Origin: Candidatus Latescibacterota bacterium
GTDB taxonomy: Bacteria; Latescibacterota; UBA2968; GCA-2709665
DNA: 37,574 nucleotides
Direction: 5' to 3'
NCBI GenBank assembly: GCA_012270675.1
Contig: JAAXHW010000010.1
Coordinates: 1-37,574 of the forward strand
Part shown: positions 1-37,574 of the stretch, in pieces
How positions within the stretch are numbered: position 1 is the first letter of the stretch
How the letters are laid out: each line of letters starts with the position of its first letter
Notes under the pieces: model-generated
What the model was told of the DNA's origin: nothing
What the model saw: the letters and a program-made list of their open reading frames with translations, nothing else
Databases searched by the model: none
Program-made: the position numbers and the translations under genes

Positions 1-1485
1 GCGGCGGGGTATCTGGCAGGGGCGGGACTGGATGTGGTGGTACTGGAACGGCGGGAAGTGCTGGGGGGGGCGTGCACAACGGAGGAGTTGTTTCCGGGCT
101 ACCGGTTTTCGGCCTGTTCGTACATCTGCCACCTGCTGCAGACAAAGGTGATCGAGGAGCTGGGGCTTCGGGAGCACGGATTTGAGGTCTACCGTCTGCA
201 TCCGTCGCGGTTTCAGCCGTATCCGGATGGGACGCGGCTGCTGGTCTGGGACGATGTGGCAAAGACGCAGGAGGAGATTGCCCGGTTTTCCCGGCGGGAT
301 GCGGAGAACTATCCGGACTGGCTGGCGTTTTGGGAACGGGCAGCGGGGATGATTTATCCCTATTTTTTGACGCCACCGCCTACGGTGAGTGAAATCGCCG
401 AACGCGTGCGTGGCACAGACGACGAAGCGTTGCTGGACCGGTTGTTGACCGCCAGTATGGTGGATATTGTGACCGAGTTTTTCGAGTCGGAGGCGGTGCG
501 TGGGGCGTTTATCCAGGCGCAGGACGTGGGGGATGCCGCAGCGCCGGGCAGTGCCTGGTGCTATGCCTACGTCAAGTGCAATACGTTCAGCAAGCCAGAG
601 AACGTGGGCATTGTGAAGGGGGGTATGGGGGGAATCACACAGGCGCTGGCGGCGGCCGCACGCTCGCGGGGCGCGACGCTGCGAACCGGTGTGGAGGTAA
701 CGCGTATTTTTATTGAGGAGGGGAGGGCGTGCGGCGTCTTGCTTGCGGATGGGACGGAGATCCGCAGCCGGATTGTTGTTTCGAATGCAGATCCAAAGCG
801 CACGTTTCTCAAACTTGTGGGGGAGGCCGATCTCGACGCCGATTTCGGCCACCGTGTTGGCCGGCTGAAGACGGAGGCGGGGTACCTCAAGTTTCACGCG
901 GCGCTGAACGGGCTGCCGGACTTTTCGGCCTGGTTTGACGGGGACTTTGATCCTCGTTACGTGGCGGAGATGAAGCTCTGTCCCTCTATTGCGTATTTTG
1001 AGCGCAGTTGGGAGGATGCGAAGCAGGGGCGGCCGTCGCGGAATCCGGTAATGGAGGTGCAGATTCCGTCGGTGTACGATGCGCATATGGCGCCGGAGGG
1101 GCATCACGTGATGTCGATCTGGGTGCTTTACGCGCCGGTGCATCTGCGCGAGGGGACATGGGACGAGCGGCGAGAGGAGGTGGGGGAGCATCTGATTGAT
1201 GCGCTGGCGGTTTATGCGCCCAATATCCGGGATATAATCGTGGACTGGTCGCTGTTTACGCCGCTGGACCTGGAGCGGCGGGTGGGGCTGACGGACGGGA
1301 ATATCCGGCACCTGGATATCGTGCCCGGCCAGTTCCTCGCGCAGCGGCCGCTGGCGGGGTGGGCGCATTACCGAACACCGATCGAGAATCTCTACCTCTG
1401 TGGCGCGGGAACGCATCCGGGAGGCGAGGTGACGGGGGCGCCGGGACACAATGCGGCGGGGGTGATTTTGGAGGATTGGGAGTAA
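1..1485 (+). CDS. Phytoene dehydrogenase-like FAD-dependent oxidoreductase (5' truncated by window edge)
   Basis: Frame 1 is open from base 1 (AAGYLAGAGLDVVVLERREVLGGACTTEELFPGYRFSACSY), matching the post-GxGxxG part of a Rossmann FAD domain; C-terminal motif LYLCGAGTHPGGEVTGAPGHNAA is typical of the phytoene desaturase/PYROXD2-like family. Confidence 0.85.
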   Translation, partial: AAGYLAGAGLDVVVLERREVLGGACTTEELFPGYRFSACSYICHLLQTKVIEELGLREHGFEVYRLHPSRFQPYPDGTRLLVWDDVAKTQEEIARFSRRDAENYPDWLAFWERAAGMIYPYFLTPPPTVSEIAERVRGTDDEALLDRLLTASMVDIVTEFFESEAVRGAFIQAQDVGDAAAPGSAWCYAYVKCNTFSKPENVGIVKGGMGGITQALAAAARSRGATLRTGVEVTRIFIEEGRACGVLLADGTEIRSRIVVSNADPKRTFLKLVGEADLDADFGHRVGRLKTEAGYLKFHAALNGLPDFSAWFDGDFDPRYVAEMKLCPSIAYFERSWEDAKQGRPSRNPVMEVQIPSVYDAHMAPEGHHVMSIWVLYAPVHLREGTWDERREEVGEHLIDALAVYAPNIRDIIVDWSLFTPLDLERRVGLTDGNIRHLDIVPGQFLAQRPLAGWAHYRTPIENLYLCGAGTHPGGEVTGAPGHNAAGVILEDWE

Positions 1486-1538
1486 TATTGCATGCACGGG
1501 ACGCAGCATAAAACCTACAAAGAGATAAGGATACGAAT

Positions 1539-2324
1539 ATGCTTGAGCTCAATCTTACAGGGCAGGTCGCGCTTGTTACCGGCGGGAGCGAAGGGGTCGG
1601 CAGGGGGGTTGCTCACAAACTTGCGGAAGAGGGGTGCCGGGTGGCGATCTGTGCGCGGCGCCCCGATGTGCTGGAGGCGGCAGGCAGGGAGATCCGGCAG
1701 GAGACGGGGGCCGAGGTGCTGGCGGTGCCTGCGGACGTGACGGTGGCGGAGGAACTGGAGGGTTTCTTCGGCGCGGTCGTTGAGGCGTTTGGGGGGATCG
1801 ATATCCTGGTCAACAACGCGGGACGGGCGGCAGGGAACTATTTTGAGGATACAACCGAGGAGATGTGGCAGGAGGATTTTGACCTGAAGTTCTGGGCGGC
1901 GGTTCGTGGCGCGCGTCTGGCGATTCCGCATATGAAGGCGAGGCAGGGGGGTAGCATTATCAATATTACGCATCCGGGCGGGAAGGCACCGGGGGAGCAT
2001 TCGGTGCCGACGTCGGTGAGCCGGGCGGCGGGTATCGCGGTGACCAAGGCGCTGTCGAAAGATATGGCGCAGCACGGGATCCGCGTGAATACGGTGTGCC
2101 TGACGAATATCAAAACCGCGCAGGGGGTGCGCGCGTGGGAGGCGTCGGGCAGTGCGTTGAGCTATGAGGACTGGTGCGTTGAGCAGGGGAAGGGTATCCC
2201 ACTGGGCCGGATGGGGGAGGCGAGCGAGGTGGGCGATCTGGTGGCGTTCCTGGTGTCCGAACGTGCGGGGTTTATCACCGGCGCGGCGATTAATATCGAC
2301 GGGGGAGAGAGCGCGACGGTGTAG
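1539..2324 (+). CDS. SDR family oxidoreductase with atypical active site
   Basis: TGGSEGVGRG cofactor motif, NNAG motif, C-terminal ITGAAINIDGG; ATG after a short intergenic gap. Confidence 0.85.
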   Translation: MLELNLTGQVALVTGGSEGVGRGVAHKLAEEGCRVAICARRPDVLEAAGREIRQETGAEVLAVPADVTVAEELEGFFGAVVEAFGGIDILVNNAGRAAGNYFEDTTEEMWQEDFDLKFWAAVRGARLAIPHMKARQGGSIINITHPGGKAPGEHSVPTSVSRAAGIAVTKALSKDMAQHGIRVNTVCLTNIKTAQGVRAWEASGSALSYEDWCVEQGKGIPLGRMGEASEVGDLVAFLVSERAGFITGAAINIDGGESATV

Positions 2325-2397
2325 CGGGGTGGGGGAATTGAAAACTGGTCCAGCCACCCAACTCCCGGGTACGTTTGTTTTTTGTATGAGGTCATAT

Positions 2398-3276
2398 ATG
2401 CCAGAGCGGGTCAATAAGGCGGTTGAGTTGCTGGACCAGGGACAGCCGATTTATTATACCGGTGCGCCGGATCTCTCCTATGAGGGCGGCAGGGCGATGG
2501 CCGGGACGTGGGCCGATTACATCAACGTGAGTATGGAGCACGGGACGTTTGATCTGCACGCTTTGGGGGAGTTCATGCAGGGGCTGGTGGACGGAGGGCC
2601 GGCCCCGAGCGGACACCGCACGCCGGCGGTGATCGTGGACCTGCCGGTGGACGGATCGAGCGAGGCGGTGGTGCGGGCGAACGCGTGGATGTTCAAGCAG
2701 GCTCTGGCCAGAGGGGTGCACGGGGTGCTGCTGTGTCACGCGGAGACCCCCGAAGCGGTTCGGGCGTTTGTGGAGGCCTGCCGGTATCCCTTTCACACCA
2801 TCGGCGTGGGAGAGGGACTACGTGAGGGACGGCGAGGCGCAGGAGGACAGGGCTCGGCCGCTGCGGTCTGGGGGGCGCCCGTGCAGAAGTACTTAGAGGT
2901 GGCGGATGTGTGGCCTCTGAACCCGAAGGGCGAGTTGATGCTGGGTCTGAAGATCGAGAATAAGCGGGCGCTGGCAAATGCCGAGGCGAGTACGAAAGTT
3001 CCCGGTATTGCTTTTGCGGAGTGGGGCCCCGGGGATATGGGCATGTCCCACGGCTATACCACGGCCCACGACGCGCCCTATCCCGAAGAGATGCAGGCCG
3101 CCCGCGTCCGGGTGATGGCCGCGTCCAAAGCCGCCGGACTGGCCTTTTTGGACGGGGTGTATACAGAGAATGTGGTGCGTATGATCGACGAGGGGGTGAT
3201 GATCTGTTCCAGCCGCACCGGAGAGGCGGCGGCGAAGGTTGGGAGGGCGTACACGAAGCGGGCGATGCCGGTGTAG
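2398..3276 (+). CDS. HpcH/HpaI aldolase-family protein
   Basis: Long ORF in frame; likely start at ATG 2398 (or 2386) inside ORF 2164..3276. N-terminal NKAVELLDQGQPIYYTG and EHGTFDL segment, plus AEWGPGDMGMS, resemble HpcH/HpaI aldolases. Confidence 0.75.
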   Translation: MPERVNKAVELLDQGQPIYYTGAPDLSYEGGRAMAGTWADYINVSMEHGTFDLHALGEFMQGLVDGGPAPSGHRTPAVIVDLPVDGSSEAVVRANAWMFKQALARGVHGVLLCHAETPEAVRAFVEACRYPFHTIGVGEGLREGRRGAGGQGSAAAVWGAPVQKYLEVADVWPLNPKGELMLGLKIENKRALANAEASTKVPGIAFAEWGPGDMGMSHGYTTAHDAPYPEEMQAARVRVMAASKAAGLAFLDGVYTENVVRMIDEGVMICSSRTGEAAAKVGRAYTKRAMPV

Positions 3277-3289
3277 ACCCCGGGTGTAT

Positions 3290-4063
3290 TTAAATCGCCA
3301 TCTGGTGCGCGCGGGTGAAGCAGCGCCTGCGGACGACGTGGACGACAATGATTGAACCGATGGCGGCCGCGGCGACGATCATGAGCATAACGACGATCTG
3401 GTATTTGATGGCGGTAAGCGGTTCCGAACCGGCCAGGATCTGGCCGGTCATCATGCCGGGGAGGGAGACGAGGCCGACGGTCATCAGGGCGTTGATGGAG
3501 GGGATCATGCCGGCTTTGATGACGTCGCGGAGGATGGTGGCGGTGGCTTCCTGGTAGGTTGCGCCCAGGCAGAAGGCGAGTTCGATCTGGTCGCGCTGTT
3601 TGCGGAGGTCGGAGAAGAGGCGTTCCAGGGCGATGGTGATGGCGTTCATGGAGTTGCCGATGATCATGCCGCCCAGGGGGATGAAGTACTGGGGCGTGTA
3701 CCAGGGTCTGACCTGGACGATGGCGGCGGTGACGAGGATGGAGACGAGGGTGTAGCTGACGACCATCGAAATGAAGGTGGGAATGAAGAAGGGGACGGCC
3801 CGTTCCTGCACCCGCGACCGGATGGCGTGCGCGGCCCAGAAGACCATCCAGATGAAGAGGACCAGGATGAGGGCGGCGTTGTTGATCTGGAAGATGTATT
3901 TGAGGACGTAGCCGACCATGAAGAGCTGGGCGAAGGTGCGCACAGTGCCCCAGGCCAGGTCTTTTTCCAGGTTCAACCTGAAGACGACGGAGCCGGTGCC
4001 CGCGATCAGGACGAAGATGAGGCAGAGCAGGAGCTGGAAGGGGGAAATTTCGATGATGTTCAC
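3290..4063 (-). CDS. fetB: FetB/UPF0014-type ABC permease (putative iron export)
   Basis: Multi-TM protein with RLNLEKDLAWGTVRTFAQLFMVGYVL, PLGGMIIGNSMNAITIALERL, ELAFCLGATYQEA, SLPGMMTGQILAGSEP, all characteristic of the FetB/YbbM family. GTG start at 4063 overlaps the upstream ATPase stop by 4 bp (GTGA). Confidence 0.85.
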   Translation of the reverse strand: MNIIEISPFQLLLCLIFVLIAGTGSVVFRLNLEKDLAWGTVRTFAQLFMVGYVLKYIFQINNAALILVLFIWMVFWAAHAIRSRVQERAVPFFIPTFISMVVSYTLVSILVTAAIVQVRPWYTPQYFIPLGGMIIGNSMNAITIALERLFSDLRKQRDQIELAFCLGATYQEATATILRDVIKAGMIPSINALMTVGLVSLPGMMTGQILAGSEPLTAIKYQIVVMLMIVAAAAIGSIIVVHVVRRRCFTRAHQMAI

Positions 4064-4725
4064 AGTGGTACCTCTTTCAGCCTGCCCTCCTGGAAGAGAC
4101 ACCTCCTGGGGGTCACCCGTGTGGGTGCGAAGTCGGTGTGGGAGACCAGGACGACGGCGATTTTCCTCTCGAGGTTGAGGCGTTCCAGCCAGCCTTCCAC
4201 GATCTCTTTCGATCTGGCGTCAAGGGCCGAGGTGGGTTCGTCGCAGAGGAGGATTTCGGGACCGGCCAGAAGGGTGCGAATCAGGGCGATGCGCTGTTTC
4301 TGGCCCACAGAGAGGGTCTCCGCCTCATCGTCCAGGTCCACATCCTGGAGGAGAAAGTCGTCCAGCCGCTTTCGCAGGTCTTCCCCGGATGGGGGGGGCT
4401 GTCCGTCCGCGACTTTGAAGTGGAAGGGGAGGACGAGGTTGTCCTGCACGGTGGTTTCGACCACGATGGGGGTCTGCTGGACGTAGCCGATTTTTCGCCG
4501 GAGTTCGGTGACCTCGTAGCCGGTCACCGGTCTGCCGTCGATGAGAATGTCACCGGAGGTGGGGTCCTGCAGGCGGTTGAGGAGCCGGAGGAGGCTGGAC
4601 TTGCCGCTTCCGGAGGGCCCCTGAATCAGAATAAAGTCCCCGCTGTTGACGGTAAGGTTCACGTCCTGGAACAGCGGGGACTTGTCTTTGTAGTGGAGCG
4701 AGAGGTCTTTGAGCTGGAGTTGCAT
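4060..4725 (-). CDS. fetA: ABC transporter ATP-binding protein, FetA-like
   Basis: Walker A GPSGSGKSS, signature LSVGQKQR, Walker B ILLCDEPTSALD, H-loop SHTD; ATG at 4725; coupled to the FetB-like permease. Confidence 0.85.
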   Translation of the reverse strand: MQLQLKDLSLHYKDKSPLFQDVNLTVNSGDFILIQGPSGSGKSSLLRLLNRLQDPTSGDILIDGRPVTGYEVTELRRKIGYVQQTPIVVETTVQDNLVLPFHFKVADGQPPPSGEDLRKRLDDFLLQDVDLDDEAETLSVGQKQRIALIRTLLAGPEILLCDEPTSALDARSKEIVEGWLERLNLERKIAVVLVSHTDFAPTRVTPRRCLFQEGRLKEVPL

Positions 4726-4817
4726 GGGTGTTAACCTGCAAAAGCCATGGTGATGCACTGGATTTGCCCGGTAAATCTGAAATGACGTAAAAGTGGAGGC
4801 GGATGTCAACAGGAAAG

Positions 4818-6278
4818 TTATGCTCTTCTCACATTGTCCTTCCGTGATCCATCCGATGCCGCCTCCTGGATGACGTCCAGTGCATCGATGATGCTGAGGC
4901 CTGTGTGGTAGCCGGGGTCGGCGTCTGCGGTGGCGGGGATGACGGGGATGGGGGCACCGCTTGCGGAGCGGGTCTGGTAGGCCATCAGGTGGAGGTCGGG
5001 GCGGACGAAGTGACCGATGAAGGCGTTGTGGCAGTCGCGCAGGATGTGCAGGGACATCCTGCGGCCTTCGTCGCTTTTTGCGAGGCGCCAGCAGTAAAGG
5101 GCCGTTCGCATGGTTTCGGGGAGGTTCCACCAGGGCATGTCGGTGTTGACCGGCTTTCGGGAGAGGAGGTCGAAGGCCTTGCAGATGCCGCCGGCACCGG
5201 GAAGGTAGCCGTTGGCAAAGCTGCGTTCGAGGAGCCGGGGCATGAGGGATTCGACGCGTGCGATTTCACCCCGCTGTTTGGGATCGGCAAGGTTGTGCTG
5301 TTTTACCATTGAGGTAAATTTCAGAATCAGACCGACGCATTCGAGGCTGTGGCCGGGATCGGAGATGACCTTTCCGTCCTCGCGGTAGGGCAGGCCCCGG
5401 TCGTCGTTGGCTTCCCAGAAGTCGTATTCCATCAAGTCCAGGATGCGTCCGTTGAGGTTGACGTGGTGTTCCAATTCGTGCCGGATGAGGCGCAGGCCGA
5501 GTTCGACGCTGTCGGGGTTTCCGTATCCGGCCAGGAGGGCGGCGGTCCCGATCTGGATCATGTAAGGACCGTGAAAGTGGCAGCCCGGTTTGACCTGCAC
5601 GGGATCTTTGGGATCGAGGGTCTGCTGGTCGTTCACAAAGGTGCCCTGCCAGATGGCGTCGTCCACCTGCCGGATGTAGTCGAGGGCCTCGGCGGCGGCT
5701 TCGTCATCCTTGAGGTAGCGGGCTGCGGCGTACATCCCTTTGGCGGAAAAGATGTCGGAAAAACCGTAGAAGGCATCGGCCGCGGGGGTTGTTTTTCGCG
5801 GGTTGCCACTGGCGTCCAGGAGGAAGGGGTCGCCGTTGGGGGTCATGAAGAAGAAGAGGTGGCCGGCGTTGCGGGACCGTATCTCGCGGAGTGTGGAGAG
5901 GATGTCGCGCATCATCCGCTCCAGGCGGGGCAGGAGGTTCGGGCCGAGCCGGCGGCGGCGTATCCAGCGGCAGTGGCCGGCCAGGGCTTCGAGGCCCCGC
6001 CCCTGGATCCAGCCGTAAATGGCGTTGGGGCCGCGGACGGGGTCGTCTGCGGGAAAGTCACTGCCGGTGATGAGGTCGAGTTTGGTGTCGATGAAGGGGT
6101 AGTCAGGGGTGCGGTCGTACCGGTCTGCGATGGCGGCCATGATGGAGATGAGCATGGCTTCGTAGTCGGGGAGGATGGCACGAAGGGTTTCAAGGGTGGG
6201 GTCTTTGGGCAGCAGGGCACCCCGATACGGTGGTGTTTCGGACCGATCGCCCACAGGTTGCTTCCTCCTTTCCAGCAT
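4818..6278 (-). CDS. AGE (N-acylglucosamine 2-epimerase)/six-hairpin-like alpha/alpha-barrel protein
   Basis: Long ORF with DPGHSLECVGLILKF and MPWWNLPETMRTALYCWRL segments reminiscent of AGE-family catalytic loops; repeated helical hairpins. Confidence 0.5.
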   Translation of the reverse strand: MLERRKQPVGDRSETPPYRGALLPKDPTLETLRAILPDYEAMLISIMAAIADRYDRTPDYPFIDTKLDLITGSDFPADDPVRGPNAIYGWIQGRGLEALAGHCRWIRRRRLGPNLLPRLERMMRDILSTLREIRSRNAGHLFFFMTPNGDPFLLDASGNPRKTTPAADAFYGFSDIFSAKGMYAAARYLKDDEAAAEALDYIRQVDDAIWQGTFVNDQQTLDPKDPVQVKPGCHFHGPYMIQIGTAALLAGYGNPDSVELGLRLIRHELEHHVNLNGRILDLMEYDFWEANDDRGLPYREDGKVISDPGHSLECVGLILKFTSMVKQHNLADPKQRGEIARVESLMPRLLERSFANGYLPGAGGICKAFDLLSRKPVNTDMPWWNLPETMRTALYCWRLAKSDEGRRMSLHILRDCHNAFIGHFVRPDLHLMAYQTRSASGAPIPVIPATADADPGYHTGLSIIDALDVIQEAASDGSRKDNVRRA

Positions 6279-6297
6279 GGGTCACGCGGCTCAGATG

Positions 6298-7134
6298 TCA
6301 GGACCAGACGAAGATTTCACCGTCGTCTGCGGAGTAGCCGATGAATACGGCCAGGACGATCCTGGGGTCGGGGCCCTGCAGGGGTGGGACCTCGTGGATG
6401 CAGCGGGTGTTGAAGAAGTAGAGGTCGCCCGGTTGCAGGTCCACACGGCAGCGGGCGATGCTGTGTTCGGCCGCGTAGTCGTGGAAGGTGTCTCCGTCGA
6501 TGTGGGGCTGGACGTCCTGAGTCCAGAGGCACCGATGCAGGATGGCCTGGGTGCTTTTACCCCTGTGGGAGGCGTTCTGGAAACAGAGGACGCCGGCAAA
6601 CTGGTGCTCGAAACGGGAGACGGCGTAGTTGAAGCGCTTCTCGCGCAGGGTGACGTGGTCGATGTGGGGCCTGTAGGTGTGGCTGGTATAATGGATGCGG
6701 AAGATGGCCGGACCGTAGAGGCGGCCGTCAGGCTCGCGGGCGACTTTGACGGTTTTGCCGACGGCGAGTTCGGAGAGGGCCTCGTAAATGGTGTCTACCG
6801 GGTTGTCGAACCCGTCAAAGAGGTGACGGAAGAGGGCGTGGGTATGCCCGGCGTGCTTCAGGAAGGCCTCTTTGTCGCTGCCCCGGTTGCCCAGACTGGT
6901 GCCGATGTCGATGCGCGTGCGGGTATTTTCAGAAGTGGTGTCTGCCGGATCGTGCATGAAGCCCCGGTGGATGAACCTCCGGATGAGGCCGGCACAGTGG
7001 GTCGGGGGGTAAACCCGGCGCAGGAGGATGGCCGGGATGCGGGCCTCGGAGAGGGCAAGGAGCGGGTGCTTGTACGCGGCAAGGACGGTTTTCAGGTCCG
7101 GTCCTGCCGGGGTCCAGTTTTCAGAGGATGGCAC
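6298..7134 (-). CDS. 2-oxoglutarate/Fe(II)-dependent oxygenase-like protein
   Basis: HID (HxD), later CIHEV (distal His) and DPRIVLAVFIGY (Arg) arrangement; overlaps the creatininase gene by 43 bp. Confidence 0.7.
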   Translation of the reverse strand: MPSSENWTPAGPDLKTVLAAYKHPLLALSEARIPAILLRRVYPPTHCAGLIRRFIHRGFMHDPADTTSENTRTRIDIGTSLGNRGSDKEAFLKHAGHTHALFRHLFDGFDNPVDTIYEALSELAVGKTVKVAREPDGRLYGPAIFRIHYTSHTYRPHIDHVTLREKRFNYAVSRFEHQFAGVLCFQNASHRGKSTQAILHRCLWTQDVQPHIDGDTFHDYAAEHSIARCRVDLQPGDLYFFNTRCIHEVPPLQGPDPRIVLAVFIGYSADDGEIFVWS

Positions 7135-7898
7135 CGGGCTTCTCCTGTTGTGGGCGGCAGGGGCTCGCCGGTGAGCATGTGGATGCGCCGGCCTTCCTGG
7201 AAGGTGGCCGGGGGGGCATCCACCTCTTCTCCGGCGATCATTTTGCGGAGGATTTCGGTCACGCCGGCAATGGCGGGCTCGATGAGTTTCTCGCCCTTCT
7301 GCCGGGTGCCCTGGGCGGCTGCGGGGTTGTCGATGTCCATCTGGTGCACCCGTTCGGGGGCGAGGACGAGCATGGTGGAGGTTTCGTACTCATCCGCGTG
7401 GCCGGGCAGGCGTTTGTTTTCCAGGGTTGCTGCGACCAGGTCAGGATCGTACACGTCCCAGTAGGACTGGAAGCGCAGGTTGACGCCCAGCCTGTCCCGG
7501 TACTCGTCGATGCGGCGCATGAGGGGTCTGACGTTGCCGCCGTGGCCGTTGAGGATGAGGATGTTTTCAAGGCCGGCCCGCTGGAGGGAGTGGCAGACGT
7601 CGAAGACGTATTCACAGAAGATTTCCGAGCGCACGGTGAGGGTGCCAATATGTTCCATCCAGTGTTCCGAGTAGCCGATGCCGATGGGGGTGGCGACCAC
7701 GACCTGGGGATGGAGACGTCTGGCGGCCTGTTCGGCCATGTGGGTGACGTGCAGGGTATCGTGGACCATTTCGAGGTGTTCGTTGTGCTGCTCGGTGGCG
7801 CCAGTCGGCACGACCGCGGCTTTGATGGCACCGGCCTGCATGCGGTTTCGAAATTCCTTGCGGGTCAGGTCGCCGATGAACACGCGTGCGTCTGACAT
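7092..7898 (-). CDS. Creatininase-family protein
   Basis: VPTGATEQHNEHLEMVHDTL, GYSEHWMEHIGT, ILNGHGGN motifs characteristic of creatininase/creatinine amidohydrolase. Confidence 0.88.
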   Translation of the reverse strand: MSDARVFIGDLTRKEFRNRMQAGAIKAAVVPTGATEQHNEHLEMVHDTLHVTHMAEQAARRLHPQVVVATPIGIGYSEHWMEHIGTLTVRSEIFCEYVFDVCHSLQRAGLENILILNGHGGNVRPLMRRIDEYRDRLGVNLRFQSYWDVYDPDLVAATLENKRLPGHADEYETSTMLVLAPERVHQMDIDNPAAAQGTRQKGEKLIEPAIAGVTEILRKMIAGEEVDAPPATFQEGRRIHMLTGEPLPPTTGEARCHPLKTGPRQDRT

Positions 7899-7953
7899 GG
7901 GGACTCCTTTTTTGTTCGTTTTACCGGAAGGTGCGAGACAGCTCTACCAGGGT

Positions 7954-7982
7954 ATGATGCACCAAAATTCATCTGAGGTCAA
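7954..7982 (-). promoter_or_regulatory. Candidate sigma70-like promoter for the creatininase/2OG oxygenase/AGE-like operon
   Basis: On the minus strand TTGACC-N17-CATCAT, about 56 nt upstream of the creatininase ATG. Confidence 0.35.
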
Positions 7983-8010
7983 GGGCATGTTTGATGGGGT
8001 ATTGTACCGG

Positions 8011-8051
8011 CGGAAAAGCCCCTTCCCCCCGCAGCGAAGGTGGGGGAGTCG
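8011..8051 (+). repeat. Dispersed intergenic repeat, copy 1
   Basis: cggaaaagccccttccccccgcagcgaaggtgggggagtcg; first 33 bp identical to 24285-24317, 39/41 over the full unit. Confidence 0.85.
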
Positions 8052-8064
8052 CAGCAGCCGGCCA

Positions 8065-9381
8065 TCAGGTCTTGTGGGCTTCACCTGCCTGGATGAGGGC
8101 GCGTTTCATGGCGATGGGGCCGACCATCTGGTTGATGGCGATGACGGCCACCACCACGGTTACAAACGCATCCCCCCAGGTGGGAAAGCGCCGGACGACC
8201 TCCAAGGCCAGGCCGAGGCTGATGCCCGCCTGGGTCAGGTAGGCCATACCCGCGATGCGGTTGAGACGCGGAGGATCGCCGCCGAGATGCCCGCCGGTAT
8301 AGGCCCCCAAAAAGATGGCGGCGGCCCTCACGGCGGTCAGCAGAAGGGCGACGGTCCAGGTCTGCTGCAGGGCGTTCAGGTTCAGTCCGGCGCCGGCCAA
8401 GGTGAAGAAGAGCACGTAGACCGGCAGGCTGACGGCGTTGACCGCGCCGATGAACCGTGCGCCCTGGCGGGAGTAGTTCTGCACGGTGAACCCTGCGGTT
8501 ACACAGATCAGCAGCGGTTCCAGCCGGAGGCCCAGGCCGTGGGCCTCCTCCATGTATTCCGCAAGTCCGGAGGAGATGCTGGTGACCAGCAGCGCGGTGC
8601 CCAGCAGGAGAACGGGGAGGTTCACCCGGACGCGGTCAATGTAGAAGGCGAGTCCCCAGCCCAGAATCAGTCCCACGCCGATTCCCACCAGGATCTCCGC
8701 TCCCAGGGTTGCGACAAACGCGAGGTCGAGGGAGGCTGCCGGCGACATAGCGACCTCACAGAAAGAGACCGCCGAGGCGAAGAGGACGATGACGAACACG
8801 TCCACGGCCACCGTGACCCCCAGTGCGGTCTCAGTGAAGGGGCCGTGCGCCCTGGTCTCGCTGATGACGGCGATGGCGCTGGAGGGGGACCGGGCCACGG
8901 CGAGCACGCCAAAGAGCATGCCCACGGCGAGCATCTGAAGTCCGGAAAATGGGGCGGTGAACGGGAGCAGCGATCGGCTGAGCATGATGAAGAGGGTGAC
9001 GATTGCAAAGACGACGACCGTGGAAGATGCGATCACCAGGAGGATGACCCGCATCCGGTCCCGCAGTTCGGCGACTCTCAGTTCTCCCCCTGCGGCCAGG
9101 GCGATGAAGGTGACGGCCAGTTCGTTCAGGAAGCCGAGGTTTTCGACGGTATCGACCGTGAGGAAGCCGAGGAGGTAGGGTCCCATCAGGAGGCCCACGC
9201 AGAGGTAGCCGGTGATCCTGGGCAGGCTGAGGGAGAAGAGGAGGTGGCCGGCGATGTGCCCCGAGAGCAGGAGCAGGCCCACCAGCAGGGTGGTGTGCGC
9301 CCCGGGTGCGTCTCCCGGGGGGATGCTGCTGGCCCATCCGATCAGCAGGACCAGGACCAGGAATACACCGATCCCTCTCAC
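8065..9381 (-). CDS. Cation:proton antiporter (Kef/CPA2-like) B
   Basis: Polytopic protein with ARSPSSAIAVISE and ALGVTVAVDVFVIVLFA segments; GTG start overlaps the previous gene stop (GTGA). Confidence 0.8.
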   Translation of the reverse strand: MRGIGVFLVLVLLIGWASSIPPGDAPGAHTTLLVGLLLLSGHIAGHLLFSLSLPRITGYLCVGLLMGPYLLGFLTVDTVENLGFLNELAVTFIALAAGGELRVAELRDRMRVILLVIASSTVVVFAIVTLFIMLSRSLLPFTAPFSGLQMLAVGMLFGVLAVARSPSSAIAVISETRAHGPFTETALGVTVAVDVFVIVLFASAVSFCEVAMSPAASLDLAFVATLGAEILVGIGVGLILGWGLAFYIDRVRVNLPVLLLGTALLVTSISSGLAEYMEEAHGLGLRLEPLLICVTAGFTVQNYSRQGARFIGAVNAVSLPVYVLFFTLAGAGLNLNALQQTWTVALLLTAVRAAAIFLGAYTGGHLGGDPPRLNRIAGMAYLTQAGISLGLALEVVRRFPTWGDAFVTVVVAVIAINQMVGPIAMKRALIQAGEAHKT

Positions 9382-10565
9382 GGCGTTTTCTCCAGAAGGC
9401 GTCTCACCAGCGTGGGGCCGATCAGTTCGCTGACCAGCATTCCAAGCAACACAACGGAGATGACCGCATCGGTGAGTTCGGATCGGTGGATCTGGTGGAG
9501 GTTGACCACAATGGCCACGGCCATGCCCCCGTGCGAGAGGAGCCCCAGTCCGATCTGCTTCAAGGGGCCGGGTTGGGGCAGGAAGAGCTGGGCCGAGAGG
9601 TAGCCGCCCAGGATTTTGCCGAAGGTGCGGGCAATGAGGTAGGCGGGAAGGAGGGCCGCGATCCAGATTGACCCGATCTCCCAGCCGGCCCCCACCAGGA
9701 TGAGGAAGAGGATGTAGATTGACCGCTCTCCCCGCAGGAGGACATTCTGGATGCCTGCCTTGGCGCGACCACCTGCCAGGTTGGCCACGACCATTCCGGC
9801 GATGAGGTTGACCAGCAGGGGCGAGAGGTTCAGGTAGAGCGCCAGGCCTCCCCCGAAGACGACGGCACCGATGACCACCAGAAGCATCTCCTCACCCTCC
9901 AGGCGGTAGGCCGTAAGCGCGACGGTAAGGAGTCCGACGGTCAGGCCAAGCCCCAGGGATGCGCCGACCCAGAGGTAGGCGGGTGTTTCGCCGTTTTGGA
10001 TGGCCACACAGGAGACGATGCCGAAGGTGATGACGCCGACCAGGCCGTCCAGGTTTGAGACGTTTTGGAGCAGCCGCATGAGAGGACGGCTGGCCGAAGG
10101 CGCGTTCCGGGCGGCCAGGGCCAGGCCGCTCTGAGCGGTGTCCGAGGCCGCGGCGGCGAGGGTGATGGCCCCGATGAGGACAATACCTGTTTCGTAGGCG
10201 AAGAGTTTCTGGAAGAGGAAGTAGAAGGGAACGACGACGACAGCCATTGTGACGATTGCCTGGAGGAGGGAAATTCTGAAGACCTGTTTCGGGATGTGGG
10301 TCAGCCGCCGGAACTCCCACTGGATTCCGAAGAGCATCCCGATCCAGGAAAGCCCCAGGCCCATAAAGGGATAAAGCCCCTGAAGGGTGGGTCTGTCGAG
10401 GAGGTTCAGGGCGGTGCCGCCGAGCAGAAGGCCGACCAGGACGTATTCGGTGCCGGTGAGAAAGAGGTTCTCGATTCCCAGCGGGAGCCGGAGGCGGACG
10501 AAGCTGAGGCGGGATCCCAGAAAGGCGATGGCGGTCACCAGAACGGCTACGATAACCAGTTTCAT
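9378..10565 (-). CDS. Cation:proton antiporter (Kef/CPA-like) A
   Basis: Polytopic protein with GAITLAAAASDTAQSGLALAARNAPSASRPLMRLLQNVSNLDGLVGVITFG; ATGA overlap with the upstream gene. Confidence 0.8.
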   Translation of the reverse strand: MKLVIVAVLVTAIAFLGSRLSFVRLRLPLGIENLFLTGTEYVLVGLLLGGTALNLLDRPTLQGLYPFMGLGLSWIGMLFGIQWEFRRLTHIPKQVFRISLLQAIVTMAVVVVPFYFLFQKLFAYETGIVLIGAITLAAAASDTAQSGLALAARNAPSASRPLMRLLQNVSNLDGLVGVITFGIVSCVAIQNGETPAYLWVGASLGLGLTVGLLTVALTAYRLEGEEMLLVVIGAVVFGGGLALYLNLSPLLVNLIAGMVVANLAGGRAKAGIQNVLLRGERSIYILFLILVGAGWEIGSIWIAALLPAYLIARTFGKILGGYLSAQLFLPQPGPLKQIGLGLLSHGGMAVAIVVNLHQIHRSELTDAVISVVLLGMLVSELIGPTLVRRLLEKTP

Positions 10566-10909
10566 AGACGTTCCCCGGGGGTCGGCCCCAGGTAAAAATC
10601 GACCGGTATGAGAAAGAGTTTGCCGATTTCCGGTTTGGTAAAGTCGATGTCTATTTCTTTAAAGTGCAGGACCAGGGGGTCGAGGAGACCCCGGTCCGGA
10701 AGGACCGCAACAATCGTTTTGGTGTGGCCTGTCCCGCCGGTTGCCTGCCAGAGCCCCGCGAAGATGGGCACGTCTTCGGAGAGCACCCGCTCCATGCTCG
10801 TTCCGTCCAGCACGGCCGCTCCGGTGATTTCCATTTCCACCAGGGCGGAGAGCACCTCATCCAGGAGGTCTTCGCGGTAGAGAACAATCAGAAGAAGGTA
10901 CATGTTCAT
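10562..10909 (-). CDS. Small PII-like signalling protein (ferredoxin-like fold)
   Basis: MNMYLLLIVLYREDLLDEVLSALVEMEITGAAVLDG resembles the PII beta1-alpha1-beta2 unit; 115 aa; ATGA overlaps at both ends. Confidence 0.6.
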   Translation of the reverse strand: MNMYLLLIVLYREDLLDEVLSALVEMEITGAAVLDGTSMERVLSEDVPIFAGLWQATGGTGHTKTIVAVLPDRGLLDPLVLHFKEIDIDFTKPEIGKLFLIPVDFYLGPTPGERL

Positions 10910-11364
10910 ATGGGTTCCTGGTCACGGATGAGGGCGATGATTTCATCGGGGGAGGAGGCGTCCAGGACCTTTTGCGCCATCTCCGGTCTGTGAAAGATCC
11001 GCGCCGTGCGGCTGAGCACGCTCATGTAGGCGGGCATGGCGGCTTCCGATGAGAGGATGAGAAAGATCAGATGCACCGGCTGTCCGTCGAGGCTCTGGAA
11101 GTCGAGGCCGGGCCGCGAAATGCCCAGTGCAACCACCACCCCGTCAATGTCGTCCGACCGGGCGTGTGGAATGGCCACCCCCCTGTCCACTCCGCTGGTC
11201 TTGATCGCTTCCTGGTCGAGGATGCGCCGGAAGAGGACGTCGGGGTCGGAGAGCGTCATCGACCGGTTCATCAGGGCAATCATCTCTTTGATGACCTCGT
11301 TCCTTACTGTGCTCGACAGATTGAGTTCGATCCGATCGGGAGCCAGAGCGTTAGACAGTTTCAT
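10906..11364 (-). CDS. PTS fructose/nitrogen-type EIIA domain protein
   Basis: KTSGVDRGVAIPHARSDDIDGVVVALGIS contains the phospho-His motif (GVAIPHAR) of PtsN/EIIA-Fru proteins; start at ATG 11364 (or 11379). Confidence 0.88.
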   Translation of the reverse strand: MKLSNALAPDRIELNLSSTVRNEVIKEMIALMNRSMTLSDPDVLFRRILDQEAIKTSGVDRGVAIPHARSDDIDGVVVALGISRPGLDFQSLDGQPVHLIFLILSSEAAMPAYMSVLSRTARIFHRPEMAQKVLDASSPDEIIALIRDQEPI

Positions 11365-11530
11365 GGACCTGTTCCCCATGGTTGTGTCAGGCGTGGTGTG
11401 CTGCGGCAGTATTGAGGTCGGTGAAATATACAACGTATTCGGGATACAGCCCTAAGAAAAAATCAGGGTCCACCAAAGGCCCTGGACGGTGGGGGCCGGA
11501 TCCCAAAAGCGTATCGCACCGTTTTAATGG

Positions 11531-11559
11531 TTGTGTAAGTTGGATGATTTCAATATCTT
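11531..11559 (+). promoter_or_regulatory. Weak candidate promoter for ferritin
   Basis: TTGTGT-N17-TATCTT upstream of the potentially structured leader; weak match. Confidence 0.2.
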
Positions 11560-11711
11560 TCAGTTTGTCATTCACCCAGGAATAAATCCGTGGGCCTGTC
11601 CCTGACCCACCTCCGCGAACCGTGTGGGTTTTCTCAGAGGTTTTCCGTGCGGTTGGGATTCAGGAGTTGGCGGAAGGTTCTGGGCAGGGACTGCGTTGAG
11701 AGGAGAGGGTT

Positions 11712-12197
11712 ATGTTTAGCAGGAATATAGAGAAGGCCCTGAACGAACAGCTCAACAACGAGTTCTTCTCGTGGTATAACTATCTGTCGATGTCTTCCTT
11801 TTTCAGAGCGCTTAGCCTGAACGGCTTTGCTCGCTGGATGAAGGCCCAGTCACGGCGCGAGATGGTACACGCCATGAAAATCTATGAGTTTCTACCCGAG
11901 CGCGGCGGCAGGGCGATGCTGACCCAGGTCGCACAGCCGTCCAACCAGTGGGACTCACCGCTGGCTGCGGTGCAGGAGGCGTATCGACACGAACAGGAAG
12001 CCAGCGGAATGATCAACGACCTGGTTGATCTGGCCCTGAGCGAACACGCCCACGCTACGAATGCGTTTTTGCAGTGGTTTGTCACCGAACAGGTGGAGGA
12101 AGAAGCACGGCTTCGAGCGGTTGTGGAAAAGCTCAAACTCGTGGGAGAAGACCCCTACGGGCTGTTCCTGATTGACCGGGATATGGGAAAAACATAA
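11712..12197 (+). CDS. Ferritin (non-heme)
   Basis: IEKALNEQLNNEFFSWYNYLSMSSFF..., WFVTEQVEEEA typical of bacterial ferritin (FtnA type); AGGAGAGGG RBS. Confidence 0.93.
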   Translation: MFSRNIEKALNEQLNNEFFSWYNYLSMSSFFRALSLNGFARWMKAQSRREMVHAMKIYEFLPERGGRAMLTQVAQPSNQWDSPLAAVQEAYRHEQEASGMINDLVDLALSEHAHATNAFLQWFVTEQVEEEARLRAVVEKLKLVGEDPYGLFLIDRDMGKT

Positions 12198-12210
12198 GAG
12201 AATTTCCTTC

Positions 12211-15200
12211 CTATTCAAGCTTTAGAATTGTCTCTTTTGAACGCAGAACGCGGGGGTTGATACGGAAACGGAGCCAGCCGTCTTCGCTTTCTGCTTCCAG
12301 AATACCCATCTGCTTTCCCTCCCGTTCCAGAACGGCCTTTTTGAGCGATGTTCGAATTTTGATCTCCGCGGAGGTGGTGGTTCGGATACGGAAGCAGTGC
12401 TTTGTGTCCTCTTCCATCCAGAAGACCGAAGGAATGCGGAACCGGACGCCGCTGTTGAAGGGAAAATGGTCCACTCCGATGCAACGGCCTCTTACGGATT
12501 TGACCGCATAGGCCGTCCAGCAGCCCTGGTCCGGATCTTCAACCTCAACAAAGCTGCCCCCAAGCGCAGCGCTATCGGGAATCGCAACGGCGGCCTGGAA
12601 ACCCGTCGTGTCGTAAGAAGCGATCTCACCTTCGATCACCGGACGCTTCAATACAACCGAGACATCGGGCGACGCGAAACGGGCTGCTTCTGCCAGAAAG
12701 AGGGCGGAGCGCCCTCCTTTTTCCCGGGTGTAGACCGCCGCCCGCCCGGTAAGCGCAAACCCCTCGGCTGTCAGGTCCGACCCATCCGGCGTCTGAAGCA
12801 CGATATCGGTACCGCCTTGGCGGGTAATCTGAAGCGCTGTGGGGCCGTCTGCGCCCTCAGGCAGGCGAATGGACCGGACGCCGGTGATATCGGACGCTTC
12901 CCGGTAGTGTTCGATCAGGGTCACAAAACCATTCCCGCTTCCCCGTTCGCGGTTTCGTGCAAAAAGATAATCCTTTCGAAGTCCGATTTCCGCGTGGTCC
13001 CGCTGCCCGGGGCCGTCTCCGAGGATAACCTCCTCGGCAGGCGAGAGGAACCGGACGCGCATGGTCATCCCCTCGTCCGTCCATGCGGTGGACCAGGGAC
13101 CTCTGGGAGCGCCGACGCGGAGATTTTCGATGTCGCGGCCGATCACCCCTTTCCGACTTTTAAGAGGGATGGGCCTGCTGTTTGCAGCCACGGGCCGGGA
13201 GGTGATCTCACCCTCGCCGTGAATCGCATAATCGTGGATGCTGCCGCCCTTCACACGGAAGCAATCCACGAGATAGGCCGGTCCTTTTCCCCGGTGAACC
13301 ATAAAGCAGGAGCGGCGGTACACATCGGCTTCATCGTAAGCCCTGGTATCGGCTTCGATAAATTTAACCCGGGGCGAAGCGGCAATCAGACGCACGCTGC
13401 CGGGAGGGCGTCGGCCGCGCGGCAGCTGCTCCTTCCCGTCAACAACGACCAGATTGTGCTTCAAGGTGCTTTTGATGCTGGCATTCAGGGGATGGTCGCC
13501 GATATAGCCCAGGTCGGACAGCACCTCAACTCCCTCGGCGAACATGGCAATATTGAGCGCGTCGGGATGGTCGTGCCCTTCGGGCTTGTAGAAATTCATC
13601 AGGAAAGTGGCCGTGCCGGCCAGATCCTCCTGGAACATACGCTCGTACCCGGTATTGAAAATGGCCAGCAGCCAGCCGGGGAAGAAGAGATCCCGCACCG
13701 GGGGAGGATCAACCGGTTCGAGGTCGGCGGAACGGTTGAACAGGGCGAAGTCGTCTCCGCTGTCCAGCCGGACAAAGGGGGCGAACTCCTTGCCCAGGCG
13801 CACAAGACCGATGTTGTGCAGCCAGGCCGGTCCGGGCCATCCCGGTCCGTCTTCATGGGCATCGGCGGTGTGGGGCACCCGACCGTCGGGCAGCGTCATA
13901 TGGATCCGGGCCCGAAGCACTGTGTGATAGGGCCCGTCGGAATCGTAGAGATCCAGATCGTCGAAGCGGTCTTTGCGGCGGTACGACGGAGGATCGCTAT
14001 AGCCGCGGGCCACTTCCGGCAAATCGTGGACGTTGGATGTGCCGTATGCGTAATAGCCCGAGCCTTCAGCCGTAGAGCCGTCGAACTTGAAGAACCCCTT
14101 CACATAAGGTTTGAACCCCTCCACGCCCCGGTGAACGTACGCCGGCACCCCCAGAAACCGGCCCAGGGCCACTTCGCCCACCCGGCAGCCCGCGACCTTG
14201 TTGTTGATCCCCTCCCAGTGGGTAAAGGTAAACAGTCCCTCGACGATCAGGTTCCCAACTACGGTCTCCCGCTCCCCTTCGGTCAGAAAAAGACGGCCCT
14301 CTCGATCCGTTGCGTCCCAGATCAGATCCAGCGCCTCGGCGAGGTTGACGAGATGAGAGGCTTCGGCCTGCACGCCGCCGGAAGACAGCCGCCCGCAGCC
14401 CCAGAAGGTCTGGATAAGCTTGCCGCTTGCCATAGCGGACCGGGCGTCCTGGTCCGGACAGGCGTTGACCTCATATTTGCCGATAGTTTCGTCCCGGGCC
14501 ATAAGTTCGCAGGCATAGAGGGGATCGCAGTCCATGTAGGTATTCCAGTAGTCGTGAAAAAGATAAGTGGGATAGACCTCTGCAAACCGCTTCAGAACCG
14601 CAGCGGCGGTGCGGGCGTAGCGATCTTCCCCGGTCAGTCGGTAGACCACGGCCAGCGTGCGGGCGACCCCTGTCATGTGGTGCGCCTTGTTCTGGCGGAT
14701 GGCGCCTTGGTAGGACGAATGCACCTTGCGTCCGGCCCACATAAACGCGTTTCGGCCCGTTGAAAACCGCCGATCGCCCACTTCGCCGGGCCGGACATAA
14801 TAGGGAAGTACCTGTCCGGAGCGAGGGAGTTCCAGCCGACCGTTTTCTACAAAGCGCTGATCGGTCATGGCAGCGCCGCAGTGGAAGCAGACGAGCTTCT
14901 CAGGATCCCGATAATCCCACTTCATTCTGTACGTATTGTCGGCCTCGCAGACGGGACAGAACGTGCCGTACACATGGAGGGGCGTCAGGTCGGGCACCAT
15001 GGTATCGACCCAGGCTGCAGAACGGTCGGTATAGTGGCCGGCCAGGGCCAGCATGCGGTCGTAGTGTTGTCTGGCCCAGTCGTGTTTCCGGATGTTGGCC
15101 CGCGCAACGTCAAGGTTCTCCTCCCGGATACTCAGGCAGGGGTGTTCAACCCGTTTCGCACTTCGATGGTATTTCACTTTGAGCGCTTCCAACCGCTCCC

Positions 15201-15285
15201 TGCATTCGCGTTCGCCCGCGCTGTTCCAGCGCGGTGGGGCAACAAGTCCGACCTTTTGATTCCGGGTTCGCTTTGAACCAGTCAT
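12211..15285 (-). CDS. Heparinase II/III-like polysaccharide lyase family protein
   Basis: About 1024 aa from ATG 15285; YKPEGHDHPDALNIAMFAEGVEVLSDLGY (GHxHxD-type), FDGSTAEGSGYYAYG, WEGINNKVAG; N-terminal CPVC...CFHC potential zinc ribbon. Confidence 0.75.
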   Translation of the reverse strand: MTGSKRTRNQKVGLVAPPRWNSAGERECRERLEALKVKYHRSAKRVEHPCLSIREENLDVARANIRKHDWARQHYDRMLALAGHYTDRSAAWVDTMVPDLTPLHVYGTFCPVCEADNTYRMKWDYRDPEKLVCFHCGAAMTDQRFVENGRLELPRSGQVLPYYVRPGEVGDRRFSTGRNAFMWAGRKVHSSYQGAIRQNKAHHMTGVARTLAVVYRLTGEDRYARTAAAVLKRFAEVYPTYLFHDYWNTYMDCDPLYACELMARDETIGKYEVNACPDQDARSAMASGKLIQTFWGCGRLSSGGVQAEASHLVNLAEALDLIWDATDREGRLFLTEGERETVVGNLIVEGLFTFTHWEGINNKVAGCRVGEVALGRFLGVPAYVHRGVEGFKPYVKGFFKFDGSTAEGSGYYAYGTSNVHDLPEVARGYSDPPSYRRKDRFDDLDLYDSDGPYHTVLRARIHMTLPDGRVPHTADAHEDGPGWPGPAWLHNIGLVRLGKEFAPFVRLDSGDDFALFNRSADLEPVDPPPVRDLFFPGWLLAIFNTGYERMFQEDLAGTATFLMNFYKPEGHDHPDALNIAMFAEGVEVLSDLGYIGDHPLNASIKSTLKHNLVVVDGKEQLPRGRRPPGSVRLIAASPRVKFIEADTRAYDEADVYRRSCFMVHRGKGPAYLVDCFRVKGGSIHDYAIHGEGEITSRPVAANSRPIPLKSRKGVIGRDIENLRVGAPRGPWSTAWTDEGMTMRVRFLSPAEEVILGDGPGQRDHAEIGLRKDYLFARNRERGSGNGFVTLIEHYREASDITGVRSIRLPEGADGPTALQITRQGGTDIVLQTPDGSDLTAEGFALTGRAAVYTREKGGRSALFLAEAARFASPDVSVVLKRPVIEGEIASYDTTGFQAAVAIPDSAALGGSFVEVEDPDQGCWTAYAVKSVRGRCIGVDHFPFNSGVRFRIPSVFWMEEDTKHCFRIRTTTSAEIKIRTSLKKAVLEREGKQMGILEAESEDGWLRFRINPRVLRSKETILKLE

Positions 15286-15450
15286 TTTCACATCCTCTCG
15301 AATACAGGCTAAAATTGTAACCAGAAACCGGGCGTCCGCGGCCCGTTGGGCGTGTTCCGGGTTGGATATGATGGGGCAGGATGCGTACTGTGTCAAGCAG
15401 AATATTGCCGGTTGCGAGCTGTGGGTGCGGAGGCTGTTTTGCGGAGATGG

Positions 15451-15479
15451 TTGTCAGAGGCGCGTTTTTTTTATATACT
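15451..15479 (+). promoter_or_regulatory. Candidate sigma70-like promoter
   Basis: TTGTCA-N17-TATACT, 34 nt upstream of the ATG at 15513 of the alpha/beta hydrolase gene. Confidence 0.5.
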
Positions 15480-15512
15480 GACATAGCGGAAGGTGAAATC
15501 GTCACGGTCAGG

Positions 15513-16379
15513 ATGCGTATTTCCAACAGGGTTTCAGGTTACTGTACAATGGGCAGGAACTTGCCTCTTCCGATTCAAATCGTCCTGGGAGGGTTTTTAT
15601 TATACCTCTCCTACTGCTGTCTGCTTTTCCTGCTGCAGCGGCAAATGGTGTTTCCCCGTGCACAGGCCGGGAAAGGGGTGGGAGCGCCCCCGGTTCCGGG
15701 CCTGGACGTGATCTGGCTGGACATGCCCTTCGGGAAGGTCGAAGCCTGGTTCCTCCCTCCCCAGTTGAAGGAAGAACCTGCGCCGGTGGTTATTTTTGCC
15801 CACGGCAATACGGAGTTAATCGACATCTGGCCCGGTAAGCTTCAGGGGTTCACGCGTCTGGGCATGGGCCTGCTGCTCGTCGAATATCCCGGCTACGGGC
15901 GCTCGGAGGGGTCGCCATCTCAACAGACCATTACCGAAACCTTCATCGCCGCATACGACACCCTTGTTGCTCGAAAGGACGTTGACCCGTCCCGAATCGT
16001 TCTGTTCGGACGTTCTCTGGGTGGGGGTGCCGTCTGCGCCCTTGCTGCCCGGCGGCCTTCTGCGGCGCTGATTTTGATGTCGACATTTACCAGCATCCGG
16101 GCGCTTGCCGTGCGGCGTCTGGTGCCCGGCTTCGTGGTTCTGGATGCTTTTGACAATCTCTCGGTCGTCAGTTCCTACGCCGGTCCGGTGCTCGTGGTCC
16201 ACGGAAAACGCGACGGCCTCATTCCCCACACCCATGGAGGGGCTCTGAGCCGGGCCGCCCCACAGGGCAGGCTGATCACCTACGAAGCCGGGCACAATAC
16301 CATGCCTCCCAGCTGGGACGTTTTCTGGCAAGATGTGGAAGCTTTTCTTCGCCACACCGGAATGATCCGCGCCGGGTGA
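15513..16379 (+). CDS. Membrane-anchored alpha/beta hydrolase
   Basis: N-terminal hydrophobic anchor (VLGGFLLYLSYCCLLFLL), HGN oxyanion region, nucleophile elbow GRSLGGG, late VHGKRDGLIP and GHN. Confidence 0.85.
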   Translation: MRISNRVSGYCTMGRNLPLPIQIVLGGFLLYLSYCCLLFLLQRQMVFPRAQAGKGVGAPPVPGLDVIWLDMPFGKVEAWFLPPQLKEEPAPVVIFAHGNTELIDIWPGKLQGFTRLGMGLLLVEYPGYGRSEGSPSQQTITETFIAAYDTLVARKDVDPSRIVLFGRSLGGGAVCALAARRPSAALILMSTFTSIRALAVRRLVPGFVVLDAFDNLSVVSSYAGPVLVVHGKRDGLIPHTHGGALSRAAPQGRLITYEAGHNTMPPSWDVFWQDVEAFLRHTGMIRAG

Positions 16380-16400
16380 AGCATATTCTGCAGGCAAAGA

Positions 16401-18005
16401 GTGGAGACCATGCGATGCGCGTGCAGGTTCCGGATGGGTATGGTGGGCCTGCTCTTGTTGATAGGACAGCCTGAAGCGAGGGAGCGGGTGAACCCCTTGT
16501 CCGGTCCGGAAAGCGCCATGTCAGCACAGCACCCTCCGGCCATCCCCTTTGAGGGACCCAAAAGTACCGACTGGTACGCAGTTTTTGTAACGTGGGATCA
16601 AGCATACGGAGACAATTATCTGGATGGCCGCGACGGAGGAACGTTCGCCTGGGGCCCTTCGGGCTATGTCCAGAGGATGTACCTGAACCTCTACCGGACC
16701 TTCAAAGAAACGGTCTGGCTGGACAAACTGGTCAAACAGATAGATCGCATTCTAAAAGCCCGCTCGGACGTGCCACCCTATGAAGTCTACGATCCCCGAT
16801 ACGTGGACGGCTACAGAGGCTGGGGACAGGACCGATACAGCCAGTACAAGCCCGAATATACCGAATGGTTCTGCGACGATGGGTTGATCATCAGCCCGAT
16901 GCTGGCATTTGTGGAGCTGGTCTGGGACGACCCGTCTTTGCACGCGGCCTACAGGGCCAAAGCGGATGACTGCCTCCGCATTGTGGAAGAGGACGTGATT
17001 GCCAAGTGGTACGCCAACTGGGCGCCGGACCCGGGGTGGACCGAAGAGGACAACAGCCGCTATCGCGAGGATCGGGGGTACCACGTCTACGAATGGTCCG
17101 GGTGGAAGAACCAGCCGCTGAATATGTACCTGTCGTTCACGGATGCGCTGGTGACGCTCCGTCGCCTTTCCAGGTCGCCGTATTACAGGCCGTATCAAGA
17201 GGCGTTTGTGCCGTTTTACGCGGCCCAGAGCGAGCAGATGATGCGGTTCTTCCACGATCAGATGCAGTACGATGCGGAAGTGGACGCTTATACCTGGAAA
17301 TACGGTCCCAACAGCTGCTGGCCCGACCTGGTGGAGGACGTGGGGCATGGCTTTATCGATATTCAGGCGGCGCTGCAGGGGGTGCAAAGCGGCCTGAGTT
17401 TCACCGAGAAGGATCTTGAGCGGATGGCCAGTACCTTCGTTCACAAGGTCTGGAACGGGAGTCTCAAGCAGCCGGTGTTCAGTTACTATGTAGACGGCAT
17501 TCCCAGCGAGTTCGATGCGGACCGGGGCAGCTGGGGGTGGGGGTTTCTCTACCTGGCCGGGTACGACTACCGGATCTGGGAAGCGATGGCCGCGTACTTC
17601 GAAAAGGAGGTTTCGATTCAGGACCAGTCGGCCTATATTGCCGTTACGGCCGCGATGCTGGGAATTGCGACGCAGGCGCACGACAGGTGGGCGCCTGGCG
17701 CTCCGATGCACCCCGAAGTCGTTTGCAGCGGACAGGATCTGCGGATTTCGTGGCGGCCTCCGGAAACGGATGCCGACGGCACGGCGCTTACGGGGCTGAA
17801 AGGGTATATCGTGTACCGCGCACCCGGGCCGGAAGGGCCGTTCGACCGCCTGAACGAGGCCCCGCTGGACACAACGCGGTATGTGGATCGGGGTGCGGCA
17901 TCCGAATCTTATTTTTACCGGATCACCGCCGTGGACTATCGGCGACCTCCGAATGAGGGGGCACCCTCTACGACGGTCTCTGTACGTTCGGGAGGGACCG
18001 ATTGA
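16401..18005 (+). CDS. Secreted alpha/alpha-toroid-like protein with C-terminal fibronectin type III domain
   Basis: Short N-terminal hydrophobic stretch (MGMVGLLLLIG), Trp/Tyr-rich helical body, and C-terminal LRISWRPPETDADGTALTGLKGYIVYRAPGPEGPF...YFYRITAVDYRRPPNEGAPS typical of FN3. Confidence 0.55.
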   Translation: METMRCACRFRMGMVGLLLLIGQPEARERVNPLSGPESAMSAQHPPAIPFEGPKSTDWYAVFVTWDQAYGDNYLDGRDGGTFAWGPSGYVQRMYLNLYRTFKETVWLDKLVKQIDRILKARSDVPPYEVYDPRYVDGYRGWGQDRYSQYKPEYTEWFCDDGLIISPMLAFVELVWDDPSLHAAYRAKADDCLRIVEEDVIAKWYANWAPDPGWTEEDNSRYREDRGYHVYEWSGWKNQPLNMYLSFTDALVTLRRLSRSPYYRPYQEAFVPFYAAQSEQMMRFFHDQMQYDAEVDAYTWKYGPNSCWPDLVEDVGHGFIDIQAALQGVQSGLSFTEKDLERMASTFVHKVWNGSLKQPVFSYYVDGIPSEFDADRGSWGWGFLYLAGYDYRIWEAMAAYFEKEVSIQDQSAYIAVTAAMLGIATQAHDRWAPGAPMHPEVVCSGQDLRISWRPPETDADGTALTGLKGYIVYRAPGPEGPFDRLNEAPLDTTRYVDRGAASESYFYRITAVDYRRPPNEGAPSTTVSVRSGGTD

Positions 18006-18029
18006 GCCGGCGCTCAACAGATTGAATCT

Positions 18030-19277
18030 ATGTCGACCGTGACCGTTTCGCAGTCTGTACAGAAGCGCATTACAGCGACGCTGTTTCTTTCTCAGAGCTT
18101 ATTCGGGGCGGCCATGATCGCCTCGTTCACTTTAATGGCGATTGTTGCCGCGCACCTGAGCGGAAGCGACAGTGCAGCCGGGGTGCCCCCCATGCTCACA
18201 ATGCTGGGGCGGTCGGCGGCCGCCTACCCGGTTGGCTGGCTCATGGACCGCGCGGGACGGCGGCCGGGCTTATCGCTTGGTTACATGCTGGCTATGCTGG
18301 GCGCTATGCTGAGCGTGGCGTCCATCATATCGGGCTCGTTTATGGGTTTTTGTGTCGGTTCGGTGCTGTTCGGGATGGGGCGCGGCGCCAGCGAACAGGC
18401 GCGTTTTGTCGCAGCCGAAGTCTATCTGCCCCACCGGCAGGCCAAAGTTATCGGCCTGATTGTTTTTGCCGGCGCGGTCGGCGCAATTGGCGGTCCTCTC
18501 CTGGTTGACCCTTCAGGCCGGCTTGCGGCGGCGTATGGTCTGCATGCCCATACCGGCCCCTATCTTGCAGCCACGGTATTCGCTGCGCTGTCCGCGGCCC
18601 TCACCTTTACACTGCTTCGCCCGGACCCGATGGCGGTCGGACGCAGACTGGTGGTGCAGGCCCGTGAGGCCGACTCTCCGGCCCGGTCCCTGCGCGTCAT
18701 CTTCGCCGGAGGGACCGTACGGCTGGCCGTTACCGCAATGGTCATCGGCCAGCTTGTCATGACCCTGATCATGGTGATCACACCCCTGCATATGGACCAC
18801 CACAGCCACAGCCTGAAAGCCATCTCCTGGGTGATTATGTCGCATACCCTGGGCATGTACGGCCTGTCCAGCCTCACCGGCTGGCTCACCGACCGTGCGG
18901 GCCGGGTGCCCATCATCGCCATGGGCTCGATCATGCTGGCCGTATCCAGCCTGTTGACGCCGGCTTCTGCGGATATGGCTTCGCTTGCCTTTGCGCTTTT
19001 CCTGCTGGGATTGGGCTGGAACTTCTGTTTTATTGCCGGCTCGTCCTTGCTCTCCAGCGCCCTGTCATCCAGCGAACGGGGACGAGCGCAGGGTGCCAAC
19101 GAAATGATGATCGCCCTGGCTGCCGGAACCGGAAGCCTGGGCACAGGCTTTGTCTTTGCCTGGGGTAATATCGTGGCGGTAAGCATCGTGGGCCTGGTCT
19201 TTTCACTGGCCCTTATTGGGGTCACCGTCTGGTTCGTCCAGGTGCGCCTGGGTGTAAGGAGCGAAAAATGTCCATAG
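18030..19277 (+). CDS. MFS transporter
   Basis: 12-TM pattern with GWLMDRAGRRPG and GWLTDRAGRVP loop motifs in each half. Confidence 0.88.
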   Translation: MSTVTVSQSVQKRITATLFLSQSLFGAAMIASFTLMAIVAAHLSGSDSAAGVPPMLTMLGRSAAAYPVGWLMDRAGRRPGLSLGYMLAMLGAMLSVASIISGSFMGFCVGSVLFGMGRGASEQARFVAAEVYLPHRQAKVIGLIVFAGAVGAIGGPLLVDPSGRLAAAYGLHAHTGPYLAATVFAALSAALTFTLLRPDPMAVGRRLVVQAREADSPARSLRVIFAGGTVRLAVTAMVIGQLVMTLIMVITPLHMDHHSHSLKAISWVIMSHTLGMYGLSSLTGWLTDRAGRVPIIAMGSIMLAVSSLLTPASADMASLAFALFLLGLGWNFCFIAGSSLLSSALSSSERGRAQGANEMMIALAAGTGSLGTGFVFAWGNIVAVSIVGLVFSLALIGVTVWFVQVRLGVRSEKCP

Positions 19278-20269
19278 AAAACACGGTAAAACGACTTTAT
19301 GACGAGGCCATCGTCGTAGACGCCCTGAATGTGAGCAACTGGGAAAGCCCCGCTGTTTTCAAAAGCCTGCACGCGGGCGGGGTCACCGCCATCAATGCCA
19401 CAAGCGCAATCTGGGAAAACTACAGAGAGGGAATGGACAACATCGCCGCCTGGCTGCGCCGATTCAAAGCGTACCGCGACATTCTGACGCAGGTCAAGAC
19501 GGTGCAGGACATTCACCGGGCAAAAGCCGACCACAGGGTGGGCATCATTCTCGGATGGCAGAATGCCTCTCCCATCGAGAACGATCTGGACCGGCTGGCG
19601 CTGTTCTATGAGCTGGGCGTGCGCATCATTCAGATTACGTACAACGAGCGCAACCTGATCGGCAACGGCTGCTACGACCGGAGGGATGAGGGCCTCAGCA
19701 ACTTCGGGGTGGATGCCATCCGGGAAATGAACCGCCTGGGTATCCTCATCGACCTTTCCCACGTGGGAGACCGGACCACGCTGGACGCTGCGGAAGTGTC
19801 GGAAAAGCCGGTGGCCTGCACCCATGCAAACGCCCGTGCCTTTTTCGACCACGTGCGCAACAAAACGGACGAGGCGCTGAAGCTTATCACCGAAAAAGGG
19901 GGTATGATCGGCGCGAATGCCTTTCCCTCGTTCTTCCCCAATACCTTTGATACAACCCTGCAAGAATACGTAGACGCCATTGGGGACCTGGTGGAACGGG
20001 TGGGTATTGACCATGTGGGCATTGGAACCGACTACACGCAGGATCAACCCGCAGCCTTTTTCGACTGGCTCTTTGCCCAGCAGGGAACCAGGTATCAGGA
20101 ACGGCCGCTTGGATATCCGGATCCCCTGATCCATCCAAAAGGTATGGAAACCCCCGATAAATTCGTCAATATTGCAGGAGAACTGCTCGGACGTGGGTAC
20201 AGCGAGGCGGATGTGGCGAAGATTCTGGGAGGGAACTGGCTTCGGATTTTTGGAGAGGTCTGGGGGTGA
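19268..20269 (+). CDS. Membrane dipeptidase (peptidase M19) family protein
   Basis: GWQNASPIENDLDRLALFYELGVRIIQITYNERNLIGNGC, LIDLSHVGDRTTLDA, DHVGIGTDY, GGNWLRIF; overlaps the MFS gene by 10 bp. Confidence 0.9.
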   Translation: MSIENTVKRLYDEAIVVDALNVSNWESPAVFKSLHAGGVTAINATSAIWENYREGMDNIAAWLRRFKAYRDILTQVKTVQDIHRAKADHRVGIILGWQNASPIENDLDRLALFYELGVRIIQITYNERNLIGNGCYDRRDEGLSNFGVDAIREMNRLGILIDLSHVGDRTTLDAAEVSEKPVACTHANARAFFDHVRNKTDEALKLITEKGGMIGANAFPSFFPNTFDTTLQEYVDAIGDLVERVGIDHVGIGTDYTQDQPAAFFDWLFAQQGTRYQERPLGYPDPLIHPKGMETPDKFVNIAGELLGRGYSEADVAKILGGNWLRIFGEVWG

Positions 20270-20329
20270 TCCGCCCTCTTCCGCACACGGGGGGACGGGG
20301 GTGGGGGCCTCTACAAGCAAGGAGATACG

Positions 20330-21970
20330 ATGAAATTACCCGGAAAAATCCATCCAGCAGTGATGGACACACGGCGTGATTTTTATAAAGGGAAGATGAG
20401 CCGGAGGGAGTTCCTGCGGTTTGCGACGCTTTTGGGGGTATCGGTTCCAGCGGCGCAGGTTCTGATCGGGTGCGGGGGAGAGGAGACACCGGTGGTTGAA
20501 AAGCAGGCGGCTGCTGTCCGGCGGGGGGGGACGCTGAAGGTCGGGTCTGCGGTCCAGCGGATCGACCACCCGGCCCGGATTTCGTGGGTGGAGGGGGCCA
20601 ACCAGCTGCGGCAGGTGGCGGAGTATTTGACCGAGACGGGACCGGATAACCTCACGCGTCCCTGGCTGTTGGAGCGGTGGGAGGCGGACGAGGAGATCAA
20701 GACCTGGACGCTTTATCTGCGCAGGGGGATCAGGTTTAACAATGGGGATGAATTGACTGCCGACGATGTGATTTTTAATTTCAACCAGTGGCTCAATCCG
20801 GATGTGGGCTCTTCGGTGCTGGGGCTGATGTCCTACCTCAACAGGAACAATGTTGAAAAAGTGGATGCGTATACGGTTCGCCTGCACTTGGACGCGCCGC
20901 AGATTGCGGTGCCGGAGCACCTGTTCCACTACCCGGCGTTGATTATGCACCGTGGCTTTGAGGGCGATTTTATCAAGCAGCCGATTGGCACCGGCCCGTT
21001 CAAGCTGGTGGAATACACGGAGACAGAGCGGGTCATCCTGGGGCGGCGGGAGGGATATTGGCGCACGGACGGTGCCGGAAATCCGCTTCCGTACCTGGAC
21101 GAATTGATCTATCTGGACCTGGAGCAGGACACGCGCGTTGCGGCGATGCAATCCGGACAGATTGATACGACTTTTCAGCCGCGCCCACCCGACTGGCTGG
21201 CCCTGAAAGATGTGCCGGGACTTACGATCCGCCCTGTGAGTACCGCCCAGACGTTCGTATTGCGCATGCGGGTGGACTTAGCGCCGTGGAACGACGCGCG
21301 CGTGCGCCAGGCGCTCAAACTCTGCCAGGACCGCAGAGAGATCTTGCGACTTGCTTATTTCGGACAGGGCGATCTGGGCATGGATGCCCACGTGGCGCCG
21401 GTTCACCCCGCGTATTGCGAAAGACCGATTCCCGAATATAACCCCGAAAAGGCCAGGGCGTTGCTGGCGGAGGCCGGCTATGCCGACGGTCTCAAGGTTA
21501 CGCTTACGACAAAAAACGATATGGCGGAACCTGAGATTGCCCAGGCCTTGAAGGAGATGGCTGCACCCGGTGGAATTGAGATCGAACTGGATATTGTGGA
21601 GCCGTCCAACTACTGGGAGCGCTGGACGGAGGTGGATCTGGGCATTACCACCTGGACCCACCGCCCGCTTGGTACCATGGTTCTGGCGTTGGCTTATACG
21701 GCCGACAAAGACGGCAACCCTGTACCCTGGAATGAAACCCGCTGGATTGACGCTGAGCTCAACGTCCTGCTGCGCGAGGCGGAGCGTACGCTCGATGTGG
21801 AGGCCCGACGGGGGGTGATGTGTCGGATCGAAGAGATTATGCAGGACCGGGGTCCCATCGGCATTTCGTTCTGGCGCAAGGTCTGGAATATCACGCGTTC
21901 CGAGTTCAAAAATGTGAGGGCGCACCCGACGAGTTACGATTTGTTTTACGATGTGTGGAAGGATGCTTGA
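20330..21970 (+). CDS. ABC transporter substrate-binding protein, family 5 (peptide/nickel type), Tat/lipoprotein signal
   Basis: SRREFLRFATLLG Tat-like motif followed by VLIGCGG lipobox; body typical of SBP family 5 (NNGDELTADDVIFNFNQW, FKLVEYTETERVILGRREGYWR). Confidence 0.9.
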   Translation: MKLPGKIHPAVMDTRRDFYKGKMSRREFLRFATLLGVSVPAAQVLIGCGGEETPVVEKQAAAVRRGGTLKVGSAVQRIDHPARISWVEGANQLRQVAEYLTETGPDNLTRPWLLERWEADEEIKTWTLYLRRGIRFNNGDELTADDVIFNFNQWLNPDVGSSVLGLMSYLNRNNVEKVDAYTVRLHLDAPQIAVPEHLFHYPALIMHRGFEGDFIKQPIGTGPFKLVEYTETERVILGRREGYWRTDGAGNPLPYLDELIYLDLEQDTRVAAMQSGQIDTTFQPRPPDWLALKDVPGLTIRPVSTAQTFVLRMRVDLAPWNDARVRQALKLCQDRREILRLAYFGQGDLGMDAHVAPVHPAYCERPIPEYNPEKARALLAEAGYADGLKVTLTTKNDMAEPEIAQALKEMAAPGGIEIELDIVEPSNYWERWTEVDLGITTWTHRPLGTMVLALAYTADKDGNPVPWNETRWIDAELNVLLREAERTLDVEARRGVMCRIEEIMQDRGPIGISFWRKVWNITRSEFKNVRAHPTSYDLFYDVWKDA

Positions 21971-22005
21971 AGCGCGTGGCGAGTTCGCGGGTCTGAGGAG
22001 CGGAT

Positions 22006-23304
22006 ATGGCGCGTTTTCTGTTGCGAAGTCTGGTGTCTATGGCGGTGACGATGCTGCTGGTTTCGGCCGTGCTGTTTGTGCTTCTGGAGGCCGGCAGTGG
22101 GGATGTGACCATAAAGATTCTGGGGACGTTCGCAACGCCCGAGCAGAGGGCGTCGTACCGGGCACAGCTCGGGCTGGATCAGCCTTTGTGGCTGCGGTAT
22201 GTGACCTGGTTGGCCGGAAATGACTGGTGGGTGGACGACCGCATCGGCTTTCCGCTGCGCAGGGTGGCCAATTCGCAGACGGGAGAGTGGGAGTGGTGGA
22301 CAGAAGCAGGTGGACAGCTGACCCGCTGGAAGGTGGATGGAGACCGATTGACCGCCCTGCGTCGGCAGGCCGATGGGTCCACGCGTCCCGAGCCGACCGA
22401 CCATTTGTGGCGGACGGCCGGGGATGGGTCTGAATTCTTCTGGGGCGTGGATGCCGGGAACCGTGCGGTCAAATGGGTACGGGGCGCCGGGACCGAAGTC
22501 TGGGTTTTGACGCCGGCGGGGTTCCGGAAGAAAGGGGATGGCCCGCAGCAGTATATTCCGCTTCAGAAGGGGCTGCTGGGAGGCGATCCGGGACAGTCGC
22601 TGCGCACGGGGCGTCCGGTTGCGTCTACGATTTTTCCCCGGCTGCGGAATACGGCGATCCTGGCTGCCCTGGCATTTGTGTCGATTATGCCCCTGGCGCT
22701 TTTTCTGGGGATCGTGGCCGGGGTGTGTGCGGGCAGGCCGGTTGACCGCGCGCTGTCGATCGGAAGTTTGATTGCGACGGCCACTCCGGAGTTTGTGACC
22801 GGTATTTTTCTGATTCTGATCTTCGGGATCTGGCTCAAAGTACTGCCGGCGGTTTCGGTTTTCCTGAATAAGGACGCGGTTTTTGGAGATCCCAGGCTGC
22901 TGGTGCTTCCGGTGCTCACCCTGACGGCGGTCGAACTGGGCTATGTGATCCGGATGACCCGGGCGAGTATGATTGAGGTGATGAACAGTCCGTACATTCG
23001 GACGGCGGTTCTCAAGGGACTGTCGCTGGGGCGCGTGGTGCTGCGGCATGCGTTGCGCAATGCGTTGATTGCGCCGATTACGGTGATTATGTTGCACGTG
23101 AACTGGCTGATCGGGGGGCTGGTGGTGGTGGAGGCGGTGTTTGGATATCCAGGGCTGGGTCTCTACATTTATGATTCTGCGCTGTTTGGAGATTTTAACG
23201 CGGTGGAAGCAGCGGCGATGCTGCTGGTGATGATCGCTGTTGTGACGCGGCTGATCGGGGATCTGGCCTATACGTACCTGAATCCGAGGATCCGGTTTAC
23301 GTAA
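22006..23304 (+). CDS. ABC transporter permease, DppB-like, with extra periplasmic insertion
   Basis: N-term TM, QLGLDQPLWLRYVTWL, GDPGQSLRTGRPV, C-terminal EAVFGYPGLGLYIYDSALFGDF; about 115 aa insert between them. Confidence 0.9.
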   Translation: MARFLLRSLVSMAVTMLLVSAVLFVLLEAGSGDVTIKILGTFATPEQRASYRAQLGLDQPLWLRYVTWLAGNDWWVDDRIGFPLRRVANSQTGEWEWWTEAGGQLTRWKVDGDRLTALRRQADGSTRPEPTDHLWRTAGDGSEFFWGVDAGNRAVKWVRGAGTEVWVLTPAGFRKKGDGPQQYIPLQKGLLGGDPGQSLRTGRPVASTIFPRLRNTAILAALAFVSIMPLALFLGIVAGVCAGRPVDRALSIGSLIATATPEFVTGIFLILIFGIWLKVLPAVSVFLNKDAVFGDPRLLVLPVLTLTAVELGYVIRMTRASMIEVMNSPYIRTAVLKGLSLGRVVLRHALRNALIAPITVIMLHVNWLIGGLVVVEAVFGYPGLGLYIYDSALFGDFNAVEAAAMLLVMIAVVTRLIGDLAYTYLNPRIRFT

Positions 23305-23316
23305 AGGCAACCACAG

Positions 23317-24276
23317 ATGAACACGGGTGAATCTGAACGCTTACGGAGGTTACCCATCGCTGTTGCACAGTCCACTGTTGCAGAGGCGAAGCGGCCGTCG
23401 CGCTTCGGGCGGTTGCGGGAGCAGGTGTCGGTTGTTTTGGAATCGCGCATCGGCACCGTGGGGCTTGTGGTTGTGCTGTTGTGGTTCGGGACGGGCCTTT
23501 TGTCGCTTTTCTGGACGCCGTATAAGTCCACGGCGACCGATTTTGTGCAGAATATGAGGCCTACGCTGGCGCATCCGCTGGGCACGGACCACTTAGGGCG
23601 CGATTTGCTGTCGCGCCTGATGGCAGGTACGCAGGTGATCCTCATCAAGACACGGCTTCCCGGGGGCACGGTTCTGCCGGGGGGGGTGGCGCTGTGGGGG
23701 GTGATCGGGTCGCTGGCCTTCGGGACGTTTCTGGGGCTCAATGCAGGGTACCGGGGAGGGTGGATTGATCAGGTCCTTATGCAGGTGTTGGATGCGCTGA
23801 TCGCGTTTCCCCGGATTGTGCTCTACCTGATTGTGATCGCGGCCTTGGGTCAGGGCGACCCGGTGGTGATCCTGGCGATTACGCTGACGGGGACACCGGG
23901 CATCGCACGGCTGGTACGGGGGATGACCCTGGATATCAAGAGTCGGGATTATGTTCAGGCCGCCCGGACGCGCGGGGAGCGGTCGTGGTACATTATGTAC
24001 AGGGAGATCCTGCCAAACATAAGGACTCCGCTTATCGTGGATGCGACGCTGCGGATGGGGTACGCGATTTTTACGATCGGCACGCTGGGGTTCCTGGGCA
24101 TCGGCCTGCCTCCGCCCGATCCGGACTGGGGGAATATGGTGAACGAGGCCCGCAGGTTTATCTTTGCCCATCCGCTGGCCGTGGTGTGGCCGGCCGCGGC
24201 GATTTCGTCGCTGGTGGTGGGGTTGAATCTGTTTGCGGACGGGCTGCAGGAGGGGATGGTGCGCTACCAGCGTTAG
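23317..24276 (+). CDS. ABC transporter permease, DppC-like
   Basis: HPLGTDHLGRDLLSRLMAGTQ, YVQAARTRGERSWYIMYREILPNI, GFLGIGLPPPDPDWGNMV. Confidence 0.92.
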   Translation: MNTGESERLRRLPIAVAQSTVAEAKRPSRFGRLREQVSVVLESRIGTVGLVVVLLWFGTGLLSLFWTPYKSTATDFVQNMRPTLAHPLGTDHLGRDLLSRLMAGTQVILIKTRLPGGTVLPGGVALWGVIGSLAFGTFLGLNAGYRGGWIDQVLMQVLDALIAFPRIVLYLIVIAALGQGDPVVILAITLTGTPGIARLVRGMTLDIKSRDYVQAARTRGERSWYIMYREILPNIRTPLIVDATLRMGYAIFTIGTLGFLGIGLPPPDPDWGNMVNEARRFIFAHPLAVVWPAAAISSLVVGLNLFADGLQEGMVRYQR

Positions 24277-24284
24277 AAGCTGCG

Positions 24285-24325
24285 CGGAAAAGCCCCTTCC
24301 CCCCGCAGCGAAGGTGGAGGAGGCG
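24285..24325 (+). repeat. Dispersed intergenic repeat, copy 2
   Basis: cggaaaagccccttccccccgcagcgaaggtggaggaggcg; see copy 1 at 8011. Confidence 0.85.
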
Positions 24326-24342
24326 AAAAAGGAGCGTTTCTT

Positions 24343-26424
24343 TTGGTTGCAGCATCTGTTCCAGTGCTCAAGGTTGAAAAGCTTGCGGTTGCGTACAGGG
24401 TGCGGGGTGGCGAGGTGGACGCGGTGCACAATGTCTCTTTTGAGATCGGGCAGGGGGAGAGTTTTGGGCTGGTCGGCGAGTCGGGGTGTGGGAAGAGTAC
24501 GGTAGCGTGGTCCATTGTCCATTTTCTGGGTGCGAACGGGTACATCAAGGCAGGGCGTATCCTGTTTTTGGGGCAGGAACTTGTGGGGAGGTGCGGGGAG
24601 GCGTTGCGCGAGCTTCGGAGAAATCAGATTTCCATGGTATATCAACATCCCCAGCAGGCGTTGAACCCGGCGATGCGCATCGGGGACCAGCTCAAAGAGA
24701 CGCTGACGGTTCACCAGGATAGGGGAGATGAAGAGGCCGAGAGGCGCTGTGTTGAGATGCTGGACCGGGTGCATATGTCCGATCCGGGGCTGGCGATGCG
24801 CCGGTACCCGCATCAACTTTCGGGAGGACAGCAGCAGCGGGTGGTGATTGCGATGGCGCTGTTGAACAACCCGGCGCTGCTGATTATGGACGAGCCTACG
24901 ACAGCGCTGGACGTGACGGTAGAGGCGGCTGTGCTGGACCTGATCGATGAGCTGAGGCAGGACTTTGATACGGCGATTCTGTTTATCAGTCACAACCTGG
25001 GGGTTGTGGCCCGGGTGTGCGACCAGGTAGGCGTGATGTATGCGCGCGAAATCGTGGAGCGGGCGGAGGTGGGCGAGATTTTCAGGCATCCCCAGCACCC
25101 GTACACGCAGGGACTGATGCGCTGCGTTCCAAAACTGGGCGAGCCTGGCCGCATGCTCTATCCCATCCCCGGCCAGGTGCCTTCCCCTGACGACTGGCCG
25201 GCCGGGTGTCGCTTTACGCCCCGGTGTTCCTATGCGCGGGATCGCTGTTCCGAAGAGGCTCCGCTGCTGCGGAAGACCGGAAAGGACCACCAGGTGCGCT
25301 GCCATTTTGCAGAGGAGACCGACCCGGCCGCCCGGGAGCCGCTCGAAGGGCTGGTCCCGGCTGCTGTGGCGGGCAGGGAGGGTGGGGAGGATGCGGTTTT
25401 GCAGGTGGAGGATTTGAAGACCTACTATGAACATCACAGCGGTTCGCTCAGGGGCGCGTTGGGACTTGAAGAGAAACGATATGTTCACGCGGTCAACGGG
25501 GTGAGCGTGGGTCTGCCGAAGGGCAAGACGCTCGGTATTGTGGGAGAGTCCGGCTGTGGAAAGAGCACGCTGGTAAAGACGCTCATCGGGCTGGAGCGAA
25601 GTGCGGATGGCCGGGCCGAGTTTATGGGATGTGATTTGACGCAGGAGCTGTCGAAGCGGGATCCGGGGTTGCTTCAGAAGCTCCAGATGGTGTTTCAGAA
25701 TCCGGATTCGACGCTGAACCCTTCTTATACGGTGGGGTACCAGATCGGGCGGGTGATGCATCGGTTCGGGGCGGTTGCCAGAGATCGGGTATACAGCGAA
25801 ACGATGGCGCTTTTAAAGGCCGTCCGGCTGGACGAACGGTATTACGAGCGCTATCCGGGGCAGCTGAGCGGTGGAGAGAAGCAGCGGGTGGGGATTGCCC
25901 GGGCATTCGCCAGCCGTCCGGATCTGGTGCTGTGCGACGAACCCGTCAGTTCGCTGGACGTTTCGGTTCAGGCTGCCATTCTGAATCTGTTGCTGGATAT
26001 CCAGAGGCAGTACGGCACGACGATGGTTTTTATCGGCCACGATCTGAGCGTTGTGCGTTTTTTCTCTGACTACGCGGCTGTGATGTATCTGGGACAGATT
26101 ATGGAGACCGGCCCGGCCGAGGCGATTTACGCGCCCCCCTATCATCCGTATACGGAGGCGCTGCTTTCGGCTACTCCGATTCCAGATCCGGATGTCAGGC
26201 GCAAACAGGTCCGGCTGGAGGGAACGGTTCCCAGCGCGCTCGACCCCCCCCCCGGATGCCCGTTCCACACGCGCTGCCCCCGGCGCGAGTTACTGCCCGA
26301 CGGAGGGAAGATCTGCGAAACGGAGATCCCCCCCTGGCGCGAGACGGAGGACGGGCACCGGATTTTTTGCCACCATACGCTGGAGATGCTGGCGGGTTTG
26401 GAGCCGGTGAGCAAAGGTGAGTAG
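24343..26424 (+). CDS. Fused dual-ATPase peptide ABC transporter ATP-binding protein (DppD-DppF fusion)
   Basis: Two GESGCGKST Walker A, LSGGQQQR and LSGGEKQR signatures, two Walker B (LLIMDEPTTALD, LVLCDEPVSSLD), two oligopeptide HPY-type Cys tails; predicted TTG start. Confidence 0.92.
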   Translation: MVAASVPVLKVEKLAVAYRVRGGEVDAVHNVSFEIGQGESFGLVGESGCGKSTVAWSIVHFLGANGYIKAGRILFLGQELVGRCGEALRELRRNQISMVYQHPQQALNPAMRIGDQLKETLTVHQDRGDEEAERRCVEMLDRVHMSDPGLAMRRYPHQLSGGQQQRVVIAMALLNNPALLIMDEPTTALDVTVEAAVLDLIDELRQDFDTAILFISHNLGVVARVCDQVGVMYAREIVERAEVGEIFRHPQHPYTQGLMRCVPKLGEPGRMLYPIPGQVPSPDDWPAGCRFTPRCSYARDRCSEEAPLLRKTGKDHQVRCHFAEETDPAAREPLEGLVPAAVAGREGGEDAVLQVEDLKTYYEHHSGSLRGALGLEEKRYVHAVNGVSVGLPKGKTLGIVGESGCGKSTLVKTLIGLERSADGRAEFMGCDLTQELSKRDPGLLQKLQMVFQNPDSTLNPSYTVGYQIGRVMHRFGAVARDRVYSETMALLKAVRLDERYYERYPGQLSGGEKQRVGIARAFASRPDLVLCDEPVSSLDVSVQAAILNLLLDIQRQYGTTMVFIGHDLSVVRFFSDYAAVMYLGQIMETGPAEAIYAPPYHPYTEALLSATPIPDPDVRRKQVRLEGTVPSALDPPPGCPFHTRCPRRELLPDGGKICETEIPPWRETEDGHRIFCHHTLEMLAGLEPVSKGE

Positions 26425-26487
26425 TCAGGGGTCAGTCCCCGTGTCGGCCCCGGAAAGAACCGATATGTATACAGGAAGGAGGGATTG

Positions 26488-27957
26488 ATGGCTGACGATT
26501 CCAGGAGGCCAAACGCGCTGTTGATCTGTACGGATCACTGGAGCGGGCTGTTGACGCAGCAGCATCCGGTGGTGATGACGCCCACCTTGGTGCAACTCGG
26601 CCGCAGCGGGGTGACGTTTACCCAGGCGTATTCGGCGTGCCCCTCGTGCGTTCCAGCGCGGCGGACGTTGATGACGGGGATGAACGCGCGTTCTCACGGG
26701 GACCGCAGTTTTAAGGACCGGAACCCGATGCCGGATGCGCCCACGATGGCGCAGTGTTTCCAGAATGCGGGCTACCAGGCCTATGCCGTGGGCAAGCTGC
26801 ACGTTTACCCCCAGCGGGACCGGATCGGTTTCAACGATGTGATCCTGGAGGAGCAGGGACGGCACCAGTTCGACGGGCGGGCGGACGATTACGAGCTTTT
26901 CCTTGCAGACCAGGGGTATGCCGGGATGGAGTATGCGAGCGGGATGTGTCACAACGATTTTATGGCCCGTGCCTGGCACCTGCCCGAATACTGTCATCCG
27001 ATCAACTGGGCGGTGCGGGAGATGTCCCGGACGATTCACCGGCGGGATACGCGCAAACCGGGCTTCTGGTACCTGTCCTTTTCGGCGCCGCACCCTCCTC
27101 AGACTCCCTTGCAGGCCTACCTGGACCTGTACCGGGATGTGGAGATCGACAGGCCGACGACGGGGGACTGGTCCAGCGATCCGGACAAGCTTCCCTATAC
27201 GCTCAAGTACCGAAATGCGGGCTTGAGCGCGCTGTGCGGCGCGCCGTGGCACGAGCAGGCGCAGGCACGGCGGGCGTTTTACGCAACGCTCACGCACATT
27301 GACCATCAGATCCGTCTGGTGCTGGGTTTGATGCGGGAGGAGGGCATCCTGGACGATACGCTGATCCTCTTTACCGGCGATCACGGCCACATGATCGGGG
27401 AACACGGGCTGTGGTGCATGACGCCGTTTTACGAGATGTCGGCGAAGATTCCACTTATTCTTGTGCCGCCCAGAGGGGATACACGTTTTGCGCTGGGCAC
27501 GGAAGACGACCGGCTGGCCGAGTTCGGGGATATTATGCCGACGCTGCTGGATATGTGCGGGCTGCCGATTCCGGATAGCGTGGACGGCATCTCCCTGGCG
27601 AGCGATGAGAGGCGGGAGTACCTGTACGGCGAACACTTTGAGGAAGACCTCGGGATGCGCATGGTCCGCGCCGGGCGCTTCAAGTTGATCTATTACGCGA
27701 CCGGGAATCGGGTTCAGTTGTTCGATATCGAGAACGATCCGCGGGAGACGACCGATCTTTCGGAAGATGCCCGGTACGCCGACGAGCTGAACCGGCTTAA
27801 GGGGCTTCTGATACAGAATCTATACGGGAGCGATGAAGCGTGGATTCAGAATGGTGAACTCGTGGGGTTGCCGGAGAAGGCGTTCTCGCCAACGGACGAA
27901 CGGACGCTGATCGATTCGAGGAATTTGATGACTCAAAGGGGGTTGCGGTTTCTTTAG
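26488..27957 (+). CDS. Sulfatase family protein
   Basis: ACPSCVPARRTLMTGMNARSHG contains the CxPxR formylglycine motif; FTGDHGHMIGEHG; RBS GGAAGGAGGG upstream of the ATG. Confidence 0.9.
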   Translation: MADDSRRPNALLICTDHWSGLLTQQHPVVMTPTLVQLGRSGVTFTQAYSACPSCVPARRTLMTGMNARSHGDRSFKDRNPMPDAPTMAQCFQNAGYQAYAVGKLHVYPQRDRIGFNDVILEEQGRHQFDGRADDYELFLADQGYAGMEYASGMCHNDFMARAWHLPEYCHPINWAVREMSRTIHRRDTRKPGFWYLSFSAPHPPQTPLQAYLDLYRDVEIDRPTTGDWSSDPDKLPYTLKYRNAGLSALCGAPWHEQAQARRAFYATLTHIDHQIRLVLGLMREEGILDDTLILFTGDHGHMIGEHGLWCMTPFYEMSAKIPLILVPPRGDTRFALGTEDDRLAEFGDIMPTLLDMCGLPIPDSVDGISLASDERREYLYGEHFEEDLGMRMVRAGRFKLIYYATGNRVQLFDIENDPRETTDLSEDARYADELNRLKGLLIQNLYGSDEAWIQNGELVGLPEKAFSPTDERTLIDSRNLMTQRGLRFL

Positions 27958-28861
27958 AACCGTTGGCTCATCAGGCCCTGATGGGCATAGTGCCAGTCTT
28001 CGATGTGGTTGAGGATGACAGCGGAGGTGAGGGCACCGTCGTTTTTCAGGCCCAGGGTGTTGTGGATGTCGACGATTTTCTCATCGGCGTGGACGCGCGT
28101 GCGGATGAATGCGTTCCATTCGTCTACCGGCCCCCGGTCGATTTCTCCGCCGTTCTGTTCGAGCACCCAGGCTTCGAACCGGAGGTAGGTGGGCAGGGTT
28201 TCGCGGATGTGCGCGACAGCGGCATCGGGCTCGATTTTAAGGGCGCGCAAGACCCTGGGGTCCAGGCCGCTTTCGGTCATGTCGGGATAGTCGGGGTGGA
28301 GGAGGCCCCTGGCTTTGAGAAGAATTTTGAGCCAGGTCCTGGGCAACTGGCAGACCTCGAGGGGGCCGTAGTCGATGCTGGCGATGAGGGGGACGACCTG
28401 CCCGCCCAGACCGGAAAAGTCGCCGTTGAGGTCGCGCCTGTAAAAGAGCTGCCAGTCCTGCATGCTGTTGAGGACGACAGCGGAGGTGATGTTGACGTCG
28501 TCTCCAAAGCCGATGTCGCCGTAGGTTTCGGCGATCTTTTCCGGACGGGTGTGAATCCGCGTACGCACGGCTTCGTTCCATTCCATCCCTCCACAGCGTC
28601 CCAGTCGAGCGATCCGCCACTCTGGTCGAGCACCCAGGCTTCGAATTCCAGGTAGTTTGGCAGCGTATCGCGCAGGTGGGCCAGGGTGGTCTCTTTGTCC
28701 AGGTCCAGGACGCTCAGAACGGCGTCGTCCAGGCCGTTGCTGCAATCGGGGTATTCCTCATCCAGGAGATCGGTTTTGCGGAGGAAAACTTTCCACCAGA
28801 AGCGGGGCAACTGGCAAATTTTGAGAGGACCGTAACAGATGCTGCTGATGAGTGGGATCAC
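27954..28861 (-). pseudogene. Tandem-duplicated small-domain protein (DUF5069-like by eye), reading frame interrupted between CATTC/CATCC near 28579-28588
   Basis: GTG start 28861 preceded by AAAGGAG. Copy 1: MIPLISSICYGPLKICQLPRFWWKVF...LPNYLEFEAWVLDQSGG in one frame; its C-terminal part (EWNEAVRTRIH...NITSAVVLNSMQDW) lies in another frame and continues into copy 2 (PLIASIDYGPLEVCQLPRTWLKIL...LPTYLRFEAWVLEQNGG...EWNAFIRTRVH...LTSAVILNHIEDW). Confidence 0.75.
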
Positions 28862-28894
28862 GGGAGATCTCCTTTGACGCACGTTGTTTTGCAT

Positions 28895-30367
28895 TCAGTC
28901 AACCGGATCGAGCGGATACAGCGGTTTGGGGCGGTTGTAGTAGGTGAAGGACTCCGGGCCGGCGGCGCTCGCGCCGGGGGTGTCCACCGGGATGACTTTG
29001 GCGGAGACGGGGTCGTAGGCCGCGCGCGGGGCGGTGGCGCCTTTGACGACGATGATTTGCCGGGTTTCCGGGCGGATGCCCAGGCTTAAGATCTGCTGGA
29101 GACTCATGGGGGCCTCCCGGAGGCTGTTGAGGACGATGAGGTGGCCCTCGGGGGTTTCGACAACGGCGGTGAGGCCCGTATTGTGGAAGCGCCTGCCGCC
29201 GTGACGGGGTTCGGGTTCGATGTATTTTCCATCGGCGATCATGCGCACCCGGCCCTGGATGGAGACCGGTTCGCCGTGACGGCTGTCGGTTTTGCCGCCG
29301 ACGTCCAGTTTGACGGTGTTCAGGACGCCCGCACCCGCGCAGGCCCGGACGGCTTCGGGGTCGTAGAGGACGATCAGGCAGTCCGGGACGCCCTGTTTGA
29401 GGATTTCGGAGAGGAGGATGGTGGAATCGCCGGGACTGCCGCCGCCGATGTTGTCGCCGCAGTCCATCAGGCTGACGGGCCGGGTCGGATGTGCGGCGGC
29501 TTCGCGTACGGCGGTTTCCGGGTCGGGGAGGGTCGCATTCAGCGCCTCCCGACGCTCCCAGACGAAGTCGGCGAGGCGCTGGGCCTCAGCTTCGGCGCGG
29601 TCCCTGTCTCCGTCGGCGACGACGATGGCGGTGGGGCCCATTTCGGCCACGTCGGCGTAGATGTAGCCGGGGGCGAAGGAGGCCGAGAGGATGCCGGGGC
29701 TGTTTGCAAGGCGCTCGACTTCGGCGACGATTTCGGCCATGGCGCCCGCGCCGGTGTACTGCTGGACGATGTGGAGCAGGAGGGGCGGTTTGCGCAGGGC
29801 CTGGACGGGATGGACGTCTCCCCGGACGGTTTGTGCGATGAGGACGGCGGCTTCTAAACCCCGGTCGCGCTGTTTGATGTGGGGGTAGGTCCGGTAGGTG
29901 ATGGTTGCGGTGGCGTTGCCGACCATCCGGGGGGAGACATTGGTGTGCAGGTCCAGGGTGAGGATAACGGGGAAGTCAGGCCCCAGTTCGACGCGGAGCC
30001 GCTGCATGGTCTCCCCATCGGCGTCGGGATGGGCGTCGCAGACCATCGCGCCGTGCAGGGCCAGGAGCAGGCCGTCGAGGGGGCCGGCCTGTCTGAGGCC
30101 GTCGAGGAGGTCGCCTGCGATCTTTTCATAGGTCTCTTCCGTGACCGGGCCGGAAGGGGTTGCCTGGCCCATGAGGATAGGTACGGCTTCGAATCCGTTG
30201 TCTTTCGCCCCCTGGATAAATCCGCCCATTTCGTGGTGGGCGTCTTTCCAGACCGGGATGAGGTCCGGCCCGTATTTGAGGCTGGCGTCCCGGAACTGCT
30301 GCAGGGTTGTGGGGACTTCGGAAAAGGTGTTGGATTCGTGCATAAAACCGGCGAGGGCGATCCGCAT
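28895..30367 (-). CDS. M81 family metallopeptidase (MlrC/microcystinase C-like)
   Basis: MRIALAGFMHESNTFS start, LLALHGAMVCD, LDLHTNVSPRM, DCGDNIGGGSPGDS. Confidence 0.9.
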   Translation of the reverse strand: MRIALAGFMHESNTFSEVPTTLQQFRDASLKYGPDLIPVWKDAHHEMGGFIQGAKDNGFEAVPILMGQATPSGPVTEETYEKIAGDLLDGLRQAGPLDGLLLALHGAMVCDAHPDADGETMQRLRVELGPDFPVILTLDLHTNVSPRMVGNATATITYRTYPHIKQRDRGLEAAVLIAQTVRGDVHPVQALRKPPLLLHIVQQYTGAGAMAEIVAEVERLANSPGILSASFAPGYIYADVAEMGPTAIVVADGDRDRAEAEAQRLADFVWERREALNATLPDPETAVREAAAHPTRPVSLMDCGDNIGGGSPGDSTILLSEILKQGVPDCLIVLYDPEAVRACAGAGVLNTVKLDVGGKTDSRHGEPVSIQGRVRMIADGKYIEPEPRHGGRRFHNTGLTAVVETPEGHLIVLNSLREAPMSLQQILSLGIRPETRQIIVVKGATAPRAAYDPVSAKVIPVDTPGASAAGPESFTYYNRPKPLYPLDPVD

Positions 30368-30375
30368 GTTGGCTC

Positions 30376-31044
30376 CTATAAAACCCGGTATTTCTCCCAG
30401 GCCTCCGCCATGGTTCCGCCTGCGGCGAGGTGTTGGCGGACGTGGTTTTCGGTGGTAACACGCTCGATGGTTTTTTCAATGATTTCGGCTTCGGCCTCTT
30501 TGGGGATGGCGACGATGCCGTCGAAGTCGGCAAAGAGGATGTCGCCGGGGGTGATCTCCACGTGGCCGATTCGGACGGGACAGTCGTAGTCGACAATGCG
30601 CGTGCGGCCGGCGGTGTCGATGGGCGAGGCACCGCGTGCGAAGGTAGGGAATGACATGCTCAGCAGCTTGCGGGCGTCGCGGGTGTAGCCGTCGACGACG
30701 GCGCCCCGGGATTTTCTGGCCCGCATGGCGGTGGCGGTGAGTTCGCCCATGATTCCCGGCTCTCGCTGTTCGGACCAGGTGGCCACGATCAGGCTGTCCC
30801 GTTTGAGCTGATCCACAGCCCTGATGGCCAGTTCGTAGGGGTCTTTCTCGCGAGGGTCGGGGGCATTGAGGAGGGTAGCGGCTCGGCCGGCGGTGACGAA
30901 GTCGGAGCGCAGGGGCCGGATGCCGAGCCGGGGGTCAATGACCTGGTTGCGGAAGCCGGTCTCGTCCAGGCTGTCGGCCAGGGCAGCAGCATAGAAGTGG
31001 GCTTCCATGTAGTCGAACAGTTCGGTCTCGGTCTTGAACGTCAT
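30376..31044 (-). CDS. RraA-like family protein
   Basis: GELTATAMRARKSRGAVVDGYTRDARKL, GHVEITPGDILFADFDGIVAIP. Confidence 0.88.
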   Translation of the reverse strand: MTFKTETELFDYMEAHFYAAALADSLDETGFRNQVIDPRLGIRPLRSDFVTAGRAATLLNAPDPREKDPYELAIRAVDQLKRDSLIVATWSEQREPGIMGELTATAMRARKSRGAVVDGYTRDARKLLSMSFPTFARGASPIDTAGRTRIVDYDCPVRIGHVEITPGDILFADFDGIVAIPKEAEAEIIEKTIERVTTENHVRQHLAAGGTMAEAWEKYRVL

Positions 31045-31059
31045 TCAGGGCCTCCCGCT

Positions 31060-32124
31060 TCAGGGAATGAAGCTGGTCTTTTCGCCTACATTCAGGATGA
31101 ACTCTGTCAGCAGTTTGACGGTGTGGTCCAGGTCCTGCAGGGACAGGATTTCGACGGGGGTGTGCATATAGCGCAGGGGCACGCTGACCAGGCCGGTGGC
31201 CACACCGCTGCGGGTGAGCTGCATAGCGTTGGCGTCGGTGCCGGTGCCCCCGGGCGCGGCGGAGACCTGGTAGGGGATTCCGGCTTTCTCTGCGGCGGCA
31301 CCGAGGTGGTTGAAGACCACGGGGTTGACGTTGGCGCCCCGCGTAATGACGGGGCCGCCGCCGATTCTGACGTCTCCTTCCTTGCGTTTGTCGGTGCCGG
31401 GATGGTCCGTTGCGCAGGTGACGTCCAGGGCGATGCCGACGAGCGGGTCGATCCCGTACGCACTGGTCCGGGCTCCTCGCAGGCCGACCTCCTCCTGCAC
31501 GGTGGCCACCGCGTAGAGCGCCGCCTCTGGCTTTTTCCTGGATTGGCTGACGCAGCGCAGGGTCTCGGCCACGATGTAGGCGCCCATTTTGTTGTCGAAC
31601 CCGCGGGAGACGGCCAGGCTGCCACGCAGCGGTTCAAAGTTGGCATCGTAGGTGATGGGATCGCCGATGGCCACGCGTTTTCTGGCCTCTTTGCCGTCTT
31701 TGACGCCGATGTCGATCCACAGATCGTGCTTCTCCGGGACCTTTTTACGTTCTCCTTCGTTCATCAGGTGGATCGGCTTTTTGCCGATGACACCCAACAC
31801 CGGTCCGGACTTCGTGTGAATGCGCACCTTGCGGCCGGGCACGATGCCCAGGTCGAATCCGCCGATGGTTTCGATGTAGAGATAGCCGTCGTCGTCAATG
31901 TGGATGATCTGAAAACCCAGTTCGTCCATATGACCGGCCAGCATGATGCGCGGGGCACCGCTTTTGTTGCACACGGCGATGGCGTTGCCGTGCAGGTCCA
32001 CGGTCACCCCGTCCGCGACCTTTTCGACTTCCGCTTTCCAGACTTCACGGACAGGTCCCTCGTAGCCCGAAGGGCCCGGCGCGTTGACGAGGGCTTCCAA
32101 AAAGGCCCTGGATGCTTGACGCAT
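31060..32124 (-). CDS. M42 family metallopeptidase (glutamyl aminopeptidase/endoglucanase-like)
   Basis: GPSGYEGPVREVW, MLAGHMDELGFQIIHIDDDGYL, FDNKMGAYIVAE, VQEEVGLRGARTSAY; ATG 32124. Confidence 0.92.
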   Translation of the reverse strand: MRQASRAFLEALVNAPGPSGYEGPVREVWKAEVEKVADGVTVDLHGNAIAVCNKSGAPRIMLAGHMDELGFQIIHIDDDGYLYIETIGGFDLGIVPGRKVRIHTKSGPVLGVIGKKPIHLMNEGERKKVPEKHDLWIDIGVKDGKEARKRVAIGDPITYDANFEPLRGSLAVSRGFDNKMGAYIVAETLRCVSQSRKKPEAALYAVATVQEEVGLRGARTSAYGIDPLVGIALDVTCATDHPGTDKRKEGDVRIGGGPVITRGANVNPVVFNHLGAAAEKAGIPYQVSAAPGGTGTDANAMQLTRSGVATGLVSVPLRYMHTPVEILSLQDLDHTVKLLTEFILNVGEKTSFIP

Positions 32125-32167
32125 GGCATACCCTTTCTGAGGGTTTAAAATTTGGGACCGTTTGCAG

Positions 32168-32196
32168 TTGACGGATGCAGAATCTCTCTCTATATT
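32168..32196 (+). promoter_or_regulatory. Candidate sigma70-like promoter for the membrane protein/PolX cluster
   Basis: TTGACG-N17-TATATT. Confidence 0.5.
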
Positions 32197-32333
32197 CCCG
32201 GTAGCGTGTAGAGGACCTACAAAATAACGACTGTCTCCCAAATGTCCATAGAAATTTGAGGCTTCCTGGTACAATTCTGCGGTGGTAAACAAGGGGACGT
32301 ACCCATGCGAATCCAAATCCGGGGAGGTCCAGG

Positions 32334-32924
32334 GTGAGACGCGAGGAGCCGCAGCAGGGGGCTTCCGAAGGCATAAGGGCAACGACGATGCAGGCTGCGA
32401 TTATGGCGATGGGACTGGTGACCCTACCGATGCTGCTGGTATCTTTCGGGATGGGATATGCAATGTCTTTGGGGTGGATGGATGTGGAGGTGGGCACCCA
32501 TGTGCGGGTAGGGCTGATAACGGCGATTCTGACGGTTTTAACCCATACGACGACGATGTTTTATTTTTTGGGGACAGGGGCGGCGATCAAGGCGGAGGTG
32601 CGGGAGCGGAATCTGGACGCCGTGTTTCTGGCCCGGGCAAGGGCGTTTAAAGGGGCGTTTTTCTACTGGCTGACGTTTGGGATTCTGTTGATTATGGCAA
32701 CTGCGATGATCGGGGGAGGCGTCCACGCCGATCTGCTGCGGCCGAATCCAGAAGCGGGCCGGTCGATGTTTGCCATTGCACACGAAGCGCTGGCGATTAT
32801 CAGTCTGGTGGTCAACCTGGTTGCCCTGATCCAGACGCCTGTCAATATTGCGAGGAACAATCGGTTGCTGGATGAGGTGGGGGAGACCAGAGGCGGGGAG
32901 GCAGGGGAGCGTTTGGAGTTGTAG
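32334..32924 (+). CDS. Hypothetical integral membrane protein
   Basis: 196-aa ORF with about 4 hydrophobic segments; same strand and close to the PolX gene. Confidence 0.65.
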   Translation: MRREEPQQGASEGIRATTMQAAIMAMGLVTLPMLLVSFGMGYAMSLGWMDVEVGTHVRVGLITAILTVLTHTTTMFYFLGTGAAIKAEVRERNLDAVFLARARAFKGAFFYWLTFGILLIMATAMIGGGVHADLLRPNPEAGRSMFAIAHEALAIISLVVNLVALIQTPVNIARNNRLLDEVGETRGGEAGERLEL

Positions 32925-32953
32925 TGAGTCGGGTGTTGTGAGGGGTACCCCAA

Positions 32954-34669
32954 ATGGACAACAAAGATGTCGCTGCGGCGCTGGAAGAGGTGGCGACGCT
33001 GATGGAGTTGAAGGGGGAGAATGCGTTCCGGTGCCGGGCTTATACGAATGCGGCCAGGCAGGTTGAGATGCTTCGGGAGCCTGTGAAGGAGCTGGTTGAG
33101 CGGGGGGAGCTGGATTCGGTTCGGGGGATTGGGAAGGGGCTTGTGCGAGATATTACGGAACTGGTGCAGACGGGGCAGATGGACGCTTATCAGAAACTGG
33201 TGGATTCCATACCCGAAGGGCTCCTGGAGATGCTGGAGATCCCGGGGCTTGGGGCCAAACGGGTGCGGACGATTTATGAAAATCTGGGGATTTCGGATGT
33301 GGACGGGCTGGCAAAGGCCTGTGAGGCGGGGGCGGTGGAGAAGCTGAGCGGGTTCGGCAAGAAGACGGCGGAGCGCATCCTGCAGGGGATCGACTTTCTG
33401 CAACAGCACCGGGGGCGGTTTCTCTACAGTACGGCGCTGGCAGAGGCGGAGAAGATGCGGGCGTATTTGCTGGAGCAGCCAGGCGTGATCCGGCTGGAGG
33501 TGGCCGGAAGCATCCGACGCTGTAAGGAGACGACCAAAGACGTGGATGTGGTGGCCAGTTCGGAGGATCCGGCCGGGCTGGCCGAGGCCTTTGTGAATTG
33601 CGACGGGGTGAAACAGGTGACGGGACAGGGCGAGACCAGGGTCAGCGTGGTGTTGACATCGGGGATGCAGGCGGATTTGCGGACTGTGGGCGACGAGAAT
33701 TTTCCGTATACGCTGCATCATTTTACCGGGAGCCAGGAGCACAATACGCTGATGCGTCAGCGGGCCAGAGACAGGGGGATGAAGCTGAACGAGTACGGGC
33801 TTTTCAAGGGGGAGGAGCGGGTGCCCTGTGAGGATGAGACGGCACTTTTCAAGGCGCTGGGATTGGCCTATATCCCACCGGAGCTCCGAGAGGGGCTGGG
33901 AGAGATCGAGGAGGCGGAACAGGGGGATTTTTCCGGTTTGGTGTGTATGGAAGATCTGTTGGGGACGCTACATGTGCATACCACGCACAGCGATGGACGG
34001 GCGGATGTAGAGGCGATGGCCCGCGCAGCGGCCGGCCTCGGGTACCACTACATCGGCATCTGTGACCACAGCCAGGCGGCGGCCTATGCCAACGGGTTGA
34101 CGGAGGATCGGGTGCGGGCGCAGTGGAAGGAGATCGACCGGGTCAACAAAGCGCTGAAGGACATCCGGGTGCTGAAGGGGGTTGAGGTGGATATTTTGGG
34201 GGATGGACAGCTCGATTTTGAGGACGGTTTTCTTGCCGAGTTCGACCTGGTGGTGGCTTCGGTGCATTCGAGGTTTACCATGTCCGAGGCAGAGGCGACG
34301 GAGCGGATCGTTCGGGCGGTGCAAAACCCGCACGTAGATATTCTGGGACACCCGACCGGGCGGTTGCTTCTGTCACGGGAGGGGTATGCCCTGGATGTCC
34401 ACGCGGTCATCGATGCGGCCGCCGAATCCGGAACGGCAATGGAGCTAAACGCCAATCCCCACCGGCTGGACCTGGACTGGCGATATCTGGGGTACGCACG
34501 GGCGCAGGGCGTGAAGATTTCGATCAATACAGATGCGCACAGCGTGGCGGGTCTGGCGCACATGGGCTATGGGGTAGGGATGGCGCGGAAGGGGGGACTC
34601 AGGAGAGATGACGTGCTCAACACGACAGCGGTGGCTGATCTGCTGGCGCATTTAAGGAGATTGGATTGA
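32954..34669 (+). CDS. polX: DNA polymerase X family with C-terminal PHP domain
   Basis: HhH segments (GIGKGLVRDI, IPGLGAKRVRTIY), GSIRRCKETTKDVDVV and QADLRTV catalytic Asp motifs, PHP domain LHVHTTHSDGRAD...GICDHSQ. Confidence 0.94.
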   Translation: MDNKDVAAALEEVATLMELKGENAFRCRAYTNAARQVEMLREPVKELVERGELDSVRGIGKGLVRDITELVQTGQMDAYQKLVDSIPEGLLEMLEIPGLGAKRVRTIYENLGISDVDGLAKACEAGAVEKLSGFGKKTAERILQGIDFLQQHRGRFLYSTALAEAEKMRAYLLEQPGVIRLEVAGSIRRCKETTKDVDVVASSEDPAGLAEAFVNCDGVKQVTGQGETRVSVVLTSGMQADLRTVGDENFPYTLHHFTGSQEHNTLMRQRARDRGMKLNEYGLFKGEERVPCEDETALFKALGLAYIPPELREGLGEIEEAEQGDFSGLVCMEDLLGTLHVHTTHSDGRADVEAMARAAAGLGYHYIGICDHSQAAAYANGLTEDRVRAQWKEIDRVNKALKDIRVLKGVEVDILGDGQLDFEDGFLAEFDLVVASVHSRFTMSEAEATERIVRAVQNPHVDILGHPTGRLLLSREGYALDVHAVIDAAAESGTAMELNANPHRLDLDWRYLGYARAQGVKISINTDAHSVAGLAHMGYGVGMARKGGLRRDDVLNTTAVADLLAHLRRLD

Positions 34670-34686
34670 ATCCTGGACGTAGAAGA

Positions 34687-35283
34687 ATGGGTGAGGGCAT
34701 ATCGGGGGGGAAGGCGCGTGAAATTACGGTTGTTTCAGGGCTGCCCCGCTCCGGCACGTCAATGATGATGCAGATGCTTGAGGCCGGGGGCATGGAAGTC
34801 CTGACCGATCGACTCAGGGCGGCGGATGAAGACAATTTGAAGGGGTATTATGAATTTGAAAAGGTCAAGGAACTGAAGCACGACCCGTCCTGGCTGGACG
34901 AGAGCAGGGGCAGGGTGGTCAAGATTGTCTCGGAGCTTTTGAAGTATTTACCCGCGGAATATCCTTACAAGATTATCTTTATGAAAAGGAAGATGGAGGA
35001 AGTTCTGGCTTCCCAGCACCAGATGCTTATCAGGAGGGGCGCTGTGTCTGCCGATCCTGTGGGTGAGGAAAAAATGGCGGGGATATTTCAGAAACACCTG
35101 AGAGGGGTTGAGGCCTGGTTGGCGAGGCAGCCGAATATGAATGTTTTTTACGCCGATTACAATAAGATCTTAGAGCACCCGGAGCACTGGGTCGAACGGA
35201 TCAACCGATTTCTTGAACACAGGCTCGATTCAAAGGGGATGGTGGGGGGTGTTGAACCGGCGCTGTACAGGCAGCGGCGGTAG
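34687..35283 (+). CDS. Sulfotransferase-like protein
   Basis: ITVVSGLPRSGTSMMMQMLEAGGM (5'-phosphosulfate-binding loop); ATG 34687 or TTG 34666 (overlapping the polX stop). Confidence 0.8.
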   Translation: MGEGISGGKAREITVVSGLPRSGTSMMMQMLEAGGMEVLTDRLRAADEDNLKGYYEFEKVKELKHDPSWLDESRGRVVKIVSELLKYLPAEYPYKIIFMKRKMEEVLASQHQMLIRRGAVSADPVGEEKMAGIFQKHLRGVEAWLARQPNMNVFYADYNKILEHPEHWVERINRFLEHRLDSKGMVGGVEPALYRQRR

Positions 35284-35294
35284 GGGAGCGCACA

Positions 35295-35972
35295 ATGATG
35301 AACGGCCCCCGGTTTCCAGTAGAAGAAAATGTAAAGGGGCGGCAGGCCCGGACTCGAAAAATTATCGCCCGGTTAAAAGCGCTGTTTCCAGATGCAAACT
35401 GTTCGCTGGTCTACTCCAATCCACTGGAGTTGCTGATCGCTACGATTCTGTCGGCACAGTGTACGGACGAGCGGGTGAACCGCGTGACACCGGGTCTTTT
35501 TCGGAGGTACCCGGCCGCAGCGGATTACGCGGAGGCCCCCATAGAGGAGCTGGAGCAGGCCATCCGCTCTACCGGATTTTTCCGGAACAAGGCGAAGGCC
35601 ATCCGGGCGTGCTGCCGGACGCTGGTGGAACGGCACGGGGGCGAGGTTCCGGCTTCTATGGAGGCGCTGACCGCGCTGGAGGGGGTCGGCCGAAAGACCG
35701 CCAATGTGGTGCTGGGCAACGCGTTTGATACGGCGGAAGGGGTGGTGGTGGATACCCACGTGCGGCGGATTTCCAACCGGCTGGAGTTGACCGGGCACCA
35801 GGACCCGGTCAAAATTGAGGAGGATCTGATGGTGCTGGTACCCAGAGCGGACTGGACGGTTTTTTCCCACCTTTTGATTCGCCACGGGCGGGCAACCTGC
35901 ACCGCCCGGTCCCCTGCCTGCGAGGCGTGTGAGATCGGGGTGCTCTGCCCTTCGTGTAAGAGCGAGGCGTAA
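35295..35972 (+). CDS. nth: Endonuclease III
   Basis: LLIATILSAQCTDERVN, LEGVGRKTANVVLGNAFD, VDTHVRRISNRL, Fe-S cluster Cys pattern C-x6-C-x2-C-x5-C (CTARSPACEACEIGVLC). Confidence 0.95.
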   Translation: MMNGPRFPVEENVKGRQARTRKIIARLKALFPDANCSLVYSNPLELLIATILSAQCTDERVNRVTPGLFRRYPAAADYAEAPIEELEQAIRSTGFFRNKAKAIRACCRTLVERHGGEVPASMEALTALEGVGRKTANVVLGNAFDTAEGVVVDTHVRRISNRLELTGHQDPVKIEEDLMVLVPRADWTVFSHLLIRHGRATCTARSPACEACEIGVLCPSCKSEA

Positions 35973-36043
35973 GCGGTTGGGTTGCGTTGAAAGAAAAAAG
36001 GTCGTCCAGTTGTAACCCTTATACAGGAGGTTCAGATAGGCTT

Positions 36044-36502
36044 ATGGCCAAGAAAACGGCGAAAAAAGCGGCCAGGAGAATGCCTCAAGAGAAGCTGACT
36101 TTTTACCAAAATTTGCTCTTAAATCGGAAGAAAGAGCTTTTAAAACAGGTGCTTACGCAGGATGATGATATCGACGAATTGCGGGGCGATCATTCGGCCG
36201 ACCCACTCGATATGGCGGGCTACGCGTCCTCTTTGGAGTTGATGTCTACCCTGGGAAACAACGAGAGAGTCGAACTGGCGGAAATCGACCATGCGCTGGC
36301 GAAGATCGAGAACGGGACCTACGGGATCTGTGAGGACTCCGGAGAGCCGATCAATGAAGCCCGTTTAAAAGCGATCCCGACCGCGCGGTATACTCTGGAG
36401 TGCCAGGAGATACGGGAGAGAAATCCTTCGGTGGTGGACCGCCCAAGACGCCGCGTGCTTACAACCGAAGATCTCCCGTTGAGCAGCGACGACGATTCGT
36501 AA
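36044..36502 (+). CDS. DksA/TraR-family protein with degenerate C4 zinc finger
   Basis: ADPLDMAGYASSLELMSTLGNNERVELAEIDHALAKIENGTYGICEDSGEPINEARLKAIPTARYTLECQE; AGGAGG upstream of the ATG. Confidence 0.88.
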   Translation: MAKKTAKKAARRMPQEKLTFYQNLLLNRKKELLKQVLTQDDDIDELRGDHSADPLDMAGYASSLELMSTLGNNERVELAEIDHALAKIENGTYGICEDSGEPINEARLKAIPTARYTLECQEIRERNPSVVDRPRRRVLTTEDLPLSSDDDS

Positions 36503-36530
36503 TTTCTGTCCTTTGCAGCAGAAAAAAGGT

Positions 36531-36566
36531 GGGACGATCCGTTTTTGAGGATCGTCCCGTTTTTTT
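36531..36566 (+). terminator. Rho-independent terminator, probably bidirectional
   Basis: GGGACGATCC-gttttt-ga-GGATCGTCCC followed by GTTTTTTT; A-tract (gaaaaaagg) on the other side gives a U-tract for the minus-strand gene. Confidence 0.93.
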
Positions 36567-36594
36567 AGCACAAGGCGCCCGTGGCAGACAGGTC

Positions 36595-37356
36595 CTATCC
36601 CCTCACGGCCTGGACCATGTTCCGACAGCCGTGGAGGTAGATGCCGGTGTCCACAGAGAGAGCCACATAGCGCACACCCGCGTCAATCCAGCGTTTGGCT
36701 GCTTCGGGGCTGTCGGCAAAGGTGCCCACGGTCAGGCCGGCCCTGTCGATCTGTACTGCGGCCTCTTTCATTCGATCCACCACCCGGGGGTCGTTGACCT
36801 GGCCGGGGATACCGAGGGATTGTGAAAGGTCGTAGGGGCCCAGAAAGATGACGTCGAGGCCGGAAACAGCGGTGATCTCTCTCAGGTTTTCAAGGCCTTC
36901 TACGCCTTCTACGTGGATTAAGACCATCGATTCTTCGTTGAGCCGATCAAAGATCTGAGGGCCGTGGGCAAAATAGCGGGCCGCCCTGGTGTAGGGAGAT
37001 ACGCCGCGCAGTCCCAGGGGGGCGTACTTGGCCGCACGGACGAGGGCCTCAGCGTCGGCTTTTGAGCAGATCTGGGGAACCTGCACGCCCGCCGCGCCGA
37101 TATCGAGGGCCCGGAGGACCTGCGGCGGGTCGTTCTCCCGAATCCGGACGATCGGGGTGATGCCCGCGCCGTGCGCCACCCGGCAGAGGTCTTCTGCGGT
37201 TGGAATGTCGAGGGGGCCGTGTTCGGTGTCGATGATGACGAAGTCGAATCCGGCATAGGCCGCAATTTCGATGAGGGCACCGGAGCCGAGGTTGACGAAG
37301 GGGCCCAGGACCACCTCTCCATTTTTGAGCTTGGCCTTGAGTTTGTTCTCGGACAT
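36595..37356 (-). CDS. HpcH/HpaI aldolase (2-keto-3-deoxy acid aldolase-like)
   Basis: LKNGEVVLGPFVNLGSGALIEIAAYAGFDFVIIDTEHGPLD, VRIRENDPPQVLRALDIGAAGVQVPQI, DVIFLGPYDLSQSLGIPGQ; RBS GGAGG before ATG 37356. Confidence 0.93.
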   Translation of the reverse strand: MSENKLKAKLKNGEVVLGPFVNLGSGALIEIAAYAGFDFVIIDTEHGPLDIPTAEDLCRVAHGAGITPIVRIRENDPPQVLRALDIGAAGVQVPQICSKADAEALVRAAKYAPLGLRGVSPYTRAARYFAHGPQIFDRLNEESMVLIHVEGVEGLENLREITAVSGLDVIFLGPYDLSQSLGIPGQVNDPRVVDRMKEAAVQIDRAGLTVGTFADSPEAAKRWIDAGVRYVALSVDTGIYLHGCRNMVQAVRG

Positions 37357-37376
37357 GGAACCTCCAGAGCAGAAAA

Positions 37377-37504
37377 GAATTTCGGATTGAAGCGGCTTTA
37401 TTCCAGAGGAATGATCCGATGAGCCGGAGGTGGGCCTGCCTGTGCGTCGCACGCAGACAGGCGTTGACCAATCGTTCGGGGGGATGATCCGCAATCCGAA
37501 ATTC
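37377..37504. repeat. 128-bp segment bounded by perfect 13-bp inverted repeats
   Basis: GAATTTCGGATTG (37377-37389) and CAATCCGAAATTC (37492-37504), with an internal imperfect hairpin GCCTGCCTGTGCG...CGCAGACAGGC. Confidence 0.75.
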
Positions 37505-37515
37505 GGTTCAGCAAA

Positions 37516-37534
37516 AGATACCAGATACCAGATA
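37516..37534 (+). repeat. Short tandem repeat AGATACC x2.7
   Basis: AGATACC AGATACC AGATA read directly. Confidence 0.8.
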
Positions 37535-37574
37535 AAAATCAAGGACCGGGTTTAGAAGCTGTCTTAAAATCCCC

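Follow-up and report, generated by a model that had tools for sequence, protein, structure and literature searches.

Gene organization of the operon

The minus strand of the window (the whole stretch of 37,574 nucleotides that was analyzed, from a Candidatus Latescibacterota bacterium) carries a four-gene operon encoding a PTS EIIA protein, a PII-like protein, and two antiporters, denoted A and B, with a 4-bp overlap at all three junctions. What could such a combination do, and why are there two different antiporters? The four open reading frames and three overlaps listed in the preliminary description are all present in the sequence, as is the phospho-histidine motif GVAIPHAR in EIIA (His67, codon 11166-11164). 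The EIIA start given there, ATG 11379, is possible, but homologs start at the in-frame ATG 11364. The features of the operon are:

10906..11364, minus strand: EIIA (PTS, PtsN/fructose type), 152 aa; PF00359, E 7e-24
10562..10909, minus strand: PII-like protein, 115 aa; PII fold by AlphaFold2 and Foldseek
9378..10565, minus strand: antiporter-fold subunit A, 395 aa; AlphaFold2 fold and profile matches
8065..9381, minus strand: antiporter subunit B, 438 aa, GTG start; PF00999, E 8e-17
10906..10909, minus strand: EIIA/PII-like overlap ATGA, seen in the sequence, not conserved in five relatives
10562..10565, minus strand: PII-like/A overlap ATGA, seen in the sequence, conserved in five relatives
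9378..9381, minus strand: A/B overlap GTGA, seen in the sequence, ATGA in five relatives

The five closest relatives share the gene order, with a gap of 20-356 nt between the EIIA and PII-like genes. Thus, the overlap at every junction holds for this genome and is specific to it, and conservation of the gene order extends well past the close relatives. The closest named relatives are MAGs, some labelled Gemmatimonadota and others Candidatus Latescibacterota. Promoter and terminator scans gave results near chance level.

A divergent family of PII-like proteins

Searches of Pfam and NCBIfam with the single 115-aa sequence return nothing useful, phmmer against the PDB yields chance matches only, a profile search with the family produces weak PII matches among others, and five of 25 family members match PF00543, all weakly (best 2.3e-7), so that the argument is carried by the fold search. 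The AlphaFold2 model (single-chain, like all structure models used here; pLDDT 88, pTM 0.79), built from an alignment of the 25 family members, has the topology strand-helix-strand-strand-helix-strand that defines the PII fold (beta-alpha-beta-beta-alpha-beta), and the best 50 Foldseek matches in the PDB are all PII, GlnK or PII-like proteins (E from 5e-5). Hence the original assignment of this protein as PII-like holds at the level of fold and, weakly, at the level of sequence. Proteins of the PII superfamily are homotrimers whose ligand sits in the cleft between subunits. None of the 82 family members matches either of the classical PII signatures (PS00496, PS00638). Thus, the 115-aa protein belongs to a divergent PII-like family, a branch separate from classical GlnB/GlnK, and the identity of the GlnB ligand is not transferable to it. 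The segment equivalent to the T-loop is predicted to be helical, with a conserved motif [VIL]P[ILM][FL] in 63 of the 82 members. An ordinary GlnB-type protein is encoded elsewhere in the same genome. Searching plasmids for this protein identified one record, unannotated.

Two CPA-fold proteins with a divided ion-site motif

Antiporter B is a member of the CPA superfamily by virtue of its PF00999 match, and its profile is similar to NapA (8.6e-9). Antiporter A alone has no match in Pfam and is assigned by fold and profile only: a Foldseek search with its AlphaFold2 model (pLDDT 86, pTM 0.85) detects NapA (1.7e-9) and PaNhaP (2e-8), with KefC further down, and the A profile matches PaNhaP (2e-8). 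The similarity of the model to NapA and NhaP shows A to be an intact protein of the CPA fold. No RCK domain is identified by Pfam in either protein. Accordingly, of the label "Kef/CPA-type" initially attached to these antiporters, CPA stands and Kef does not apply to A, for which NapA and NhaP are the nearest solved folds; neither protein carries RCK. Membership in the Kef-type CPA2 group was considered and rejected given the lack of the RCK domain and the motifs DG in A and VD in B instead of QD.

Comparison of the ion sites relied on the eight-position CPA motif (PMC6181914), in a register set by aligning profiles with NapA (DD motif, K305), PaNhaP and MjNhaP1. In the window, the motif alignment identifies the following residues:

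Codons 10049-10044 and 9617-9615, minus strand: D173/G174 and K317 of A
Codons 8805-8800, 8316-8314 and 8520-8518, minus strand: V193/D194, I356 and E288 of B

At position 7, where B has the aspartate D194, A has G174 instead. Among the antiporters compared, Asp6 and Lys8 occur together in 15 of 17 A proteins (each in 15, and in the same 15 proteins), in 31 of 33 other antiporters (Asp6 in all 33, Lys8 in 31) and in none of the 19 B proteins, which lack both residues without exception; Asp7 is found in 6/17 A, 19/19 B and 33/33 other antiporters. Thus, A and B carry complementary motif sets, with the CPA ion-site motif split between two proteins. Because Asp6 and Lys8 are present in the same 15 A proteins and both are lost in B, the two residues of this salt-bridge pair are retained or lost together in nearly all cases. 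Asp6, Asp7 and Lys8 within one subunit, the arrangement of electrogenic CPA2 exchangers (NhaA/NapA), are found in neither antiporter of the window; all three are present in most single-antiporter cassettes. The six A proteins with Asp7 come from close (L028, L030, L031, L032) as well as distant (L104, L109) relatives, which implies that A is not transport-dead everywhere. Additionally, by column count, 16 of the 19 B proteins have a B-specific acidic residue (E288 in the window) where the others have serine. The most degenerate A proteins, those of L070 and L073, have arginine at the Asp6 position and lack both Asp7 and Lys8; the partner B keeps Asp7.

In a tree of 76 antiporter sequences, obtained by a quick search without bootstrap and containing some long branches, 17 of the 18 first antiporters of pairs form the A clade (SH-aLRT 98), and 17 of the 18 second antiporters form the B clade together with L114 and L115 (SH-aLRT 99), the short A partner of which is not in the tree. 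The exception is L135, a separate local pair. Window-type A and B clades co-occur in about nine families, and A and B distances are correlated across 11 lineages (r 0.98), as expected for co-inheritance, with a partial contribution of species history. The f44 loci (L091, L092, L130) and L133/L135 also encode two antiporters each, both with the full DD motif; the f44 and L135 pairs branch off in other parts of the tree and have an origin independent of the window-type pairs. The co-inherited clades and the complementary ion-site residues lend indirect support to the earlier suggestion of a paired, possibly heterodimeric antiporter.

EIIA and the phosphorelay

The EIIA protein scores well above the gathering cut-off of PF00359 (84.9 vs 27 bits), and its best PDB match is the nitrogen-regulatory IIA protein 2a0j (E 1e-14); it falls short of the curated cut-off of the PtsN equivalog TIGR01419 (73.3 vs 138.7 bits). 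The phospho-acceptor histidine is kept in 64 of 66 aligned EIIA proteins of the family. Of the two remaining rows, one is a truncated domain, and the other, L105, has asparagine and comes from a genome (G282) that lacks EI. As stated in the preliminary description, there is no EI or HPr gene at the operon; both are encoded, adjacent to each other, on contig C1 of the same genome, which also has three EIIA paralogs and no match for EIIC. Given this gene set, the PTS of this bacterium looks regulatory only. The further EIIA paralogs, L142 and L143 (G000:C24 and G000:C303), have no antiporter or PII-like gene detected nearby.

EI is present in 275 of the 386 sampled genomes, so that its presence alone says little; the informative part is its coupling to EIIA at the locus. 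The EIIA gene is absent from the PII-like locus in six of the nine PII-like-bearing genomes without EI, compared to 9 of the 57 with EI (Fisher p 0.003, phylogeny ignored; the count excludes two genomes in which the gene lies at the end of a contig and scores two with partial EI as EI-positive). The three genomes that keep EIIA without EI are G282, with the asparagine substitution in L105, and G047 and G054, which are fragmented MAGs whose congeners have EI.

A widespread cassette associated with cation/proton exchangers

The profile of the PII-like family identifies members in 69 of 386 sampled genomes and in 53 of 312 genera. Among 77 PII-like genes examined for neighbors on the same strand within 2.5 kb, 56 adjoin an EIIA gene, 54 a CPA antiporter gene, and 45 have both nearby; at some loci, the PII-like gene is next to the antiporter although EIIA is absent. 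In 12 of the 77, the EIIA and PII-like domains are fused in one open frame; the tree of PII-like proteins is based on too few columns to show how these fusions originated. Most cassettes contain a single antiporter. In L072, L074 and L129, the cassette runs directly into genes for the Mrp Na+/H+ antiporter, and in L127, it is located among Mrp-like genes (MnhE, MrpF, MnhG, MnhB and Proton_antipo_M domains are found near the cassette). CPA and Mrp are unrelated but share the function, suggesting that the cassette mostly tracks cation/proton exchange rather than one protein family. This association spans dozens of bacterial families.

Neither EIIA nor a CPA antiporter is found near 12 of the 77 genes, one of which lies beside Mrp genes; evidently, the PII-like gene has other roles too. 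The possibility that the lone PII-like loci are further antiporter loci was rejected, their neighbors being MlaE, IMPDH-like and other genes. In L080 and L082, the lone PII-like gene is directly upstream of an MlaE permease gene, compatible with a different role of the family. In L087 and L090, EIIA and PII-like genes occur beside a gene for a CLC chloride channel/exchanger (PF00654 and CBS domains in L087; L090 assigned by the same layout). In L093 and L097, two EIIA genes flank the locus, in the order EIIA-antiporter-PII-like-EIIA.

Proposed mechanism and comparison with known systems

On balance, these observations are best compatible with the operon being a dual-input regulator, combining PTS phosphorylation with PII-type control, of a heteromeric CPA cation/proton exchanger, an interpretation that we consider probable. 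A and B, both of the CPA fold, would be obligate partners in a heteromer (most likely a heterodimer). In it, B would contribute the transport site through the essential ion-binding aspartate Asp7 (D194), without the Asp6-Lys8 pair; A of this genome, with Asp6 and Lys8 kept, would serve as partner and regulatory platform, and, lacking Asp7, probably does not perform canonical ion exchange. Electrogenicity requires acidic residues at positions 6 and 7 and a basic residue at position 8 (PMC6181914); by this rule, B, without Asp6 and Lys8, is predicted to be electroneutral. The two soluble proteins may stand in for the cytoplasmic RCK domain, which Kef and YcgO have and A and B lack, binding to the exchanger and acting on it from the cytoplasmic side: EIIA would report the PEP/PTS phosphorylation state, with the phosphate coming from the EI and HPr of the genome, and the PII-like protein would report a small ligand. 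The 12 fusions suggest that the two possibly act as one complex. The dual-input ion-flux module proposed at the outset is thus supported, given the PII fold, the conserved gene order and the failure to find the operon published as a characterized transporter. The genes, folds, linkage, co-occurrence, conserved phospho-site and split motif are observed; the heteromer, the physical interactions and the regulation with its sign we infer.

The precedent is the E. coli system in which unphosphorylated PtsN binds and inhibits YcgO, a CPA1 K+/H+ antiporter (PMC11808508). There, as proposed here, a CPA-fold antiporter is regulated according to the phosphorylation state of an EIIA from the same family. 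By analogy with PtsN/YcgO, unphosphorylated EIIA would inhibit the exchanger of the window. However, that system as described includes no PII-like protein or second antiporter, and PtsN binds the C-terminal cytoplasmic region of YcgO, which is absent from A and B. Kef proteins are homodimers characterized by the QD motif and an RCK domain at the C-terminus (PMC11150392, PMC11808508); KefC resembles the proposed system as a CPA exchanger under cytoplasmic regulatory parts, whereas A and B show no QD motif, no RCK domain and no sign of a homodimer. NapA and NhaP match in fold and profile but, in contrast, the operon encodes two different subunits with a split ion-site motif. In PII/GlnK-AmtB and in SbtA with the PII-like SbtB, a small PII-fold protein is co-operonic with a transporter and gates it. 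The operon shares this arrangement and differs in the PII family, which lacks the classical signatures, in having an ion exchanger as the neighbor, and in the pairing or fusion with EIIA. The parts are of known kinds; the novelty lies in their combination and in the split exchanger. A literature search, mostly without subscription papers and preprints and hence weak evidence, found no paper on EIIA, a PII-like protein and antiporters together and no description of a heteromeric CPA exchanger.

Alternative interpretations

An alternative is that A and B are independent homodimeric antiporters that differ in ion or pH range, are expressed together and share EIIA and the PII-like protein as regulators. 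To our knowledge, the structurally known CPA exchangers are homodimers, most cassettes manage with one antiporter, and the f44 and L133/L135 loci combine two full-DD antiporters. These pairs arose separately, however, and independent homodimers are hard to reconcile with the co-occurrence of window-type A and B clades in about nine families, with the 4-bp A/B overlap in the window and five relatives, and with the complementary ion-site losses; we consider this explanation rather unlikely. The association of the cassette with exchangers across dozens of families, switching between the unrelated CPA and Mrp superfamilies, similarly makes it improbable that EIIA and the PII-like protein are a general PTS/metabolite signaling pair with other targets (e.g., transcription), merely co-expressed with the antiporter, even though 12 PII-like loci lack both partners and MlaE, ABC-2 and CLC genes are among the other neighbors.

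The PII-like protein could also be a trimeric structural subunit or adaptor that binds no ligand, with EIIA as the only source of the signal. The lack of the classical signatures in all 82 members and the conserved motif in the predicted helical T-loop segment would fit such a role, but nucleotide binding through altered sites is known for other PII-like proteins, the fusion to a phospho-switch domain suggests signaling, and the PII-like gene stays beside the antiporter in loci without EIIA, which leaves a ligand-free adaptor unlikely. The dual-input regulator thus remains the preferred interpretation. We put at about an even chance the broader proposition that an undescribed, widespread cassette of EIIA and a new PII-like family, sometimes fused, serves the unrelated CPA and Mrp exchangers and, in one lineage, controls a CPA exchanger that is an obligate heteromer, with the ion-site motif shared out over its two subunits. 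If correct, many poorly studied bacteria would couple ion and pH homeostasis directly to the central carbon and energy state (PEP through EI-HPr) and to a second metabolite signal, and the EIIA-antiporter control of E. coli would extend to a common cassette. The pair would also provide a natural test of the CPA mechanism, with Asp6-Lys8 and Asp7, normally in one chain, parted into two proteins such that each role can be studied separately.

Genes adjacent to the operon

The gene at 6301-7134 (minus strand) matches PF22814, the WelO5-type Fe/2-oxoglutarate halogenases (E 2e-18); an RPHIDH stretch in the protein points to a metal site of the HxD type, as in a hydroxylase and not a halogenase. 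It is adjoined by a creatininase-family gene (7095-7898). A ferritin-like gene (11712-12194, plus strand; PF00210, E 1e-40) is divergent from the operon, and beyond it a heparinase II/III-like protein of 1061 aa is encoded (12214-15396, minus strand).
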